From Prauserella alba (GTDB taxonomy: Bacteria > Actinomycetota > Actinomycetes > Mycobacteriales > Pseudonocardiaceae), in contig NZ_JAMTCH010000007.1 of NCBI RefSeq assembly GCF_024171735.1, positions 62,001-126,000 of the forward strand: a stretch of 64,000 bases of DNA, read 5' to 3'. Each line of letters opens with the position of its first letter. Position 1 is the stretch's first letter. The notes beneath the pieces are model-generated. The model was given only the letters and a program-made list of their open reading frames with translations. It searched no databases and was not told the DNA's origin. Shown here one piece after another: positions 1 to 64,000 of the stretch. The translations under genes and the position numbers were made by a program.

Positions 1-854
1 AGGCGCACCAACAGTGCCGTGACGACCATGCCCGACACCGTCGCGGCGATGGGCAGACCGCCGAGGTGCAGGTATCGGTCGGCGTCGGTCGCCAGAGCCA
101 GCGCCGTGGTGGCCGCGATCACGCCCGCGAGCAGCAAGGCAGGCCGCAGCGGCGAGCTCGTCCCGCGGATGACCAGCACGACGGCGGCGATGGCGGGCAG
201 TGCCATCACGACATCCGAGCTCGGTGCCTCCAGCATGATCGATGCGTCGAGGAACAGTGCCAGCGCGAGCACACCGACGAGCAGCCACTGTTGCCGGAGC
301 AGCGTGACGAGCGTGCCGTCGCCGATCCCTTGTCGGGCACGGGCACCGGGGATGACGGCCACGAGCAGCAGCACCAGCCCAATGCCGGCCAGTTGCAGGA
401 TATGCATACCAGCGTCGCGGGCGACCGTGCTCGCCAGCTCGGACGCGACGAGCAGGCCGATCGTGACGGTCGCGGCCGCGGCGGGTGCCGATCGCGCGCA
501 GTAGTACACGAGCAGCAGGCCCGCAATGCACTCGGCGAACGATGTCTCCGGCAGCAAGGTCGAGAAGGTGGGTGCGCCGGTGTAGGCGATCAGGAGCGAG
601 TTCGCACCCAGCACGCAGGCACCCGCCCAGCCCGCGAACACCGGTCTGGACCTGCCGAGCACGGCGCAGCCTGCGAGCAGCAGGATCCCCGGCAACGGCA
701 CCAGGTCGAGCAGCGGCGTGCCCCAGCCGTCGGTCGCCGCGGGTACCAGGACAGCGAGGTCGCCGAACACCGCGGCCAGCAGCACCATGCTCGCGGGGTC
801 GGCCGAGCGCAGTCGCCGGGTGACACGTTCGCGGAGCGGGTACGTCTCGGACAC
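1..854 (-). CDS. Polytopic membrane protein, C-terminus cut by window edge; possible sensor kinase N-terminus
   Basis: Reading the reverse strand from 854 down to 1 gives an open frame of about 284 codons with no stop. It encodes roughly eight hydrophobic segments separated by short charged loops, and begins VSETYPLRERV. The protein runs off the left edge, so its C-terminal domain is unknown. Multi-TM halves like this front NarL-type sensor histidine kinases, and such kinases often sit beside FtsX-type ABC exporters like the divergent pair to the right, but that assignment is inference. The start is uncertain: GTG at 854 is used here, while an in-frame ATG at 914 lies inside a 22-bp palindrome. 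Neither has a clear Shine-Dalgarno site. Confidence 0.6.
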   Translation of the reverse strand, partial: MSETYPLRERVTRRLRSADPASMVLLAAVFGDLAVLVPAATDGWGTPLLDLVPLPGILLLAGCAVLGRSRPVFAGWAGACVLGANSLLIAYTGAPTFSTLLPETSFAECIAGLLLVYYCARSAPAAAATVTIGLLVASELASTVARDAGMHILQLAGIGLVLLLVAVIPGARARQGIGDGTLVTLLRQQWLLVGVLALALFLDASIMLEAPSSDVVMALPAIAAVVLVIRGTSSPLRPALLLAGVIAATTALALATDADRYLHLGGLPIAATVSGMVVTALLVR

Positions 855-910
855 GACACCGACGGTAGCCGAGCCGGCGACGGCCGCGGCCCGGCCGGAC
901 GGTTCGCAGG

Positions 911-932
911 GCATCGGCCGATCGGCCGATGC
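911..932. promoter_or_regulatory. 22-bp perfect palindrome between divergent genes, candidate operator
   Basis: Positions 911-932 equal their own reverse complement over all 22 bases (half-site GCATCGGCCGA). The palindrome lies between the leftward membrane protein and the rightward ABC exporter, where a dimeric regulator could control both. Which protein binds it is unknown. Confidence 0.5.
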
Positions 933-999
933 GCCGCCCCGAGGTTCCGGCCGTCCGTCCGAAGTGGGCGCCCCGCCGACTGGGCCAAGCTGCACAGCC

Positions 1000-1737
1000 A
1001 TGACGACACGGATCTCGGGGCAGCCGCCCTCACCGGCCATGCCGACCCGGCCGGCACTGAGCGGTCACGGCCTCAGCAAGCGGTACGGCACGCAATACGC
1101 GTTGTCCGGAGTGGACATCGACATCACGCCGGGTGAGGCGATGGCGATCGTCGGGCCCTCAGGGTCCGGCAAGTCGACGTTGCTGCACGTGCTGGCGGGA
1201 ATCCTGCCCGTCGACGACGGCGAGGTGACACTCGGCGGCACCCGCATCGACTCACTCGGTGAGACCAAACGCAGCGAGCTGCGGCGCACCGAGTTCGGGT
1301 TCGTCTTCCAGTCGGGCATGCTCGTCGGCGAGCTGTCGGCCGAGGAGAACGCGGCACTGCCCATGTTGCTGGCAGGCGCCGGCCGCAAGGAGGCGATGGC
1401 CGAGGCGCGGCGGTGGCTCGAGCACCTCGGCCTCACGGGGAAGGAACGCAACCGGCCCGGTGAGCTGTCCGGCGGGCAGGCACAGCGCGTGGCTATCGCG
1501 CGGGCGCTGGCGCATCGGCCGAGCGTGATCTTCGCCGACGAGCCGACCGGGGCGCTCGACACCCGGACCGGTGGCGAGACCATGACGGCACTGCTCGACG
1601 CGGCGGCCGGATCCGGCGCAGCGGTCGTGGTCGTGACGCACGACCGCGATCTGGCCGCGTCGGTGCCGCGCACGGTCAGCCTCCGCGACGGGCGGATCGA
1701 CGCCGACACGCGTGCGGGAGCGGTGGTGCCGGCGTGA
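1000..1737 (+). CDS. ABC transporter ATPase, LolD/MacB type
   Basis: ATPase of a membrane-protein-extruding ABC system. Visible motifs are Walker A GPSGSGKST, signature LSGGQAQRVAIARAL, Walker B VIFADEPTGALD and the switch His in VVTHDRD. The length (245 aa) and the ADEPTGALD sequence are typical of LolD/MacB/FtsE-like ATPases that pair with FtsX-type permeases. The stop overlaps the permease start (GTGA, 1734-1737), so the two are translationally coupled. The start could be ATG 1000 or ATG 1039; neither has a strong ribosome site, and the conserved part begins after 1039. A 22-bp palindrome lies 68 nt upstream of 1000. The substrate is unknown; antimicrobial-peptide or lipoprotein export is typical for the family. 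Confidence 0.9.
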   Translation: MTTRISGQPPSPAMPTRPALSGHGLSKRYGTQYALSGVDIDITPGEAMAIVGPSGSGKSTLLHVLAGILPVDDGEVTLGGTRIDSLGETKRSELRRTEFGFVFQSGMLVGELSAEENAALPMLLAGAGRKEAMAEARRWLEHLGLTGKERNRPGELSGGQAQRVAIARALAHRPSVIFADEPTGALDTRTGGETMTALLDAAAGSGAAVVVVTHDRDLAASVPRTVSLRDGRIDADTRAGAVVPA

Positions 1738-3950
1738 ACAGCTTCCAGCTCGCGCTGCGCGTGCTGCGCACCGACGGTCGCACCCGCGTCTCGGCGATCC
1801 TGATCGCCGTCGGCGTGGCCGTGGCGACGGCTCTCGTGTTGCTGCTCGTCTCGCTGCCGGGAGCCACCGAGACGCGCGCGGACCGGTCGGCGTGGCAGCA
1901 GTACGGCGAGCCGTCCGAGGACGGGGCTTCCCTGGAGCTGGTGGCCAGCGAGGACGTCGCGCCCGACGGCAGGGAGATCCAGCGGGTGGACGTCGCCGCG
2001 CTGGCCGACCCCTCGCGGATCGACCTGCCGCCCGGTATCGACAGCCTGCCCGGGCCCGGCGAGGCGTTGCTGTCGCCCGAGCTCGCCGACGCGGTCGACC
2101 ACACGCCCGGCTCGCAGCTCGGCGAACGGTTCGGCGCGAACGCGGGCGTACTCGGTGACGACGCGCTGGCGTATCCGGAGCAGCTGGTCGCGCTGGTCGG
2201 CCATGCGCCCGAGGACATGCCCTCGACGGCGATGCCGCAGGACGGGTTCAGCCCCGCCGGGCGAGGTGCGGACCCGATGCTGGGCCTGCTCGCGGGCGTC
2301 GGCGTGGTGGTGCTGACGGTGCCGAGCATGGCGCTCGTGGCGTCGTCGGCGCGGCTGATCGCGGCACGCAGGGAACGCAGGCTCGCCGCGTTCCGGCTGG
2401 CGGGCGCGACGCCGCGGCAGGTGATCGGCATGGTCACGGCCGAGACGGCGATCGCCGCGGCCGGCGGTGCACTGCTCGGCTGGGCGGTGAGTCCGTTGCT
2501 GCGGCAGGCGGCCACCACCGTGCCCTGGGACGGCGGCACGTGGCAGGCCTCGGACTTCGTCCTGGGTGCGGTGCCGACCGTGGCCATCGTCGTCGTGGTG
2601 CCGCTGCTGGTCGTGCTCGCGGCGGCCCTCGGACTGCGGCGGGTGCTGTCGGCACCGTTGGGCGCAGCGGGCGGGCACACACCCAAACCGCTGCGCTGGT
2701 GGCGGTTGGTGCCGTTGCCGGTGTCGGGCGTGCTGTTCGCCTACCTGGCTACCACCGCATCGAGCCAGGTCGAAGCGACGCTGCTGCTGGTGTCGATGGC
2801 GATGGTGATCGGATCGCTGACGCTGGCCGGCCCGTGGATCACCGCGGCGATCGGGGGCCTGTTCGTGCGGCGGTGGCGCAGGCCGTCGGCGCTGCTGGCC
2901 GGGCGCAGGCTGCGGGACGACCCCCGCGGCGCCTACCGGGCGACCGCCGGTGTGGTGCTGGCCGTGTTCACCGGCTCGATGGCACTGACGGTGCTGCCGA
3001 GCATCGAGGGGCAGGCGGGAGCGCTGCGGGAGTACACCGACGGCGTGCTCTACGTCAACGCCGACCACGGGTCGCTGCAGCGGATCGCGGCCGACACCAA
3101 CGACGCGCTGGCGCGCTACGGCCAGGACGAGCGTGCCGTGACGATCGGCGACGCGTTCCTCGGCGACGAAAACGCCCTCGCCAGGGTCGTCGACTGCGAC
3201 GCTGCCGAGCAGCTCCTGGTGGTCGACATGCGCGGGGCGTGCGAGGGCGCACCCGGGGTGTACACGCCGTACCCGGATGTTTCGCGGGACGAGTTGACGG
3301 TGTCGGCGGAGTTCGGTCAGCCGGGCACGTCGCTGCCTGCAGCCGTGCCGGTGCGGCCCATGACGACGACGGGCGAGCTGGCGCCCGAGGCGATCGTCGA
3401 CCCGGCGGTGCTGCCCGCGGACTTCACGCCCAACACCGGAACGGTCGCGGTGACGTCGACGCCGGCCAACGTCGACGTCGTCCGTACCGCTTTGGTATCC
3501 GCCGCCGGCGGCCTGCCGGTGCAGAGCAGGCAGGCACGCCTCGACGGGCAGGTCTCCCAGCTCGACGACCTGCAGCGGGTCACGGTCATCGGCCTGCTCG
3601 CGGCGTCGGTACTCGGCGGCTGCAGTGCCGCCATCGCCGCGGCCGGATCGGTGCTCGACCGGCGGCGCACGTTCGGCGCGCTCATGGCGGCGGGCACTCC
3701 GGTGCGAGTGCTGGCCAGGGCACTGCGCGCGGAGGCGGCGCTGCCCGCGCTGGTCGCGACCGTCGGCGCGGGCGTGGCGGGAACGCTCGTGGGGATCGGC
3801 CTGTTCACCATGGTCGACGACGGCGCGAAGGTGCTCACACCGTGGCTCGCTGCGCCGGTGGTGCTGGGAATCGGGGTCGCGCTGATCGCGTCGTCGGTGT
3901 GCACCCCCGCCCTGCGCCGCGTGCAGGCCGAACCCCTCGCCGACGAGTAA
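1734..3950 (+). CDS. FtsX-like ABC transporter permease
   Basis: A 738-aa permease with the FtsX/MacB arrangement duplicated. It has an N-terminal TM segment (about residues 17-40), a large extracytoplasmic domain (about 45-180), TM helices around 182-205, 228-250 and 280-305, then a second half with TM helices, another external domain (about 430-600) and three C-terminal TM segments. The loops carry RRERRLAAFRLAGATPRQV and RRRTFGALMAAGTPVRV, the cytoplasmic coupling segments typical of FtsX permeases. It starts with GTG overlapping the ATPase stop. The pair resembles bacitracin- or macrolide-type exporters of actinobacteria. The cargo cannot be read from the sequence. Confidence 0.88.
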   Translation: MNSFQLALRVLRTDGRTRVSAILIAVGVAVATALVLLLVSLPGATETRADRSAWQQYGEPSEDGASLELVASEDVAPDGREIQRVDVAALADPSRIDLPPGIDSLPGPGEALLSPELADAVDHTPGSQLGERFGANAGVLGDDALAYPEQLVALVGHAPEDMPSTAMPQDGFSPAGRGADPMLGLLAGVGVVVLTVPSMALVASSARLIAARRERRLAAFRLAGATPRQVIGMVTAETAIAAAGGALLGWAVSPLLRQAATTVPWDGGTWQASDFVLGAVPTVAIVVVVPLLVVLAAALGLRRVLSAPLGAAGGHTPKPLRWWRLVPLPVSGVLFAYLATTASSQVEATLLLVSMAMVIGSLTLAGPWITAAIGGLFVRRWRRPSALLAGRRLRDDPRGAYRATAGVVLAVFTGSMALTVLPSIEGQAGALREYTDGVLYVNADHGSLQRIAADTNDALARYGQDERAVTIGDAFLGDENALARVVDCDAAEQLLVVDMRGACEGAPGVYTPYPDVSRDELTVSAEFGQPGTSLPAAVPVRPMTTTGELAPEAIVDPAVLPADFTPNTGTVAVTSTPANVDVVRTALVSAAGGLPVQSRQARLDGQVSQLDDLQRVTVIGLLAASVLGGCSAAIAAAGSVLDRRRTFGALMAAGTPVRVLARALRAEAALPALVATVGAGVAGTLVGIGLFTMVDDGAKVLTPWLAAPVVLGIGVALIASSVCTPALRRVQAEPLADE

Positions 3951-3979
3951 CCGCCAACGGGGAGCAAGCCCCGCGGTAC

Positions 3980-4120
3980 CAGGGGGACCGCGGGAACACG
4001 GGAACCCGCGGGAACAGGGGAACCGCGGGCGGAGGGGAACCCGCGGGAACAGGGGGAACCGAGGGAACCGTGGGTCCGAGGGGGAACCACGGGGAGCAGG
4101 GACCGGGGGATCGGGGAAAC
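3980..4120. repeat. G-rich degenerate tandem repeat (GGGAAC/CCGCGGGAAC units)
   Basis: Downstream of the permease the + strand holds repeated GGGAAC words. CCGCGGGAAC occurs at 3988, 4006 and 4041, interleaved with GGGGAACC. Unit spacing is about 17-18 nt or multiples of it. There are many runs of three to five G on one strand and almost none on the other. No gene covers it. Confidence 0.7.
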
Positions 4121-4122
4121 AG

Positions 4123-4152
4123 GGCGGGGCGTTCATCGGGGGACGCCCCGCC
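4123..4152. terminator. GC-rich hairpin between convergent genes
   Basis: GGCGGGGCG (4123-4131) pairs perfectly with CGCCCCGCC (4144-4152) across a 12-nt loop. It lies between the ends of the rightward permease and leftward trmB. There is no T-tract, which is usual for actinobacterial terminators. Confidence 0.45.
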
Positions 4153-4170
4153 GCGTTGTGTCCCGCGCCG

Positions 4171-4243
4171 GACGCGCGTGTCCTGCGTTCGGGCACGCGT
4201 GTTCTGCACCCAGAGACGCGTGTTCTGCATTCGGACGTCCTGC
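4171..4243. repeat. Family B repeat array, CGCGTGTTCTGC type, copy 1
   Basis: Three units, CGCGTGTCCTGC, CGCGTGTTCTGC and CGCGTGTTCTGC, follow one another about every 21-23 nt, then a decayed GTCCTGCAC. The array sits between convergent genes just past the 3' end of trmB. The same words recur at 43.1, 50.3 and 64.0 kb. Confidence 0.65.
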
Positions 4244-4293
4244 ACGGCGCGTTGACGTGTGGCCGCCCACGCCGCGTCGCCGGGCCGCGCGGC

Positions 4294-4989
4294 TCAGCGC
4301 TTCTCGAAGATCAGGTCGTGGGAGACCCGGCCCTCCTGTTCGGCGCGCTGTTCGAACTTCGTCACGGGGCGCCATTCGGGTCGCGGAGCCCAGCCGTCGA
4401 ATCGGTTGACCAGCGACGTCTCGGCCGAACCCACCTCGAGCATCTGGTCGGCGTAGTCCTGCCAGTCCGTCGCGAGGTGCAGGGTGCCGCCGGTGGCCAG
4501 TCGCGAGGCGACGAGCTCGACGAACGCGGGCTGTACGAGACGCCGCTTGTGGTGGCGCTTCTTCGGCCACGGGTCGGGGAAGAAGACGCGCACGCCTGCC
4601 AGCGAGGCGGGTTCGACGTGGTCGCGCAGCAGTGGCACCGTGTCGCCGTGCAGCAGCCGCAGGTTCGTCACGCCGAGCTTGTCGGCCCTGAGCATCAGCT
4701 GGCCGAGACCCGCCTCGTAGACCTCGATGGCGACGTAGTTGACGTCCGGTGCGGCGGCTGCGAGCTGGGCGGTCGCCTCCCCCATGCCGGAACCGATCTC
4801 CAGCACGACGGGTGCGGACCTGCCGAACCACGCGTCGAAGTCGATCGGACCGGGTTCGAGCTCGGACACCTCCCGGCCCAGCTCGGACCATCGGGTGTCC
4901 CACGCGCGCTGCTGGCCGACCGTCATCCGCCCACCGCGCTTGACGTAACTGACGACGCTGCGCAGCCGGGGCTCTCCTTCGCTCTCCAC
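4294..4989 (-). CDS. trmB: tRNA (guanine-46-N7)-methyltransferase
   Basis: Transfers methyl from S-adenosylmethionine to N7 of G46 in the tRNA variable loop. The 231-aa protein shows the SAM-binding EIGSGMGEATAQLA near residue 63 and the family signature FFPDPWPKKRHHKRRLVQ. GTG at 4989 gives the usual TrmB length; the open frame extends much further upstream only because GC-rich DNA lacks stops. GGAG-type bases overlap the start. It lies 22 nt downstream of a leftward hypothetical gene and may be cotranscribed with it. Confidence 0.95.
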   Translation of the reverse strand: MESEGEPRLRSVVSYVKRGGRMTVGQQRAWDTRWSELGREVSELEPGPIDFDAWFGRSAPVVLEIGSGMGEATAQLAAAAPDVNYVAIEVYEAGLGQLMLRADKLGVTNLRLLHGDTVPLLRDHVEPASLAGVRVFFPDPWPKKRHHKRRLVQPAFVELVASRLATGGTLHLATDWQDYADQMLEVGSAETSLVNRFDGWAPRPEWRPVTKFEQRAEQEGRVSHDLIFEKR

Positions 4990-5011
4990 GGACGCCGACG
5001 ATAGCCGCGCG

Positions 5012-5767
5012 TCAGCGGACCGCTTCGATCTCCCCCAGCCGTGCCCGCAGCGCGGCCGGGCCGTCGATCGCCACCGGATCGGGTGCGGCGGCCTCGTGCG
5101 CGGGGAACATGTCGATCCAGCCGGTGTGCCGCGACGTGTTGACGATCGTGGTCGGGGTTCGCCGGTTCCCGCCGGTCCCCTCCGACGGCATGAACTCCCA
5201 GTATCCGGATTCGCCGCCCGCGGCCCACGGCACGAACTCCCAGCCGGGACGGCGGCTGAGCAGGTTGTGCACACGGTCCTCGATGCGGAACCCGGCTTCG
5301 CGCGAGTCGAGCGTCCCGTCGGCGAGCGCACGCAGCCACCACGGGGAGGGAACGGACGCGTCGCCGCCACCGGCGGCACGGTAGAGGGCCAGCACCTGGT
5401 CCAGCGGTGCGCGGTGCACCCACGCCACGCGCAGGTCGGCCGGACTCGCGGCATCGCCCGTGACGAGTGGCAGTGCGATGGCCTGTGACCATTCCAGGCC
5501 GACCATCGGCTCCAGATTGAGCCAGGCGTCGTCCCGGCCGGACCGCTCGTCGGGCGGGTCGGCACCGGGAACGTCCCGGCCTGGCTGCGCAACACCGTTC
5601 GGCTGTGCCACACCGCCTGGCGGCGCAAAACCGTTCGGCTGCGCAACGTCGTTCGGCGGTGCGTCGCGAACCGGCGGCGGCTCACGGTCCGCTGGTGCAT
5701 CGCGGTCCGGTAACGCGTGGTCATCCGGTCGCGGGGTGTGGAACTCCTGAATGTCGGACACCGTCAA
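5012..5767 (-). CDS. Hypothetical protein with proline-rich repeat N-terminus
   Basis: I do not recognise a named family. Residues 10-75 are disordered and rich in Pro, Asp and Arg, with degenerate repeats of the form VAQPNGxAxPGG. Residues 80-250 look like a compact domain rich in Trp and Gly (GLEWSQ, PWWLRAL, GYWEFMPSE, TGWIDMFPAHE). There is no signal peptide or TM segment. TTG at 5767 is 6 nt after a very strong GGAGGTGATCC ribosome site; GTG at 5761 is the alternative. trmB follows 22 nt downstream in the same direction. Confidence 0.75.
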   Translation of the reverse strand: MTVSDIQEFHTPRPDDHALPDRDAPADREPPPVRDAPPNDVAQPNGFAPPGGVAQPNGVAQPGRDVPGADPPDERSGRDDAWLNLEPMVGLEWSQAIALPLVTGDAASPADLRVAWVHRAPLDQVLALYRAAGGGDASVPSPWWLRALADGTLDSREAGFRIEDRVHNLLSRRPGWEFVPWAAGGESGYWEFMPSEGTGGNRRTPTTIVNTSRHTGWIDMFPAHEAAAPDPVAIDGPAALRARLGEIEAVR

Positions 5768-5996
5768 GGATCACCTCCGTAGAGTCCTGACGGGCTTACG
5801 TCCAGCATCCCCGAATTCGCGCGGCTGCGCGTCCTCCGTGGGGGTACTCACACGAGGTGCGGACACAGGCGGGCCCGGGCCGCCCCCGAATAGCGGCCCG
5901 GACCCGCTGCTCCCCTCCTCGGGGTTTCCGCCCACCCGCAGCCCCGCGGCGGTCCCATACGCCCTCCGCGGCTGGGCGGTCCTACCCGACCCCGCC

Positions 5997-6018
5997 GGCG
6001 CCCTCCCCCGAGGGCGCC
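5997..6018 (-). terminator. Terminator hairpin after the ABC-2 operon
   Basis: GGCGCCCTC and GAGGGCGCC form a perfect 9-bp stem with a CCCC loop, 6 nt past the stop of the leftward permease. The rest of 5768-5996 is very GC-rich and shows no gene. Confidence 0.65.
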
Positions 6019-6024
6019 CACGGG

Positions 6025-6786
6025 TCACGCGTCGCGCTTGCGCGCGGTCGTGATGGCGATGGCCAGCAGCACCACGGCGAACCCGGCGAAGTAGGCCAGC
6101 GCCCACCACGGGCTGAGCGTCGACGTCGACAGCGGCTGCCCGTACGTCGCGCCGCCCGCGGACTCGCCGTCGCCGGTGACGAACTTGTGCAGCACGTTGA
6201 ACGGCAGCCACTTGAAGATGTCGGCTCCGATGCCGGGAATCAGCGTGACCAGGTTCTCCGCGGCGAGGAAGTAGATCAGCACCAGGGAGATCGCTCCGGC
6301 GCTGTGCCGCACGAGGATGCCCACCGCCATCGCGACCACGGCGGCCAGCGCGCATGCGGGACCGACGCCTGCGACGTTGATCCAGTCGGCGGTGCTGTTG
6401 AGCGCCAGGTCGGCTTCGGGCTGGATCAGCGTGGCCATGCCCCACGACAGAAAGGCCATGATCTCGCCGATGACCAGCGCGATGAGTGCGACGACGGTCG
6501 CCTTGGCGGCGAGCGCCGCGGCGCGGTTGGGTACGGCCTGGAAGGTGGTGCGGATCGTCCCGAACCGGTATTCGGTGGTGACGGCGAGCGTCGCCAGCAC
6601 CATGATCACGGCCATGCCGAAGGAGTAGGCGTACTGCGTGGCCGACACGGTGGCCGGGAACTGTGCGTTGCTCTGGCTCACGACCAGCGCGGTGAACCCG
6701 CCGGTGAGCACGAGCGCCGTGAGGGCGCACCACCACGGCGACCGGGTGCTGAGCAGTTTGATGCGTTCGACTGCGAGAAGAGTCAT
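6025..6786 (-). CDS. ABC-2 type transporter permease
   Basis: A 253-aa integral membrane protein with six hydrophobic segments (about residues 18-38, 55-72, 98-120, 140-160, 168-190 and 230-247). The layout matches ABC-2 permeases that move drugs, lipids or bacteriocins. The motif TLAVTTEYRFGTIRTTFQAVPNR between TM2 and TM3 is typical of Gram-positive ABC-2 subunits adjoining NatA-type ATPases. It starts with ATG at 6786, 49 nt after the ATPase stop, and ends at a hairpin terminator. It forms an exporter with the upstream ATPase. The substrate is unknown. Confidence 0.88.
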   Translation of the reverse strand: MTLLAVERIKLLSTRSPWWCALTALVLTGGFTALVVSQSNAQFPATVSATQYAYSFGMAVIMVLATLAVTTEYRFGTIRTTFQAVPNRAAALAAKATVVALIALVIGEIMAFLSWGMATLIQPEADLALNSTADWINVAGVGPACALAAVVAMAVGILVRHSAGAISLVLIYFLAAENLVTLIPGIGADIFKWLPFNVLHKFVTGDGESAGGATYGQPLSTSTLSPWWALAYFAGFAVVLLAIAITTARKRDA

Positions 6787-6835
6787 GTCGGTTTACCCCT
6801 GTTGGTTCGTGGCGCCGTTCGGTTCGCCGTCGCCG

Positions 6836-7786
6836 TCAGTTGGTGACGGCCGCGTGGCCGGCGGGCTGCTCGGCGGCTTCGGTCTCCAGATCGGCGTGGT
6901 ACTCGACCGAGTCGCCCGTGATCTGCATGAACGCCTGCTCCAGCGAGCCCTGCTGCGGGGCGAGCTCGTGCAGGGTCACCTGGTTCTCCATGGCCAGCTC
7001 GCCGATCTTCTCGCCCGCGACGCCCGCCACGAGCAGACCGTCGTCGGTGGTCGTCACGGTCGCGCCGACGCGGTCGAGAGCCGGCCGCAGCCGGTCGAGG
7101 TGCGGGCTGCGCACCTTGACCGTGCTGTCGGTGGCGCGTGCGACGAACTCCTCGGTGGTGCTCTGCGAGATCAGCTTGCCCTTGCCGATGACGACGAGGT
7201 CCGTGGCCGTGAGCGCCATCTCCGAGAGCAGGTGACTGGAGACGAACACGGTGCGGCCCTCGTCGGCGAGGCGCTGCATGAACTTGCGGATCCAGAGGAT
7301 GCCTTCGGGGTCGAGGCCGTTGACGGGCTCGTCGAACAGCAGCACCTCCGGGTCGCCCAGCAGTGCGCCCGCGATACCGAGCCGCTGCGACATGCCGAGT
7401 GAGAACCCGCCCGCTCGTTTGCTCGCGACCTCGGACAGGCCCACGATGTCGAGCACCTCGTCGACGCGCTTGGGTGAGATCTTGTTCGACTTCGCCATCC
7501 ACGACAGGTGCGCGCGGGCGCTGCGGTTGGGGTGCACCCACCGCGCGTCGAGGAGCGCACCGACGGTCCTCAGTGGATGGTGCAGTTCGGCGTAGCGCTT
7601 GCCGCCGATGGTGACGGTGCCGCTCGTCGGGTTGTCGAGCCCGAGCATCATCCGCATCGTCGTCGACTTGCCCGCGCCGTTCGGGCCGAGGAATCCGGTC
7701 ACGCGTCCGGATTCGACGGTGAACGACAGGTCGTCGACGGCGAGCTTGTCGCCGTACCTCTTGGTGAGGCTCTGCGCCTCGATCAT
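6836..7786 (-). CDS. ABC transporter ATPase, NatA/drug-export type
   Basis: A 316-aa ATPase. Visible are Walker A GPNGAGKST, signature FSLGMSQRLGIAGALL, Walker B VLLFDEPVNGLDPEG and H-loop VSSHLLSEM. The FDEPVNGLDP and SHLLSEM forms are characteristic of daunorubicin/bacitracin-type exporters. Residues past about 215 form the family's C-terminal domain. ATG at 7786 is preceded by AGGAGG at good spacing. It is first in a two-gene leftward operon with the ABC-2 permease. The 431-nt gap to the rightward TetR gene holds its promoter. Confidence 0.93.
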   Translation of the reverse strand: MIEAQSLTKRYGDKLAVDDLSFTVESGRVTGFLGPNGAGKSTTMRMMLGLDNPTSGTVTIGGKRYAELHHPLRTVGALLDARWVHPNRSARAHLSWMAKSNKISPKRVDEVLDIVGLSEVASKRAGGFSLGMSQRLGIAGALLGDPEVLLFDEPVNGLDPEGILWIRKFMQRLADEGRTVFVSSHLLSEMALTATDLVVIGKGKLISQSTTEEFVARATDSTVKVRSPHLDRLRPALDRVGATVTTTDDGLLVAGVAGEKIGELAMENQVTLHELAPQQGSLEQAFMQITGDSVEYHADLETEAAEQPAGHAAVTN

Positions 7787-8191
7787 GGTGTCCTCCTGTG
7801 GCGACGTTCGTCGGCCGTCGGCGTGACGGGCCGGGCTCACGGGTCGGTCCCGGATGCCGGTACGTCACTGCGGTGGCCGTGGCGAACGTCGTTGTCGTCC
7901 CCGGTGCGGCGATGTCGCCTGGGCTGATCGCCTGTGGTGGGCTTCATCATTCCGGCTACCCGCCCGGTTGCGCGTCATCCTGTAGACCGAAATCGGGTTG
8001 TCCCGTGGTCGTAGGCGGGTGGCCGGTGGTCGTGTCGTCCCAGGTTGTCGCCGGTGCTCACAGCTTCGTGGATCAGGGCGTCGCGCGCGATCGGTGACAA
8101 CCCTGAGTTCCCCCTGAACCGGCGATTCCCTATGTCGGGGATGTCGTGGTCGCGCGGGTGTTCCCGGCGGGACGCGGCAGGGTTGCGCCAG

Positions 8192-8213
8192 TTATTGAAT
8201 CGTGGTTCATTAA
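8192..8213. promoter_or_regulatory. Inverted repeat ahead of tetR, candidate autoregulatory operator
   Basis: TTATTGAA and TTCATTAA flank a 6-nt centre with one mismatched pair. The site is AT-rich and ends 4 nt before the GTG start of the TetR gene. TetR proteins usually repress from such sites. The rest of 7787-8191 shows no further gene or clear signal. Confidence 0.55.
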
Positions 8214-8217
8214 TGGT

Positions 8218-8937
8218 GTGGCGAGACCGCGGACCATCACCGACGAACGGTTGCTGACGGCGACGGCCGCCGTCATCGAACAGACAGGGCCGGGTTTCAC
8301 GCTGGCGCAGGTCGCCAAGGAGGCGGGCGTGGCGGTCGGCAGTGTCGCGCAACGGTTCGGCTCGAAAGCCGGGCTGCTGCGGGCGTTGACCGAGCTCGGG
8401 CGCACGCAGGCCGTCGAGCGCATGCGCGAGGCGGCCGCCGAAGCGGACTCACCGGAAGTGGCGGTGCGGGCGGCACTGGTGGCGGCGTTCGCGGGACTGG
8501 ACCGCGGCGGAGAGTCCGGGGCCGGTGGTTCCGGAGCCGTGAACCACCTGGCCCAGCTCGGCACCGACCTCGCCGACCCGGAGCTGCGCGGTCTGCTCCG
8601 CCTGCACTACGCAGCGCTGCGGGACGAACTGACCGTGCTGCTGCGTATGGCCGCGAGCGAGCAGTGGTGCGGACCGGTTCCCGCCGTCGCCGCACGCGTA
8701 CTGCTGTCGGCGATCAACGGCGCGGCACTGGACTGGTCGCTGCGGGCCGAGGATCCGGCGGGTGCGAACGACGAGACGACGACGAACGACACGACGTCCG
8801 CGGACCACGCGGCGTCGAACGACACGGTTTCTGCGAGGGAAACGGTGCCTGCGAACGGCACGGTGCCTGCGAGGGACACGCTGCGGGCCTGCCTCGCCGA
8901 GACCGTCGACGTGATCATGAAGGGATGGCTGCCATGA
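8218..8937 (+). CDS. TetR-family regulator with repetitive C-terminal segment
   Basis: A 239-aa regulator. The N-terminal HTH is visible (ITDERLLTATAAVIEQ, then VAKEAGVAVGSVAQRFGSKAGLL), followed by a helical ligand domain. Residues about 182-222 are an unusual insertion of Asn/Asp/Thr/Ala repeats (NDTTSAD, NDTVSARETVPANGTVPARDT) encoded by degenerate tandem repeats. GTG at 8218 was chosen because it directly precedes the HTH and follows an AT-rich dyad. The stop overlaps the start of the SDR gene (ATGA), so the pair is probably co-expressed and autoregulated. The ligand is unknown. Confidence 0.85.
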   Translation: MARPRTITDERLLTATAAVIEQTGPGFTLAQVAKEAGVAVGSVAQRFGSKAGLLRALTELGRTQAVERMREAAAEADSPEVAVRAALVAAFAGLDRGGESGAGGSGAVNHLAQLGTDLADPELRGLLRLHYAALRDELTVLLRMAASEQWCGPVPAVAARVLLSAINGAALDWSLRAEDPAGANDETTTNDTTSADHAASNDTVSARETVPANGTVPARDTLRACLAETVDVIMKGWLP

Positions 8938-9860
8938 CCGGAACCGGCCCACTCGAGGGCAAGGTCGCCGTGGTGACGGGCGCGACGCGGGGCTGCGGCA
9001 GGGCGATCGCCGTGGAACTGGGGCGAGCTGGCGCGACCGTGTTCGCCGCGGGCAGGACGACGCGCGAGCACGCGTCGCCGATGGGCAGGCCGGAGACCAT
9101 CGAGGGGACCGCGGAACTCGTCGAGCAGGCAGGTGGCCGCGGGATCCCGGTTCGGTGCGACTTCGCCGACGTGACCGATGTGGACGGTCTCGTCGCGAGG
9201 GTCGAGGCCGAGGCGGACGGCCGGATCGACGTGCTCGTCGACGACGTGTGGGGCGGCGATCCGTACGCCGACTTCGACAACGCGTACTGGGAGTCGTCGC
9301 TGGACAATGCGCTGACCCTGGTGCGCGGCGGGCTGGAGACCCACCTGATCGCGCTCCACCGGTTGCTGCCGCTGGTGGTGCGCAATCCCGGCGGGCTCGT
9401 CGTCGAGGTCACCGACGCCGACGACGACGAGTACCTCGGCGCCGGCATCCCGTACTACCTCGTCAAATGCGGAGTGCGGGCCATCGGGCGTGCGCTGGGA
9501 GCCGAACTCGGCGCACGCGGCTGCACCGGGCTGTCGGTCACACCGGGATTCCTGCGCTCGGAGGCCATGCTCGACCTGTTCGGCGTCACCGAGGAGAACT
9601 GGCGGGACGCGGTGACCGACGAGCGGCCGGAGTTCGCGGTGTCGGAGACGCCCGCGTACCTGGCGCGTGGTGTCGCGGCGCTGGCGGCCGACCCCGACGT
9701 GGCGCGGCTGGCGGGGCGCACGCTCGCGTCGTGGACGCTGTCGTCGATGTACGGCATCAGCGACGTCGACGGCAGCCGTCCCGACTTCGGCCGCTGCTTC
9801 CGCGAGGTCTTCCGTGCGGGCCTCGACCCGAAGACCGTCGACATGTCGGCCTACCGCTGA
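8934..9860 (+). CDS. Short-chain dehydrogenase/reductase-like protein, atypical active site
   Basis: A 308-aa SDR fold. The NAD(P) motif is TGATRGCGRAIA near residue 16 and the Tyr-Lys pair is YYLVK around 180. The usual NNAG is replaced by DDVWGG, and the catalytic Ser position reads EVTDADDDEY, so chemistry may be altered. The long C-terminal extension (ETPAYLARGVAALA onward) resembles the actinobacterial group annotated simply as SDR oxidoreductases. It starts with an ATG overlapping the TetR stop, and a family A hairpin follows 41 nt later. The TetR partner probably controls it. Confidence 0.85.
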   Translation: MTGTGPLEGKVAVVTGATRGCGRAIAVELGRAGATVFAAGRTTREHASPMGRPETIEGTAELVEQAGGRGIPVRCDFADVTDVDGLVARVEAEADGRIDVLVDDVWGGDPYADFDNAYWESSLDNALTLVRGGLETHLIALHRLLPLVVRNPGGLVVEVTDADDDEYLGAGIPYYLVKCGVRAIGRALGAELGARGCTGLSVTPGFLRSEAMLDLFGVTEENWRDAVTDERPEFAVSETPAYLARGVAALAADPDVARLAGRTLASWTLSSMYGISDVDGSRPDFGRCFREVFRAGLDPKTVDMSAYR

Positions 9861-9901
9861 GCCGTCCCCGGAATTCTTCCGCCTCACCACTTTCGGGTGG
9901 T

Positions 9902-9954
9902 GCCCCCAAGGGCACTTTGGTGGCACTCAACGCCCCTAAGGTGCCCTTGGGGGC
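9902..9954. terminator. Family A inverted repeat, copy 1 (bidirectional terminator)
   Basis: GCCCCCAAGGGCACTTTGG is inverted as CTAAGGTGCCCTTGGGGGC around a spacer containing TGGCACTCAACG. It lies between convergent genes (SDR and response regulator). Confidence 0.75.
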
Positions 9955-9994
9955 GCTCGCCTCACGGGGTGATCCGGAAGATTTGCGGTGCGGG

Positions 9995-10648
9995 TCAGTC
10001 TCCGGGGCGGGCGAGTCCGGTTTCGTAGGCGAGGACGACGGCCTGGACGCGGTCACGCAGGTCGAGTTTCGTCAGGATGCGGCCGACGTGGGTCTTGACG
10101 GTCGCCTCGGACAGGAACAGTTCCCCCGCGATCTCCGTGTTCGACTGTCCTTTCGCGACGTGGGCCAGGACTTCGCGCTCCCGGCCGGTCAGCACCTCCA
10201 GTGTGCTCGCATCGCGCGGTGCGATCCGTCCGGTGTCGACGAACCGGTCCAGCAGCCGCCGCGTCACCGCGGGCGAGACCACGGCGTCGCCGCGCGCCAC
10301 CGACCGCAGCGCCGACACCAGATCGTCGGGCGGCGTGTCCTTCAGCAGGAACCCGGACGCGCCCGCCTGCAACGCCGAGTAGACGTATTCGTCGAGATCG
10401 AACGTCGTCATGACCAGCACCCGCGAACTGCCCGCCGCCACGATCCGCTGCGCCGCCTCGACACCGTCGAGCACGGGCATGCGCACGTCCATCAGCACGA
10501 CGTCCGGGTCGAGTTGGCCGGCGAGCTGCACCGCCTCCTCGCCGTTGCCCGCCTCCCCCGCGACCTCGATGTCATCGGAGGCGTCGAGCACCATGCGGAA
10601 GCCGACCCGCATCAGTTCCTGATCGTCGACGACGAGCACTCGGATCAT
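9995..10648 (-). CDS. NarL/LuxR-family response regulator
   Basis: A 217-aa two-component response regulator. The receiver domain has the acidic pair DD (8-9), phospho-acceptor Asp54 in VLMDVRMP, switch Thr in VMTTFD and Lys104-region FLLKD. The C-terminal LuxR HTH spans about 150-205 (LTGREREVL to VKTHVGRIL). Its ATG overlaps the kinase stop (10645-10648), so the kinase is upstream in the same leftward operon. Target genes are not evident; the nearby ABC-2 exporter and dynamin genes are possibilities only. A family A element separates it from the convergent SDR. Confidence 0.95.
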   Translation of the reverse strand: MIRVLVVDDQELMRVGFRMVLDASDDIEVAGEAGNGEEAVQLAGQLDPDVVLMDVRMPVLDGVEAAQRIVAAGSSRVLVMTTFDLDEYVYSALQAGASGFLLKDTPPDDLVSALRSVARGDAVVSPAVTRRLLDRFVDTGRIAPRDASTLEVLTGREREVLAHVAKGQSNTEIAGELFLSEATVKTHVGRILTKLDLRDRVQAVVLAYETGLARPGD

Positions 10649-11943
10649 TGACCCAACCTAACGGTGAGGGCGGCGCGGACCCGCCAGCCGCCGCCGGGTG
10701 CCGGCCCTGCGGTGAGGGACCCGTCGTGGACGTTGGTGCGTTCCCGCATGCCGATGAGCCCGTTGCCGCCGGCCGCCGGTGTGGACGGTGCGCGCTCGGC
10801 CGGTCCGGCGCCTGCCCCGGATCCGGCCGTCAGTACGGGGTTGGCCCTGCCCGCGCCGTCGTCCTCCACCTCGATGTGCACCGACCCGGCGTGGCCGGTG
10901 TCGCCTCCCGCCTCGCGGTCCCAGCGCACCCGCACCTGCGCGCGCGTGCCGACGCCCGCGTGCTTGAGACTGTTGGTGAGCGCCTCCTGGACGATCCGGT
11001 ACACGCCGAGCGACACGCCTGCGGGCAGTTCGTCGACGGCCTCGTCCAGGTCGAGCCGCACCGTCAGCCCCGCCGTCTCGACCCGGTGGGCCAGTTCGAC
11101 CAGGTCGGCGGCCGTCGGCTGCGGCGTGCGCGCGCCGTCGACGCGGTTCCCCTCGTCGTCGTGGTCGGTGTCATGCTCGTCGTCGCGCAGGATCGCCAGC
11201 AGTCTGCGCAGTTCGTGCAGCGCGCTGCGGCCCGTGTCGGAGATGGTGCCGATCGCGCGTTCGGCCAGGTCGGGGTCCTTGCGGACGGCGAACGACGCGC
11301 CGTCGGCGTGCACCACGATCACGCTGACCGCGTGCGCCACGACGTCGTGCAGTTCGCGGGCGATGCGTTCGCGCTCCTCGGCGACGGCGATGCGCGTGGC
11401 CTGGTGACGTTCGTTCTCCAGCAGGTGCAGCCGCGCTTCGACCTCGGCCTGGTAGGCCCGCCGGGCGCCGACGAACTCACCCAGCACCCAGCACAGCGCC
11501 AGTGCCAGCACGACGGTCACCGTGTTGACGACCCAGTCGTCGGGGTACTGGAGGACCTGGTGGGCCAGGCTCACGACCAGTGTCAACGCGGTGTAGACGG
11601 CGGCCTGCCTGCGTCCGCTGTAGACGACCACCGTGTACAGCGCGATGCAGCTGACCACCGCCACGCTGAACGCCACGTCGCCGAATCCCGCCGCGACGTA
11701 GGGAACCGTCCAGACCAGCACCCAGTACGCCATGACCAGCGGATACTTGCGCCGCAGCGGGACGACGCCCAGCAGCACCACGATCAGCGGCAGGCCCACG
11801 TACCACGGCGGGGTCTCGACGTCGGGCACCGGAAACGCGACGAACAGGGCGTAGACCAGCACGTCGAATGCGAACAGCACGACGGCGACGATGCTGTCGC
11901 CCACTGCGGGATGGGCCCTCATCCAGAGACTGATCCGGCGCAC
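10645..11943 (-). CDS. NarL-type sensor histidine kinase
   Basis: A 432-aa kinase. Residues 17-155 hold about five TM segments with almost no external domain, implying membrane-level sensing. A dimerisation segment follows with phospho-His199 in RERIARELHDVVAHAV (HisKA_3), then an HATPase domain with EALTNSLKHA, DDGAG and GLIGMRER. A low-complexity Gly/Ala stretch interrupts the ATP lid. GTG at 11943 is used; an internal ATG eight codons on is possible. It overlaps the response regulator by 4 nt. Divergent from the dynamin gene, with 248 nt between that show no clear operator. Confidence 0.93.
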   Translation of the reverse strand: MRRISLWMRAHPAVGDSIVAVVLFAFDVLVYALFVAFPVPDVETPPWYVGLPLIVVLLGVVPLRRKYPLVMAYWVLVWTVPYVAAGFGDVAFSVAVVSCIALYTVVVYSGRRQAAVYTALTLVVSLAHQVLQYPDDWVVNTVTVVLALALCWVLGEFVGARRAYQAEVEARLHLLENERHQATRIAVAEERERIARELHDVVAHAVSVIVVHADGASFAVRKDPDLAERAIGTISDTGRSALHELRRLLAILRDDEHDTDHDDEGNRVDGARTPQPTAADLVELAHRVETAGLTVRLDLDEAVDELPAGVSLGVYRIVQEALTNSLKHAGVGTRAQVRVRWDREAGGDTGHAGSVHIEVEDDGAGRANPVLTAGSGAGAGPAERAPSTPAAGGNGLIGMRERTNVHDGSLTAGPAPGGGWRVRAALTVRLGQ

Positions 11944-12191
11944 CCGCCCACGGTAGGCGGCCGCGGAGCACCTGCGCGTCGCCCTGAGGTCGCACGCCGG
12001 GTCGTCGCGTGGGATGAGCCCCTCGGGTGACCCCGGCGTCCCGGTGGCGGCTGCGGTGACCCGCGCCCGCCCGTCGCCGGTGCCGCTGTGGCCGTCGGCG
12101 TGTCCCGTGTCCGAGGTGGTCGGCGGTGGGAGCCGGGTGGGAGGATGTGCCCGCAGGCAGCGGTGGCGGACATGGCCAGCAGGGGGTTCGG

Positions 12192-14060
12192 ATGACGGCG
12201 GCAGGTGAGGGCAGACCGGCCGGCCCGCTTTCGGAATCGGTGGCGGAGCTGTGCAACCGGCTGCGCGGTCAGGTCTCCCCTCGCACGGCCGCGGGTTTCA
12301 CCGAGGTGCTGCGCAGGTTGGAGGCGCCGCTGCAGGTCGCGGTCGCCGGGCGGATCAAGTCGGGCAAGTCGACCCTGGTCAACGCGCTGATCGGACGTCG
12401 CGTGGCGCCCACGGCCGTCGGCGAGTGCACGAGGCTGGTGACGCGGTTCCAGTACGGCACGGTGGACCGCATCGAGGTCGTGTTCACCGACGGCACGAAG
12501 CAGGTGCAACCGTTTGCGCCCGACGGCGGGATCCCGGCGGAGCTGGGCGTCGACATCGAGCGGGTGTCGCATCTCGAGGCGTACCTGACGAACGCGGTGC
12601 TGCGCGACATGACGGTGATCGACACTCCGGGGCTCGGGTCGCTCGACACGTCGTCGGTGGCGCGTACGCAGCGGGCACTCGGTGCGACCCGACTGAGTGG
12701 CTCGCTCACCGACGACGACCAGGAGGGTGAGCAGGCCGAACCGCCGGAGGACCCCGAGGCGGCCGACACCCTCGACGAGACGTCCCGCAGCGCGCTGGTC
12801 GGCGCCGAGGCGGTGCTGTACGTCGTCACGCAGGGCATCAGGGCCGACGACCAGCAGGCACTCGCCGCGTTCACCGCCGCGACGGCCAGCCGCGAGGCGG
12901 GTCCGGTCAACGCCATCGCCGTGCTGAACAAGGCCGACACGGTGCCGCCCGAATCGGTCGAGGGCGCAGACGGCGACGTGTGGCTCGCCGCGACGAAGCT
13001 GGCCGAGAAACAGGCAGGTCTCCTGCGGCCGCGGGTGGCCGACGTGCTGCCGGTCATCGGCCTGCTCGCGGAGTCGACGGAAACGGGGGCGTTCACCGAT
13101 ACCGAGGCCGATGCACTGCGTACCCTCGCCGGTCTCGACGACGGCGACCTGGAGGTCATGCTCGTCTCGGCCGACATGTTCACCACGTGGGACTGCGACG
13201 TTCCCGCGGGGGTGCGGGTGCGGTTGCTGGAGAAGCTGGACCTGTTCGGCATCCGCAGGGCGGTCGAGGTCATCCGCGAGGACGAGCGGATCACGGTGGG
13301 TGCGCTGCACCGGCGGCTGCTCGACAGCTCCGGGCTGGAGGCCGTGCAGCGACGGCTGGCGAGCGTGTTCGCCGCGCGCGCCGACGGCATCAAGGCGGCA
13401 GCCGCGCTGGCATCGATCACGGCGTTCGCCCACCACTCGGGTGACCAGGCGGAGCGGCAGCGGGTGCACGACGCCATCGAGGTCCTGCTCGCCCGCCCCG
13501 AGGCGCACCAGCTGCGACTGCTGGAGGCGTTGACACTGGTCACGTCGGGTGCGGTCGAGATGCCGCAGGACCTGACCGACGAGGTGCTGCGGGTCGGGAG
13601 CAGCGCCGAGGTCGACGCCCAGCTCGGCATGCCCGGTGCCCCCGTCGACGACCTGTCGGCGTACGCGCTGGAGCGTGCGGGCTGGTGGCGGTCGTTCGCG
13701 TCGTTCGGCGCCACGCCCGCGCAGGCGAGAGTGGCGCACGTCGTGCACCGCGCGTACTTCCTGCTGTGGCAGCGCCTGAAGACCCTGGCGAGCCAGGCGG
13801 CGGGTGCGCCGCCCGGCGCCGCACCCGCTCCCGGCGCCGCACCCGCCGGGGCACTCGACGGTGTCCGCTCCGGTGATCCGGCTTCCGACGGTGTCCGGCC
13901 CGGCAATCCGTTTCCGGCTCCCGCGGCACGGCCCGATCCGCAGGCACGGCCGGGTCCAGCGGTGCGGCCCGCAGGTCAGCCGCGCTCCGCTCCTCCGCAG
14001 GCCGTTCGCCCGCAGCCGGTGCATCCGCCGGCCGCCGGGCCGGGCGGTCCCGGTCGGTGA
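12192..14060 (+). CDS. Dynamin-like GTPase with Pro-rich tail
   Basis: A 622-aa dynamin-superfamily GTPase. G1 is GRIKSGKST (53-61), G3 is VIDTPG, and G4 is NKAD after an acidic insertion (about 180-205, rich in Glu and Asp). A helical region follows to about 545. The tail (546-622) is Pro/Ala/Gly-rich and probably disordered. No obvious TM hairpin is seen, unlike the partner at 14.5 kb. Actinobacterial dynamins come in pairs (compare mycobacterial IniA/IniC and Streptomyces DynA/DynB) acting in membrane remodelling or septation; that role here is inferred. ATG 12192 follows AGGGGG. A GrpE-like gene follows 3 nt after the stop. Confidence 0.88.
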   Translation: MTAAGEGRPAGPLSESVAELCNRLRGQVSPRTAAGFTEVLRRLEAPLQVAVAGRIKSGKSTLVNALIGRRVAPTAVGECTRLVTRFQYGTVDRIEVVFTDGTKQVQPFAPDGGIPAELGVDIERVSHLEAYLTNAVLRDMTVIDTPGLGSLDTSSVARTQRALGATRLSGSLTDDDQEGEQAEPPEDPEAADTLDETSRSALVGAEAVLYVVTQGIRADDQQALAAFTAATASREAGPVNAIAVLNKADTVPPESVEGADGDVWLAATKLAEKQAGLLRPRVADVLPVIGLLAESTETGAFTDTEADALRTLAGLDDGDLEVMLVSADMFTTWDCDVPAGVRVRLLEKLDLFGIRRAVEVIREDERITVGALHRRLLDSSGLEAVQRRLASVFAARADGIKAAAALASITAFAHHSGDQAERQRVHDAIEVLLARPEAHQLRLLEALTLVTSGAVEMPQDLTDEVLRVGSSAEVDAQLGMPGAPVDDLSAYALERAGWWRSFASFGATPAQARVAHVVHRAYFLLWQRLKTLASQAAGAPPGAAPAPGAAPAGALDGVRSGDPASDGVRPGNPFPAPAARPDPQARPGPAVRPAGQPRSAPPQAVRPQPVHPPAAGPGGPGR

Positions 14061-14063
14061 CCC

Positions 14064-14465
14064 GTGGGCGAGTCGGCGACCGAGGAGTTCCGGAACGTGG
14101 GAACCGTACCGGCGCGTAGCACGTCGGACAGCGATGTGGACCCAGTAGCACTCGCGAGCGGCATCGAGCCGGAGCAGGCGCTGGCCGACCGCCAGGCCCT
14201 CATCCAGCTCTGCCTGTACGCCATGGATCGCGCGCACAGTGACGGCGTCGCCGAGCGCATCGAGAAGGGACTCGCGGCGGTCGGCGTGCACGCGCTGCGG
14301 CCCGACGGCGCGCGGTTCGACCCGGCGCAACACGAGGCGGGCGGTGCCGTGCGCACCGAGGACGCCCGGCTGGAAGGCACGGTCGCCGAGACCGAGGTGC
14401 CCGGCTTCGTCGACCACGATCGCCTGCTGCGCGCACCGGTCGTCACCGTGTACACGCGTCGCTGA
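14064..14465 (+). CDS. GrpE-like nucleotide exchange factor-type protein
   Basis: A 133-aa protein with a predicted helix (about 38-70) and a C-terminal part shaped like the GrpE beta domain: FDPAQHEAG, then VPGFVDHDRLLRAPVVTVYT, recalling the canonical HEAV and GRVLRPA motifs. It is much shorter than housekeeping GrpE and lacks the long N-terminal coiled coil. GTG 14064 lies 3 nt after the dynamin stop, and the second dynamin begins 33 nt later, so one operon is likely. In related loci such genes accompany an Hsp70-like gene, but none lies beside it here. Exchange-factor activity is not established. Confidence 0.7.
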   Translation: MGESATEEFRNVGTVPARSTSDSDVDPVALASGIEPEQALADRQALIQLCLYAMDRAHSDGVAERIEKGLAAVGVHALRPDGARFDPAQHEAGGAVRTEDARLEGTVAETEVPGFVDHDRLLRAPVVTVYTRR

Positions 14466-14498
14466 CCTCGGCTGCGGCTCCCCGATAGGCTGCGCGCT

Positions 14499-16364
14499 GT
14501 GACCTCATCCACACGTTCGCTCGGCAAGGCGGGCCTGCCTGCCCAGGTCAAACAGGCCAGGGAAGCGCTGCTCACGCTGCTGCGCGGGGAGGCGCCGGAG
14601 TCAGCCGACTGGGTGGAGCGGCAGCGTTCCTCGGCGGCGGCCAAGCCGACGGCCGTCGTGGTCGGCGAGACGAACCGCGGTAAGAGTTCGCTGGTCAACG
14701 CCGTGTTGGCGGCGCCGGGGCTCTCGCCGGTCGATGCCGAGGTGGCGACGTCGACGTACCTGGTCTTCGAGCACGCCGACGAGTGGGGGGCGAAGGCGTG
14801 CTACCCGGGGCAGCTCGCCCCGGTGGAGTTCCCGATGGCGGAACTGCCCGCGTGGTCGTCGGCGTCGCACGAGCTGCCGGCCGGCCAGTTGCCGCCGCGG
14901 TACGTGCAGGTCGACGGGCCGGTGCCGCTGCTGGAACGCGTCACCGTGGTCGACACTCCCGGCGTCGGCGGACTGGACGCGGGGCACGCCGAGCTCGCCA
15001 TGGAGGCCGCGGCCAACGCGACGGCGCTGCTGTTCGTCGTCGACGCGTCCGCGCCGTTCACGTCGAGTGAGCTGCGGTTCCTCGCCGAGATGAGCGACCG
15101 CGTCGAGACCGTGCTGTTCGCGCTGGCCAAGACCGACCAGTTCCGGGGCTGGCGGGAGATCCTCGACGCCGACCGCAGGCTGCTGGCCGAACACGCGCCC
15201 CGCTTCGCCGACGCCGTGTTCCACCCGGTGTCGGCGCGCATGTTCGAGATGGCCGCGAAGGCACCGAACGAACAGGCCGCGGCCACACTGCGCGAGAAGT
15301 CGGGGATCGCCGAGCTCCAGGGCTCGCTGCAGGAAACCCTGGTCGGCAGGGCGGCGATGCTCGCCGAGGCGAACACGATGCGCTCGCTGGTCACGGCATT
15401 GTCGGAGCGGCACGCGAACGCGGTGGCCGACCAGCGCGCCCTGACGTCCGGCGAGGACGAGGCCGCCGCGTTGCGGGCCCGCCGGGACGAGTTGACCGCA
15501 GCCCGCCGTTCGTCCACACGCGGGTGGCAGCTCAAGCTGCGCGGTGAGATCCAACGGGCACGCAGCGACCTGACGCACGAATCGGCCCGGCGCATGCGGG
15601 AGGCCCAGGCGCGGTTCCGGCAGGAGATCGACGGGGCACGGCGACAGGACCTCAAGGACCTTCCCGCGCAGGTCGACGCGGTTCTGCAGGCGTCGTCGCA
15701 GCACATCTCCGGGATGCTCGCGCACCGTCTCAACCAGGTCGCCGACGCGACGCTGGCGGAGCTGTTCTGCGAGGAGGAGCTGGCCGTCATCCGGTCACAG
15801 TTCCTCCGCGGGGTGACGCCGCCGGTGGAGCTGCGCCCACCCGACAAGCGCCCGTCGTCGGCGGAGGACAAGCTGCTGGTGTTCATGGGTCTGACCAGCG
15901 GTGCGGGCGCCGCGAAACTGGCCGCCGCACCGTTGGCGGGATTCGCGCTGTTCAACCCGATCGTGCTGCCGGCGACGGTCGTCGTCGGTCTCGGCGCGGG
16001 CTGGTGGGTCGGCCGGACACGCAGGCACTCGGCCGACAAGCAGCACTCGAAGCAGTGGCTGGTCGAATCGATCGCCGACGCCCGCTCCACGCTCGACCAG
16101 CTGGTGTCCGAACAGCTCATCGAGGCCGAGCAGCAGCTGGCGCTGGCGCTGGACGAGGCGTTGAGCAGGCGGATCGAAGTGATCGAGGCCGAGCTCAAAG
16201 AGGTCGACAAGAACATCAAGATGGACGCCCAGGAGCGCAAGCAGAAGCTCGCGGTGGCGACGAAGCGCGTCAAGGACCTGGCCGACGGCCGGGAGCGTGC
16301 CGAGACGCTGCTGGGCCGGATCCGGGCGCTGCGGGACCGGCCCCGGGCGGGCGAACAGGGATGA
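14499..16364 (+). CDS. Dynamin-like GTPase with membrane hairpin
   Basis: A 621-aa dynamin-like protein. G1 is GETNRGKSS (56-64), G3 is VVDTPGVGG, and G4 is AKTD. Long helices rich in Arg, Glu and Ala (about 270-420) are probably coiled coil. A hydrophobic double segment at about 465-510 (GLTSGAGAAKLAAAPLAGFALF, then IVLPATVVVGLGAGWWVG) should insert in the membrane like the paddle of bacterial dynamins. A second coiled coil (about 515-600) ends the protein. GTG 14499 is used. It is third in the dynamin/GrpE-like/dynamin operon. The pair with the first dynamin suggests hetero-oligomers. Confidence 0.88.
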   Translation: MTSSTRSLGKAGLPAQVKQAREALLTLLRGEAPESADWVERQRSSAAAKPTAVVVGETNRGKSSLVNAVLAAPGLSPVDAEVATSTYLVFEHADEWGAKACYPGQLAPVEFPMAELPAWSSASHELPAGQLPPRYVQVDGPVPLLERVTVVDTPGVGGLDAGHAELAMEAAANATALLFVVDASAPFTSSELRFLAEMSDRVETVLFALAKTDQFRGWREILDADRRLLAEHAPRFADAVFHPVSARMFEMAAKAPNEQAAATLREKSGIAELQGSLQETLVGRAAMLAEANTMRSLVTALSERHANAVADQRALTSGEDEAAALRARRDELTAARRSSTRGWQLKLRGEIQRARSDLTHESARRMREAQARFRQEIDGARRQDLKDLPAQVDAVLQASSQHISGMLAHRLNQVADATLAELFCEEELAVIRSQFLRGVTPPVELRPPDKRPSSAEDKLLVFMGLTSGAGAAKLAAAPLAGFALFNPIVLPATVVVGLGAGWWVGRTRRHSADKQHSKQWLVESIADARSTLDQLVSEQLIEAEQQLALALDEALSRRIEVIEAELKEVDKNIKMDAQERKQKLAVATKRVKDLADGRERAETLLGRIRALRDRPRAGEQG

Positions 16365-16545
16365 CGTTCCCCGTTCGCGTGCCGCGGCCTGCTGGTGGAG
16401 GGAACCGAACCGGCATACCGTGAGTCCCAATGACAAGACCCGCGCAAGGCGGGAGCACCGGGGAGGCCGGTATCGGCCGTTGCAGGCTGCGGCGGAGCCG
16501 GCAGGTGCCGAACGATCATCAGCCCTGAGCTAGGGGGAGTTTGCA

Positions 16546-17241
16546 GTGTGGGTCGACGACGGAAGCGCTGACACCACGGCCACCACCGAGGACATGACGG
16601 TGACGGTCGACGGTGAGGAGTACACGGCCGAGCTGAACCAGGACGTCGACGGCGACGGCGTGTACGACGCCGCCCTGATCGAGCACGAGGACGGTTCGGC
16701 TCAGCTGTTCGTCGACACCGACGGTGACGGCGAGGCCGACCAGTACGCAGCGGCCGACTCGGACCGCAACGTGATCGTCGAGGCCGAGTACGACGAGTCC
16801 AGCGGGCAGTGGGTCGATATGGGCGGTGGGCCAACCGAAGCTCCGCCGGAGACCGACGCGGGCGCCGGCGGCATGATCACCGCGGACCTCGGCGACGGTG
16901 ACGTCGAGGTGGGCCCGGCGACGATCGACACCGACGAGGACGGCACGAACGACACCGCCATCGTCGAGACCGAGGACGGCGAGACGATCGCCTTCACCGA
17001 CGAGGACGGCGACGGCGAGGCCGACATCGCCGTGGTCATCGACGAGCACGGAAACGAGGTCGTGCTCGAGAGCGACGGGGACGGCGAGTGGACCGAGACC
17101 TCCGACTCCGCGGGTTCACCGAGCGCCGCGCGCGTGCCGGAGACCGCCGACGTCTGGGGCGAGAGCGCCTCGGTCGGCGCGGGCGTCGAAGGCGTGGCGA
17201 AGATCGACTCGGCCACCGGCCAGTGGATCAGCCAGAACTGA
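16546..17241 (+). CDS. Acidic repeat protein with DxDxDG motifs (DUF6802-like)
   Basis: A 231-aa, very acidic protein with repeated DxDGDG-type calcium-binding-like loops: DVDGDGVYD, DTDGDGEAD, DTDEDGTND, DEDGDGEAD, ESDGDGEW. The alternating pattern of short strands and acidic loops repeats about every 30-40 residues. It has no signal peptide or TM, so it is probably cytoplasmic. I believe it belongs to the actinobacterial DUF6802 group, but that is from memory. GTG 16546 follows AGGGGGAG. It lies 181 nt downstream of the dynamin operon in the same direction, and the pairing may be functional. The function is unknown. Confidence 0.75.
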   Translation: MWVDDGSADTTATTEDMTVTVDGEEYTAELNQDVDGDGVYDAALIEHEDGSAQLFVDTDGDGEADQYAAADSDRNVIVEAEYDESSGQWVDMGGGPTEAPPETDAGAGGMITADLGDGDVEVGPATIDTDEDGTNDTAIVETEDGETIAFTDEDGDGEADIAVVIDEHGNEVVLESDGDGEWTETSDSAGSPSAARVPETADVWGESASVGAGVEGVAKIDSATGQWISQN

Positions 17242-17786
17242 ACCGGCGAGCTCACGCGCGAGGCCCGAGAGCGTCGCGGCTGCCCGCCGTCCGCGGGTAG
17301 CGCGGCGGTGCGGTGCGGTGAGGTTCCAGCGCGGTCGGCGGAACCGCTGGGCAGCGCCGTCGGCATCGCCCGGTCGGTGTCGCTCGATCGGCGGCGCGAC
17401 CATGGTGCTCTTCCGATCGGGCGATCCTGACGCTCCTGCGCGGCGCGCGCGGCCTGCTCCCTGCGGCCCGATGTCCCACCGGGGCGTCGGGCCGCAGTCG
17501 TTCGCCGGCCTTTACGCCCGAGTTCACCGCTTTTACCTGGCGAAAGTCATTCTTCAATTAGGCCGATCGACTGCAACTGAATCGATTCCCTGATCGTTCT
17601 TGTGAGAGAACCGACAGGACTGACCTGCCTGTGGTTGCGATACGGCCGTTAGTCTCTGGGAATCCCCAAGAAACGCACGCACCGCTTGGCCGCGGTGTGT
17701 GAAGCCATTTCGGTCGCCGGCAACGGAGCCCGCACCAGGACGCTGCAGTTCGGTGTGGGCTCTTGTCGTCGAAGACAGGAGAAGAG
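17242..17786 (+). promoter_or_regulatory. 545-nt intergenic region, pckG promoter and leader
   Basis: No supported gene. About 17520-17600 is AT-richer than its surroundings and contains the self-complementary AATCGATT plus outer CGATC/GATCG arms, a plausible control region for pckG. AGGAG at 17777-17781 is the ribosome site. The exact promoter could not be assigned. Confidence 0.4.
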
Positions 17787-19616
17787 ATGACTGCAGTAGC
17801 CATCCCAGGGCTGGACGACGCACCGACCACGCACAGTGGCGTGCTGTCTTGGGTGCGGGAGGTTGCGGAACTGACCACGCCTGACCGGGTGGTGTGGGTC
17901 GACGGTTCCGAGGAAGAGGCCGAGCGCATCAACCAGGAACTGGTCGAGGCTGGCACGTTCGTCAAGCTCGACAAGCGGCCGAACTCCTACTGGGCCGCTT
18001 CCGACCCGAGTGACGTCGCCCGGGTCGAGGAGCGCACCTTCATCTGCTCCGAGCGCGAAGAGGACGCCGGGCCCACCAACAACTGGATGGCCCCCGGCGA
18101 GATGAAGGCCACCATGACCGAGCTCTACCGGGGCTGCATGCGTGGCCGGACGATGTACGTCATCCCCTTCTGCATGGGCCCGCTCGGTGACGACGACCCG
18201 AAGCTCGGCATCGAGGTCACCGACTTCGCCTACGTGGTGTCTTCCATGGGCGTCATGACGCGCATGGGCAAGAAGGCGCTGGACAAGTTCGTCAAGGAGG
18301 ACGGCACCGAGCGTGAGTTCGTGCCGGCGCTGCACTCGGTCGGTCACCCGCTCGAGCCCGGTGAGCAGGACGTGCCGTGGCCGTGCAACGACACGAAGTA
18401 CATCACGCACTTCCCGGAGTCGCGCACGATCTGGAGCTACGGCTCGGGCTACGGCGGCAACTCGCTGCTCGGCAAGAAGTGCTACTCGCTGCGCATCGCC
18501 TCGGCGATGGCGCGCGACGAGGGCTGGCTCGCCGAGCACATGCTGATCCTCAAGCTGATCTCGCCGGAGAACAAGGCGTACTACGTCGCCGCCGCGTTCC
18601 CGAGCGCGTGCGGCAAGACGAACCTCGCGATGCTGCAGCCCACCCTGCCCGGCTGGCGCGCCGAGACCATCGGTGACGACATCGCGTGGATGCGGTTCGG
18701 TGAGGACGGCCGCCTGTACGCGATCAACCCCGAGTTCGGCCTCTTCGGTGTGGCGCCCGGCACCGGCGAGAAGACCAACCCGGTGGCGGTCAAGACCATC
18801 GACAAGGGCAATACGGTCTACACCAACGTCGCGCTCACCGATGACGGCGACGTCTGGTGGGAGGGCCTGACCAAGGAGGCACCGGCTCACCTGACCGACT
18901 GGAAGGGCCGTGACTGGACGCCGGACTCCGACGAGCCCGCCGCCCACCCGAACTCGCGGTTCTGCGCCCCCATCTCGCAGATCCCGACGCTGGCGCCGGA
19001 GTGGGACGACCCGCAGGGCGTGCCGATCTCGGCGATCCTGTTCGGTGGCCGCCGGAAGACGACGGTGCCGCTGGTCAACGAGTCCCGCGACTGGCAGCAG
19101 GGCGTGTTCATGGGCGCCACCATGTCGTCGGAGAAGACCGCGGCCGCCGCGGGCAAGGTCGGCGAGGTGCGCCGCGACCCGATGGCGATGCTGCCGTTCC
19201 TCGGGTACCACGCGGGTGACTACTTCCAGCACTGGCTGGACACCGGCAAGAACGCCGACCAGTCGAAGCTGCCGAAGATCTTCTACGTCAACTGGTTCCG
19301 CCGCGGTGACGACGGCCGGTTCCTGTGGCCCGGGTTCGGCGAGAACACGCGCGTTCTCAAGTGGATCGTCGAGCGGCTCGAAGGCAAGGCGAACGCCCAG
19401 GAGACGCCGGTGGGCCTCGTGCCGACCGCCGACGACGTCGAGACGTCCGGCCTGTCGGAGCCGATCGAGGACATCCAGGCGTCGCTGGACGTCAACGTCG
19501 ACGAGTGGAAGCAGGAGATCCCGCTCATCGAGGAGTGGTTCGCCTCGATCGGCGAGGACAAGATCCCGTCCGCGCTGAAGGACGAGCTCGCCGCCTTGAA
19601 GCAGCGCCTCGGCTGA
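17787..19616 (+). CDS. pckG: Phosphoenolpyruvate carboxykinase (GTP)
   Basis: Converts oxaloacetate and GTP to phosphoenolpyruvate, CO2 and GDP, the entry to gluconeogenesis. The 609-aa protein has the GTP-PEPCK hallmarks: catalytic Cys275 within [12 protein letters not shown] (the P-loop), the [15 protein letters not shown] segment, and FYVNWFRR near the C-terminus. Length is normal for the family. ATG 17787 has AGGAG six bases upstream; an in-frame TTG eight codons earlier lacks this. It stands alone, preceded by a long leader region and followed by a family A terminator. Confidence 0.98.
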
Positions 19617-19666
19617 GTCTGTAACAGGGAGTGACGCGCGTCGTCACCCTCTTCGCGTTCCATCGT

Positions 19667-19719
19667 GCCCCCAGGGGCACCTTGGTGGCACTCAACGCCC
19701 CCAAGGTGCCCCTGGGGGC
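19667..19719. terminator. Family A inverted repeat, copy 2 (perfect arms)
   Basis: Two 19-nt arms, GCCCCCAGGGGCACCTTGG and its exact reverse complement, flank a 15-nt spacer (TGGCACTCAACGCCC). It lies between convergent pckG and the methyltransferase gene. Confidence 0.8.
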
Positions 19720-19726
19720 TTTGCCG

Positions 19727-20461
19727 TCACCGATCGTGTGCACGCTGTGTGACGACGACGTGCTCCAACCCGGGGCGGTCTGGGGCGTCGCGCACGTGCG
19801 GCACGGTGAAGCCCGCCGCGTGCAGGGTCGCGGTGACCTCGTCGAGGGTGCGGAAGCGGAGCGTCGAGTCGGACGCGACCGTGGATCCGTCCGGGAACCG
19901 ATAGTCGTGCCGGAACGACACGAGCGGCAGCACCACGTCGGTCACGGTCGTCGCCACGGTCACCGCGCCGACCTCGGGCACGTCCCGCGTCACGTCGGGT
20001 GCGGCAGCCCACCTCTGCCAGGCGCGGGCCTCGGCCCGGCGGGTTTCGAAGACGAGCCACCCGCCGGGCCGCAGCGCGGCGTGCACGGCGGTCAACGTCG
20101 CGTGCCAGTCCTCGTCGGTCAGGAAGACCTGTGCCACGTTGCCGGTCATCACCGCGAGGTCGGCGCGGAACTCGGGCAGCCGTGACGGCACGGCGCCGGC
20201 GCCGCCGCAGAGCCACGTGACGTCGGCGTTCTTGCCGCGGGCGATCTCCAGGGACGCTTCGGCCGGGTCGACGCCGACGACGTCGCAGCCCTTGCCGGCC
20301 AGCGCCGCGGCCAGTTCACCGGTGCCGCAGCCGACGTCGACCACCCGAGCCGCATCCGTCTCCTCGGCGATTCCCAGGTACAGCGCCAGGTCGGCGCGGG
20401 GTCCTTCGAACACGTCATAAAGCGGTACGAGGCGTGGGTCGGCGAAGATCGCATCAGGCAT
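19727..20461 (-). CDS. Class I SAM-dependent methyltransferase
   Basis: A 244-aa Rossmann-fold methyltransferase. SAM motif I is VVDVGCGTGELAAAL (about residue 40), with an acidic residue ending strand 2 (VGVDPAEAS), then FRADLAVMTGNVAQVF and LRPGGWLVFETRR. Residues 4-25 (FADPRLVPLYDVFEG) are typical of a common actinobacterial group of small-molecule methyltransferases. The substrate is unknown. ATG 20461 gives the family start; the longer frame upstream overlaps the promoter of the divergent F420-type gene. It ends 7 nt from a family A element. Confidence 0.9.
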   Translation of the reverse strand: MPDAIFADPRLVPLYDVFEGPRADLALYLGIAEETDAARVVDVGCGTGELAAALAGKGCDVVGVDPAEASLEIARGKNADVTWLCGGAGAVPSRLPEFRADLAVMTGNVAQVFLTDEDWHATLTAVHAALRPGGWLVFETRRAEARAWQRWAAAPDVTRDVPEVGAVTVATTVTDVVLPLVSFRHDYRFPDGSTVASDSTLRFRTLDEVTATLHAAGFTVPHVRDAPDRPGLEHVVVTQRAHDR

Positions 20462-20579
20462 TCGCGGACGGTACGGCCCGGAATCGGCGGCGTGCGAACG
20501 GATTTCGCTCACCGCGGACCTGAGCCGGTGTCCACCCGGAACAGCCGTGGCCACGTCCGGATTTCGGTACCGTGCTGCC

Positions 20580-21419
20580 ATGGAATTCCGGTTCGGTGTG
20601 AACATGCTCGCCTCGGACGAGCGGATGCGTTGGCTCGACAAGTGCCGCAAAGCCGAGGACCTCGGCTTCGACGTCGTCGCGACGCCCGATCACCTGGGGA
20701 TGCCGGCACCGTTCCCGTCGCTGGTCGCGGCGGCGGAGGCGACGGAGCGGGTGCGGCTCACGACGTTCGTCGTCAACACCGCGTTCTACAACCCGACCCT
20801 GCTCGCACGTGATGTCGACACGACCGACCTGCTCCTCGGAGGCAGGTTCGAGGTCGGCCTCGGTACCGGGTACGCAAAGGCCGAGTTCGACGAGGCCGGA
20901 CTGCCGTTCCCCCGCCCCGGCGCGCGGCTGGACCATCTCGAACAGTGCCTCGCCGTGCTCAGGCGGCACTACGGCGAGCGCAAGTTGCCGCCGATCGTCC
21001 TCGGTGGACAGCGCGACCGGATGCTGCGCATCGCCGCGCGGGAGGCCGACGTCGTCGCACTGTCGGGGGTGCATTTCAACCGCGACGGCGACGCCGCGAG
21101 CCTGGCAGATCTGTCCGAACTCGACGAACGAGTCGCGTTCGTGCGCTCCGAAGCGGGAGACCGTGACCCGGAGCTGAACATGCTGATCCAGCACGTGGAC
21201 GTCACTGACGATCGCGCAGCAGGACTCGAACGCATCCAGCAGTACGACGAGGCGAAGCCGGTCGACGAGCTGGGCGAGCTGCCGATGCTGCTGGTCGGCA
21301 CCGCCGAGCAGATCGCCGACCGGCTGCGTGCCCACCGGCAGCGGTTCGGACTCAGCTACATCACCGTGATGGAGAAGGACATGGAAAGGTTCGCGAGCGT
21401 CATCGAACAGCTGCGCTGA
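20580..21419 (+). CDS. LLM-class F420-dependent oxidoreductase
   Basis: A 279-aa luciferase-like TIM-barrel protein. MEFRFGVNMLASDERMRWLDKC with AEDLGFDVVATPDHLG and GLGTGYAKAEFDEAGLPF match the actinobacterial F420-dependent TIGR03621-type group. Such enzymes use reduced or oxidised cofactor F420 for hydride transfer to unknown substrates. ATG 20580 is the family start. It is divergent from the methyltransferase (118 nt). Its stop overlaps the next ATG by one base (TGATG), coupling it to the ABC ATPase. Confidence 0.9.
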   Translation: MEFRFGVNMLASDERMRWLDKCRKAEDLGFDVVATPDHLGMPAPFPSLVAAAEATERVRLTTFVVNTAFYNPTLLARDVDTTDLLLGGRFEVGLGTGYAKAEFDEAGLPFPRPGARLDHLEQCLAVLRRHYGERKLPPIVLGGQRDRMLRIAAREADVVALSGVHFNRDGDAASLADLSELDERVAFVRSEAGDRDPELNMLIQHVDVTDDRAAGLERIQQYDEAKPVDELGELPMLLVGTAEQIADRLRAHRQRFGLSYITVMEKDMERFASVIEQLR

Positions 21420-22042
21420 TGGAGCTGGTCGCGGACGGACTCGGGGTTCGCGCCGGTGACGTGTGGCTGCTGCGCGAGGTCGACCTGCACGTGCGACCGG
21501 GCGAATGCCTGGTGCTCACCGGCCCCAACGGCAGCGGCAAGTCGACGTTCCTTCGTGTCGTGTACGGCATGCAGGAACCCGCGGAGGGCATCGTCACCGT
21601 CGGCGGTGCGTCGCCGGACGAGCGCGACCGGAGCTTCCGGAGACGCGTATCGGCGTTGCTGGACGACTCCGACTTCTTCGCCGAGTTCACCCCGGTGCAG
21701 CACCTGGAACTACTCGGGACGTCGTTCGGCGCCGACCTCGACGTCGATGCGCTGCTCGAGGATGCGGCACTCGCCGACCGTGCCGATGTCACGGCGGGCT
21801 CGCTCTCGGCGGGCCAGCGGCGGCGGCTGCTCCTGCTCGGCGTGACAGCGAGGCCGTTCGACGTGCTCCTGCTCGACGAACCCGAGCGCGCACTCGACGT
21901 CGCGGGAAAAGGGTGGCTGACCGACGTCATCGCACGCGCGACGGGGAACGGTGCGGTCGTCGTGCTCGCGACGCATCATCCGCCGTTGCTCGACGCAGCC
22001 GATCACGTGCTCGAACTCGGGGCCCCCGAACCGGCGCGGTAG
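21419..22042 (+). CDS. ABC transporter ATPase, short form
   Basis: A 207-aa ATPase with Walker A GPNGSGKST, a signature-like LSAGQRRRLLLLG, Walker B VLLLDEPERALD and H-loop ATHHPPLLD. The size matches CcmA-like or multi-TM exporter ATPases. It overlaps the F420-type gene by one base. The following gene encodes a multi-TM protein that is probably its permease, starting 13 nt downstream. The substrate is unknown. Confidence 0.88.
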   Translation: MELVADGLGVRAGDVWLLREVDLHVRPGECLVLTGPNGSGKSTFLRVVYGMQEPAEGIVTVGGASPDERDRSFRRRVSALLDDSDFFAEFTPVQHLELLGTSFGADLDVDALLEDAALADRADVTAGSLSAGQRRRLLLLGVTARPFDVLLLDEPERALDVAGKGWLTDVIARATGNGAVVVLATHHPPLLDAADHVLELGAPEPAR

Positions 22043-22055
22043 CGATGATCCGGCC

Positions 22056-23224
22056 ATGACGCTGCGCAAACTCCTCAGCGGTGACACGACCGCACTGCTC
22101 GCCGTGTTCGCCGCCGGCTGGCTGTTCAGCGCGTTCTACCGCATCGAGTGGTGGCGCGAGCTCGTCGAGGTCGATGTGGGCACGCACGCGGCTGCCGTGG
22201 TGACGTTCTGCTGCGTGGTGGCGGTCGCCGTCTGGTCGTCGTTGCTGCGGCGGCGATTCCTCTGGGCCGACCCCGCCGAGCTGACCTGGCGCGGTTTCGT
22301 GGGCCGCCATGACAGGGCGCTCGCCATCAGCGGTCGCGTCTGGTTGGGCTGGCTGGCGCGGCTCGCGGGGTTGGCGTACGCCGGGACGTTCCTCGGCATG
22401 GTCTGGCAGGTGCCGTCGTGGGCGTGGCAGGCGATGGCGGCCGTCGTCGTTCTCGGTGGCCTGTCCAGCCTGCCGATGGCGGCGGGTGTCGGCACGCCGT
22501 GGCGCCTGCCCGTTGCTGCACGTACCGGCCGCGAACGCCTCGTCGAGGGCTGGCACGAACGCGTGGTGCGTGCGGTCGGCGTGACGTTCATGGACCCGGG
22601 GATGCTGTTCCCGCCCGCGAACCCGGTCCGCATGCGGATGCGTTCGGTGTGGTCGTTCGTCGCCGCGGGTGTGGTGGGCCGAGCGCGGTTCGTGCCCGCT
22701 GCGGCTGGACTCGCGGTGGTGGCGGCACTCGCCCGCCCGGTACTGCCCGCCGCTCCGGAGGTGGTGCTCGCGGGTGGGTGCGCGTTCGTCGCACTGGTGC
22801 CGTTCGGGGCGGTGCCGCGTGGCTCTGGCGTTCACCGGGGCTGCGGCGGTGGCTGGACGAACCGGACGTCGTGTTGCGCGCCTGCACACTCGTTGCGTTG
22901 TTGGCCGTCACAGCAGCGTGGGCCGCACTGTTCGTACTGGCCGTCGCGGCCATGGGCGGCGGGCCGCTCTGGGATTCCCCTGTGTTGCCGTTGGTGCCCG
23001 TGATCGCAGCCGGTGTGCTCCGTACCGCGACGCGCCTTCCGGTCGATTACGCGACTCCGGCAGCGACCGACACGCCGTTCGGCCGGGTGCCGGTGCACTT
23101 GATAACGCAACTGGTGCGCGGCCCCGACCTCGTCGTGGTGGGCGTGGTGCTGACCGCGGTGCTGCCGATGCCCGCGGCACTGATCGTGGCTGCCGCGGGC
23201 ATCGGCTGGGCGTTGCTGCGCTGA
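22056..23224 (+). pseudogene. Frameshifted multi-TM protein, likely permease partner of the ABC ATPase
   Basis: From ATG 22056 the frame encodes a polytopic membrane protein (MTLRKLLSGDTTALLAVFAAGWLF, about five TM segments, FMDPGMLFPPANP in a loop). Around 22,800-22,830 the coding signal moves to the +2 frame. That frame continues naturally (WLWRSPGLRRWLDEPDV, then three more TM segments) and stops at 23224. Without correction the first frame loses its hydrophobic pattern. Inserting one base restores a single protein of about 390 residues; two GGGG runs nearby are candidate sites. It may be a sequencing error, a recent mutation or, less likely, programmed slippage. Confidence 0.75.
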
Positions 23225-23230
23225 CTCCAC

Positions 23231-23248
23231 CGGGCCACGATCGGCCCG
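23231..23248. terminator. Short hairpin between convergent genes
   Basis: CGGGCC and GGCCCG form a 6-bp stem around ACGATC, between the frameshifted membrane gene and the Nramp-like gene. Confidence 0.4.
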
Positions 23249-23278
23249 CAACCGGTCAGCTCGGCCGAGGGTGCGAAC

Positions 23279-24577
23279 TCAGAACAGTCCGATGAGCTTG
23301 TCCACGGCAAGGTAGCCGAACAGGCCGAGGCACACGGCCAGCAACGTGTTCGACACCCAACCCGACCGGCCGACGCGTTCGACCCGGTTCGAGTTGAGCA
23401 GGAACAGCAGTGTGCCCGCGAGGAACGGCATGAACAACGCACCGAGCGCGCCGTAGGCGACGGTCAGCTGGAACGGCTGGTCGAGGAACAGCAGCGCCAT
23501 CGGCGGGAACGTCAGCCACGCCACGTACCCGCGGAACACCGGGCTGCCGATGCCCGCGCGGTGGTCGTAGTCCGCGAGACCCTCGGACTCGCCGACCGTG
23601 TACCGCGGCAGGCGCCACGTGCGCCACCAGTCGGCGAACAGCAGGCTGACACCGTTCCACACGCCGACGAGCGAGCTGAACGACACGGCCCAGAACCCGA
23701 TGAGGAACGGGATGCGTGCCCACTGGCCGTAGTCGGAGGCAAGCGTGTTGCCGAGCATGAGCAGACCCTCGTCGCCGTCGACGACGTTCTGCCCGGCGAG
23801 TAGCTCGGCACCGACGATGAGCATCGCGATGACGAAGATCGCCGTGGTGATGTAGCCGGTCGTGTTGTCGAGCCGCATCATCGACAGCCACCGCGACGAC
23901 CGCCAGCCCTTGGCGAGGGTCCAGTACCCGTAGGCGGCCATGGTGATGGTGCCGCCGACGCCGCCGATCAGTCCGAGGACGTAGACGAACGACCCGTCGG
24001 GCAGCCGCGGCACGAAACCGTCGAACGTCTCCACCAGGTTCGGCGTCACGAGGATCGCGGTGCCGACGACCGAGACGAACATGACGCCGACGAGTGCGGT
24101 CATCACCTTCTCGATCACGGCGTACCGGCCGAACCACACCAGCACGAACCCGACGACGCCACTGAGCATCGCCCAGTAGCGCACGTCGAGAGCGGGGAAG
24201 AGCGCGTTGAGGGGCAGGCCGCTGGCCGACATGGCCGTGGCGCCGTAGACGAAGCCCCACACCAGGGCGTACGCGCCGAAGTAGACGAGGACCCATCGGC
24301 CGAGGGTGCGCCAGCCCGAGAGCATCGTGCGGCCGGACGTGAGGTGCCACCGGCCGACGGCTTCCGCCAGCGCGATCTTGAAGATCGTTCCGACGATCAC
24401 CGCCCACAGCAGTGTGTAGCCGTAGCGCGAGCCCGCGACCATCGTGGCCACGAGATCGCCGGCACCGACGCCGGTCGCCGCGGCCATGATGCCGGGGCCG
24501 ATCTGACGCACCTTCGCTTTCAGGCCGACGGGGACTTCGGGTTCTGCCACCTCGCCGTGGCGGGGATCGGAGGACAT
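23279..24577 (-). CDS. Nramp-family transporter lacking canonical metal-site motifs
   Basis: A 432-aa protein with about eleven TM segments and the Nramp N-terminal signature GPGIMAAATGVGAGDL. In canonical Nramp the TM1 metal site is DPGN; here it reads VGAGD. The TM6 MPH motif is replaced by TITMAAYGYW, without His. Proteins altered this way include Nramp-related magnesium transporters, so transition-metal uptake should not be assumed. ATG 24577 was chosen at the family start. A small HTH regulator gene ends 10 nt upstream in the same direction, giving a two-gene leftward operon. Confidence 0.85.
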   Translation of the reverse strand: MSSDPRHGEVAEPEVPVGLKAKVRQIGPGIMAAATGVGAGDLVATMVAGSRYGYTLLWAVIVGTIFKIALAEAVGRWHLTSGRTMLSGWRTLGRWVLVYFGAYALVWGFVYGATAMSASGLPLNALFPALDVRYWAMLSGVVGFVLVWFGRYAVIEKVMTALVGVMFVSVVGTAILVTPNLVETFDGFVPRLPDGSFVYVLGLIGGVGGTITMAAYGYWTLAKGWRSSRWLSMMRLDNTTGYITTAIFVIAMLIVGAELLAGQNVVDGDEGLLMLGNTLASDYGQWARIPFLIGFWAVSFSSLVGVWNGVSLLFADWWRTWRLPRYTVGESEGLADYDHRAGIGSPVFRGYVAWLTFPPMALLFLDQPFQLTVAYGALGALFMPFLAGTLLFLLNSNRVERVGRSGWVSNTLLAVCLGLFGYLAVDKLIGLF

Positions 24578-24587
24578 GCGCAGCAAT

Positions 24588-24881
24588 CTAACCGGCGTCG
24601 GCGCGGCGGGACAGGGCGGTGTCGTCCGTTTCGTCCGCGGGGTCGGCCAGCGCCGTGCGCAGGTCGTCGAGCGGCAGGCCCACGGCGTCGGCGATCGCCA
24701 GCACGGTGAAGAACGCCGGCGTCGGGATGCGGCCGGTCTCGATCTTGCGCAGGGTCTCCACCGAGATGCCAGCGTCGGCGGCGACCGCGACCATGCTGCG
24801 CTCGCCGCGTGCACTGCGCAGGGCGATGCCGAGTCGTTCGCCACGCAGGCGTTCGGCTTCGCTCAACGGCACTCGCACCAC
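24588..24881 (-). CDS. Small HTH (XRE/Cro-CI type) regulator
   Basis: A protein of about 97 aa. The HTH is seen as LGIALRSARGERSMVAVAADAGISVETLRKIETGRIPTPAFF, a typical XRE fold with the IETGR recognition-helix end. The C-terminal tail is short and acidic. The start is one of three in-frame GTG codons (24881, 24878, 24872). A TACTAT -10-like box 7 nt before 24881 suggests a leaderless message starting there. It is first gene of the operon with the Nramp-like transporter and probably controls it. Confidence 0.8.
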   Translation of the reverse strand: MVRVPLSEAERLRGERLGIALRSARGERSMVAVAADAGISVETLRKIETGRIPTPAFFTVLAIADAVGLPLDDLRTALADPADETDDTALSRRADAG

Positions 24882-24888
24882 GGCGCCG

Positions 24889-24894
24889 ATAGTA
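24889..24894 (-). promoter_or_regulatory. Candidate -10 box for leaderless HTH gene
   Basis: On the reverse strand TACTAT ends 7 nt before the first GTG, the spacing expected if transcription starts at the start codon. No convincing -35 box was seen. Confidence 0.4.
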
Positions 24895-24976
24895 ATGCCG
24901 ATCCGTGCCGGCCGGATATCGCTTACCGACGGCCGTGCGAGGCCAGGACGAGCTGTGCGCACAGCGGCCGTGCACC

Positions 24977-25030
24977 TGTGCACACAGCTTGTGGATAACT
25001 CTGTGGAAAACATGGGGAGGCTGTGCACAA
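24977..25030. promoter_or_regulatory. Cluster of DnaA-box-like 9-mers
   Basis: Four words of the same orientation lie in 54 bp: TGTGCACAC (24977), TGTGGATAA (24990), TGTGGAAAA (25002) and TGTGCACAA (25022). The second is the exact reverse complement of the consensus TTATCCACA; the others differ by one or two bases. There is no dnaA or dnaN nearby, so this is not the usual oriC context. Confidence 0.5.
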
Positions 25031-25105
25031 GGCTGTGAACGCATCGGGGGTCCCGTGAACGCTTGCGGACGCCCGTCGGCAGGCAGCCACCGGGCGCGCA
25101 CACGA

Positions 25106-25147
25106 CGAGGCCCGCCTCCCCGCCTTGAGACGGGGAGGCGGGCCTCG
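25106..25147. terminator. Strong 17-bp stem terminator
   Basis: CGAGGCCCGCCTCCCCG pairs perfectly with its complement across an 8-nt loop (CCTTGAGA). It is the second hairpin downstream of the leftward aminopeptidase gene. Confidence 0.65.
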
Positions 25148-25188
25148 TGCGCTGCGGTGAACCGCCGGTGTCACGCCCTCCGGTGCGG

Positions 25189-25222
25189 CACCGCCCGGCG
25201 GCAGGTCCGCCGCCGGGCGGTG
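25189..25222 (-). terminator. 14-bp stem terminator at the aminopeptidase stop
   Basis: CACCGCCCGGCGGC and its reverse complement enclose a 6-nt loop directly after the stop codon at 25224. With the hairpin at 25106 it forms a tandem terminator. Confidence 0.7.
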
Positions 25223-25223
25223 C

Positions 25224-26900
25224 TCACGATCCGTTCGCGCCGTCCGGTGTGGGCAGCGGAGCACCGGGGATGCTCTGGTCCTCCGGCACGATGCCGTCGA
25301 CCAGGTAGTCCTCCACGACCTCGTCCACGGCCGGGTTGTCACCCGCGTAGATGCCGTGGTCGCCCTCGTCGGTCACGGTGATCATCCGCGAGCCCTCGAA
25401 GTTCTCGTGAGCGCGACGGGCACCCTCGATCGGTGTCGCCGGGTCGTGTTCGGACTGGACGATCAGCGTGGGAGGCACGCCCTCGCCGTCCATCTCCGGC
25501 AGGTCGATCGGCTTGCCCTTCCAGAAGATGCACGGCTGGATCAGCCAGCCCCAGCCCAGCAGCGGCCACTCACGGCCCATCAGTTCGGACTGCCAGGTGG
25601 CGGTCATCCGGTTGCCGTACCACGGGCCCTCGTTGCAGGGGATGGTCCAGAAGCTGGCGTCGTAGGCGTCGTCGTACTGCTGCGCGCCGTGGCCGTTGTC
25701 CACGACGAGCGGCTGCGGGCCGCGCGCCTTCGTGTTGGCGAGCAGCTTGCGCACGTTGTCCAGCGCCGTCGGGGACGCGGTGCGCATTTTCTCGCCGGTC
25801 AGCTCGCGCAACGACACGAGGTACTCGGCCAGCGACGGGAACGCCGCCTTGCTGTAGAGCATGCCGGCGATCGCCGAGTCGAGCTCGTTCGGGCCGACCT
25901 TCTCGCCGTCCAGCTCCACGGGCTTCTCGGCCAGCGCGGCACGCACCTGCTCGTAGGTCTGCCTGGCGCGCTCACCGGAGTCGCCGAAGCCGTACTGCTC
26001 GTCGTACTTCGCCATCCACGGCAGGAAGTCCTCCCGCCAGCGGCGTTCGAAGCCGAGCGGCTGCCAATCGAACGAGCGCTGCCACGTCGTCGTGAACTCG
26101 GTCGCCGAGTCCAGCACGAACCGGCCGGTGTGCTCGGGGAACCGCTGCGCGTAGTGCGCGCCCAGCCAGGTACCCGCCGAGTAGCCGACCCAGTTGATCT
26201 TCTCGCGCCCGAGCAGGCTGCGAAGCAGATCCATGTCGTGCGTGGTCTGGAACGTGTTGATCAGCGGGCCGAGCTCACCGGACTTGAGCTGGCACGAGTC
26301 GGCCGCGTACTCCGTCGCGTCGAGGATCAGCTTGAGGTTCTCGCGGCTGCGATCGCGCGGGTCAAGGGAGTCGCCCGTGCCGATGGCGCCGCCGCACGTG
26401 ATGTTCGTGCTGTGGCCCGTGCCGCGCGGGTCGAAGCCGATGACGTCCTGGTGCTCGCGCAGGCGGTCCTGGCCGGCGAGCCGCAACGGGAAGTTGCGGC
26501 CCGGAGCCCCGGGGCCGCCCGGGTTGGTGAGCACACTCGCGGTCGAATCGCCCTTGGCCTTCAGCCTGCTCACGGCGATCGTGATGTCCTCGCCCGCGTC
26601 GGCGTCGTTCCAGTCCTGGGGCGTCCGGTAGGTGGCGCACTCCAGGTCGTATTCCTTCGGCGGCTCGGAGCCCAGTTCCTCGGAGGTGCACGCGTGCCAG
26701 TTCAGTTGCTGCTCGGCGTAGCGCTCCGGGACCTCGTGGGCGATCTCCGGCTGCGCGGTCGTCGCCTGCTGCGTCGTCCGCTGCCGCGGCGGCTCCTCGG
26801 TCGGGGTGCCGGTGGCCGCGGCGGCGGGAGCGATGCTGGCGACCAGGGCGGTCGCCAGCGATCCCGCGACGACGGTCCGCCGTAATGTCGTCATGGTCAT
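25224..26900 (-). CDS. Secreted alpha/beta-hydrolase, tripeptidyl aminopeptidase (Tap/Slp) family
   Basis: A 558-aa exported serine hydrolase. The signal peptide (residues 1 to about 30) has a basic start, a hydrophobic core and AAAA before the likely cleavage site. LTNPGGPGAPGRNF provides the oxyanion region, nucleophile Ser241 sits in VGYSAGTWLGA, and a C-terminal domain carries the Asp (QSEHDPATPIEGA) and His (TDEGDHGIYAG). This is the layout of Streptomyces tripeptidyl aminopeptidases, which remove N-terminal tripeptides from secreted proteins. ATG 26900 follows AGGGA. It is monocistronic with tandem terminators. Confidence 0.93.
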   Translation of the reverse strand: MTMTTLRRTVVAGSLATALVASIAPAAAATGTPTEEPPRQRTTQQATTAQPEIAHEVPERYAEQQLNWHACTSEELGSEPPKEYDLECATYRTPQDWNDADAGEDITIAVSRLKAKGDSTASVLTNPGGPGAPGRNFPLRLAGQDRLREHQDVIGFDPRGTGHSTNITCGGAIGTGDSLDPRDRSRENLKLILDATEYAADSCQLKSGELGPLINTFQTTHDMDLLRSLLGREKINWVGYSAGTWLGAHYAQRFPEHTGRFVLDSATEFTTTWQRSFDWQPLGFERRWREDFLPWMAKYDEQYGFGDSGERARQTYEQVRAALAEKPVELDGEKVGPNELDSAIAGMLYSKAAFPSLAEYLVSLRELTGEKMRTASPTALDNVRKLLANTKARGPQPLVVDNGHGAQQYDDAYDASFWTIPCNEGPWYGNRMTATWQSELMGREWPLLGWGWLIQPCIFWKGKPIDLPEMDGEGVPPTLIVQSEHDPATPIEGARRAHENFEGSRMITVTDEGDHGIYAGDNPAVDEVVEDYLVDGIVPEDQSIPGAPLPTPDGANGS

Positions 26901-27005
26901 GGAGTCCCTCAATCTCGAAATGATCGAGGACATTCAAGCGGGCCGTGTCGGTGGTATCAACCTGCCGATCGTCGGGAAAATCGGAGCTTGACAGCGACGT
27001 GTGTC

Positions 27006-27926
27006 CTAATTGGGCATCGGGGAGGAGCCGATGTCACGGACCGAACCCGTCGTGGCCTGGTTCAACTCCGCGTAGCACGTGACGTTGGTGAATCCGATGC
27101 GCCAATTCGTCTTGTCGGGCCAACGCCACGAAGGTGCCACGTCGCGCCGGTCCGCACCGATGAATCGGTGCACTTTCGTGCCACATGCGCTGCGTGCTTT
27201 GTCGTTGAACTCCCGTTCGGACGGAATCGCCTTGTCGGCCTTGCCCGCGTTCACGACGCCGACGGCCTCGGCCAGGTGCGGCTCGCTGCAGGGCACCGTC
27301 CGGGGCAGCTCGGCCGAGGGGCGGGTGGTGGAGCAGACGCGGTACCGGTCGAAGTCCTCGGCCAGTGCGCCGCGGACCGATCCGGTGCGCTCGACAGGTC
27401 TGCCGGTGCCGTCGAGCTGCGCGACGCCGCAGCGGTACCAGCGGTGACCCGCTCGCCAGTCCTCGGCGTCGGCCCACACCAGCCACGCTCCGAGCGTGGA
27501 GGCGTCGTACGAGGTGCTGCCGAGGTACTCGGCGGCGGCGTCGCGGCACTGCGGGAAGACGGTGCGGAAGACGGTCGAGTCGTCGGGAGGGGCGCCTTCC
27601 AACGTGGAGCCCAGGTCACCGCCGAACGTGCCCTCCTTGGTGACCTCGACGGTGTGCTCGTCGGAGCACTCGACCGGGCCCGGGTTGTCGCCGTCGAGAC
27701 ACTCGCCGACCGCCGCGACGATCGTGCGCTGGGCGGTGTCGTTCCCGCTGCGCCCGCCTGTGTCGTCGCCGGAAGCGGGAACGTCGCCGGGGGCGGCTGT
27801 CGGCGTCTCGACGGAGCGCATGCGATCGGGTTCGGCCAGCCCGATCGTCGTGTCGGCGCATCCGGCCAGCACGAGGGCGGTGGCCACCGCCGATGCGGCC
27901 AGCGCAATTCGCCCAGATCTCGACAT
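27006..27926 (-). CDS. Septum-formation family lipoprotein
   Basis: A 306-aa protein with a lipobox LAGC around residue 24 after a short hydrophobic signal, so it should be lipid-anchored outside the membrane. The mature part has two related modules, each with conserved Cys pairs (VGECLDG, VECSDEHTVEV, CRDAAAEYLG; then YRVCSTTRP, VPCSEPHLAEAVGV, CGTKVHRFIG), as in the actinobacterial Septum_form family. The family name derives from early genetic association with septation; the molecular role is unknown. ATG 27926 gives a proper signal peptide. Confidence 0.88.
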   Translation of the reverse strand: MSRSGRIALAASAVATALVLAGCADTTIGLAEPDRMRSVETPTAAPGDVPASGDDTGGRSGNDTAQRTIVAAVGECLDGDNPGPVECSDEHTVEVTKEGTFGGDLGSTLEGAPPDDSTVFRTVFPQCRDAAAEYLGSTSYDASTLGAWLVWADAEDWRAGHRWYRCGVAQLDGTGRPVERTGSVRGALAEDFDRYRVCSTTRPSAELPRTVPCSEPHLAEAVGVVNAGKADKAIPSEREFNDKARSACGTKVHRFIGADRRDVAPSWRWPDKTNWRIGFTNVTCYAELNQATTGSVRDIGSSPMPN

Positions 27927-27930
27927 CGGG

Positions 27931-27948
27931 CTCACTCTATCGAGTGAG
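27931..27948. promoter_or_regulatory. Short inverted repeat upstream of the Septum_form gene
   Basis: CTCACTC and GAGTGAG flank TATC. Being 5 nt upstream of the start it may be an operator or an mRNA hairpin masking the ribosome site. Confidence 0.35.
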
Positions 27949-28174
27949 GTCACGCGGCCGGTAGGCGTGGGTGTGACCGCTTGTCGGCGTCGCCGCAGGT
28001 GTGATCGCCTGCCGTTCGGTTATTCGTCCATCGTGGACGGCGAAGATCACGGCCTGATCGTCATCGCGCTGCCCGATTCGTCCACTTGAGACGTCTTTCG
28101 GGGCGGGTTTCGCCGCGGCGGCAGGTAAAATCGCTGGTCGCAGGTGGTGCGACGGCGGGTCTGGACATATGGAA

Positions 28175-28219
28175 ACCCCGCGGTGCTGCCAGGTCGGGGG
28201 TCCGCCAGCACCGCGGGGT
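28175..28219. terminator. 14-bp stem hairpin
   Basis: ACCCCGCGGTGCTG pairs perfectly with CAGCACCGCGGGGT across a 17-nt loop. It lies 60 nt past the stop of the leftward 53-aa gene, whose terminator it probably is. A weaker ACCTGAA/TTCAGGT repeat follows at 28257-28280. Confidence 0.55.
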
Positions 28220-28279
28220 CATGAGGCATATCGACACCGGCCCCGGTGGCGTTACACCTGAAACCCATTGTAATTCAGG

Positions 28280-28441
28280 TCACACTCGCGGCTTGGATTT
28301 CTGGTAGCCGTGTGTCTGGGCGAGAGTGATCAGCTCGTCGCGCATCGTCGTCGTGGTGGCGGTGTCGATCGCCTTGCTGACGGCGCGGCGGGTGCGGGTC
28401 TGGGCTCGACGGGCGCGGAGGCGTGCGGCGAGGTTCGACAT
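28280..28441 (-). CDS. Small basic conserved-type protein, 53 aa
   Basis: ATG 28441 opens MSNLAARLRARRAQTRTRRAV and continues to a stop at 28280. It is strongly basic with one amphipathic helix and ends DELITLAQTHGYQKSKPRV. Very similar short proteins (LAARLRARRA, RDELL-type endings) are widespread in actinobacteria as uncharacterised ORFs. AGGAG lies 14 nt upstream, rather far. The frame extends upstream as Pro-rich translation that looks non-coding. It could bind nucleic acid or membrane through its Arg-rich face; that is speculative. Confidence 0.6.
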   Translation of the reverse strand: MSNLAARLRARRAQTRTRRAVSKAIDTATTTTMRDELITLAQTHGYQKSKPRV

Positions 28442-28932
28442 CTGTGGTGTGGCATCTCCTTCGAGAGCTACTCGGTTGCGTGACGGCCGGCCGGGTCGTG
28501 CCGGCCGTGTCGGGATCGGATGCGCCGTTCGGTGCCGGCTGCCCGCTCGCGTCTGTCCGTCGCGAGCCCCCATGGCGACTGCCGGCGGTGGCTGATCGGT
28601 GGGTCGTCGGCACCGGTGTGCCGGCGGAGCGTGAACGGATTGACCGATCACCTCTCGACTTCGATCCCTACATGTCTTATTATCCGCAACCTTTCGCGGC
28701 TTCGCCAGTGATCATCCGGTGAGCTGGCTTACTTCCCGAATGATCGTCGGCGCCGTTACATGATCTGCGTGGCCCATCCGGGTGACATCGGCGGCTAGGT
28801 CCGTCTTCGGATATCTAGGAAAAGCGCTATATGAACCTAGAAACGGGTATCTACCCCTATGGGCGAGTCGGGCTGGGCCGGCGTTGCGGTGCGCTCCCCG
28901 GCGGCGAACACCGGTGGAGTGATCGCCGACGA
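28442..28932. other. 491-nt intergenic region with AT-rich tail
   Basis: No supported gene. 28700-28850 is unusually AT-rich for the window. CTAGG (28815) and CCTAG (28836) form an imperfect inverted repeat just beyond the 3' end of the leftward ATPase, possibly its terminator. Confidence 0.4.
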
Positions 28933-30126
28933 TCAGTCGGCGCGCGTGAGGAGGTAATTGCCGAAATGCGGCACGGTGAAGGCGATGTGGCCGCGTTCGG
29001 CAGAGTAGACGAGGCCCTTCTTCATCAGGCTGTCGCGCGCCGGTGACAACGACGACGGCTTCCGGCCCAGGTAGACGGCGATGTCGGAGGTGACGGCGCT
29101 TTCGTCCTTGCCCTGTGTGAGCTCGGCCATCGCGCGCAGGTACTCGCGCTCGGCGGGGGTTGCCCGTTCGTACCGGGAGCCGAAGAAGCCGACGGCGAGT
29201 TCCGCCTCGGCCTCGGGGGCGGCGACGCGCACGTCCTCCTCGGTGATCGGATTCGTCGGCGCGGCGTCCCACGCGGCTTTGCCGTAGGCCTGGATGAAAT
29301 AGGGATAGCCACCGGAGGCCGTGTGCATCGCGTCGAGGGCGTGAGGCGCGATCTCGGCGTCCTCGCGTTCGATGGGCGCGAGCACGGCGCGGTCGGCGTC
29401 CTCTCTGCTCAGGCGGTCGATTCGGGTGTAGCGGAAGAGGCGTTCGGAGTACGACTTCGAGGCCGACAGCACGGCGGGCACGTGCGGCAGGCCCGCCCCG
29501 ACCACCACGAGCGGCGCCCCGGACTGCGAGAGCTCGTGGCACGCCGCGCACAGGGCGGAGACGTCCTCGGGGCTCAGGTCCTGGATCTCGTCGATCAGCA
29601 GTGCGACCCCGGAGCCGACGTCGGTGGCCAGCTCGGCGACCTCGGTGAACAGTTCGACGAGGTCGATCTCGATGTCGCCGGAATCGGCCCTGCCCTGTGC
29701 GGGTGGCACGTCGATGCCGGGCTGCCAGCGATCGCGCAGCTTCGCGTCGGGCTTGTTGGACTTGAGTGCGAAGGCCTTGAGGACGGCGAGCACCTCGTCG
29801 ACCCGGTCGGGTGCGCGGTGGCGAACGGCCAGATCGCGGACGGCACGGTGCAGCGCCGCCGACAACGGCCTGCGGAGCTCGGCGTCCGGGCGTGCCTCGA
29901 CCTTGCCCGCACCCCAGCGGCGTCTGATCGCCATGGAGCGCAACTCGCCGAGCAGCACGGTCTTGCCGACGCCGCGAAGCCCGGTGAGCATCAGGCTGCG
30001 CTCGGGCCTGCCTCGCGCGACGCGCTCCAGTACCACGTCGAACGCGTCCAGTTCGCGTTCACGGCCGGCCAGCTCGGGTGGGCGCTGACCTGCTCCGGGG
30101 GCGAACGGGTTCCGCACGGGGTCCAT
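28933..30126 (-). CDS. Stand-alone AAA/STAND-type ATPase with winged-helix C-terminus
   Basis: A 397-aa P-loop ATPase. Walker A is TGLRGVGKTVLL (about residue 48), Walker B is VALLIDEIQDL, and a sensor-like VVVGAGLPHV follows. An arginine-rich lid segment (SERLFRYTRIDRL) and a C-terminal winged-helix region (AMAELTQGKDESAVTSDIAVYLGRKPSSLSPARDSLMKKGLV) complete it. This is the layout of the Orc1/Cdc6-like AAA_16 ATPases found singly in actinobacteria. The partner and function are unknown. ATG 30126 has TAGTGT 6 nt upstream, suggesting a leaderless start. Divergent from the GDPD gene by 105 nt. Confidence 0.85.
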   Translation of the reverse strand: MDPVRNPFAPGAGQRPPELAGRERELDAFDVVLERVARGRPERSLMLTGLRGVGKTVLLGELRSMAIRRRWGAGKVEARPDAELRRPLSAALHRAVRDLAVRHRAPDRVDEVLAVLKAFALKSNKPDAKLRDRWQPGIDVPPAQGRADSGDIEIDLVELFTEVAELATDVGSGVALLIDEIQDLSPEDVSALCAACHELSQSGAPLVVVGAGLPHVPAVLSASKSYSERLFRYTRIDRLSREDADRAVLAPIEREDAEIAPHALDAMHTASGGYPYFIQAYGKAAWDAAPTNPITEEDVRVAAPEAEAELAVGFFGSRYERATPAEREYLRAMAELTQGKDESAVTSDIAVYLGRKPSSLSPARDSLMKKGLVYSAERGHIAFTVPHFGNYLLTRAD

Positions 30127-30231
30127 CGCTACGACACTATTGGGTTGTCTAGCCCCAGTCCGATATTCCGCGAGAAAACGCTACCCGCGTGTTGCGGACG
30201 TGCCGGCGGGTGAACGGGCCGGGAGGTCTAC

Positions 30232-31347
30232 ATGTCGAGGACACCCGCCCTTCACCCTGTCGTGTCACCGTCGGAGCCCGTGACCACGACAGTGAAGACA
30301 GCGCTCGCGCTCGGCGCGGCGGTACTCATGGCGGCTCTGCCCGCCGCGCCCACGTCCGCGGGCAACGCCCACGGAACCCCACCTCACGGCACCCCTCACT
30401 TCGACATCCAGGCCCACCGCGGCGGAATCGGCATGACCGTCGAGGGCACGCTCAAGGCGTTCGACCGCGCCCTCGAACTCGGCGTCACCACCCTCGAACT
30501 CGACGTCCAGATCACCCGCGACGGCCGTGAAGTGATCACCCACGACCGGAAGATCGATCCCGGCAAGTGCCTCGACACCGAGCCCGTCAGGCCGGGTGAT
30601 CCGCAGTTCCCCTACGCGGGCAAGTACGTCAAGGACCTGACGTTCGCGCAGGTGCGCACCCTCGACTGCGGGTCGCAGCAGGACCCGCGCCACCCCGACC
30701 AGGAACTCTCCCCCGGCGAACCGATGCCCACCCTCGCCGAGTTGTTCGCGCTGGTCCGCGAGCATCGCGCCCACGGCGTGAAGTTCAACATCGAGACGAA
30801 GGTCGAGGCCGCCGCGCCCGAGGAGACCGCGCCGCGGCAGGAGTTCGTCGAGCGCGTGGCCTCGGAGGTCGAGCGCAGCGGGCTGGCGCGGAACGTCACC
30901 ATCCAGAGTTTCGACTGGGGCGCGCTGATGGCGATGAAGGAGCGGATGCCGAAGCTGCCGCTCGTCGCACTGACCGAACCGGGCTTCCTCGAGGTCGGTG
31001 AGCCGGGCGCGTCGCCGTGGCTCGGTGGTCTCGACATCGACGACTTCGGCGGCAGTCCGGTGCGCGCGGCGGCGTCGTTCGGGGCGAGTGCGCTGTCGCC
31101 GGTCTACGGCAACCCGCAGGACGGTGCGGTCGGCGATCCGGACTACGTGCCGTTCACGACGAAGGAACTGGTCGACGAAGCGCACGCCGCGGGGCTCGAC
31201 GTGATCCCGTGGACGATCAACGACAAGCCGACCATGCGCAAGCTCATCGACGACGGTGTCGACGGGATCATCAGCGACTACCCGAACCGGCTGCGCGAGG
31301 TCGCCGCCGAGTACGGCTTCAAACTCCCGAAGCGCTACCGCCGCTGA
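30232..31347 (+). CDS. Secreted glycerophosphodiester phosphodiesterase
   Basis: Hydrolyses glycerophosphodiesters to glycerol-3-phosphate and an alcohol. The 371-aa precursor has a signal segment (TALALGAAVLMAALPAAPTSAG, about 23-44). The catalytic GDPD motifs are visible: His62 in QAHRGG, Glu89 and Asp91 in LELDVQ, and His104 in THDRKID, followed by FNIETKVE and QSFDWGALMAM, and the ending DGIISDYPNRL. Being extracytoplasmic it probably recycles phospholipid head groups or wall phosphodiesters. ATG 30232 follows GGGAGG. A family A hairpin lies 15 nt past the stop. Confidence 0.95.
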   Translation: MSRTPALHPVVSPSEPVTTTVKTALALGAAVLMAALPAAPTSAGNAHGTPPHGTPHFDIQAHRGGIGMTVEGTLKAFDRALELGVTTLELDVQITRDGREVITHDRKIDPGKCLDTEPVRPGDPQFPYAGKYVKDLTFAQVRTLDCGSQQDPRHPDQELSPGEPMPTLAELFALVREHRAHGVKFNIETKVEAAAPEETAPRQEFVERVASEVERSGLARNVTIQSFDWGALMAMKERMPKLPLVALTEPGFLEVGEPGASPWLGGLDIDDFGGSPVRAAASFGASALSPVYGNPQDGAVGDPDYVPFTTKELVDEAHAAGLDVIPWTINDKPTMRKLIDDGVDGIISDYPNRLREVAAEYGFKLPKRYRR

Positions 31348-31361
31348 CAGGTCCGGTCGAC

Positions 31362-31414
31362 GCCCCCAGGGGCACCTTGGTGGCACTCAACGCCACCAAG
31401 GTGCCCCTGGGGGC
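31362..31414. terminator. Family A inverted repeat, copy 3
   Basis: Perfect 19-nt arms identical to copy 2. It follows the GDPD stop by 15 nt; the next gene runs in the same direction, so here it acts as an ordinary terminator. Confidence 0.78.
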
Positions 31415-31423
31415 TCTTCTGTA

Positions 31424-31473
31424 CCGCTCTCTATCACTTTCTAGTCACATAGCTAGAAAGTGATAGAGAGCGG
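31424..31473. repeat. 50-bp inverted repeat with perfect 21-bp arms
   Basis: The left arm 31424-31444 (begins CCGCTCTCTATCAC) is exactly inverted at 31453-31473, around an 8-nt spacer TCACATAG. It is much richer in A and T than its surroundings. It lies between a family A terminator and the DoxX-like gene. Confidence 0.8.
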
Positions 31474-31590
31474 AAGACGGTTGTGGCTGGGTAGGTTTGA
31501 GGCGGAGGTCTTCTGAAGATCCTTTGGAGAGAGATCTCAGCCGACCAGAAATCGCCGACCGCGACTCCCAGTTCGACCGGAGGAACACCG

Positions 31591-32103
31591 ATGATCCTGC
31601 GCCGCGTGGCCCGTCCCCTGCTCGCCGCCATCTTCATCACGGGTGGCCTGAACGCCATCCGCAACGCGGAGGGGCATGCCCAGGCGGCGGAGCCGTTCCT
31701 CAGCGAGAACGTCCTGCCGGTGGCGGAGGCCCTGCCTGTCGAAACGGACCCGGTCGCCGTCGTGAAGTTCGACGGCGCCGTGAAGGTCGCCGCGGGCACG
31801 ATGCTCGCGCTCGGCCGCTTCCGCCGCCTGTCGTCGCTCGCGCTGCTGACCAGCATCACGGCGACGACCGTGGCCGGGCACCCGTTCTGGGAGAAGAGCG
31901 ACCAGGGTGAGCGCGCCCAGGAGCAGGTCCAGTTCCTCAAGAACGCGGGGCTGGCCGGTGGTCTGATGCTGGCGATGGCCGACACCGAGGGCAAGCCGTC
32001 CGTCGGCTGGCGCGCCAAGCGCGCCGCCCGCAAGGCCCGCAAGCAGGTGGAGGACTCGACGGCGAAGGCGACCGGCGCCGTCGAGTCCGTCCTCCCGAGC
32101 TGA
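31591..32103 (+). CDS. DoxX-family membrane protein
   Basis: A 170-aa protein. The N-terminus MILRRVARPLLAAIFITGGLNAIRN and the helices around 64-82 (VAAGTMLALGRF, LSSLALLTSITATTVAGHPFWE) and 113-127 match the four-helix DoxX/SURF4-like family. The C-terminal 35 residues are basic and then Ala/Thr-rich. Actinobacterial members have been linked to membrane redox and oxidative-stress complexes; the role here is unproven. ATG 31591 follows GGAGG. A long perfect inverted repeat lies 118 nt upstream and could be its control site. Confidence 0.82.
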   Translation: MILRRVARPLLAAIFITGGLNAIRNAEGHAQAAEPFLSENVLPVAEALPVETDPVAVVKFDGAVKVAAGTMLALGRFRRLSSLALLTSITATTVAGHPFWEKSDQGERAQEQVQFLKNAGLAGGLMLAMADTEGKPSVGWRAKRAARKARKQVEDSTAKATGAVESVLPS

Positions 32104-32230
32104 CCCGGCGGGCTTCCACCCGTCCCCGCCGTTGTTCCGATGGCCGGATCCTGCGTAGCAGGGGTTGATCAGGGGAAGATTCGGTGCTCCCGCCCGCCGG
32201 CCCGACCACCACCCCTCAACGACACGCTGA

Positions 32231-32283
32231 CGCGTGGCCGCACTCAACGCCCCCAAGGTGCCCTTGGGGGCGTTCGCCACGCG
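32231..32283. terminator. Family A element, copy 4 (nested double stem)
   Basis: An inner 11-bp stem CGCCCCCAAGG/CCTTGGGGGCG closes a TGC loop. An outer stem CGCGTGG/CCACGCG surrounds it. Only the right half of the family A sequence is present, with CACTCAACG retained. It lies between convergent DoxX and thiolase genes. Confidence 0.75.
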
Positions 32284-32289
32284 CCTGGG

Positions 32290-33618
32290 CTACTTCTCCA
32301 GGATCGCCGTGATGCCCTGGCCGCCCGCGGCGCAGATGGAGATCAGGCCGCGGCCCGATCCCTTCTCCGCCAGCAGCTTGGCGAGCGTGCCGACGATGCG
32401 GCCGCCGGTCGCGGCGAACGGGTGGCCCGCGGCGAGTGAGGAGCCGTTGACGTTCAGCTTCGCGCGGTCGATCGTTCCGACCGGCTCGTCGCGGCCGAGC
32501 TTCTCCTTGGCGAACGTCGGGTCCTCCCACGCCTTCAGCGTGGCCAGTACCTGTGACGCGAACGCCTCGTGGATCTCGTAGAAGTCGAAGTCGCCGAGCG
32601 TCAGGCCCGCGCGGTCGAGCATCCTCGGCACCGCGTACGCGGGCGCCATGAGCAGCCCCTCCTCGCCGTGCACGTAGTCGACGGCGGCCGTCTGCGAGAA
32701 CGTCAGGTACGCCAGCACCGGGAGCTTGTGCGCCTTGGCCCATTCTTCGGTGGCCAGCAGCACGGCGGAGGCGCCGTCGGACAGCGGCGTCGAGTTGCCC
32801 GCCGTCATCGTGCCCTCGGGGCCGCCGAACACGGGCTTGAGCTTGCCGAGTTTCTCCGCCGTCGAGTCGCCGCGCAGGTTCTGGTCGCGGGTCTGGCCGA
32901 GGAACGGCGTGAGCAGATCGTCGAAGAACCCGGCATCGTAGGCGGCGGCGAGCCGCTGGTGGCTGGTGGCGGCGAGTTCGTCCTGGTCGGCGCGCTGGAT
33001 GTCCCACGAGTTGGCCGTCAGCGACGCGTGCTCGCCCATCGAGAGGCCGGTGCGCGGTTCGGCGTTCTGCGGGATCTCCGGAACGATGTGGCCGGGCCGG
33101 AGCTTGCCGAGCAGCTTGAGCCGCTGCCCCACGGTCTTGGCGGAGTTGAGCTTGACCAGCACGCGGCGCAGGTCGTCGTTGACGGCCAGCGGTGCGTCGC
33201 TCGTGGTGTCCACGCCGCCCGCGATCGCGGAGTCGATCTGGCCGAGCGCGATCTTGTTGGCGGTGTTGACGATGGCCTGCAGGCCGGTGCCGCACGCCAT
33301 CTGCACGTCGGCGGCGGGCGTCGTCGGCGCGAGCCTGCTGCCGAGCACGACCTCGCGGGCCAGGTTGAAGTCGCGTGAGTGCTTGAGCACCGCGCCCGCG
33401 GCGACCTCGCCCAGCGCCTCGTCCTGCAGCGCGTAACGGCTCACCAGGCCGTCGACGGCGGCGGTGAGCATGTCCTGGTTGGAGGCGTTCGCGTACGGGC
33501 CGTTGGACCGTGCGAACGGGATCCGGTTCGCACCGACGATCGCGACCCTGCGCGCGGTCGGCGCCTTCGGCTTGCTCGACCGGGCCTTGCCGCCGCTCGG
33601 CTTCTCCGCTGAGGTCAT
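32290..33618 (-). CDS. fadA2: Thiolase (acetyl-CoA C-acyltransferase), FadA2-like
   Basis: Cleaves 3-ketoacyl-CoA or condenses acyl-CoAs. The 442-aa enzyme shows nucleophile Cys109 in VQMACGTGLQA, the HEAFASQVL motif, catalytic His in AAGHPFAATGGR and the second Cys in CAAGGQG near the C-terminus. Residues 1-22 are a Lys/Ser-rich extension. The gene is divergent from fabG4-htdX, the same arrangement as mycobacterial fadA2/fabG4/htdX, which supports the name. ATG 33618 follows AGGAGG. A shared operator lies in the 174-nt divergent promoter. Confidence 0.93.
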   Translation of the reverse strand: MTSAEKPSGGKARSSKPKAPTARRVAIVGANRIPFARSNGPYANASNQDMLTAAVDGLVSRYALQDEALGEVAAGAVLKHSRDFNLAREVVLGSRLAPTTPAADVQMACGTGLQAIVNTANKIALGQIDSAIAGGVDTTSDAPLAVNDDLRRVLVKLNSAKTVGQRLKLLGKLRPGHIVPEIPQNAEPRTGLSMGEHASLTANSWDIQRADQDELAATSHQRLAAAYDAGFFDDLLTPFLGQTRDQNLRGDSTAEKLGKLKPVFGGPEGTMTAGNSTPLSDGASAVLLATEEWAKAHKLPVLAYLTFSQTAAVDYVHGEEGLLMAPAYAVPRMLDRAGLTLGDFDFYEIHEAFASQVLATLKAWEDPTFAKEKLGRDEPVGTIDRAKLNVNGSSLAAGHPFAATGGRIVGTLAKLLAEKGSGRGLISICAAGGQGITAILEK

Positions 33619-33724
33619 GACTTCCTCCTGCTGGCTGGTACTCGGGCTTCCCCGGTGCTGTGGGCGCTGGGCGGCCTGCGCACTGTCAGTGTCGGGTTGC
33701 GCTCGGGGCCCTGCGACTCCGAGT

Positions 33725-33748
33725 GTAACTTACTGGCGAGTAGGTTAC
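33725..33748. promoter_or_regulatory. TetR-type operator between fadA2 and fabG4
   Basis: A 24-bp dyad: GTAACTTACT and AGTAGGTTAC around GGCG, 9 of 10 arm positions matching. The TTACT/AGTA core is like sites of actinobacterial TetR regulators of fatty-acid genes. It can control both divergent transcripts. Confidence 0.65.
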
Positions 33749-33792
33749 GGTGTGAGGCAACAGGCACATCAGACGAAGGCGGTGACGCACCG

Positions 33793-35139
33793 ATGGCGGA
33801 CAAGTACCAAGAGTTCACCACGAGCGCGGTGGGCAAGTTCCTGGTTCCGAAGCTCGGCCTGCCCAACCCGCCGAAGCTGCGGCGCTACCGCCCCGGCGAG
33901 CCGCCACTCGCAGGTCCGGCCCTCATCGGCGCCGCCGCGGGCGGACGGCTCGAGAAGGCGCTCACCAAGCAGATCGGCGCCGCCGGCATCGATGTGCTCA
34001 CCGAGCAGGCAGGCGACGACACCCGCTACGGCGCACTCGTCTTCGACGCCACCGGCATCAAGGATCCGCAGCAGCTGCGCGAGCTGTACGCCTTCTACCA
34101 GCCGGTGATCCGCAAGGTCGCACCGTCGGCGCGCGTCGTCGTGCTCGGCACCCCGCCGGAGTCGGCAGGCGGCCGCGAGCGCATCGCCCAGCGTGCACTC
34201 GAAGGCTTCACCCGGTCGGTCGGCAAGGAACTCAAGCGCGGCGCGACCGCACAGCTCGTCTACGTGGCCGAAGGTGCCGAGGAGGCCACCGAGTCGACGA
34301 TCCGATTCCTGCTGTCGGCCAAGTCGGCGTTCGTCGCCGGGCAGGTCATCCGCGTCGGCACCGGCGGCGTGACGACCGCGACCGCGCCGGAGAACTGGGA
34401 CACGCCCCTCGCCGGCAGGACGGCCCTGGTCACGGGCGCCTCCCGCGGCATCGGCGCGGCGATCGCCGAGACGCTCGCCCGCGACGGTGCCCACGTCGTC
34501 GTGCTCGACATCCCGGCGCAGGGCGCCGACCTCTCGCAGGTCGCCAACAGGATCGGCGGCTCGGCGCTGCAGCTCGACATCACAGCCGACGACGCGCCCG
34601 CGAAGCTCGCCGAGTACCTCACCGAGCGCCACGGCGGCGTCGACGTCGTCGTCCACAACGCGGGCATCACGCGCGACAAGACCCTCGGCAACCTCACGGA
34701 CAAGGCGTGGGACTCGGTGCTGAGCGTCAACCTCGTCTCGCAGCTCGCCGTCAACGACAAGCTCGTCGCCGACAAGGTGCTGAACACCGGTGGCCGCATC
34801 ATCGGCGTCTCCTCCATGGCAGGCATCGCGGGCAACGTCGGCCAGACCAACTACGCCGCCAGCAAGGCCGGCGTCATCGGCATGGTCGACGACACCGCGC
34901 CGCGCCTTGCCGAGTACGGCGCCACGATCAACGCGGTCGCGCCCGGGTTCATCGAGACGCAGATGACCGCGGCGGTGCCGGTCATGATCCGCGAGTTCGG
35001 CCGCAGGCTGTCGGCGTTGTCGCAGGGCGGGCTGCCGGTCGACGTCGCGGAGACCATCGCCTGGTACGCCAACCCGGCTTCGGCCGCGGTCAACGGCAAC
35101 GTCGTGCGCGTGTGCGGCCAGGCCTTCCTGGGGGCGTGA
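33793..35139 (+). CDS. fabG4: 3-oxoacyl-ACP/CoA reductase, FabG4-like (two-domain)
   Basis: A 448-aa high-molecular-weight FabG. Residues 1-210 form an N-terminal flavodoxin-like domain without the Gly-rich motif. Residues from about 213 are the SDR domain: TALVTGASRGIG, DVVVHNAGITRD, Ser in VSSMAG, and YAASK. It reduces 3-oxoacyl intermediates with NADH or NADPH. htdX follows one base after the stop, so reductase and dehydratase act together, with the divergent thiolase, in fatty-acyl elongation or degradation. ATG 33793 lies 44 nt from the operator. Confidence 0.94.
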   Translation: MADKYQEFTTSAVGKFLVPKLGLPNPPKLRRYRPGEPPLAGPALIGAAAGGRLEKALTKQIGAAGIDVLTEQAGDDTRYGALVFDATGIKDPQQLRELYAFYQPVIRKVAPSARVVVLGTPPESAGGRERIAQRALEGFTRSVGKELKRGATAQLVYVAEGAEEATESTIRFLLSAKSAFVAGQVIRVGTGGVTTATAPENWDTPLAGRTALVTGASRGIGAAIAETLARDGAHVVVLDIPAQGADLSQVANRIGGSALQLDITADDAPAKLAEYLTERHGGVDVVVHNAGITRDKTLGNLTDKAWDSVLSVNLVSQLAVNDKLVADKVLNTGGRIIGVSSMAGIAGNVGQTNYAASKAGVIGMVDDTAPRLAEYGATINAVAPGFIETQMTAAVPVMIREFGRRLSALSQGGLPVDVAETIAWYANPASAAVNGNVVRVCGQAFLGA

Positions 35140-35140
35140 C

Positions 35141-35986
35141 ATGACGGTCAAGGAGCTCGACAGCGCCCCGAACGTGGCCGCGCTGTACCCGAAGGTCGTG
35201 CTCGGCGGGCTGCGCAAGAACGGCGGTGACACGCTGCCCGACCTGGAGTTCGTGCGCACCGGCGTCGTCGCCGACCGCGACGAGCTCGCCGCCTACAACC
35301 AGGTGTGCGGGTTCCGGCTGTCCGACGAGCTGCCGATCACGTACCCGCACATCCAGGCGTTCGGCATGCAGATGGCGCTGATGGCCGAGCCGTCGTTCCC
35401 GTTCCCCCTGCTGGGGATGGTGCACGTCGGCAACCGCATCACCCAGCACCGGCCGGTCCGGCTGGACGAGGCGGTGACGCTGCGGGTGCGCGTGGCCGAC
35501 CTGCGCCCGCACGAGAAGGGCAAGCAGTTCGACGTCATCAGTGAGGCGCTGGCCGGTGACGAACTCGTGTGGTCGGACGTGAGCACGTACCTGCGGCGCG
35601 GTGGCGGTTCCGGTTCGAGCGGTGGCGGTCAGCAGCTCGCGGCTCCCACGCCCGGTGCGGTCTGGCGGGTGCCCGGTGACATCGGGCGGCGCTACGCCGA
35701 GGTGTCCGGCGACCGCAACCCCATCCACCTGCACCCGCTGACGGCGAAGGCGTTCGGCTTCCCCTCGGCGATCGCCCACGGCATGTGGACGAAGGCCCGC
35801 GCGCTCGCCGCGTTCGAGGGCAGGCTGCCGGAGGCGTACACGGTGGACGTCAAGTTCAAGCTGCCGGTGCTGCTGCCTGCCAAGGTCGCGTTCACGGCGT
35901 GGCGCACCGACGACGGCAACGCCTTCGAGGTGTGGAACGCGCGCAAGCCGAAACCGCACCTGACGGGCACGATCACGCACCTGTGA
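35141..35986 (+). CDS. htdX: MaoC-family 3-hydroxyacyl dehydratase, HtdX-like
   Basis: A 281-aa (R)-3-hydroxyacyl-CoA/ACP dehydratase with double hot-dog fold. The N-terminal half is degenerate; the C-terminal half holds the hydratase-2 motif YAEVSGDRNPIHLHPLTAKAFGFPSAIAHGMW with the Asp and His catalytic pair. It is coupled to fabG4 (1-nt gap) and is the third activity of the thiolase/reductase/dehydratase set. A 19-nt palindrome overlaps its stop and that of the convergent regulator gene. Confidence 0.93.
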   Translation: MTVKELDSAPNVAALYPKVVLGGLRKNGGDTLPDLEFVRTGVVADRDELAAYNQVCGFRLSDELPITYPHIQAFGMQMALMAEPSFPFPLLGMVHVGNRITQHRPVRLDEAVTLRVRVADLRPHEKGKQFDVISEALAGDELVWSDVSTYLRRGGGSGSSGGGQQLAAPTPGAVWRVPGDIGRRYAEVSGDRNPIHLHPLTAKAFGFPSAIAHGMWTKARALAAFEGRLPEAYTVDVKFKLPVLLPAKVAFTAWRTDDGNAFEVWNARKPKPHLTGTITHL

Positions 35987-36003
35987 CGCCGGATTCCGGC
36001 GTC
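35985..36003. terminator. Compact palindrome spanning two convergent stop codons
   Basis: GACGCCGGA and TCCGGCGTC are perfect complements around a single T. It touches the htdX stop and the GlxA-like stop, a very tight bidirectional terminator. Confidence 0.55.
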
Positions 36004-36954
36004 AGTCCGCCCGGGCGTGGAAGCGCCGCCGGTACTGCGAGGGGGAGATCGTGAACCGGGACGCGAAGTTCTGACGCATCGTCACGGCGCTGCCGAAGCC
36101 GCAGTCCACCGCGATCCGGTCGACCGGCAGCTCGCTCGTCTCCAGCAGCCGGCGCGCTTCGTCCAGTCTGCGTGCGCGTACCCATGCGGCGGGTGTCGTA
36201 CCCGTCGCCGCGCGGAACGCCCGCACGAACGTCCGGGTGCTCATGTGGGCCGTGGCCGCCAGTCGCTCGACCGGGAGCGGTTCCGCCAGCCGCTGCTCGG
36301 CCCATTCCATCGAACGGGAAATCGCATCGCCTGCCGACCGCGGAGGCATCGGCCGTTCGATGTACTGCGCCTGTCCGCCTTCCCGGTGCGGCGCGATCAC
36401 CAGGCTGCGCGCCACCTGGTTGGCCGCGGTCGCGCCGCGAGGCGTGACCGCACCAAATGCAGGCACGCGTCGAGCCCCGAGGCGGTGCCCGCCGAGGTGA
36501 GGACGTCGCCGTGGTCGATGTACAGCACGGAGTCGTCGAGATCGAGCTCGGGGTGCCGTTGTGCCAGCAGGTCGAAGGCCTGCCAGTGCGTGACGGCCGC
36601 CCGCCCGGCGAGCAGCCCGGCATCGACGACGGGGATCGCGCCGAGGCAGAGCCCGACGATCGTCGCGCCCGCCTCGTGCGCCGTCGTCAACGTCGTGCGC
36701 ACGGCCTCGCTCGCCGGCCGGCCGTCGAAGAACCAGGACGGCATCACGACGGCGTCCGCCTTTCGGGCCTCGTCGAGTCCGGCCAGGTCGCCGACGCGGT
36801 AGCCCTCCGAGGTGCGGATGGTGTGCTGACCGTCGCTGAACAGGAACGTTTCCCAGGTCCCGAGGCCCTGGTGGGCGACCTCGTCGAAGACGAGTTGCGG
36901 CACCGAGAGGTGGAACATCGTGACGTCGTCGAACGCGTAGATCCCGATCCGCAA
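36002..36954 (-). pseudogene. GlxA-type AraC regulator split by a frameshift
   Basis: The start codon TTG 36954 opens a DJ-1/PfpI-like domain (MRIGIYAFDDVTMFHLSVPQ, catalytic-site-like GLCLGAIPVVDAGLLAGR, ending GLDACLHLVRSRLAA). Near 36,425-36,445 the frame shifts. The AraC HTH half continues in the neighbouring frame (ATAANQVARSLVIAPHREGGQ, then two HTH motifs ending PSQYRRRFHARAD) to the stop at 36002. Joined, the two give one normal GlxA-family regulator of about 317 residues, and a single missing base explains the break. Either the gene is newly inactivated or the base call is wrong. The divergent isochorismatase is its probable target. Confidence 0.82.
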
Positions 36955-36969
36955 CCTTCACCCCCGTAA

Positions 36970-37004
36970 TGGCGTGAAGTCATCGTATATCGGCATTCAC
37001 GCCA
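36970..37004. promoter_or_regulatory. Inverted repeat in the GlxA/isochorismatase promoter
   Basis: TGGCGTGAA and TTCACGCCA, perfect 9-bp arms, enclose a 17-nt AT-richer centre with TATAT. This is a probable binding site for the divergent GlxA-type regulator, and it may overlap -10 boxes. Confidence 0.6.
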
Positions 37005-37104
37005 CTCGCCGGTCGGCGGGAACATCACCACGATCGGTTACGCGGCGTCCTCAGTGGCGCGGCGATACCAGTCAGAGATCGATTCCGGTCCAAGGAGGAC
37101 TCCC

Positions 37105-37743
37105 GTGACCACCCCTCGACGCGCCCTCGTCGTCATCGACGTCCAGCAGGTCTACTTCGACGGTCCGCTGGAGGTGCAGCACCCGCCGCACGCGGACTCG
37201 CTGTCCGCCATCACCCGGGCCATCGACGTCGCCGATGCCGCAGGCATCCCCGTCGTCGTGGTGCAGCACACCATGGGCGAGGACGCGCCGCTGTTCAATC
37301 CGACCCAGCCCGACTTCCAGCTGCACCCTGAGATCGCCCGCCGGCGCAGCGACGGCTGGAAACACGTCGTCAAGCAGAACAGTTCGATCTACGCAGGCAC
37401 CGACGTCGCCGACTGGCTCCGCGGCCGGGGCGTCGACACGGTCACGCTGATCGGCCACATGACGAACAACTGCGTGCTGGCCTCCGCGGTCGAGGCCGAG
37501 TACCTGGGGTTCGACACCGAGGTGCTCGCCGACGCGACCAGTGCCGTCAACCTGGCCAATGACGCCGGTGTCGCGGACGCCGAGACCGTGCACAGGACAC
37601 TGATGGCACTGCTCAACTCCAACTGGGCCGCGGTCGCTTCGACGGAGGACTGGACCAGGGTCGTTCAGGTGGGGCAACCGTTGCCGAAGGGCGACCTGCC
37701 CGGTTCGGCGGTCGAAGGCGCTCGGCGCGCCGCGCGGGTGTGA
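37105..37743 (+). CDS. Isochorismatase-family cysteine hydrolase
   Basis: A 212-aa cysteine hydrolase. The triad is visible: Asp12 in VVIDVQ, Lys90 in HVVKQNSS and Cys123 in HMTNNCVLASA, with the cis-peptide region before it. Such enzymes hydrolyse isochorismate, nicotinamide or carbamoyl-type amides; the exact substrate is not clear. GTG 37105 follows a perfect AGGAGG. It is divergent from a GlxA-type regulator, and this pairing is common in actinobacteria. A hairpin terminator starts 7 nt past the stop. Confidence 0.9.
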   Translation: MTTPRRALVVIDVQQVYFDGPLEVQHPPHADSLSAITRAIDVADAAGIPVVVVQHTMGEDAPLFNPTQPDFQLHPEIARRRSDGWKHVVKQNSSIYAGTDVADWLRGRGVDTVTLIGHMTNNCVLASAVEAEYLGFDTEVLADATSAVNLANDAGVADAETVHRTLMALLNSNWAAVASTEDWTRVVQVGQPLPKGDLPGSAVEGARRAARV

Positions 37744-37749
37744 CCGTCA

Positions 37750-37783
37750 CGCCCGTCGCCTCGCCACCGTGAGGCGACGGGCG
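37750..37783. terminator. 13-bp stem bidirectional terminator
   Basis: CGCCCGTCGCCTC and its exact complement enclose an 8-nt loop, between the convergent isochorismatase and NmrA-like genes. Confidence 0.7.
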
Positions 37784-37809
37784 ATCACCCGCCGAGGTGC
37801 GGACGCGAG

Positions 37810-38658
37810 TCAGGTCGTGAGGTGGTCGGTGACCTGCTGGGCGGCACTGCGGGGCTCGCGGCCGAGTAGCTCGCCCAGCAGCGGGGCCGGCTCCGCGTAG
37901 TGGCCGCTCCGCGCTGCTTGGAACATGGTGAGCGTCATCTCGGCCAACGGTTTCGGCGTTCCGGCTGCGATCCGGTCGGCGAGCCACTGCGCATCGTCCA
38001 CGACGACGCGTTCGATCGTGCGACCGGTGGTCTCGGTCAGGATCTTGGCGAAGTCGTCGAGGGTGATGGGCGGCGCGGCCAGCGTCACGGGACCGTCGAA
38101 CCGGCGGTCCCCGGCGAGGATGACCGACGCGGCCTCGGCGATGTCCGCACGATCGGTCCACGGGATGGGGCCGTCGGCCGGTTGTGCGATCACGCCGGTC
38201 TGCCGCCAGGGGCCGAGCAACTGATCGACATCGCCGAAGAAGCCGTTCCGCAGCGCGGTCCACGCGACCCCGGAATCAGCGAGTGCTGCCTCCGTGGCGG
38301 CGTGGACCGCAGCAGGCGGGTATGGGCTCCCCACCGGGTTCTGCTGGCTCGTGTAGAGGATCCGCTTGGTGCCGGCCGCGACGGCGGCCTCGATCGCCGT
38401 GCGGTGCTGGCCCAGCACGTCGGCCGACATGTCGTTGGAGCTCACCAGCAATACCTGCTCGGCGCCCTCGAAGGAGTCGCGCAGCGCGACCGGGTCGTCG
38501 TACGAGCCCTGCCGCACGCGCACGCCGCGTTCGGCGAGGTGTCGCGCCTTGCCGACGTCCCGTGCGCTGACACCGATGTGCTCGGCCGGTACGCGTTCGA
38601 GGAGGTGCTCGACGGCGGCCCCGTTGAGAGTGCCGGTTGCGCCCGTCACAACGATCAT
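37810..38658 (-). CDS. NmrA/SDR-type NAD(P)-binding oxidoreductase (QOR2-like)
   Basis: A 282-aa atypical SDR. It starts MIVVTGATGTLNGAAVEHLL, the NAD(P)-binding loop, and has VRQGSYDDP and LLVSSNDM in place of classical SDR motifs. The later region (TALRNGFFGDVDQL, DRADIAEAASVIL) is typical of the QOR2/NmrA group that reduces quinones or senses NADPH. ATG 38658 gives the motif at the N-terminus. Divergent from a TetR gene (150 nt) that probably represses it through a palindrome at 38761. Confidence 0.9.
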   Translation of the reverse strand: MIVVTGATGTLNGAAVEHLLERVPAEHIGVSARDVGKARHLAERGVRVRQGSYDDPVALRDSFEGAEQVLLVSSNDMSADVLGQHRTAIEAAVAAGTKRILYTSQQNPVGSPYPPAAVHAATEAALADSGVAWTALRNGFFGDVDQLLGPWRQTGVIAQPADGPIPWTDRADIAEAASVILAGDRRFDGPVTLAAPPITLDDFAKILTETTGRTIERVVVDDAQWLADRIAAGTPKPLAEMTLTMFQAARSGHYAEPAPLLGELLGREPRSAAQQVTDHLTT

Positions 38659-38760
38659 GTTCGCGACCTTTCCCAGGGGCTCGCGCCGAGGTGTATCGGC
38701 ACGCCCCACGTAAGTTGACTCGTATGGTCAGTTTGTGTCGCCCGCCCACGGTAGATAATC

Positions 38761-38775
38761 TGACCCCTGGGGTCA
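38761..38775. promoter_or_regulatory. 15-nt perfect palindrome in the NmrA/TetR divergent promoter
   Basis: TGACCCC-T-GGGGTCA. It lies 33 nt before the tetR start and about 100 nt from the NmrA-like start. It is a likely operator for the adjacent TetR protein. Confidence 0.55.
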
Positions 38776-38808
38776 ACTTGCCGTGTTCGACCGGCAGGAA
38801 GGTGAGGT

Positions 38809-39402
38809 ATGACCGACGAGCCCGTTGAGTCCGAGCCGGGTGGGTCACGGTTGCGCGCCGATGCCAAGCGCAACGCGGAGCAGATCCGCCGCGCCGCGAT
38901 CGATGCGTTCCGCGGCCGGGGCCTTGCCGTTCCGCTGGAAGACGTGGCCAAGGCGGCGGGGGTGAGCAAGGCGACGGTCTTCAACAGGTTCGGCGGCCGG
39001 ATCGGGCTCATCGAGGCCGTCATCGAACAACTCGTCGCCAGTGAGCTGTACGCCGTCATCGACCACGCGCGAACGATCGCGAACGCCGGCGAACGGATCG
39101 CGTACTACGTTGCCGCGATCCGCCGCCTCCAGTACCACCAACCGGCCGCCAACGACGTGCTGCTGCAGATGTATCCCGACTCGCAGCAGCTCATGGCGAT
39201 CTGCCACGTGGCAGGCGAGTTCAACGCCGAGGTCATCGCCGCGGGCCACGCGTCGGGCGAGCTCCGGCCGGAGTTCGGGTCCGGTGATCTGGAGGCGCTC
39301 ATTCACGACGGTGCGCTCGCGCTCAAGTACGGAACCCGGCCTTCCGCGGCCGATCACGAACGCCGCACCACGTTCCTGCTCGACGGGATCCGCCGGTCGT
39401 GA
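38809..39402 (+). CDS. TetR/AcrR-family regulator
   Basis: A 197-aa regulator. The N-terminal HTH is RRAAIDAFRGRGLAVPLEDVAKAAGVSKATVFNRFGGRIGL, and the remaining helices form a ligand-binding core. ATG 38809 follows AAGGTGAGGT. It is divergent from the NmrA-like reductase, with a perfect palindrome between, the classic local-repressor layout for a reductase handling toxic electrophiles or quinones. It converges with a second TetR gene 13 nt away. Confidence 0.92.
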   Translation: MTDEPVESEPGGSRLRADAKRNAEQIRRAAIDAFRGRGLAVPLEDVAKAAGVSKATVFNRFGGRIGLIEAVIEQLVASELYAVIDHARTIANAGERIAYYVAAIRRLQYHQPAANDVLLQMYPDSQQLMAICHVAGEFNAEVIAAGHASGELRPEFGSGDLEALIHDGALALKYGTRPSAADHERRTTFLLDGIRRS

Positions 39403-39415
39403 CGGGTGCGGGCGG

Positions 39416-40066
39416 TCAGCTCGGCCGCCACACCTGCCCTTCGACGAGGTCGTTGAAGCCCAGCCAGGTCAGGTTCATCAACCACGAAGCCAGCACGCCG
39501 GGCGACAGGTCCGGGTGGTCCAGCCACCAGTCCGCCAGGGCCTCGGCGGCACCCACGAGTGCGGCCGCCATGCCCTCGCCGGAGAACTCCGCCTGTTCGC
39601 CGAGGCCCTTGCGGGAGCCTTCCGACACGACGAGCTTCGTCACCATCTCGATCGCGTGGGAGCGCAACGCCGTGATCTCGGAGGCGAACTTCCCGCCCAC
39701 CGCAAGCGCCTGCTGGTGCAGCACCGTCCACGACGCGCGGTGCTCGGCGACGAAGCCATAGAACGCGCGCAGGCCCGTCCACAACTGCATGTCGGCGGCG
39801 ACGTCGGCGTCGATGCCCGTCTGCACCGCGTCGATCAGCCGGTTCGCCTCGCGGCGGATGCAGTGCAGGAACAGGTCCTCCTTCGAGCCGAGATAGCTGT
39901 AGATCATCGGCTTCGACACGCCCGCGACCTCGGACACCTCGTCCATCGACGCCGGGTGGTATCCGTGACGGGCGAACACCGTGACGGCGGCGTCGAGAAT
40001 CTGCTTCTCGCGCACCGCCCTCGGCAGGCGTTTCGACTTCTCCGCCTGCTGCCCGCTCTCCGTCAC
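39416..40066 (-). CDS. TetR/AcrR-family regulator
   Basis: A 216-aa TetR protein. The HTH reads REKQILDAAVTVFARHGYHPASMDEVSEVAGVSKPMIYSYLGSKEDLF. The C-terminal core ends GVLASWLMNLTWLGFNDLVEGQVW, similar to actinobacterial TetR proteins near lipid genes. GTG 40066 follows GGGAGGA. No target is adjacent: to the right is a decayed pseudogene. It could act on distant sites, such as the operator at 33725, but nothing in the sequence shows this. Confidence 0.92.
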   Translation of the reverse strand: MTESGQQAEKSKRLPRAVREKQILDAAVTVFARHGYHPASMDEVSEVAGVSKPMIYSYLGSKEDLFLHCIRREANRLIDAVQTGIDADVAADMQLWTGLRAFYGFVAEHRASWTVLHQQALAVGGKFASEITALRSHAIEMVTKLVVSEGSRKGLGEQAEFSGEGMAAALVGAAEALADWWLDHPDLSPGVLASWLMNLTWLGFNDLVEGQVWRPS

Positions 40067-40151
40067 GCGTCCTCCCGGTCGGTGTGCCGTGTCGCCGGTG
40101 TCCCTGCGACATACCGTTGGATGACTTTACGCCGCTCCGGGTGGTCGCGTC

Positions 40152-40784
40152 CTGGCGATCTGGGACGTGCGGTATGCCGAGATCAAGGGCTTCGTGACCA
40201 CCAATCTGGACCCTGCTCAGGTCGACCAGATGTCGACGTAGGTCGCTTCGAACGCCACCAACGCGCAGCTGGCGTCGGAAGCGACCTACGTACAGTCGAA
40301 CGCGTCCGAGAACGCGACGAACGATGCCCGAGCCGGTCGAGACGAACGGGCTGATGAAGGACTTCGGCTCCGCGGTCAGGGACAACCCGATGGATCCGAT
40401 CGGCCCGTTCAACAAGGCCATGGAGCCGCGGGAGAAGGCCGCCGCGGCCCACCAAGAGGCCGTGCAGGTCATGAACACCTACGACCAGAACCTCTACCGG
40501 GCGGCCTCGAAGCAGCCGGCGTTCTCCGAACCGCCGACGTTCTCGGCGGGCTCCGGTGACAAGGCAGGCTTCGGCCGCAGTTGCGATGTGATCGACGTTT
40601 CGGGCGGGGACGCCACGAGCGCGTCCGGTTACAGCGGTGGCCCGACGGGGGTGCGCCGGTGACGGGCGGTGGTCCGACCGGTGGTGGCGGCTACAACTCG
40701 CCCTCGGGTGGCAATCCCGGCGTGACCCCGACCCCGACAGCCTCTTCCGCACGGGGTGGCTACTCGGCGTTGTCCGGGCGGTAG
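40152..40784 (+). pseudogene. Decayed PPE/WXG-like secreted protein gene
   Basis: Three coding pieces in different frames line up as one protein. 40152-40241 reads IWDVRYAEIKGFVTTNLDPAQVDQMST then a TAG stop. The same frame continues with NATNAQLASEATYVQSNASENATND. From 40324 another frame gives PEPVETNGLMKDFGSAVRDNPMDPIGPF and YRAASKQPAFSEPPTF, ending SASGYSGGPTG. Near 40650 the frame changes again to GGGPTGGGGYNSPSGGNPG. The helical N-terminal part and the Gly/Pro/Ser tail resemble the PPE-domain proteins of Pseudonocardiaceae. A stop plus two shifts argue for a true pseudogene, not a sequencing error. Confidence 0.65.
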
Positions 40785-41263
40785 CGGCGGGTCATCAGGT
40801 GGATGCTCCAGCCGAGGACCGCGAGTATGCCGGCTCCGGCCGTCGTCAGCGCGAGCCACGGAGCGGCGAACTGGGTCAGTATCGCCATCAACGATATGAA
40901 CGCCATCGTGCCCGCGCCGAGGCCGTAGCAGTCCGCCACCATCATCCGCTGTGCCCGCGCGCTGCGTGCGGGCGTGGCCGACCACCACGCCTTGTGCGGC
41001 AGGTTGACCAGCGGCGACGAGAGCTCGACCCGGTCGATCACCCGGGTGGCGATCACGTCCACCAACACCGTGAGCCCGGCACCCACCGCGGCCATCACGG
41101 TGACGAACTCGGCCCGGCTTCCCCACCGGTCAGGACCACCCGGCCCGGCATGCAGGACCACACCATCGGCGGGAAGCACGAACCACAACACGACGAGCAC
41201 CACCGCGTACAGCAGCACACTCGACCAGAACACACCTCGCACCGCACCGATTGTCCAGGCCAC
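40760..41263 (-). CDS. Small membrane protein, DUF1648/SdpI-like N-terminal region
   Basis: A 167-aa protein with four TM segments (about 8-30, 54-72, 112-128 and 134-152). The first loop PADGVVLHAGPGGPDRWGSRAEF resembles the DUF1648 motif seen in SdpI-like immunity or signalling proteins, and KAWWSATPARSARAQR follows. GTG 41263 is used. Its 3' end overlaps the end of the convergent pseudogene by 25 nt. The function is unknown. Confidence 0.78.
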   Translation of the reverse strand: MAWTIGAVRGVFWSSVLLYAVVLVVLWFVLPADGVVLHAGPGGPDRWGSRAEFVTVMAAVGAGLTVLVDVIATRVIDRVELSSPLVNLPHKAWWSATPARSARAQRMMVADCYGLGAGTMAFISLMAILTQFAAPWLALTTAGAGILAVLGWSIHLMTRRYRPDNAE

Positions 41264-41358
41264 GCGGTCACTCTTGGCCAGTTCCCGGCAGTTCGCCCGG
41301 CGCGCCAGGTGCGACAGGTGTGTTTGCCGCGGTGTATACCCCTGAGTAACCTGACGCC

Positions 41359-41913
41359 GTGCCGACAGGAAGTGTGCTCGACGAGTTCGCGCGCAGCATC
41401 GACGTGGGAGTGCTGAGCACGGAGCAATTCCTCCGTGTGCTCGAAACGCTCCACATGCTGGACGCGACCGGCTCCGGAATCGAGCTCAGCTCGCTGTCCA
41501 CGGAGGTGCTCGCCGAGGTCGTGGGCGCGGCCTCGAAGGAGCAGCTCCGCGCGCTGGCGCGGCATCCGCAGCTACGCGCGCTGTTCCTCGAAGAGGTGTT
41601 CCGCCGCATGGCCGACCACTTCAACGCCGAACGCGCCGGAGACGCCGACATCGTCGTGACCTGGCGTTTCCCCAATGGCGACGACCACGATCGTTACCAG
41701 ACGGTCATCGAGGACGGCCGCTGCGTGTCGACCGCCGACTGCGTCCTCACGCCGGACACGACGATCACCGCGCCGTTCGAGGACTTCCTCCGCGTGGCCA
41801 CCGGCAACGCGCGCCCGGCTTCGCAGTTCGTCAGGGGCAAGCTCAGGGTCAAGGGCGACTACACCCCCGCCGTCCGCATGCTCAGCTTCTTCGACCTGCC
41901 CGGCGCGGCCTGA
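41359..41913 (+). CDS. SCP2 sterol-transfer-like domain protein
   Basis: A 184-aa protein. Residues 1-75 are helical (LDEFARSIDVGVLSTEQFLRVLE). Residues 80-180 form an SCP2-like fold (ADIVVTWRFPNGDDHDRYQTVIEDGRC, then ITAPFEDFLRVATGNARPASQFVRGKLRVKGDYTPAVRM). The GKLRVKGD segment near the C-terminus is a usual SCP2 marker. It probably binds a lipid or acyl chain. GTG 41359 lies shortly after a TAACCT -10-like box, so it may be leaderless. The VOC gene converges 17 nt away. Confidence 0.85.
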   Translation: MPTGSVLDEFARSIDVGVLSTEQFLRVLETLHMLDATGSGIELSSLSTEVLAEVVGAASKEQLRALARHPQLRALFLEEVFRRMADHFNAERAGDADIVVTWRFPNGDDHDRYQTVIEDGRCVSTADCVLTPDTTITAPFEDFLRVATGNARPASQFVRGKLRVKGDYTPAVRMLSFFDLPGAA

Positions 41914-41930
41914 CGAGCCTCACGCCGTCG

Positions 41931-42389
41931 TCACGCGCTCGCGGCGTCGCCGCCGAAGCCGACGACCTCCCCGCTCTCGCCGAACACGACCGTCTCGTTG
42001 TAGGCGATCTCCCAGCGGTTGTCCTCAGGGTCGGCGAAGTAGGCCGACCTGCCGCCCCACGCGCGTTCCTGCGGCTCGGCGACGGCGCCCGCGCCCATGG
42101 CGATGGCCGCCTCGTAGGCCGCGTCGACCTGCTCGGGGCTGTCCACGTTCACGGCGAGCGTGAACCCACCGCCGTACATGCCGGCGCCGGTCTCCTCCGA
42201 CAGCGCAGCCCGCGGATAAAGCGCCAGCACCACACCACCTGCCAGGAAACCCACCCAGTCGCCTCGGCTCGCGGGCAGTTCCTCCCAGCCGAGCGCCTTG
42301 TAGAAATCGCGCAGTTCCTCGACGTTGCTCACGGCGAGCGTCACGACGCTCATCCGCTGCGGCACGGCCCGCTCGGGTACTTCGGTCAT
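41931..42389 (-). CDS. VOC (glyoxalase/bleomycin-resistance) family protein
   Basis: A 152-aa protein with two beta-alpha-beta-beta-beta modules: VVTLAVSNVEELRDFYKALGWEE and GFTLAVNVDSPEQVDAAYEAAIAMGA, then RSAYFADPEDNRWEIAYN. The last segment carries the Glu metal ligand (WEIAYN); the usual first-strand His is not evident, so enzymatic function is uncertain. It could be a binding protein for a drug or small molecule. ATG 42389 is used. Confidence 0.88.
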   Translation of the reverse strand: MTEVPERAVPQRMSVVTLAVSNVEELRDFYKALGWEELPASRGDWVGFLAGGVVLALYPRAALSEETGAGMYGGGFTLAVNVDSPEQVDAAYEAAIAMGAGAVAEPQERAWGGRSAYFADPEDNRWEIAYNETVVFGESGEVVGFGGDAASA

Positions 42390-42528
42390 GCCCAGGATTG
42401 TGCCTTCCTCCTCCTGGACGGCTGCGGCGGCCTGCGGGCGTGACCGGAGTGGGTGGTTTGTCGGGTGGACCGCTTCAGACAGTGATCACGAGCAGGATCA
42501 AAACGGGCGTCGCGTACGTTGACCCGAT

Positions 42529-43062
42529 ATGGCCGTTCTGCTCTTGCTGTACGTGATCGCCGAGGTAGCCGCCGTGTGGACGGTGGCGTCGCTCATCGGC
42601 TTCCTCCCGACGATCGGGCTGCTGATCGCGGGTGCGTTCGTCGGGTCGTGGCTGGCGCGCCGGGAAGGCGGCAAGGCGATGCGCGCGTTCAGCGCGACGG
42701 CCCGCTCCGGGAAGTCGCCGCACGAGGAGATCACCGACGGCATGCTCGTCGGCGTCGGCGGCCTGCTGATTCTGCTGCCCGGATTCGTCAGCGACATCCT
42801 CGGGCTGCTGTTCCTCGTTCCGCCGACGCGGAAGGTCGTTCGCAGGGCGTGGCTGCGCCGCGCACAGAAGCGGGCGCCGGTCGGCGGAGCCGCATACGGT
42901 GGCGCGCCGTTCGGTCCCGGCATGCGCAGCCAGGTGATCGTCGTCGACAGCGAGGTCGTCTCCGAGGGTGCGGACACCGGCGATGCGGCCCGCCGGCGCG
43001 ACCCCTCCGGCGACGACCGCGAAGACCGCGACGACGGCCCACCCCGCATCATCGAAGGCTGA
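42529..43062 (+). CDS. fxsA: FxsA-family membrane protein
   Basis: A 177-aa protein with three or four TM helices: LLLLYVIAEVAAVWTVASLIG, TIGLLIAGAFVGSWLARREG and the hallmark DGMLVGVGGLLILLPGFVSDILGLLFLVPPTR. FxsA was named for suppressing phage T7 F exclusion in E. coli; its normal role is unclear. The cytoplasmic tail (about 130-177) is acidic and repetitive (DREDRDDGPP). ATG 42529 has no good ribosome site, so it may be leaderless. Downstream is a family B repeat shared with the convergent peptidase. Confidence 0.92.
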   Translation: MAVLLLLYVIAEVAAVWTVASLIGFLPTIGLLIAGAFVGSWLARREGGKAMRAFSATARSGKSPHEEITDGMLVGVGGLLILLPGFVSDILGLLFLVPPTRKVVRRAWLRRAQKRAPVGGAAYGGAPFGPGMRSQVIVVDSEVVSEGADTGDAARRRDPSGDDREDRDDGPPRIIEG

Positions 43063-43097
43063 CTCGCGCCCCGGCGGCTCGTGGGCTGCCGGAGCGC

Positions 43098-43157
43098 GAG
43101 TGCAGAACACGCCGTGCGGAGTGCAGGACACGCGGGTCTGAGGCAGAACACGCGCGG
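43098..43157. repeat. Family B repeat array, copy 2 (reverse orientation)
   Basis: GAGTGCAGAACACG, GAGTGCAGGACACGCG and GGCAGAACACGCG follow one another about every 20-22 nt; these are the complements of the units at 4.2 kb. The array lies between convergent fxsA and the M20 peptidase and ends 9 nt before the latter's stop. Confidence 0.65.
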
Positions 43158-43165
43158 GGTGTTCG

Positions 43166-44596
43166 TCAGCCGCGGGCGTGGGCGTCCAGGAAGTGGGCGA
43201 CCGCCTCGGTGACACGGGTGGCCTGCGGCACGTGCAGCCACTCGTCGGGCACGTGGGCGTTCGAATCCGGCCCGAGCGCGCCCGTGACGAGGAACTGTGC
43301 CTCCGGGTACTTCTCCCCGAGCAGGCCCATGAACGGGATCGACCCGCCCAGTCCGCTGGTGCGCCACGGCGCGTCGAACACCGTGGTGCTCACCGACTCC
43401 AACGTCGACGCCAGCCAGGGTGCCGGATCGGGCGCGTTCCACCCGTCCGCGGCCTCGACCCCCGACAGCTCGACGGTCGCGCCGTACGGCACGTCGGCGG
43501 TCAGCGCCTTCTTGATGGCTTCGAGCGCGGCGGCCGAATCGGCCGTCGGCGGCAGCCGGAAACTCAGCGCGAGCGTCGAGGCCGACCGCAGCACGTTGCC
43601 CGCGTCGGCGGGTTCGGGGAAACCGGACGCACCGATGATCGACAGCGTGGGCCGCCAGGCGTTGTTCAGCAGCAGCTCGACGTCGTCGCCCGCGACCGGT
43701 TGGGTCGATCCGTGCAGCGGGAACGTGCCCGCGACCGAGCCGGGCGGTGTCACCTCGGCGGTCGCGCCCGCTTCGGTGACCCGGTTCTGCGGGATCGACA
43801 CGTTGCACTCGGGCAGCAGCACCTCGCCGGTCGCCGAGTCCTCGATGCGGTCGAGCAGGGTCCGCAGCACGCGGAACGAGTCCGGCACCACGCCGCTGGC
43901 CAGGCCGGAGTGCTGCGACGAGTCGAGCACCCGCACCGTCACGTCGACCTGCGCGAGCCCGCGCAGCGACGTCGTCAGCCACAGCCGCTCGTAGTCGTTG
44001 CCGCCGGAGTCGAGGCAGACGACGAACGTGACGCGGCCGAGCCGGTCCGACAGGTGCTCCAGGTAGGCGGGCAGGTCGGGGCTGCCGGACTCCTCGCCCG
44101 TCTCCAGCAGGACGACGGAGCGCGCGTGCATGCCCCCGCCTGCGCGGACGGCCTCGAGCGCGGCGGTCGCCGCGTAGCCCGCATACCCGTCGTCGGCGGA
44201 ACCGCGGCCGTACAGTTTGTGCCCGTCGACGACCGGCGTCCACGGTCCGAGGCCCTCGGACCAGCCCCCGACCGGCGGCTGCTTGTCGAGGTGGCCGTAG
44301 AGCAGCACGGTGCCCGCGTCCTCGGCGCCGGGAGTGGCGGGGACGTCGAGCAGCAGCACCGGGCTGCGGCCTTCGAGCCGCACGACATCGATGGTCGCTC
44401 CCGGGATCTGCCGGGACTCCATCCATGCGCGTACGTGCGCGATCGCGGCGTCGAGGTGGCCGGAGGTTTCCCATTCGGGGTCGAAACCCGGTGACAGTGC
44501 CGGGATTTCGACGAGACCGGACAGGCTGGGCAGGATCTCTTCCGACCACGTCTTCTGAACGGTGTCGGCTACGGTTCGCTGTTCCACGCCGCCCAT
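43166..44596 (-). CDS. M20-family metallopeptidase, copy 1
   Basis: A 476-aa dinuclear zinc peptidase. Visible ligands: His and Asp in LLYGHLDKQPPVGGW, Asp in GRGSADDGYA, general base and ligand Glu in LETGEESGS, Asp in VVCLDSGG, and C-terminal His in SNAHVPDEWLHV. The domain order is catalytic, lid (about 210-320), catalytic, as in the CNDP-like dipeptidases of the M20 family. No signal peptide, so cytosolic. ATG 44596 is used. A paralogue lies 71 nt upstream in the same orientation. It probably cleaves dipeptides or acyl-amino acids. Confidence 0.93.
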   Translation of the reverse strand: MGGVEQRTVADTVQKTWSEEILPSLSGLVEIPALSPGFDPEWETSGHLDAAIAHVRAWMESRQIPGATIDVVRLEGRSPVLLLDVPATPGAEDAGTVLLYGHLDKQPPVGGWSEGLGPWTPVVDGHKLYGRGSADDGYAGYAATAALEAVRAGGGMHARSVVLLETGEESGSPDLPAYLEHLSDRLGRVTFVVCLDSGGNDYERLWLTTSLRGLAQVDVTVRVLDSSQHSGLASGVVPDSFRVLRTLLDRIEDSATGEVLLPECNVSIPQNRVTEAGATAEVTPPGSVAGTFPLHGSTQPVAGDDVELLLNNAWRPTLSIIGASGFPEPADAGNVLRSASTLALSFRLPPTADSAAALEAIKKALTADVPYGATVELSGVEAADGWNAPDPAPWLASTLESVSTTVFDAPWRTSGLGGSIPFMGLLGEKYPEAQFLVTGALGPDSNAHVPDEWLHVPQATRVTEAVAHFLDAHARG

Positions 44597-44667
44597 CCTG
44601 CCACTGCGAATCCGCTGCGATACCGCTGCACGCGACGGGTCCGCCGGTCAGCGCCCCCCAGCTCGGC

Positions 44668-46092
44668 TCACGCTCTCGCGTGCGCGTCGATGATCCGTGC
44701 GACGGCCTCGGTGACGCGTTCGGTCTGCTCCAGGTGCAGCCATTCGTCGGGCACGTGCGCGTTGTTACCGGGGCCGCGCGGTCCGGTGACGACGAACTGC
44801 GCGTCCGGGTAGGCGCGGCCGAACAGGCCGAGGAACGGGATCGTGCCGCCGAGACCGAGAGCCCGCCACGGCAGGCCGAACACCTCGGTGCCGACCTCGT
44901 CGAGCGCGGACTCCAGCCAGCCGGCGCGCGGGTTCGCGTTCCAGCCGGTGGCCGCGTCGGTGCGGCTGACCTCGACCTGTGCGCCGAACGGCGGATCGGT
45001 GGTGAGCACCCGGGTCAACGCGGCCAGTGCCGTGTCGGCGTCGACCGTCGGCGGCAGGCGGAAGCTGAGTTTCACGCTCGTGTACGGCCGCAGCACGTTG
45101 CCCGCCTCCGGCAGCGACGGCAGCCCGTCGGCGCCCGTGACCGACATCGTCGTCGACCACGTGTTCGCGAGCACCAGGTCGGCCACCTCGGCCGTGTCGG
45201 TGCGGGAGTAGCGCATGCCGTCGACGAGCGGCAGTGCCGGAGCCAGCGCGTCGCCCGCGGCGTGGACCTCGGCGAGCCGGTCGGCAGGCACCTCGGTGAC
45301 GAGTTCGGGCAGCTGCAACCGTCCGGTGCGCGGGTCCTCGACCCGGTCGAGCAGTTCCCGCAGGATGCGGAAACTGCTGGGCACGAAACCGCTGGCGTGC
45401 CCGGAGTGGACGCCTGCGGTCAGCACCCGGACGGTCAGGTCGAACGAGACCATCCCGCGCAGCGAGGTGGCGAGCCACAGCCGTTCGTAGTCGGCGCCGG
45501 AGGTGTCGAGGCAGACGACGAGGCCGACCTCGCCCAGCCGTGGCCGCAGGTGTTCCAGGTAGGCGCCGAGGTCGCGGCTGCCGGACTCCTCGCAGGTCTC
45601 CAGCAGCACCACCGTGCGGGCGTGGGCGCCGCCGCCCGCGTGGAGGGCTTCGAGGGCGGTCGCCGCGGCATAGGCGGCGTAGCCGTCGTCGCCCGCGCCG
45701 CGGCCGTACAGCCGTCCGTCCTTCACCACCGGCGTCCACGGCCCCAGGCCCGCTGACCACTCGCCCGCGGCGGGTTGTTTGTCCAGGTGGCCGTACACGA
45801 CCACGGTCTCGTCGGTGCGGGCGGTGCCGGTGGCGGGGACGTCGAGCAGCAGCACGGGCGTGCGGCCGGGCAGTTCGACGACCTCGGTGCTCGCGCCGGG
45901 TAGTCCGCAGGCGTCGAGGTAGGTGCGCACGTGGTCGACGGCGGCGTGCAGGTGCCGCGTCGCCGCCCACTCCGCGTCGAACGACGGCGACAGGGCCGGT
46001 ATCTCGACCAGGCGGGACAGGCCTTCCAGCGCCGCCCCCGAATCGGCCGACCACCGGCCGCGGACCGTTTCCCGAATCACCGCCGTATCCAT
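44668..46092 (-). CDS. M20-family metallopeptidase, copy 2
   Basis: A 474-aa paralogue of the downstream gene, alike over its full length: VVYGHLDKQPAAGEW, GRGAGDDGYA, LETCEESGS, VVCLDTSG and NNAHVPDEWLHL. TG[EC]EESGS differs at one position (Gly to Cys beside the catalytic Glu), a conservative change in this family. ATG 46092 was chosen at the point where similarity to copy 1 begins; the frame stays open far upstream only because of composition. Divergent from the bkd operon. The duplication suggests substrate division, perhaps different dipeptides. Confidence 0.92.
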   Translation of the reverse strand: MDTAVIRETVRGRWSADSGAALEGLSRLVEIPALSPSFDAEWAATRHLHAAVDHVRTYLDACGLPGASTEVVELPGRTPVLLLDVPATGTARTDETVVVYGHLDKQPAAGEWSAGLGPWTPVVKDGRLYGRGAGDDGYAAYAAATALEALHAGGGAHARTVVLLETCEESGSRDLGAYLEHLRPRLGEVGLVVCLDTSGADYERLWLATSLRGMVSFDLTVRVLTAGVHSGHASGFVPSSFRILRELLDRVEDPRTGRLQLPELVTEVPADRLAEVHAAGDALAPALPLVDGMRYSRTDTAEVADLVLANTWSTTMSVTGADGLPSLPEAGNVLRPYTSVKLSFRLPPTVDADTALAALTRVLTTDPPFGAQVEVSRTDAATGWNANPRAGWLESALDEVGTEVFGLPWRALGLGGTIPFLGLFGRAYPDAQFVVTGPRGPGNNAHVPDEWLHLEQTERVTEAVARIIDAHARA

Positions 46093-46461
46093 GCCGTCAT
46101 CCAAGCATGCCGCGAAGGTGTGACATGGGTCGCTCATGTCTCCCACGGCCCGCGACGGTGCGGTCACCGGCCGTCGCGGCGGTGCGGGTGCGGTGCTGGC
46201 CAGGGGCGCAATGGACGCCAGACTTTCGGCGGCCTCACCGTCGGTAGTCCGAGTATTTTCCCAGTTCACGGCCGCATTCCCGACAAAGATTCGGCCACGG
46301 GCCCTCCGCAAACCTCCCCCGTTCGTGCCAGGATGACGACGTGAACCGTCACCGCCGACGGACACCGGCGCGGCCACACCACAGGTACGTGCCGGCGGTG
46401 CCGGCGGCGAGTCGCCACGGTCGCCACAAGCGGCCGAGCGGCACGACCTGGAGGAGAAACC
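46093..46461. other. 369-nt divergent promoter region of M20 copy 2 and the bkd operon
   Basis: No gene is supported. An AT-richer patch near 46248-46262 (GAGTATTTTCCCAG) may contain the bkd promoter. No clear operator was seen, and there is no Lrp/AsnC regulator gene beside it as in some bkd loci. Confidence 0.35.
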
Positions 46462-47676
46462 ATGCCGTCCCCAGAACAGTGGACGCGACCGGACCCGGGT
46501 GCCGGCCCCGCCGCGACAGCGGCACAGCCATCCCCGGAGCAGGTGATCGCGGGTTTGCGAGCGACGACAGAAGGCGGTGCCGAGCTGACACAGCTGCTGA
46601 CACCGGAAGGTGAGCGGCTGGAGGACAGCCGGTTCGACCCCTATCTCGCCGATATCGATGCCGAGGCACTGCGCGGGCTCTACCGCGACATGGTGCTGGT
46701 ACGCAGGGCCGATCGGGAATCCAACGCCATGCAGCGCCAGGGCCAGCTCGGCATCTGGGTTCCGCTGCTCGGGCAGGAGGCCGCGCAGGTCGGTTCGGGC
46801 CGCGCGCTGCGGCCAGCCGACATGGCGTTCCCCAGCTACCGCGAACACGGCGTCGCCTACACGCGCGGCGTCGACTTCCGTGAGCTGCTCGGTATTTTCC
46901 GCTGCACCGACCACTCGGGCTGGGACCCGGCCGAATACGGCTTCCACCCGTACACGATCGTCATCGGCAACCAGGTGCTCAACGCCGCCGGGTACGCCAT
47001 GGGCCAGAAGTTCGACGGCAAGGTCGGTAACGCCGACGACGCCGACAACGAGGCCACGATCGTCTACTTCGGTGACGGCGCCACCAGCCAGGGCGACGTG
47101 CACGAGGGCTTCGTGTGGGGTGCGGTCTACGACGCCCCGGTCGTCTACTTCTGCCAGAACAACCAGTGGGCGATCTCCGAGCCGACGGAACGCCAGTCGC
47201 GGCTGCCGCTGTACCAGCGCGCCCGCGGTTACGGCTTCCCCGGCATCCGGGTCGACGGCAACGACGTGCTGGCCTGTCTGGCCGTGACACGGTGGGCGCT
47301 CGACGAGTGCCGCCACGGCAACGGCCCGGTGCTGATCGAGGCGTTCACCTACCGCATGGACGCTCACACCACGACCGACGACCCGACCCGCTACCGGCTG
47401 TCGGACGAACTCGAGGCGTGGAAGCTGAAGGACCCGATCGAGCGGGTGCGTGCCCACCTCGCGCGGGCCGGCAGCGGCGAGCAGGATTTCTTCGACAGCG
47501 TCGACGCCGAGGCCGACGAGTTCGCCGCGCAGCTGCGCGACTTCTGTTTCAACATGCCCGATCCGCCACCGGAACGGATCTTCAGCGAGGTGTACGCCGA
47601 CACCCCGGCCGCACTGGACGCTCAGCGCGAGGAGTACTTGAGCTACCTCGCCGGTTTCGCGGGAGGTGAGCACTGA
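46462..47676 (+). CDS. bkdA: Branched-chain 2-oxoacid dehydrogenase E1 alpha subunit
   Basis: A 404-aa thiamine-diphosphate-dependent decarboxylase subunit. It has the TPP motif GDGATSQGDVHEGFVWGAVYDAPVVYFCQNN, the phosphorylation-loop-like region YRMDAHTTTDDPTRYR, and the E1-alpha start region RRADRESNAMQRQGQLGIW. It decarboxylates the 2-oxoacids of Val, Leu and Ile, supplying branched acyl-CoA for fatty acids or polyketides. The N-terminal 55 residues are a Pro/Ala-rich extension. ATG 46462 follows GGAGGAG. The stop overlaps the E1 beta start (TGATG). Confidence 0.95.
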   Translation: MPSPEQWTRPDPGAGPAATAAQPSPEQVIAGLRATTEGGAELTQLLTPEGERLEDSRFDPYLADIDAEALRGLYRDMVLVRRADRESNAMQRQGQLGIWVPLLGQEAAQVGSGRALRPADMAFPSYREHGVAYTRGVDFRELLGIFRCTDHSGWDPAEYGFHPYTIVIGNQVLNAAGYAMGQKFDGKVGNADDADNEATIVYFGDGATSQGDVHEGFVWGAVYDAPVVYFCQNNQWAISEPTERQSRLPLYQRARGYGFPGIRVDGNDVLACLAVTRWALDECRHGNGPVLIEAFTYRMDAHTTTDDPTRYRLSDELEAWKLKDPIERVRAHLARAGSGEQDFFDSVDAEADEFAAQLRDFCFNMPDPPPERIFSEVYADTPAALDAQREEYLSYLAGFAGGEH

Positions 47677-48704
47677 TGGCGGCACCGGTCCAGTCCCCAG
47701 TGGACACCCAGGCGGCGACCACCCAGACCATGACCATCGGCAAGGCGCTCAACAACGGGCTGCGGGCGTCGATGGAGGCCGACCCGAAGGTTCTCGTGAT
47801 GGGCGAGGACGTCGGCAAGCTCGGCGGTGTCTTCCGCGTCACCGACGGGTTGCAGAAGGACTTCGGCGAACACCGCGTGCTGGACACGCCGCTGGCCGAG
47901 TCGGGCATCGTCGGCACGGCGATCGGCCTGGCCGTGCGCGGCTTCCGGCCGGTGTGCGAGATCCAGTTCGAAGGGTTCATCTTCCCCGCGTTCGACCAGA
48001 TCTCCAGCCAGCTGGCGAAACTGCACTACCGCACGCAGGGCAAGCTCAAGGCTCCCGTCGTGATCCGCGTGCCGTTCGGCGGCGGGATCGGCGCGGTCGA
48101 GCACCACTCGGAATCGCCCGAGTCGCTGTTCTCGCACATCCCTGGGCTGAAGGTCGTGTCGTGTTCGAACCCGGTCGACGCCTACTGGATGATGCAGCAG
48201 GCGATCAGTTCGGACGACCCCGTGATGTTGTTCGAGCCGAAGAAGCTGTACCACTCGAGCGCGCTCAAGGCGCCGGTCGACACCACGGCCACGCCCGATC
48301 CGCTCCACAGTTCACGCGTCGTCCGGCACGGCGACGCCGCCACGATCGCGGCCTACGGCCCGTCGCTGCCGGTCGCGCTCGACGCCGCAACGGCCGCCCA
48401 GGAGGAGGGCCGCAGCCTCGAGGTGATCGACCTGCGCACGCTCTCGCCGCTCGACCTCGGCCCCGTGTTCGAGTCGGTGCGCCGCACCGGAAGGCTCGTG
48501 GTCGTCAGCGAGGCGCCGTCCGAGGTGTCGCTGGCTTCGGAGGTGGCTGCGCGGGTGCAGCAGGAGTGCTTCTACTCGCTCGAAGCACCGGTGCAGCGGG
48601 TGACCGGATTCGACACGCCGTACCCGCCTGCCAAGTTGGAGGAGCACTTCGTGCCCGACCTGGACCGGGTGCTCCACGCCGTCGACAACGCGCTGGAATG
48701 GTGA
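47676..48704 (+). CDS. bkdB: Branched-chain 2-oxoacid dehydrogenase E1 beta subunit
   Basis: A 342-aa beta subunit of the E1 heterotetramer. Markers are VMGEDVGKLGGVFRVTDGL, the catalytic Glu/TPP-contacting region TPLAESGIVGTAIGLAVRG, FEGFIFPAFDQI, RVPFGGGIGAVEHHSESPES with the catalytic His pair, and the C-terminal VIDLRTLSPLD. Coupled to E1 alpha by a one-base overlap, and followed 9 nt later by E2. Confidence 0.96.
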   Translation: MAAPVQSPVDTQAATTQTMTIGKALNNGLRASMEADPKVLVMGEDVGKLGGVFRVTDGLQKDFGEHRVLDTPLAESGIVGTAIGLAVRGFRPVCEIQFEGFIFPAFDQISSQLAKLHYRTQGKLKAPVVIRVPFGGGIGAVEHHSESPESLFSHIPGLKVVSCSNPVDAYWMMQQAISSDDPVMLFEPKKLYHSSALKAPVDTTATPDPLHSSRVVRHGDAATIAAYGPSLPVALDAATAAQEEGRSLEVIDLRTLSPLDLGPVFESVRRTGRLVVVSEAPSEVSLASEVAARVQQECFYSLEAPVQRVTGFDTPYPPAKLEEHFVPDLDRVLHAVDNALEW

Positions 48705-48713
48705 GGAGGATTC

Positions 48714-50210
48714 ATGCCTGAGTACAAGCAGTTTCCCCTCGCCGACACCGCCGAGGGGCTGACCGAGGCCGAGATCCTGGGCTGGAAGGTGCAGCCGGGC
48801 GACGAGGTCACGGTCAACCAGATCGTCGTCGAGGTCGAGACGGCGAAGGCGGCCGTCGAACTGCCCATCCCGTGGGCGGGCGTCGTGACCGAGCTGCTCG
48901 TCGAGCCGGGGCAGACGGTCGAGGTCGGCGCGCCCATCCTGACCGTCGACGTCGATCCGCACGGCGCCGCGCCCGCCTCGGGCGACGCGCCCGCCCGGCC
49001 GGCCGCCAACGGCGCCTCCGCCGCGGGCGATGCAGCTTCGGGTGAGGGCTCCGATGCGGCCGACGGCGACGAGATGAAACCGCTCGTCGGCTACGGTTCG
49101 AAGGCCGCCAGCACCAAACGACGGCCGCGCAAACCGGCGACCGGCTCCGGTGGTGGCGGCGCGAACGGCACCGCTGCGGGTGCGAACGGTTCCGCACCGG
49201 CTACGCAGGCACCCCCGCAGGCGTCCTCGCAGGCGCCCGCTCCGGCAGCCGCGCAGGCTCCGGCAACGTCAGCGGCTCCGGTGTCGAATGATCCGGCGTC
49301 GGCGTCGAATGTTGCGGGCGCGGACGTCCCGGGCGGGTACGTGCCGTTGGCGAAACCGCCGGTGCGCAAGCTCGCCAAGGACCTCGGCGTCGATCTGCGC
49401 TCGTTGACCGGTTCCGGCGACGGCGGCGTGATCACGAGGGAGGACGTGCAGCAGGCCGGTGAGGCCCCTGCGCAGCAGGCGGCTGCGCCGGTGGCTCCTG
49501 CGGAGGCGGGTGCGCGTGAGCACCGGGTGCCGATCAAGGGCGTGCGCAAGGCGACGGCCGAGGCGATGGTGCACAGCGCGTTCACCGCACCGCACGTCAC
49601 GGAGTTCCTCACGGTCGACGTGACGCCGATGATGGAGCTGCGGCAGAAGCTCAAGTCCCACCCGGAGTTCGCGGGGGTGAAGCTGACGCCGCTGGCTTTC
49701 GCGGCCAAGGCCGTGTGCCTGGCGGCCAAGCGCACACCGGAGGTCAACTCGCTGTGGGACGGCGAAGCCGGTGAGATCGTGTTCAAGGACTACGTGCATC
49801 TGGGGATCGCCGCGGCGACCCCGCGTGGGCTCGTGGTGCCGAAGATCCGCGACGCCGACGGCATGTCGCTGCCCGAGTTGGCCGGTGGCATCGAGGAGTT
49901 GACGACGACGGCCCGTGACGGCAAGACGCAGCCCGCGGACATGCTGAACGGGACGTTCACGATCACCAACGTCGGCGTGTTCGGCGTCGACACGGGAACG
50001 CCGATCATCAACCCCGGTGAGTCGGCGATCCTCGCGGTCGGCGCGATCCGCGACACGCCGTGGGTCGTCGACGGCGAACTGGCCGTGCGCAAGGTGATGC
50101 AGTTGTCGCTGAGCTTCGACCACCGTGTCATCGACGGCCAGCAGGGTTCGCAGTTCCTCGCCGACGTCGGAGCGCTCATGTCCGATCCGGCGATGGCGAT
50201 CACCTTCTAG
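48714..50210 (+). CDS. bkdC: Dihydrolipoyl acyltransferase E2 component
   Basis: A 498-aa E2. The lipoyl domain (1-78) has modified Lys45 in VETAKAAVEL. A long Ala/Pro/Gly linker (about 82-205) follows, then an E3-binding domain (about 218-250, PPVRKLAKDLGVDLRSLTGSG with GVITREDV) and the acyltransferase domain with the active-site HRVIDG near residue 470. It transfers the acyl group from lipoamide to CoA. No E3 (lpd) gene follows; a shared E3 is presumably encoded elsewhere. The stop is 12 nt from family A copy 5. Confidence 0.95.
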   Translation: MPEYKQFPLADTAEGLTEAEILGWKVQPGDEVTVNQIVVEVETAKAAVELPIPWAGVVTELLVEPGQTVEVGAPILTVDVDPHGAAPASGDAPARPAANGASAAGDAASGEGSDAADGDEMKPLVGYGSKAASTKRRPRKPATGSGGGGANGTAAGANGSAPATQAPPQASSQAPAPAAAQAPATSAAPVSNDPASASNVAGADVPGGYVPLAKPPVRKLAKDLGVDLRSLTGSGDGGVITREDVQQAGEAPAQQAAAPVAPAEAGAREHRVPIKGVRKATAEAMVHSAFTAPHVTEFLTVDVTPMMELRQKLKSHPEFAGVKLTPLAFAAKAVCLAAKRTPEVNSLWDGEAGEIVFKDYVHLGIAAATPRGLVVPKIRDADGMSLPELAGGIEELTTTARDGKTQPADMLNGTFTITNVGVFGVDTGTPIINPGESAILAVGAIRDTPWVVDGELAVRKVMQLSLSFDHRVIDGQQGSQFLADVGALMSDPAMAITF

Positions 50211-50222
50211 GGCACCCTTCAT

Positions 50223-50302
50223 GCCCCCAAGGGCACCTTGGTGGCGTTGAACGCCCCGAATCTTCCCCTCGTTCGACGTCGCCAAGGCCGGCCCTTGGGG
50301 GC
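50223..50302. terminator. Family A element, copy 5 (expanded spacer)
   Basis: The left arm GCCCCCAAGGGCACCTTGG is intact. The right arm CCAAGGCCGGCCCTTGGGGGC has a 2-nt change. The spacer is about 40 nt instead of 15, as if extra sequence had been inserted. It lies between convergent bkdC and the flavoprotein gene. Confidence 0.7.
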
Positions 50303-50321
50303 TGCCGCGTCTCGGCGGCAC

Positions 50322-50409
50322 CGCGTGTCCTGCACCTGCCCGTCGTCCGACCGCCACCACATGACGCGCTGACGGCCACTGCGTTGTCGCCCGTGTTCTG
50401 CGTTCAGAC
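50322..50409. repeat. Family B repeat, copy 3
   Basis: CGCGTGTCCTGCAC (50322) and CCGTGTTCTGCGTTCAGAC (50391) with a degenerate middle. The right unit includes the stop codon of the leftward flavoprotein gene. Confidence 0.6.
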
Positions 50410-52128
50410 TCGGGTCGGCACGGCCCCGACACCCGCCGCGTCACGTGCCGCCAGGTAGCCGAAGGTGAGTCCGGCCCCGACCTGGCACCCGGCGCCGGGG
50501 TACTCCGACGCGGTGACCGAGTGTGCGTCGCCGCCGCACGCGTAGAGCCCGGGCACCGGAACACCGTCACTGTCGAGAGCCCGCGCACTTGCGTCGGTCC
50601 TGACCCCGAGCGTGGTCGCGAGTGGTGTCGGCACCACCGCGATCGCGTGAAACGGCGCCACTTCGATCGCGCCCAGGTTCGGGTTCGGCGTGTTGCTGGC
50701 GTCGCCGTACTGGTGGCCGAACGGGCTCTCCCCCTTGCCGAACTCCTCGTCGACCCCACTGCGGGCAGCCCGCCCGGCCGCTGCGACGGTGCGTTCCAGT
50801 CCTTCCGGGTCGACTCCGATCGACGCGGCCAGGTCGGCGACCGTCGGCGCGGTGTGCAGGTAGCCGCTGGTCTCGTACCGGCGCCGCAGCGCGGCGGGCA
50901 GGTGAGGCCGGACCATCCCGATCCCGTAGCGGTGCAGGGTGCGCGAGTCGAGCACGAGCCACGCGGGGATCGTCGGGACGTCCTTGTTCGAGTCGTACAT
51001 CGCGCGGGTGAAGCGGTGGTAGGAGACCGACTCGTCGACGAACCGGCGGCCTGCCGCGTTCACCGCGACGATCCCGGGTTTGGCGCGGTCCCAGATGTGC
51101 GGGAAGACCGCGGTCGAGCCGTCGCGGCGGCGCCCGATCGAGCTCGGGAACCACATGGCGTTGTCGTCGCGTGGCTCCCCGACCGCGGCACCGGCGGCCC
51201 GGGCCAACGCGAGGGTGTCGCCGGTGGCGCTGTCCGCGGCGCGGGTGAACTGCGCTGTCGGCCGCGGCAGATGCTCGGCCCGCAGCTCGGTACCCGATGG
51301 GAAGCCCCCGGCAGCGAGGACGACCCCGCGGCGGGCGGCGATCCGCACCGGCCGTCCCTCCCTCGACGCGACGACGCCGGTCACCCGGCCGTCGTCGCCG
51401 GTGACGAGTTCGGTGGCCGGGCTGAGGAACCACACCTGCCCTGACCGGCGGCGGAGTTGGTGCCACAGGTTCGCGACCAGGGCGTTGCCCATCGCGAGCC
51501 GGGTGCCGCGCGGATATCCGGCCACCCGGTCGCGGGCCCACGTGACCCCGAGTCGCAGGGCCGTCGGCACGGCTCGGGGCGACCCGTCGAGCAGCGTGAG
51601 CAGCTCGTTGACCTCGGGGCGGCGCACCATCATGGTGCCGCCGAACAGGGCGAACTCCGGTACGGGCCTGCGGATCCGGGAGAAGCCGTCACGGCCGAGC
51701 CTGCGGCCGTCGAAGGTCTGCGGCTCCAGGGCCCGGCCGACCCCGGAGCCGGGGATCTCGGGGTGGTAGTCGACGACGGTCTTCGAGTGCCAGAAGCCGA
51801 CACCGAGCCGTTCGAGGTGGTCGATCGCGGCCGGCGCGTGGTCGAGGTAGGCGCGGCGCAGCGCGGGGTCTGCGCGATCGCCGATCAGCGCGTCCAGGTA
51901 CCCGGCGGCGGCGTCCCGATCGGCCGCAGGCTCCGCCTGGTGCCGGTGGCCGGGGGCCCAGCACGTGCCTGCCGAGTAGGCCGTCGTCCCGCCGAGCCAT
52001 TCGGTCTTCTCCAGGACCACCACCGACAGACCCTCGGCGGCCGCGACGACGGCGGCGCCGAGCCCCGCGGCTCCGGTGCCGACCACCACGAGGTCGGTCT
52101 CGTGGTCCCAGGCCTCACGCTCGGCCAT
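50404..52128 (-). CDS. FAD-dependent oxidoreductase, 3-ketosteroid dehydrogenase/fumarate reductase-like (flavoprotein 1)
   Basis: A 574-aa flavoprotein. The N-terminal dinucleotide fold reads VVVGTGAAGLGAAVVAAAEG with EKTEWLGGTTAYSAG, and the FAD-binding end is YPGAGCQVGAGLTFGYLAARDA. This is the KstD/FCC-type layout, whose members abstract hydrides from ring ketones to introduce C=C bonds. The middle (MWFPSSIGRRRDGSTAVFPHIWDRAKPGIVAVNAAGRRFVDE) is near-identical in form to flavoprotein 2. It is last of the five-gene leftward operon, and its start overlaps the dehydrogenase gene by 14 nt with AGGAGG inside that gene. It is a probable desaturase of an alicyclic ketone; the substrate is unknown. 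Confidence 0.88.
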   Translation of the reverse strand: MAEREAWDHETDLVVVGTGAAGLGAAVVAAAEGLSVVVLEKTEWLGGTTAYSAGTCWAPGHRHQAEPAADRDAAAGYLDALIGDRADPALRRAYLDHAPAAIDHLERLGVGFWHSKTVVDYHPEIPGSGVGRALEPQTFDGRRLGRDGFSRIRRPVPEFALFGGTMMVRRPEVNELLTLLDGSPRAVPTALRLGVTWARDRVAGYPRGTRLAMGNALVANLWHQLRRRSGQVWFLSPATELVTGDDGRVTGVVASREGRPVRIAARRGVVLAAGGFPSGTELRAEHLPRPTAQFTRAADSATGDTLALARAAGAAVGEPRDDNAMWFPSSIGRRRDGSTAVFPHIWDRAKPGIVAVNAAGRRFVDESVSYHRFTRAMYDSNKDVPTIPAWLVLDSRTLHRYGIGMVRPHLPAALRRRYETSGYLHTAPTVADLAASIGVDPEGLERTVAAAGRAARSGVDEEFGKGESPFGHQYGDASNTPNPNLGAIEVAPFHAIAVVPTPLATTLGVRTDASARALDSDGVPVPGLYACGGDAHSVTASEYPGAGCQVGAGLTFGYLAARDAAGVGAVPTRV

Positions 52129-52990
52129 CGGTACCCTCCTGTCCGCTCACGAGCGTGGCGAGGTGGCGCCGCATCCGGTCCGGGTCCGGTGTGGACCCGG
52201 TCAGCAGGGTGATCGAGTCGGCGGCCTGGGCCACGAGCATCGCCCCGCCGTCGAGTACTCGGCAGCCGCGGGCGCGGGCGGCGCTCAGCAGCGCGGTCTC
52301 CAGCGGCCGGTAGACGACGTCGGCGACCCAATGGCGCGTCGCGAGTTCGGCCGGGTCGAGCGGAATGCCGTCGTGTCCGGTCATGCCGATCGGGGTGGCG
52401 TTGACGATCCCGTCCGCCTTCGAGGTCGCAGCCGGCACTCCGGCGACCGGCCCCCCGGTGATCTGCGCATCGGGCAGGGCGGCGGTCAACCGGCCGGCCA
52501 GGTCGGCGGCGCGTTCCGGGTCGGCGTCGACGACCTCGACCCGGCTACCGGAGCGGGCCAGCGCGTAGGCCACCGCCGATCCGGCCCCGCCTGCTCCGAT
52601 CACCAGCACCCGGCCGAGCGGCGCGCCGGACAGCCCGTGCCGCAGCCCGGCGACGAACCCGGAGTGGTCGGTGTTGTGCCCGGTCAGCCGGCCGTCGTCG
52701 ACGGTGACGGTGTTGACGGCACCGAGGTCGCGGGCCTCGGGGGACAGCGCGTCGAGCTGGTCGAGCACGGTCTGCTTGACCGGGTGGGTGACGTTGAACC
52801 CGGTCGCCCCGGAGGCGTCGCGCAGTGTCCACCCGGCGGGAAGCTGGTTCAGGTCGAGCAGTGTGTAGCGGTAGTCCAGGCCGAGCGCGGTGGCTTCCCG
52901 CTCGTGCAGGGCCGGGGACAGTGACGCCCCGATGCCGGCGCCGACCAGCGCGATCCGGTGACGGACGGCGGCGGGGGCGGTTCCGGTCAT
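52115..52990 (-). CDS. Quinate/shikimate dehydrogenase-like protein, NAD type
   Basis: A 291-aa AroE-family enzyme. Catalytic Lys72 lies in GFNVTHPVKQ and Asp108 in GHNTDHSGF. The nucleotide loop is GAGGAGSAVAYAL. After strand 2 it reads VEVVDADPER; Asp155 replaces the NRT-type motif that binds NADP phosphate, so NAD+ is expected, as in catabolic QsuD-type enzymes. IVNATPIGM and the end VLDGGAMLVAQAADS also fit. Anabolic AroE usually sits among shikimate genes and prefers NADP; here the context is catabolic. ATG 52990 overlaps the stop of the upstream TIM-barrel gene (ATGA). Confidence 0.9.
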   Translation of the reverse strand: MTGTAPAAVRHRIALVGAGIGASLSPALHEREATALGLDYRYTLLDLNQLPAGWTLRDASGATGFNVTHPVKQTVLDQLDALSPEARDLGAVNTVTVDDGRLTGHNTDHSGFVAGLRHGLSGAPLGRVLVIGAGGAGSAVAYALARSGSRVEVVDADPERAADLAGRLTAALPDAQITGGPVAGVPAATSKADGIVNATPIGMTGHDGIPLDPAELATRHWVADVVYRPLETALLSAARARGCRVLDGGAMLVAQAADSITLLTGSTPDPDRMRRHLATLVSGQEGTDGRA

Positions 52991-53829
52991 CGGGCACCAC
53001 CGATCAGCGTGCGGGCGGCGGCGAGCTGGTGCCGGGCCACCTCCAGATCCGAGGCGCGGGCCTGCAGGTGCGCGTCCGGGACCTCGACGCTGAGCGGGAC
53101 GCCGGGCGGTGCCGCGTCGACGAGACCGGCCAACGGCAGTTCGCCCGCGCCCACCGCGCGCCGGCGGGCGCGTGCCTCGATCTGCAGTACCGAGCCGTCC
53201 GCGGTCATCCCGAGCGGCAGCTCGGCAGGCAGGTCGAGGTGCTCGGGTGCCTGCAGCGGCCCGTCGCACAGCTGCAGGCACGGCACCAGCGCCGGGTCAA
53301 GGGCGCGGACGTCGTCGATGGTGCTGCCGCCGCGTTGCACGTGCAGGGCGTCGACGAGCACCGCGATCCCGGCAGCGGTGGCGATCTCCGCCGCGTCGGT
53401 GATGGTGGCGACCGGCTGGTAGCTGATCGGTTCCAGGGTCGGCTGGATGCCGAGCGGGCCGGCGTCGGCGGCCAGGGCGGCGAGGGTGTCGGTGAGCCGT
53501 CCGCGGTCCGGGTCGGTGCCGACGACGCTGAAGGTCCGGGCGCCGAGCGCGGCGCCGGCGTCCAATGCCGGTTTCCAGTCGGCGGGTCCGGTGTCCGGGC
53601 CGACGGTGAGGAACTCGACGTCGCGGACCTCGAGCCCGGTGTCGTCGAGCCGGCGCAGCGTCTCGGCCGACATCGGCGAGCCGGGCTCCATCGGGTACTG
53701 GTGCTCCCCCGCCGTCACGGCCCGCACCCGGACGCCGACGAAGTCGTACCCGGCCGCGGCGGCGACCGTGACCAGGTCCGGCGGGCTGAGCCGGAGCAGT
53801 GTGAGGTGGGCGAGCCCGATCGGGGTCAT
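52987..53829 (-). CDS. Sugar phosphate isomerase/epimerase-type TIM-barrel protein
   Basis: A 280-aa AP-endonuclease-2/xylose-isomerase-like barrel. Putative metal ligands appear in order: Glu in TLEPISYQP, Asp and His in LVDALHVQRGG, Gln and Asp in LQLCDGP, and Glu in LSVEVPDAHLQAR. The family includes inosose dehydratases, hydroxypyruvate isomerases and 3-dehydroshikimate dehydratases. Next to a shikimate-type dehydrogenase, the last is an attractive reading, but ring dehydration or epimerisation of a related compound is equally possible. It is coupled on both sides by ATGA overlaps. Confidence 0.85.
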   Translation of the reverse strand: MTPIGLAHLTLLRLSPPDLVTVAAAAGYDFVGVRVRAVTAGEHQYPMEPGSPMSAETLRRLDDTGLEVRDVEFLTVGPDTGPADWKPALDAGAALGARTFSVVGTDPDRGRLTDTLAALAADAGPLGIQPTLEPISYQPVATITDAAEIATAAGIAVLVDALHVQRGGSTIDDVRALDPALVPCLQLCDGPLQAPEHLDLPAELPLGMTADGSVLQIEARARRRAVGAGELPLAGLVDAAPPGVPLSVEVPDAHLQARASDLEVARHQLAAARTLIGGAR

Positions 53830-54905
53830 GCGGTGATCTCCTCCTTCACGGTCGGGACCGGTTCCGGACGGCCGGAGGCGGCCGAGGCGTAGAGCGCGGT
53901 GAGCATCGCCAGCGACCGGGTGGCCTCCCGCCCGGTCACGGCGGGGTCGCGGCCGTCCCGGACGGCTTCGACGAAGTCGGCGACCTGCAGTGCGTGGAAC
54001 GGGGCGAGCGCACCGTTGATCCGGGAGAGCTCGACGTCCGCGGTGAGGCCGTGCCCGAAGGGAGAGCCGCCCTCGGCTGCGCCGGGCACCGCCCAGACGT
54101 CGAGGCGGGCCTCGGTGCCCTCGGGGTATTCGGACAGGCCGGCGGTGGCGCCCGTCGCACCGGTCACGCGAACCCGGCAGCCGAGCCCCGGGGTCAGTGC
54201 GGTCGAGGCCGAGACGGTCGCGAGGCCGCCGCCTGCGAATCGGACGGTCGCGACCGCGGTGTCCTCGACCTCGATCGCGTCGCCGTGCGCGAACGTGGCG
54301 TGTGCGGCGGAGACCTCGACCGGGTCGCCCATGTACCACTGCAGCAGGTCGAGCTGGTGCACGGCCTGGGTCATGAGCACCCCGCCGCCGTCGGTCGCCC
54401 AGGTGCCGCGCCACGGGTCGGCGTTGTAGTACGTGCTGTCGCGGTGCAGCAGCACGGCGACGTCGCCGAGGACGGGCCGGCCCAGGGTGCCGTCGTCGAC
54501 CGCCCGGCGGATCCGTTGTGCGGCAGGCCAGAACCGGCGCTGGAACAGCACGCCGAGTGTGACGCCCGCGTCGTCGCAGGCCCGGACCATCCGGCCGGCA
54601 GCGGCGAGATCGGTCGCGATCGGCTTCTCGCACAGTATGTGCAGCCCGCGGGAGGCGGCCGCGGTGACGACGGCCTCGTGGGTGGGGTGTGGGGTGCAGA
54701 CGCTGACCAGGTCGAGCTCGCTGTCCAGGATCTCGTCGGGCCTCGCAGGGGCCGCGCCGTACCGGCCGGCGAAGGCGGCGGCCCGCTCGGGGTCGACGTC
54801 GGCGCAGCCGACCAGTTCGACATCGGGAAGCTCGGCGTAGGCGGCGGCGTGGTTGGCTGCGACGTTCCCGCAGCCGATCACCGCCGCCCGCAGTGGCGGG
54901 GTCAC
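53826..54905 (-). CDS. Gfo/Idh/MocA-family oxidoreductase
   Basis: A 359-aa NAD(P)-dependent dehydrogenase. The Rossmann motif AAVIGCGNVAANHAAAYAEL is at the N-terminus, with the catalytic Lys in ILCEKPIATD near residue 95 and the C-terminal dimer domain holding GGGVLMTQAVHQLDLLQWYMGDP with the active-site His and Asp. Family members oxidise hydroxyls of sugars, inositols and other cyclitols. GTG 54905 overlaps the transporter stop (GTGA). In this operon it probably oxidises a ring hydroxyl after uptake. Confidence 0.9.
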   Translation of the reverse strand: MTPPLRAAVIGCGNVAANHAAAYAELPDVELVGCADVDPERAAAFAGRYGAAPARPDEILDSELDLVSVCTPHPTHEAVVTAAASRGLHILCEKPIATDLAAAGRMVRACDDAGVTLGVLFQRRFWPAAQRIRRAVDDGTLGRPVLGDVAVLLHRDSTYYNADPWRGTWATDGGGVLMTQAVHQLDLLQWYMGDPVEVSAAHATFAHGDAIEVEDTAVATVRFAGGGLATVSASTALTPGLGCRVRVTGATGATAGLSEYPEGTEARLDVWAVPGAAEGGSPFGHGLTADVELSRINGALAPFHALQVADFVEAVRDGRDPAVTGREATRSLAMLTALYASAASGRPEPVPTVKEEITA

Positions 54906-56269
54906 CGGCCGGACCCGGTGGTACGCGGCGCGCCGAGCTCGGCGGTGGGCGTCCGGTGGGTCTCCGGACCGGTCAGCGCCGCGAGGGCCGCAGCGACGAC
55001 GAATCCGCCGCAGAGCCAGGCGACCGGCACCCAGTTCGACGGGTCGGCCTGGGTGATCAGCGAGGCGAGGGTCGGAGTGAAGCCCGCCGCGAGCAGGCCC
55101 ACCATCAGGCCGATCGCCACGCCGCTGTAGCGCACCTTCGCCGAGAACTGCTCGGGGAAGTAGGCCGGGTAGACACCGTTCGGCGCCGCGTAGCAGCCGC
55201 CGATGAGGATCACGGCGGAGATGTAGATCCAGGCCACGTCGCCGGTTCCGATGGCGTGGAAGAACACGGGCACCATGACTGCGACCCCGGCGAGGCCGAC
55301 GACGAACACCGGCTTACGTCCAACCCGGTCGGCGAGCAGGCCGTAGAGCGGTTGGCTGCAGACGGCGACGGCGTTGGCGACCGTGATCACCGCCAGCATG
55401 GTGGGCCGGGCGACCCCGGCGACGTTGGTGGCGAAGGCCAGTGCGAACACGTTGACGATGGTGTTGACCATGGTGAACAAGGCGCAGACCGCGATCCGCA
55501 GTACGGCGAGCGGGTGGCTGCGGAACAACTCGACGATCGGGGCCTTCGCAGTGTCGTCGGACTCCTTGACGTCGGCGAACACTTCGGGTTCCTGCAGCGA
55601 GCGGCGCAGCAGGTACGCAATCGCGGTGACCACGATGCTGAGCCAGAACGGGACCCGCCAACCCCACGCCAGCAGTTCCTCCTCGGGCAGCGACGCGATC
55701 GGGATGAAGACCAGGCTGGAGAGCACGATCCCGAACATGATTCCGCTCATGACGAAGCTGGAGTAGAACGAGCGCCGGTGCTCCGGCGCGTGTTCCATCG
55801 TGAGCGAGCTGGCCCCTGGCGACTCGCCACCGGCCGAGAGGCCTTGGAACAGCCGGAGGGCGACGAGCAGGATCGGTGCGCCGATGCCAATGCTGTCGTA
55901 GCTGGGCAGGCATCCGATGAGGAAGGTCGAGACACCCATCAGCAGCAGCGTCGCCATCAGCGAGTTGCGCCGACCGAACCTGTCACCGAGGTGTCCGAAC
56001 AGGATCGCGCCGAGGGGCCGGGCGACGTAGGCGACACCGAGGGTTCCGATGGACAGCAATACTCCGGTCGCGCCGGCATCGGGGAAGAAGACGGTGCCGA
56101 ACACGAGCGCCGCGGCGGCGCCGTAGATGAAGAAGTCGTAGTACTCGAGTGCGCTGCCGAGGAAGCCGGACAACGCCGCCTTCCGTGGTGCGTTCCGGGA
56201 ACCCTCTGCGGCGCTCGGGGACACCCCTTCGGTGTTCCCGAGCTGCGGGGCCGATGCCGTGGCGGACAT
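54902..56269 (-). CDS. MFS metabolite:H+ symporter (MHS family), shikimate-transporter-like
   Basis: A 455-aa transporter with twelve TM segments. GSALEYYDFFIYGAAAALVFGTVFFP and the loop 2-3 motif GHLGDRFGRR are MHS-family markers, as is GLSAGGESPGASSLTMEHAPEHRR. The family carries shikimate, 2-oxoglutarate, dicarboxylates, proline and similar acids. It is the first gene of the leftward catabolic operon, so it probably imports its substrate. ATG 56269 has AAAGGAG 4 nt upstream; the frame is open further up but lacks this. The 16-bp motif shared with the 61 kb operon lies 99 nt upstream. Confidence 0.93.
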   Translation of the reverse strand: MSATASAPQLGNTEGVSPSAAEGSRNAPRKAALSGFLGSALEYYDFFIYGAAAALVFGTVFFPDAGATGVLLSIGTLGVAYVARPLGAILFGHLGDRFGRRNSLMATLLLMGVSTFLIGCLPSYDSIGIGAPILLVALRLFQGLSAGGESPGASSLTMEHAPEHRRSFYSSFVMSGIMFGIVLSSLVFIPIASLPEEELLAWGWRVPFWLSIVVTAIAYLLRRSLQEPEVFADVKESDDTAKAPIVELFRSHPLAVLRIAVCALFTMVNTIVNVFALAFATNVAGVARPTMLAVITVANAVAVCSQPLYGLLADRVGRKPVFVVGLAGVAVMVPVFFHAIGTGDVAWIYISAVILIGGCYAAPNGVYPAYFPEQFSAKVRYSGVAIGLMVGLLAAGFTPTLASLITQADPSNWVPVAWLCGGFVVAAALAALTGPETHRTPTAELGAPRTTGSGR

Positions 56270-56368
56270 GGCGCTCCTTTCGAACCGGCGTCGTCGACGG
56301 TGCTCCGCGGTGGCCGGACGGTCGGCGCGGAGCCGGTGCACAGGAGCTTGACAGTGCGACTCTGCACC

Positions 56369-56384
56369 GTCCAATACTTGGTTC
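56369..56384 (-). promoter_or_regulatory. Shared 16-bp motif upstream of the transporter operon
   Basis: On the reverse strand it reads GAACCAAGTATTGGAC, ending 99 nt before the start codon. It differs at one base from the site at 60908. A dyad with GGTTTC just upstream (GGTT-N7-AACC) suggests LysR binding. Confidence 0.7.
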
Positions 56385-56424
56385 TACTGAAACCATGTAA
56401 TCACACCACATAATGCCGACCACG

Positions 56425-57318
56425 TCATTCGGGTGAGGGCAGAACCTCCTCGGCGACCTCCAACACCGTGCTCAGCACGAGCGACGGGTTGTCGGCTCGC
56501 CACGCGATGGCGTGCTCCATGTAGGTCGGCTCGTCACGCAGCGGCACGTACACGGCACCGGGCGGCACGATCGCAGCGATGCTCGACGCCATCAGCGCCA
56601 CGCCCACCCCTGCCGACACCAGGGTGAGGATCAGGAACGGGTCGGTGCTCTCCTGCACGACCTCCGGCCGGAAATCGGCCCGCGAACAGGCTTCGACCGT
56701 GAGCCGCTGCAACGCCGACCCGGCCGAGACCGGCGTAGCGACGAACGGCTCGGCGGCCAGTTCCGCGAGGTCGATCTCCTTCTCCTCGGCCAGCCGGTGG
56801 TCTACCGGCAGTACCGCCCCCAGTGGCTCACGCGCGACCAGTCGGGTCGACAGCGGTGACGGGTCGATCGGCAGCCCGACGAAGGCGATGTCCAGGTCGC
56901 CCCGCTCGACCTGCACGACGCCGTCGCCGGTCATCACCCGTCCCGTCAGCACCATCGTCACGTTGGGGTAGCGGTGCCGCACGGCGCGGGTGAGCGGCGA
57001 GAGCGTGTGGTGGTTCAGTGCGCCGGAGAACCCGATCGCGACGGTGCCGTGCACCAGGCCGTCGGTGGCCCGAGTCGCCTCCGTGCCCAGCTCCAGCTCT
57101 CCGAATGCCCGGCGGACGTGTGGCAGTAGTGCCAGTCCGGCAGGCGTCAGTGCCACGCTGCGGGTGCTGCGATCGAACAGCGTGGTGTCGAGCTCGCGCT
57201 CCAGTCGGCGCACCGTCTGGCTCAGCGGGGATTGGGCCATGCCGAGACGTTCGGCGGCGCGTCCGAAGTGCAGTTCCTCGGCGACCGCGACGAATGCCTC
57301 CAGCCAGCGGATCTCCAC
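56425..57318 (-). CDS. LysR-family regulator 1, BenM/CatM-like
   Basis: A 297-aa LysR protein. The HTH reads EIRWLEAFVAVAEELHFGRAAERLGMAQSPLSQTVRRLERELDTTLFDRS, and the effector domain follows from about 90 (GTVAIGFSGALNHHTLSPL, AGVGVALMASS). BenM/CatM-type LysR proteins respond to aromatic-ring metabolites such as muconate or benzoate. GTG 57318 follows GGAGGTG. Divergent from flavoprotein 2 across an AT-rich promoter and 155 nt upstream of the transporter operon, it is placed to control both. Like LysR-2 over its whole length. Confidence 0.92.
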   Translation of the reverse strand: MEIRWLEAFVAVAEELHFGRAAERLGMAQSPLSQTVRRLERELDTTLFDRSTRSVALTPAGLALLPHVRRAFGELELGTEATRATDGLVHGTVAIGFSGALNHHTLSPLTRAVRHRYPNVTMVLTGRVMTGDGVVQVERGDLDIAFVGLPIDPSPLSTRLVAREPLGAVLPVDHRLAEEKEIDLAELAAEPFVATPVSAGSALQRLTVEACSRADFRPEVVQESTDPFLILTLVSAGVGVALMASSIAAIVPPGAVYVPLRDEPTYMEHAIAWRADNPSLVLSTVLEVAEEVLPSPE

Positions 57319-57360
57319 GGCACCTCCTGCCGATCGGCGGGGCTTGCGTGTCCCCGCTTC

Positions 57361-57420
57361 GTAATATAGTCATGAAATAGACTTATTAATTGGCACATTA
57401 CAAATCAATTCTTACATAGT
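57361..57420. promoter_or_regulatory. AT-rich divergent promoter with dyads
   Basis: About 70% A+T in a GC-rich genome. It contains AATTG/CAATT (57388/57406), GTAAT/ATTAC (57361/57397) and the 9-mer AATTGGCAC, which recurs inverted at 60881. These are likely LysR sites and -10 boxes for lysR1 and flavoprotein 2. Confidence 0.6.
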
Positions 57421-57479
57421 CTGAGCGCGTCCGGCGCAGAGTGGCCGCGCGACGACCCGTCCGAGGGAGGACCAGCGCC

Positions 57480-59195
57480 GTGACCGTTCCGAGAACCGAA
57501 CCCGGCTCACCGGCCGCCGACGTCGTCGTGGTCGGCGCGGGCGCAGGCGGCCTGTCGGCCGCCGTCACCGCCGCCCACCGCGGTCTGCGGGTGACGGTGC
57601 TGGAACGCGACGAGGTCTGCGGCGGCGCGACCGCCTGGTCCGGTGGCTGGATGTGGACGCCGGGAAACCCGCTGGCCCGGGCCGACGGCGTCGACGAGGA
57701 CCCCGCCGCGTTCCGCGACTACCTGGCCGCCGCGCTCGGCGACGACCTCGACGCGGGTCGGGCCGACGCATTCCTCGACGCAGCGCCTCGGATGGTGCGG
57801 TTCTTCCACGAGAACACCGCGCTGACCTTCACCCCCGGCGCCCGGATCTGCGACATCTACGGCGACCTGCCCGGCGCAGGGACCGGGCACCGGTCGGTCG
57901 GCCCGGACCCCGCCGACCTGCGCCGACTCGGACCCGACGTGGCCGCGCTGCTGCGCCGTCAGCTCTACGAGACCTCGTTCCTCGGGATGGGGATCATGGC
58001 CGGTCCCGACCTGGCCGGATTCCTCGGCGCCTCCCGCGGCGACGTCCGCGGCCTGGCGCATGCCACACGACGGGTCGCCCGGCACATCGCCGACCTGGCC
58101 CTGCACCGGCGCGGCCAGCAGCTGGTCAACGGCACCGCACTGGTCGGGCGGCTGCTGCGCTCGGCACTCGATCTCGGCGTCACGATCGGGACCGGTACTC
58201 CGGTCACCGGCCTGCTGCGCGACGGCGACCGGGTCATCGGGGTCGAGACGCGGTACGGCCGGGTCACCGCGTCCCGCGGCGTCGTTCTGGCCGCGGGCGG
58301 ATTCCCGCACGACCGGGCCCGGCGCGGGGCGCACTTCCCGACCGGTGCCGAGCACCACACCCTGGCCCCGTCGACCGCCGACGGCGCCGGGATCAGCCTC
58401 GGCGAGTCCGTGGGCGGGCGGCTGCGCACCGACCTGGCCTCCCCCGCGGCCTGGTGCCCGGTCTCGCTGGTGCCGTACCGCAATGGCCGGACCGGCGTCT
58501 TCCCGCACATCATGGACCGGGCGAAGCCCGGTAGCATCGGCGTGCTGCGCAGCGGGAAGCGCTTCGTCAACGAGGCGAACGGCTACCACGACTACGTCTC
58601 CGCCATGATCGCCGCGACCCCGGCCGGTGAGCAGGCCGAGGCCTGGCAGATCGCCGACACCCGGTTCGTCCGCAGGTATCCGCTCGGCATGGCGAAACCG
58701 CGGCCGGTGCCGCTGTGGCCCTATCTGCGCAGCGGCTACCTGAAGCGGGGGCGAACGCTCGCCGAGCTGGCACGCGCCTGCGGTATCGACCCTGCCGGTC
58801 TCGAGTCCACCGTGACCGCCTTCAACGAGGCGGCCCGCCGGGGTGAGGACCCTGCGTTCGGCCGCGGCTCCACCCCGTTCAACCGCTCCGGCGGAGACCC
58901 CGCGGGTGGCAGTCCGAACCCGTCGCTGGCGCCGCTGGAGCAGGGCCCCTTCTACGCGGTGCGGGTCGTTCCCGGCAGCTTCGGCACGTTCGCCGGGCTC
59001 GGCACCGATGCACGTTCGCGCGTCCTCGATGCCGAGGGTGAGCCGGTGCCCGGGCTGTACGCGGCCGGTTGTGACCAGGCGAGCGTGATGGGCGGGCACT
59101 ACCCGGCAGGCGGGATCAACCTCGGCCCCGCCATGACGTTCGGGTGGATCGCCGCCCGCGATCTGGCCGGCATCCCCGCGGCGGTGGCGGAATGA
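57480..59195 (+). CDS. FAD-dependent oxidoreductase, KstD-like (flavoprotein 2)
   Basis: A 571-aa flavoprotein of the same subfamily as flavoprotein 1. It has VVVGAGAGGLSAAVTAAHRG with ERDEVCGGATAWSGGWMWTPGNP, the middle VFPHIMDRAKPGSIGVLRSGKRFVNEANGYHDYV, and the C-terminal HYPAGGINLGPAMTFGWIAARDLAG. These are hallmarks of ring desaturases and fumarate reductase-like enzymes. GTG 57480 was chosen because GAGGGAGG lies 9 nt upstream. An SDR gene follows 37 nt later. Having two such flavoproteins suggests two successive desaturations of one ring, as in aromatisation of oxocyclohexanecarboxylate; this is inference. Confidence 0.88.
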   Translation: MTVPRTEPGSPAADVVVVGAGAGGLSAAVTAAHRGLRVTVLERDEVCGGATAWSGGWMWTPGNPLARADGVDEDPAAFRDYLAAALGDDLDAGRADAFLDAAPRMVRFFHENTALTFTPGARICDIYGDLPGAGTGHRSVGPDPADLRRLGPDVAALLRRQLYETSFLGMGIMAGPDLAGFLGASRGDVRGLAHATRRVARHIADLALHRRGQQLVNGTALVGRLLRSALDLGVTIGTGTPVTGLLRDGDRVIGVETRYGRVTASRGVVLAAGGFPHDRARRGAHFPTGAEHHTLAPSTADGAGISLGESVGGRLRTDLASPAAWCPVSLVPYRNGRTGVFPHIMDRAKPGSIGVLRSGKRFVNEANGYHDYVSAMIAATPAGEQAEAWQIADTRFVRRYPLGMAKPRPVPLWPYLRSGYLKRGRTLAELARACGIDPAGLESTVTAFNEAARRGEDPAFGRGSTPFNRSGGDPAGGSPNPSLAPLEQGPFYAVRVVPGSFGTFAGLGTDARSRVLDAEGEPVPGLYAAGCDQASVMGGHYPAGGINLGPAMTFGWIAARDLAGIPAAVAE

Positions 59196-59232
59196 ACTCG
59201 CCCGCCCGGCCCGGACTCTCGGGCGGTGCCCG

Positions 59233-59949
59233 ATGACCCAGTCGACTGCACCGACGCGGCGGACTCTGCCGACGCCGCCGACCGCGCTGGTCACCGGCGG
59301 TGCGAGCGGGATCGGTGCCGCCGCTGCCGCCCGCCTGCGCGCCGACGGGGTCGACGTCGTCACCGCGGACCTCGCGGCCGGCGCCGACGAGAAGCTCGAC
59401 GTGACCGACCCGGACGCGGTCGCCGCACTCGTCGCCGCGCGAGGTCCGTTCGGAATCCTGGTGCACTCGGCCGGGATCGTCGGCCCCGCCGAGCCACTGT
59501 CCGAACTGGACCTCGACGAGTGGCGCGAGGTGTACCGGATCAATGTGGACGGCACCTTCCTGCTGTGCCGCGCGGTCGTGCCGGGGATGGTGGCCGCCGG
59601 GTGGGGCCGGATCGTGACCATGGCCAGCATCGCGGCCAAGGAGGGCAATCCCGGCCAGAGCGCCTATTCGTCGTCCAAGGCCGCGGTGATCGGACTGACC
59701 AAGTCGTTGGGTAAGGAGCTCGCCACCACCGGTGTTCTGGTCAACGCCGTCGCGCCGGCCGCCGTCGCCACTCCGATGAACGCCCGGACCGATCCGGCGG
59801 TGCTTGCCCGTTCCCGGGACCTGACTCCGATGGGCAGGATGGGGCGGTCGGAAGAGATCGCCGAGCTGGTCGCCTGGCTGTGTTCGGACCGTGTCGGGTT
59901 CTCGACCGGGGCCGTCTTCGATGCGAGCGGCGGCCGGGCGAGTTACTGA
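59233..59949 (+). CDS. Short-chain dehydrogenase/reductase
   Basis: A 238-aa classical SDR. It has TALVTGGASGIGAAAAARL, VHSAGIVGP in the NNAG position, Ser in TMASIAAKEG, and the YSSSKAA catalytic Tyr/Lys. The C-terminal region ends VFDASGGRASY. Asp after strand 2 (VVTADLAAG) favours NAD(H). The putative role is oxidation of a ring alcohol to the ketone used by the flavoproteins. It lies between flavoprotein 2 and lysR2, all rightward. Confidence 0.92.
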   Translation: MTQSTAPTRRTLPTPPTALVTGGASGIGAAAAARLRADGVDVVTADLAAGADEKLDVTDPDAVAALVAARGPFGILVHSAGIVGPAEPLSELDLDEWREVYRINVDGTFLLCRAVVPGMVAAGWGRIVTMASIAAKEGNPGQSAYSSSKAAVIGLTKSLGKELATTGVLVNAVAPAAVATPMNARTDPAVLARSRDLTPMGRMGRSEEIAELVAWLCSDRVGFSTGAVFDASGGRASY

Positions 59950-59996
59950 GGGAACGTGCCGCGAAGGCACGCGCCGCGACGGGACGGAGTGGACGC

Positions 59997-60881
59997 GTGG
60001 AGATCAGGTGGATCGAGGCTTTTCTGGCCGTGGCTGAGGAGCTCCACTTCGGGCGGGCCGCCCAGCGACTGCACCTGGCGCAGTCGCCGCTCAGCCAGAC
60101 GATCAAGAAGCTGGAGAAGGACGTCGGCACGCCGCTGTTCGAACGGACCACGCGGGCGGTCACCCTCACCTCGGCCGGGCACGCGTTCCTTCCCCACGCC
60201 CGCCGGATCCTCGGCGAGGTCGACCTGGCGATGCGCGCGACCAGTGCCGGCACCGACGAGGTTTACGGTCGGGTCCGGCTCGGCTTCTCCGGGGCGCTGA
60301 ACCACCTGACGCTGCCGCCGCTGACGCGCGCGCTCCGCACGAGGCACCCGCACGTGGCGCTGCAGCTCGTCGACCGGGTGACCACCGAGGATGCCGTCGA
60401 CCTGATCGAGCAGGGCTCGCTCGACGTCGCTTTTGTCGGCCTGCCCGCTCCCGGTGAGCTGCCGGCGAGGGTGATCACTGTCGAGGAGCTCGGTGCTGCG
60501 CTGCCAACCGATCACCGGCTCGCCGGGCAGGAACGCGTTCGGATGAGTGACCTCGCCGACGAGGACTGGGTGCTGATGCCCGGCCAGTCGGCGCTGCGCT
60601 CGGTGATCCTCACCGCGTGCCACGCGGCGGGGTTCCGGCCCAGGGTCGCGCAGGAGGTCAAGGATCCCTACGTCGTGCTGTCGCTGGTCGCGGCCGGCCT
60701 CGGGGTCTCGCTCGCCCCGACCTGTGTGCGGCCGATCATGCCTGCCGACGCTATCTGGATGCCGCTGGAGGATCCGGCTCCGGAGCTGCACAGCGCGTTG
60801 GTGTGGGACCCGGACCGGACGACGGCGGCGGTGCGGGCGCTGCTCGACGTGGCCGGGTCGGTGCTCCCGGGTCCGCGATAG
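59997..60881 (+). CDS. LysR-family regulator 2, BenM/CatM-like
   Basis: A 294-aa LysR protein closely resembling LysR-1 (EIRWIEAFLAVAEELHFGRAAQRLHLAQSPLSQTIKKLEK; effector domain RVRLGFSGALNHLTLPPLTRAL; GLGVSLAPTCV). GTG 59997 aligns with the start of LysR-1 and follows GGACGGAG; the long upstream frame is not coding. It is the last gene of the flavoprotein 2 block and directly precedes the YciI operon, with the shared motif 27 nt past its stop. The duplication of the regulator suggests either two inducers or subfunctionalised control. Confidence 0.92.
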   Translation: MEIRWIEAFLAVAEELHFGRAAQRLHLAQSPLSQTIKKLEKDVGTPLFERTTRAVTLTSAGHAFLPHARRILGEVDLAMRATSAGTDEVYGRVRLGFSGALNHLTLPPLTRALRTRHPHVALQLVDRVTTEDAVDLIEQGSLDVAFVGLPAPGELPARVITVEELGAALPTDHRLAGQERVRMSDLADEDWVLMPGQSALRSVILTACHAAGFRPRVAQEVKDPYVVLSLVAAGLGVSLAPTCVRPIMPADAIWMPLEDPAPELHSALVWDPDRTTAAVRALLDVAGSVLPGPR

Positions 60882-60907
60882 TGCCAATTCTGCACTTAAT
60901 CTCTGCC

Positions 60908-60923
60908 GAACCATGTATTGGAC
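60908..60923 (+). promoter_or_regulatory. Shared 16-bp motif upstream of the YciI-ADH-flavoprotein operon
   Basis: GAACCATGTATTGGAC, in the same orientation as its operon and ending 94 nt before the YciI start. It has an internal CCA-N5-TGG dyad. GTGCCAATT, shared with the 57.4 kb promoter, lies at 60881-60889. Confidence 0.7.
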
Positions 60924-61017
60924 ACGCTTAGCGTTCGCACCCCAGCCTGGTTTCGGGTGGCGACGTCGCGACCCGGCCCGCTACGGCGGGTTCATCGACG
61001 AGGACAGGGGACGAGAC

Positions 61018-61299
61018 ATGGCGACCTATGCCGTGACCTACACCTACGCGCAGGACTCGGACACCGAACGCGACACCCACCGGCCCGCGCACAAGGATTT
61101 CCTCGCCGGGCTGTACGAGAGTGGCAGGCTGCGGGTGTCCGGGCCGATCGACGGCGGCGCTGGTGCGCTGCTCGTCCTCGAGGGCGGGTCCCCCGAGGAG
61201 ATCGCCGGAGTGCTCGACGCCGACCCGTTCCGCGTCGAGGGCCTGATCGGTGACCGCACGATTCGCGAGTGGTCGATCTTCTTCGGAGGCCTGGCATGA
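61018..61299 (+). CDS. YciI-like (dimeric alpha-beta barrel) protein
   Basis: A 93-aa protein with the YciI pattern: ATYAVTYTYAQDSDTERDTHRPAHKDFLAGLYESGRLRVSGPI, GGAGALLVLEGGSPEEIAGVLDADPF, and an end strand REWSIFFGGL. The conserved His-Asp pair (RPAHKDFL) is a putative active site. The fold is shared with muconolactone isomerases and some ring-modifying lyases. It is first of a three-gene operon and overlaps the alcohol dehydrogenase by 4 nt. The role in the pathway is unknown; isomerase, dehydratase or lyase are options. Confidence 0.85.
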   Translation: MATYAVTYTYAQDSDTERDTHRPAHKDFLAGLYESGRLRVSGPIDGGAGALLVLEGGSPEEIAGVLDADPFRVEGLIGDRTIREWSIFFGGLA

Positions 61300-62330
61300 G
61301 GATCGCACGCACGCTGCGGCGTGAACACGTGGTCCTCGACGACGTCCCGCCGCCGGTTCCGGGACCGGGCGAGGCGCTGGTACGGGTCCACACGGTCACG
61401 CTGTGCGGGACCGACCTGCACATCTGGGAGGACGACTACGCCACCGAACTGCCGATCGTGCAGGGCCACGAGATCGCGGGCGTCGTCGAGTCGGCACCGC
61501 CCGCATCCGGGGTTGCCGTGGGTGACCGGGTGGTGGTGTCGCCGATGCGCTGGTGCGGCGACTGCCACGCCTGTCGCATCGGGCGGATCAACGCATGCCG
61601 GTCGTCGTCCTGCCTCGGCTGCTACGAGGACGGCGGACTCGCCGACCTGATCGCGGTGCCTGCCACCGACCTGCACCGGATTCCCGACGCGCTGCCGACG
61701 GGGCTCGCCGCGCTCGCCGAACCGGCCAGCATCGCCATGCAGGCGGTCCTGCGCGGGCGCCCCGAGGCCGGCGAGCGGGCGCTGGTGCTGGGCTGCGGCC
61801 CGATCGGGCTGCTCACGACGTTGCACCTGTCGTCGTTGGGCGTCGACGTGACGTGTCTCGACGTCGACCCCGACCGCGCCGAGTTCGCACGCCGGTTCGG
61901 CGCCGGGCACACCGCGACGGCCGGCGAGCCGCTCGGCTCCGAACCGACCCTGGTGATCGAGGCCAGCGGTTCCCCCGCAGCCTTCGGCACCGCGCTCGAC
62001 GCGGTGGCCACCGCAGGTCGCGTGGTGCTGGTCGGCATCTCCGATCAGCCGGTGACACTGTCGATGCGCACCCTCCCGGTGAAGGACGTCGACCTGCTCG
62101 GCAGCCGCAACAGCCAACGCCGAATGGGCGACGCCCTGGACCTGCTCGCCGCCCATCCGGCCGCGACGATCGCGCTCGTCACCCACCGGATCCCGTTGGA
62201 CCGGATCGACGAGGCGTTCACGCTGCTGCGCGACGCCGACGGCTTGGTCGGCAAGGTCGCGATCGACCTCGTCGGTGCCACTGCGGAGTCGGCAGTCGGG
62301 GCGACCCGGCATGCGGAGGTGACGGTATGA
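61296..62330 (+). CDS. Zinc-dependent alcohol dehydrogenase (MDR, sorbitol/threonine dehydrogenase-like)
   Basis: A 344-aa medium-chain dehydrogenase. Catalytic zinc ligands: Cys in LCGTDLHIW and His-Glu in QGHEIAGVVE. The structural zinc lobe is CGDCHACRIGRINAC, with additional Cys in SSSCLGCYEDGG. The NAD fold is VLGCGPIGLLTTLHL with Asp in CLDVDPDR, favouring NAD. It oxidises a secondary alcohol, probably a ring hydroxyl. ATG 61296 overlaps the YciI stop (ATGA), and its stop overlaps the flavoprotein 3 start (ATGA), so all three are coupled. Confidence 0.93.
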   Translation: MRIARTLRREHVVLDDVPPPVPGPGEALVRVHTVTLCGTDLHIWEDDYATELPIVQGHEIAGVVESAPPASGVAVGDRVVVSPMRWCGDCHACRIGRINACRSSSCLGCYEDGGLADLIAVPATDLHRIPDALPTGLAALAEPASIAMQAVLRGRPEAGERALVLGCGPIGLLTTLHLSSLGVDVTCLDVDPDRAEFARRFGAGHTATAGEPLGSEPTLVIEASGSPAAFGTALDAVATAGRVVLVGISDQPVTLSMRTLPVKDVDLLGSRNSQRRMGDALDLLAAHPAATIALVTHRIPLDRIDEAFTLLRDADGLVGKVAIDLVGATAESAVGATRHAEVTV

Positions 62331-63958
62331 GCGTGCTCGTGGAACAGCCGCGGAGCCACTATGACGTCGTCGTCGCCGGGAGCGGGGCGGCAGGCCTGAC
62401 AGCGGCGCTCGGCGCAGCCACCGCGGGTCTGTCGGTGCTGGTCGCCGAGAAGGACGAGCGGCTCGGTGGCACGTCGGCGGTCGGCGGCGGGGTGATCTGG
62501 GCTCCGGGGAACCACCTCATGGCCGATGCCGGGTTCACCGATTCGCCCGCCGACGCACGGGCCTACCTGGCCGCGGGCAGCGACGGCCGGATGAGCGACG
62601 ACGAGATCGACAGCTACGTCCGCACTGCTCCCGAGGCGGTCCGCGCCCTGTGCGGCTACGGGGTGCGGATGCGGCCGCTCGCCCGGCCGGACTACCACCC
62701 GGAGTGGGCGGGAGCGGCCCGCGGTCGCGGTCTCGACCAGGATCCGTTCGATCCGCGGCCGTGGTCCGGGCTTTCCGATCTGTTGCGGCCGCCGACCTAC
62801 CTCCCGCTCATCAGCATGTCCGAGCGGGACGGGCTCGCCGGGCGCGCACCGGATCCCGGGTTGCTCGAACGGCGCCGCGCCGAGAGGGTGCGGACCATGG
62901 GCGGCGCGCTCGTCGGACGACTCGTCGTCGCGGCGATCGAGCGCGGCGTCGACCTGGTCGCGGGCAGCCCGGTCAGCGAGCTTGAGCGGACCGGCGACGG
63001 CTGGGCGCTCACGGTCGGCTCGACGCGCGTTACCGCCGGGGCGGTAACGCTGGCATCCGGCGGTTTCGAGTGGTCCCCGGCTCTGCGGCAGGCGTACCTG
63101 CCGTTCCCGGTGACCCCGATCAGCGCCCCGTCGAACACCGGCGACGGACTGCACCTCGGGCTGGCCGCTGGCGCGGCGGTCGCCGAGATGACCAGCGTGT
63201 GGGGCGTCCCGGTGATCGCACCGCCCTCGGCCGTCTACGACGGCATGCCCTCGGGCCGGATGGGCAACGTCGAGATGACGATGCCCGGTTCGATCACCGT
63301 GAACGCCGCGGGCCGCCGGTTCGTCAACGAGGCGACGAACTATCACGACCTGAACCGCGCGTTCGGAACCGTCGACCCCGCCACCGGACGGCACGCCAAC
63401 GCCCCGGCGTTCCTGGTCTTCGACCGCACCTACGCCGAGCGTTATCCGGTCGCCGGTTCGCCGCCGGACTCGGAGCCGTGGATCAGCCGGTCCGCCGACC
63501 TCGCGTCGCTGGCCAGGACGATCGGCGTCGACCCCGACGGCCTGCTGGACACGGTCGCTTCGTTCAACGAGCACGCGCGCGACGGTGAGGATCCGCAGTT
63601 CGGCCGGGGCGCGAGCCAGCAGGACCGACACCTCGGAGATCCGGCGGTGACACCGAATCCGTGTCTGGCGCCGCTGGAGGTTCCACCGTTCTACGCGGTT
63701 CCGGTGCACGCCGGCGTTCTCGGAACGGCGGGTGGCCTGGCCACGGACCGCGACGGGCGGGTGCTCGACCACGACGGCGTGATCATGGACGGGCTGTTCG
63801 CGGCGGGCAACTGTGCGGCCACGCTGTTCAAGGACGCCTATCCAGGAGGCGGTGCAACTCTCGGCTCGGCTGTGGTCCGAGCTTATCGAGCGGGTGCCCG
63901 GTTGAGCCTGGATCTGAACCCGTCCGCGGATCGACCCGCTTCCGAGGTCGCTGGCTGA
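62327..63958 (+). CDS. FAD-dependent oxidoreductase, KstD/fumarate reductase-like (flavoprotein 3)
   Basis: A 543-aa flavoprotein more distant from the other two. FAD motif VVVAGSGAAGLTAALGAATAG with EKDERLGGTSAVGGGVIWAPGNHL, and the end FKDAYPGGGATLGSAVVRAYRAG. The segment GSITVNAAGRRFVNEATNYHDLNR is shared with this subfamily. It carries a shorter insertion than flavoproteins 1 and 2. ATG 62327 overlaps the alcohol dehydrogenase stop. Being the third flavoprotein of one locus, it may act on a different intermediate or be an isoenzyme. The upstream open frame is compositional. Confidence 0.87.
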   Translation: MSVLVEQPRSHYDVVVAGSGAAGLTAALGAATAGLSVLVAEKDERLGGTSAVGGGVIWAPGNHLMADAGFTDSPADARAYLAAGSDGRMSDDEIDSYVRTAPEAVRALCGYGVRMRPLARPDYHPEWAGAARGRGLDQDPFDPRPWSGLSDLLRPPTYLPLISMSERDGLAGRAPDPGLLERRRAERVRTMGGALVGRLVVAAIERGVDLVAGSPVSELERTGDGWALTVGSTRVTAGAVTLASGGFEWSPALRQAYLPFPVTPISAPSNTGDGLHLGLAAGAAVAEMTSVWGVPVIAPPSAVYDGMPSGRMGNVEMTMPGSITVNAAGRRFVNEATNYHDLNRAFGTVDPATGRHANAPAFLVFDRTYAERYPVAGSPPDSEPWISRSADLASLARTIGVDPDGLLDTVASFNEHARDGEDPQFGRGASQQDRHLGDPAVTPNPCLAPLEVPPFYAVPVHAGVLGTAGGLATDRDGRVLDHDGVIMDGLFAAGNCAATLFKDAYPGGGATLGSAVVRAYRAGARLSLDLNPSADRPASEVAG

Positions 63959-63986
63959 GTGTCGCCCGACCCGCGGCGGTTTCCCT

Positions 63987-64000
63987 GCGCGTGTCCTGCT
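63987..64000. repeat. Family B repeat unit at the right edge (partial)
   Basis: TGCGCGTGTCCTGC ends one base before the window edge, 28 nt past the flavoprotein 3 stop. It matches the first unit at 4.2 kb; the array probably continues beyond the window. Confidence 0.5.

Follow-up and report, generated by a model that had tools for sequence, protein, structure and literature searches.

A reduced GrpE-like protein encoded between two IniC/IniA-type dynamin genes in Pseudonocardiaceae

Introduction

The mycobacterial proteins IniA and IniC of iniBAC are paired, adjacently encoded dynamin GTPases. According to the part of the IniA study consulted, IniC could not be examined, and IniA may need its help (PMC6715688). 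In cyanobacteria, a dynamin gene beside BDLP1 (UniProt B2IZD2) has a DnaJ-like domain for which the excerpt available suggests binding to DnaK or a role in assembly (PMC6104087). In GrpE, the long helices touch subdomains IA/IIA of the DnaK NBD as well as the substrate-binding domain (SBD), and the beta-sheet domain touches IB/IIB, as a section of a further report describes (PMC10803776). For bacterial dynamins in general, recruitment and activation are poorly understood.

The locus described here lies in the window, the whole 64,000-nucleotide stretch of Prauserella alba DNA that was analysed. As in iniBAC, two dynamin genes are paired, and the groups D1 and D2 in our trees also hold the mycobacterial-family pair; the window locus differs in having the IniC-like gene first, a GrpE-like gene (grpL) in between, and a second dynamin on another branch than IniA. 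As in cyanobacteria, going by description, an Hsp70 co-chaperone-type part is tied to a dynamin pair, but in B2IZD2 that part is DnaJ-like and fused to the dynamin, whereas the GrpE-like GrpL is encoded on its own. Outside the window lineage, actinobacterial Hsp70-like NBD ATPases are encoded next to dynamin pairs; this genome has one too, but not at the window locus. With the search terms used, no publications combining dynamin and GrpE were found, and in the papers checked that name both IniA and Hsp70, mentions of the latter were confined to cited references or concerned thylakoids, and none was linked to dynamin genes.

Results

A dynamin pair flanks a GrpE-like gene

Four co-directional genes on the plus strand make up the locus: dyn1, an IniC-like dynamin GTPase (12192..14060; Pfam Dynamin_N, 3.9e-12); grpL, encoding a reduced GrpE-like protein of 133 aa (14064..14465; Pfam GrpE, 1.8e-8, matching profile positions 97-163 of 165 only); dyn2, an IniA-like dynamin GTPase with a hydrophobic hairpin (14499..16364; Dynamin_N, 9.2e-17); and a gene for an acidic DxDGDG-repeat protein (DUF6802) of 231 aa (16546..17241; 2.3e-9). 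They are separated by 3, 33 and 181 bp. The start of dyn1 was set at ATG 12192, although its reading frame is already open from GTG 12126. The earlier note had listed two dynamins, a truncated GrpE-like protein and an acidic protein, and the Pfam domains on all four products bear this out. Downstream lies a gene for phosphoenolpyruvate carboxykinase (GTP) (PEPCK; 17763..19616, plus strand; NCBIfam NF003253, 1.4e-301), an ordinary enzyme that serves as a landmark. Divergent from dyn1, on the minus strand, are genes for a histidine kinase (10645-11943; HisKA_3, 3.8e-17) and a response regulator (9995-10648) with a C-terminal HTH by our reading; a homologue of the kinase precedes the dynamin unit in 31 of 39 sampled family loci. 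A plasmid search gave no match, and neither iniB nor iniR was noticed in the general annotation of the window locus.

By sequence, both dynamins belong to the bacterial dynamin-like proteins: each combines the GTPase domain Dynamin_N with a P-loop, a DTPG and an (N/T)KxD motif (GRIKSGKST, DTPG and NKAD in dyn1). Only one had been noted to carry an obvious membrane hairpin, and the Kyte-Doolittle profiles agree: the sole segment at or above 1.6 in dyn2 spans residues 474-501 (peak 1.87), and dyn1 has none. The AlphaFold2 model of dyn1 is poor (pLDDT 55.6), and its proline-rich C-terminal tail of ~80 aa is found in the window and in locus L040, both of one genus, and is absent from the other 26 alignment rows. 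The conservation of dyn1 was assessed from fetched loci and a class-level search. The D1 group of the tree unites the close dyn1 homologue of L040 with mycobacterial-family D1 proteins. Across residues 32-585 of 621, dyn2 matches the IniA structure 6j72 with an E value of 3.5e-18; the D2 protein of locus L124 scores 1014 bits against the same M. smegmatis protein, and we therefore took its family, f2, as mycobacterial. The D2 tree has a 99/98 branch of 13 members that unites the window type with L089, L091, L092, L103 and L132, and the mycobacterial-family proteins, L124 among them, form a separate 100/100 group of 10. We class dyn2 as a relative and not as the IniA orthologue.

GrpL keeps the beta-wing of GrpE

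In the AlphaFold2 model of GrpL, ten-residue blocks from residue 41 onward average a pLDDT of 92-97; residues 1-30 stand at ~50, and the first predicted helix covers residues 36-56. Foldseek ranks 1-12 are all GrpE, and alignment to 1dkg_B by VIA-align gives a Z score of 11.8. A resemblance to PASTA domains, with Z scores of 4.3 or less, was read as a common arrangement and set aside. GrpL thus has the beta-wing and two short helices of GrpE (PF01025), together with its FDPxxHEA motif, including the FDP proline, and its LR motif. It differs from GrpE in having no long N-terminal dimerising (coiled-coil) helix, in not being encoded beside dnaK and in the disappearance of two DnaK-contact features: the loop between the short helices is shortened, with deletion of the part that carries the DnaK-contacting Asp110 and Ser118 of M. 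tuberculosis GrpE, and the conserved arginine at the position of Arg169, the partner of DnaK Glu236, is missing. These region I positions follow the numbering of M. tuberculosis GrpE, and their placement is provisional.

There are 29 invariant columns among 39 family sequences. A start resembling W-F-R/K is present in 24 of 39 family GrpL frames and in 0 of 39 in either other frame, by a motif defined post hoc, and the VAxT motif and RxPxVxV end are common to sampled GrpL proteins with and without a local Hsp70-like gene. The GrpE tree places the family's GrpL beside sampled GrpL of other families, weakly, the split from canonical GrpE having values of 67/85. We rejected a decayed copy of the housekeeping GrpE as the origin of GrpL on the strength of the invariant columns, of the motifs common to other families and, weakly, of its place in this tree.

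GrpL is conserved with the dynamins in the family

The order dyn1-grpL-dyn2 is kept in all 39 sampled family loci (L040-L078) and in 79 of 80 named loci (L148-L227), which are the best 80 of 239 by the family profile; the two sets overlap in several genomes, for example P. salsuginis. In total grpL stands between two dynamin genes in 118 of 119 loci, the last ending at a contig edge. Of the 129 family genomes with a dyn2 orthologue, 122 have a strong GrpL; of the 21 that lack one, none does (Fisher 5e-20, ignoring kinship). Co-conservation, which had been set as a check on the locus, is thus strong and far above chance. The association is not absolute, and in at least four genomes (G006, G035, G046 and G103; L138-L141) the dynamin pair is kept and GrpL is absent. 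In one genus, the five loci with PEPCK and dynamins (L133-L137) lack both GrpL and the acidic gene.

The acidic protein is only loosely attached to this set. Its DUF6802 match scores 37.6 bits against a curated cut-off of 27, and its description as calcium-loop-like is a reading of its motifs. Within the family its gene tracks PEPCK: both are present in 35 and both absent from 4 of the 39 loci, with 77 and 3 in the set of 80. L060 and L078 show both genes inverted away from the dynamins. The view that it is a mere neighbour of PEPCK was rejected in part, since ORFs with three or more DxDxDG loops recur at 10 of 37 dynamin loci that have no PEPCK (and are absent from the other 27), 9 of them within 3 kb of the dynamins and 1 beyond. 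The p value is 0.02, falling to 0.001 when 204 kb of dynamin-free control sequence is included. Both values are modest, the genomes are related and the loop threshold was set after viewing examples; the scan recovers only 65 of 112 family acidic genes. Membership of the acidic protein in the dynamin unit, as the earlier note had it, is possible.

Hsp70-like genes accompany dynamins elsewhere

The GrpE-like gene had been noted to lack an adjoining Hsp70, and this is confirmed at the window locus, DnaK being encoded ~91 kb away. At E 1e-8 this genome has two HSP70 matches, DnaK (C5:167688) and an Hsp70-like protein (C3:780820) whose gene adjoins an FtsK/EccC-like gene; a third, weak match lies inside a carbohydrate-kinase-like gene. 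Genome G116 likewise has only two. A hidden Hsp70 gene at the locus was rejected, a six-frame profile search (E 1e-10) being empty at the 39 and the 80 family loci.

Among 20 loci fetched for distant GrpE-like hits, nine (L089-L095, L099 and L103) combine a dynamin pair with genes for a GrpE-like and an Hsp70-like protein. L088 is of the window type without Hsp70; L096, L097, L101, L102 and L105-L107 have GrpE-type and/or Hsp70 genes without dynamins; and no dynamin was seen in L104 or on the short contigs of L098 and L100, whose GrpE is L099-like. In L089-L095 and L103 the GrpE domain comes after hydrophobic segments, so that GrpL is by prediction membrane-anchored in eight of the nine full-set loci. 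In L099 there are no such segments; its GrpE-like gene is of another kind, with coiled-coil-like repeats by eye, and sits between another dynamin pair. All eight Hsp70-like proteins of dynamin loci that were scanned have a best stretch stopping at profile position 368-373 of 599 and no substrate-binding-domain match, and two have WD40 repeats.

An Hsp70-type gene is also near 17 of 23 dyn1-selected dynamin loci outside the family, against 0.43 expected, where related genomes are treated as independent and the expectation comes from per-genome match counts that split some genes. These 23 loci come from 23 genomes in 11 other families. A dyn1 hit was obtained in 43 genomes outside the family; 13 from f2 were not included, and seven were excluded as having been fetched by GrpL, although all seven loci hold Hsp70. 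L088 and L089, the window-type or GrpL loci of G234 and G291, were excluded, and the second dynamin loci of both genomes were counted. The Hsp70-type gene of L131 is a canonical DnaK; three of the six loci without one (L116, L117 and L129) have one ~10 to 14 kb from the dynamins. None of the 23 loci contains GrpL, and Hsp70-dynamin loci are mostly without it.

Discussion

We tentatively favour, at close to even confidence, an explanation in which two dynamins of the IniC/IniA type form a unit with GrpL, a partner derived from GrpE and dedicated to them, that acts through an Hsp70 NBD switch. Three points in it are visible in sequence and predicted structure: the linkage of the genes, the GrpE-type fold of GrpL and, at loci elsewhere, an Hsp70-like NBD ATPase that lacks the SBD. 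The beta-wing of GrpL would open the Hsp70 NBD and so set the ATP cycle of the switch, which in turn would load, position or release the dynamins at the membrane. The loss from GrpL of the long, SBD-contacting helix fits an Hsp70-like partner without a substrate-binding domain. The D2 tree puts the window type on one branch with loci of that kind, and the older arrangement may have been an Hsp70-like/GrpL/dynamin module from which the Hsp70 gene left the locus in the window lineage; GrpL would now act in trans, most likely on DnaK, or else on the FtsK/EccC-linked protein, the one further product of this genome that matches HSP70 at E 1e-8. The cyanobacterial DnaJ-like dynamin, as precedent, slightly raised the weight that we give this explanation. 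The earlier note had proposed a chaperone-linked membrane-remodelling complex, and that proposal holds in part: the family-wide co-occurrence and the nine loci with Hsp70-like genes support it, and the absence of GrpL beside retained dynamins and the missing DnaK-contact parts weaken it.

Rather doubtful, but to be taken seriously, is a GrpL that is no longer a nucleotide exchange factor and whose beta-wing is a direct adaptor, bridging dyn1 to dyn2 or to the membrane independently of Hsp70. Such a role would suit a protein so strongly constrained in its 29 invariant columns although this genome and G116 have two HSP70 matches each, that in this family is constantly found next to the dynamins, and whose VAxT and RxPxVxV motifs persist with or without a local Hsp70-like gene while the known DnaK-contact positions are gone; an assembly role is also one of those proposed, in the excerpt cited, for the cyanobacterial DnaJ-like domain (PMC6104087). 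It fits poorly with the nine distant loci where GrpL and the dynamins are still accompanied by an Hsp70-like gene, and with retention of the very part of the fold that opens Hsp70 NBDs.

That the genes are merely transcribed together for convenience, in a stress-linked unit, and that GrpL and the dynamins never meet, seems improbable to us. GrpL is dispensable in several genera, and the acidic gene in the same string follows PEPCK instead, but among 150 family genomes no strong GrpL occurs without dyn2, its gene keeps its place between the dynamin genes at almost every family locus, and the other kind of GrpE-like gene in L099 also lies between a dynamin pair. The least probable reading sees here an envelope-stress operon like iniBAC, with GrpL adapting the general chaperone supply and nothing going beyond known IniA/IniC biology. 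The IniA likeness of dyn2 over most of its length, the shared D1 and D2 groups and the dnaK-like gene that a passage of PMC5760070 describes for the ini locus of M. smegmatis speak for it; the D2 tree, however, puts the window type and the mycobacterial-family IniA-like proteins on different branches, and that passage on the dnaK-like gene makes no mention of GrpE.

Extended beyond the window lineage, the switch that we favour becomes a more doubtful proposal, though a plausible one. Here an SBD-less Hsp70-like ATPase and a matching, often membrane-anchored GrpL without the long helix would control an IniA/IniC-type pair in actinobacteria, sometimes with an acidic Ca-loop protein, and in Pseudonocardiaceae the system would be stripped to GrpL, whose target would now be DnaK, in trans, or the dynamins themselves. 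A loose eukaryotic parallel is the tie between Hsc70 and clathrin coats. GrpL and the Hsp70-like ATPase are concrete candidates for the control of bacterial dynamins; if the proposal is true, the beta-wing of GrpE would have a task outside protein folding, and membrane remodelling in bacteria would be linked to Hsp70-type machinery.

Layout of the Locus and Predicted Structure of GrpL

The locus carries on the plus strand an IniC-like dynamin gene, dyn1 (12192-14060; Pfam Dynamin_N, 3.9e-12), the small GrpE-like gene grpL (14064-14465; Pfam GrpE, 1.8e-8, covering just positions 97-163 of the 165 in the profile), an IniA-like dynamin gene, dyn2 (14499-16364; Dynamin_N, 9.2e-17), and a gene for an acidic protein (16546-17241; Pfam DUF6802, 2.3e-9). 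A phosphoenolpyruvate carboxykinase (PEPCK) gene follows the acidic gene from 17763; upstream of dyn1 are genes for a histidine kinase and a response regulator, in divergent orientation. These assignments bear out the earlier note, which had described two dynamin GTPases, one with a hairpin, flanking a truncated GrpE-like protein with no adjoining Hsp70 and followed by an acidic protein: hydropathy gives a membrane hairpin in dyn2 only (residues 474-501), and the nearest Hsp70 found is the canonical DnaK, ~91 kb downstream of the locus with its own GrpE.

The AlphaFold2 model of GrpL, whose best named match is from Prauserella salsuginis (95%), has a pLDDT of ~50 over the first 30 residues and a mean of 92 to 97 in each ten-residue block from residue 41. 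Foldseek matches 1-12 to the model were all GrpE chains, and VIA-align gave a Z score of 11.8 over 109 residues (rmsd 6.9) for the E. coli GrpE of 1dkg and of 10.7 over 91 residues (rmsd 2.4) for human GrpEL1, against at most 4.5 for unrelated rows. According to the report on the Mycobacterium tuberculosis complex (PMC10803776), the GrpE β-sheet domain touches the DnaK nucleotide-binding domain (NBD), and the long helices, which are required for refolding, touch DnaK subdomains IA/IIA and the substrate-binding domain. In contrast to canonical GrpE, the model indicates that GrpL is a reduced GrpE with the long helix missing. Residue numbers from that report were placed on the GrpL alignment through a presumed sequence; on this placement, GrpL lacks both the short-helix connecting loop that holds Asp110 and Ser118 in M. 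tuberculosis GrpE and the arginine partner of DnaK Glu236, and keeps the FDP proline.

Conservation in the Pseudonocardiaceae

Among 150 Pseudonocardiaceae genomes, 122 gave a strong match for GrpL (E ≤ 1e-30) and 129 for the dyn2 orthologue (E ≤ 1e-179); all 122 fall inside the 129 (Fisher 5e-20, uncorrected for kinship), the co-occurrence that the earlier note had proposed checking. Seven more genomes have weak GrpE-type matches only, one of which (G118) has a divergent GrpL (7.8e-14) adjoining its own dynamin pair (locus L103). The seven genomes with dyn2 and no strong GrpL are G006, G035, G046, G069, G077, G079, and G103; inspection of loci found GrpL absent in four (L138-L141), the contig ends at the G077 locus (L147), and the G069 and G079 loci were left out. 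The order and strand of dyn1-grpL-dyn2 are kept in all 39 sampled-genome regions and in 79 of the 80 named loci, the remaining one being cut by a contig end; several genomes belong to both sets. A W-F-R/K-like motif, defined after examples had been seen, follows the candidate start in 24 of the 39 GrpL frames (23 by eye) and in 0/39 for each other frame, and was not found in the GrpL frame of the window itself.

In some genera an opposite-strand gene for a small conserved membrane protein lies between the histidine kinase and dyn1 (L050 6935-7693, L055 7447-7920, L056 7410-7865, and L049 7145-7729, on the strand turned to dyn2). The canonical dnaK of this genome is at C5:167688-170161; in many family genomes dnaK shares a contig with the dynamin locus at tens of kb, up to ~180 kb, and coordinates read off in seven genomes of a family taken as mycobacterial place iniA/iniC-like genes ~3 to 17 kb away from it, a neighborhood that is probably conserved large-scale gene order. 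A further Hsp70-like protein of this genome adjoins an FtsK/EccC-like ATPase (L002 1180-3348; C3:780820) and resembles the type-VII-secretion-associated Hsp70-like family.

The earlier note had also placed the acidic protein in one set with the dynamins and GrpL, and whereas the dyn1-grpL-dyn2 core stands, in this family the acidic gene tracks PEPCK. Both genes are present in 35 and absent in 4 of the 39 sampled loci (77 and 3 of the 80 named loci), and at L060 and L078 they are inverted together, away from the dynamins, so the acidic gene does not simply belong with the dynamins. DxDxDG-loop-rich proteins occur at 10/37 dynamin loci without PEPCK, and for 9 of the 10 the distance to the dynamins is at most 3 kb (p 0.02; 0.001 once controls are included). 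The window's own genome has 26 DxDGDG codon-pattern matches versus 12 for the reversed control pattern, and by eye several non-overlapping matches cluster only at the acidic gene. The acidic protein is possibly a peripheral member of the dynamin set. At L116, L117, L120, and L129, where the fetched stretch shows neither GrpL nor an Hsp70-like gene, the dynamin pairs have thrombospondin-3-like calcium-loop repeats as neighbors, at a distance of ~0.6 to 2 kb.

Hsp70-like Genes at Other Dynamin Loci

Distant GrpL-like matches also turned up beyond the family in a class-level profile search, and 20 loci were fetched for distant GrpE-like hits. One (L088) is a complete window-type locus, and nine (L089-L095, L099, L103) combine, within a fetched stretch of ~19 kb, a dynamin pair with GrpE-like and Hsp70-like genes. 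The other ten show no dynamin and are mostly a GrpE-type gene beside Hsp70; L098, L100, and L104, two of them on short contigs, have neither Hsp70 nor dynamin in the fetched stretch. In L089-L095, L103, and L104 the GrpE domain comes after hydrophobic segments, which were found neither in L099 nor in the aligned region of 39 family GrpL proteins. A lipobox-like signal, seen by eye in L092-L095, suggests together with the hydrophobic segments that these are membrane-anchored GrpE proteins. In these four, the GrpE-like domain is C-terminal (near 9480-9800; L094, near 9458-9760) in a protein that has, besides the signal, one transmembrane segment and a linker rich in Pro, and a DxDGDG-repeat ORF adjoins the gene (near 8350-8450; L094, near 10755).

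An independent set of 23 loci, picked solely by dyn1 similarity from 23 genomes in 11 other families, has an Hsp70-type gene at 17, including a canonical DnaK at L131, where gene counts and genome sizes predict 0.43 (uncorrected for kinship); GrpL is at 0/23. A Pfam scan of eight Hsp70-like proteins of dynamin loci matched the nucleotide-binding part only, the best stretch ending at 368-373 of 599, and two are fused to WD40 repeats (L089 12353-14788; L127 12801-14864). No Hsp70 was found in the fetched stretches of the 119 family loci. A kinase-like gene (L103 10728-12380) and a sigma-factor-like gene (L132 13672-14232), both assigned by reading, lie in or beside Hsp70-like/dynamin loci, hinting at possible regulation.

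Possible Origin and Role of GrpL

A dynamin tree of 52 rows separates the dyn1-like from the dyn2-like proteins (100/100). Window-type dyn2 (8 rows) shares a 99/98 branch with dyn2 of L089, L091, L092, L103, and L132, which all carry an Hsp70-like gene and, except for L132, GrpL. Mycobacterial-family IniA-like proteins (the L124 dynamin scores 1014 bits against M. smegmatis IniA) differ in sitting in a separate group of ten, with an Hsp70-type gene at all ten loci. The simplest reading would be that the Hsp70-like/dynamin link is old, that GrpL joined later, and that in the window lineage the locus then lost its Hsp70-like gene; the dyn1 tree gives no resolution of this history, and the GrpE tree supports a GrpL group weakly (67/85). 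Published reports describe a dnaK-like gene in the M. smegmatis ini locus (PMC5760070) and a DnaJ-like domain on a cyanobacterial dynamin, for which DnaK binding or a part in assembly was proposed (PMC6104087). Nothing linking dynamin with GrpE was found in the open-access library searched, most subscription journals being outside its scope.

GrpL is most likely part of a nucleotide switch for the dynamins, in which ancestral GrpL would act on an Hsp70-like ATPase without a substrate domain by opening the NBD; such a partner matches the lost long helix of GrpL. The HSP70 matches available in the window's genome are DnaK and one other only. In the main rival, GrpL would by now have become a direct binding partner of the dynamins; this is favored by its strong conservation although no Hsp70 is local, and by its lost DnaK contacts. 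The locus is real and strongly conserved, and the earlier interpretation was right in part. The dyn1-grpL-dyn2 unit is a new form of bacterial dynamin pair, and its clear interest is that it opens the control of dynamins to experiment.
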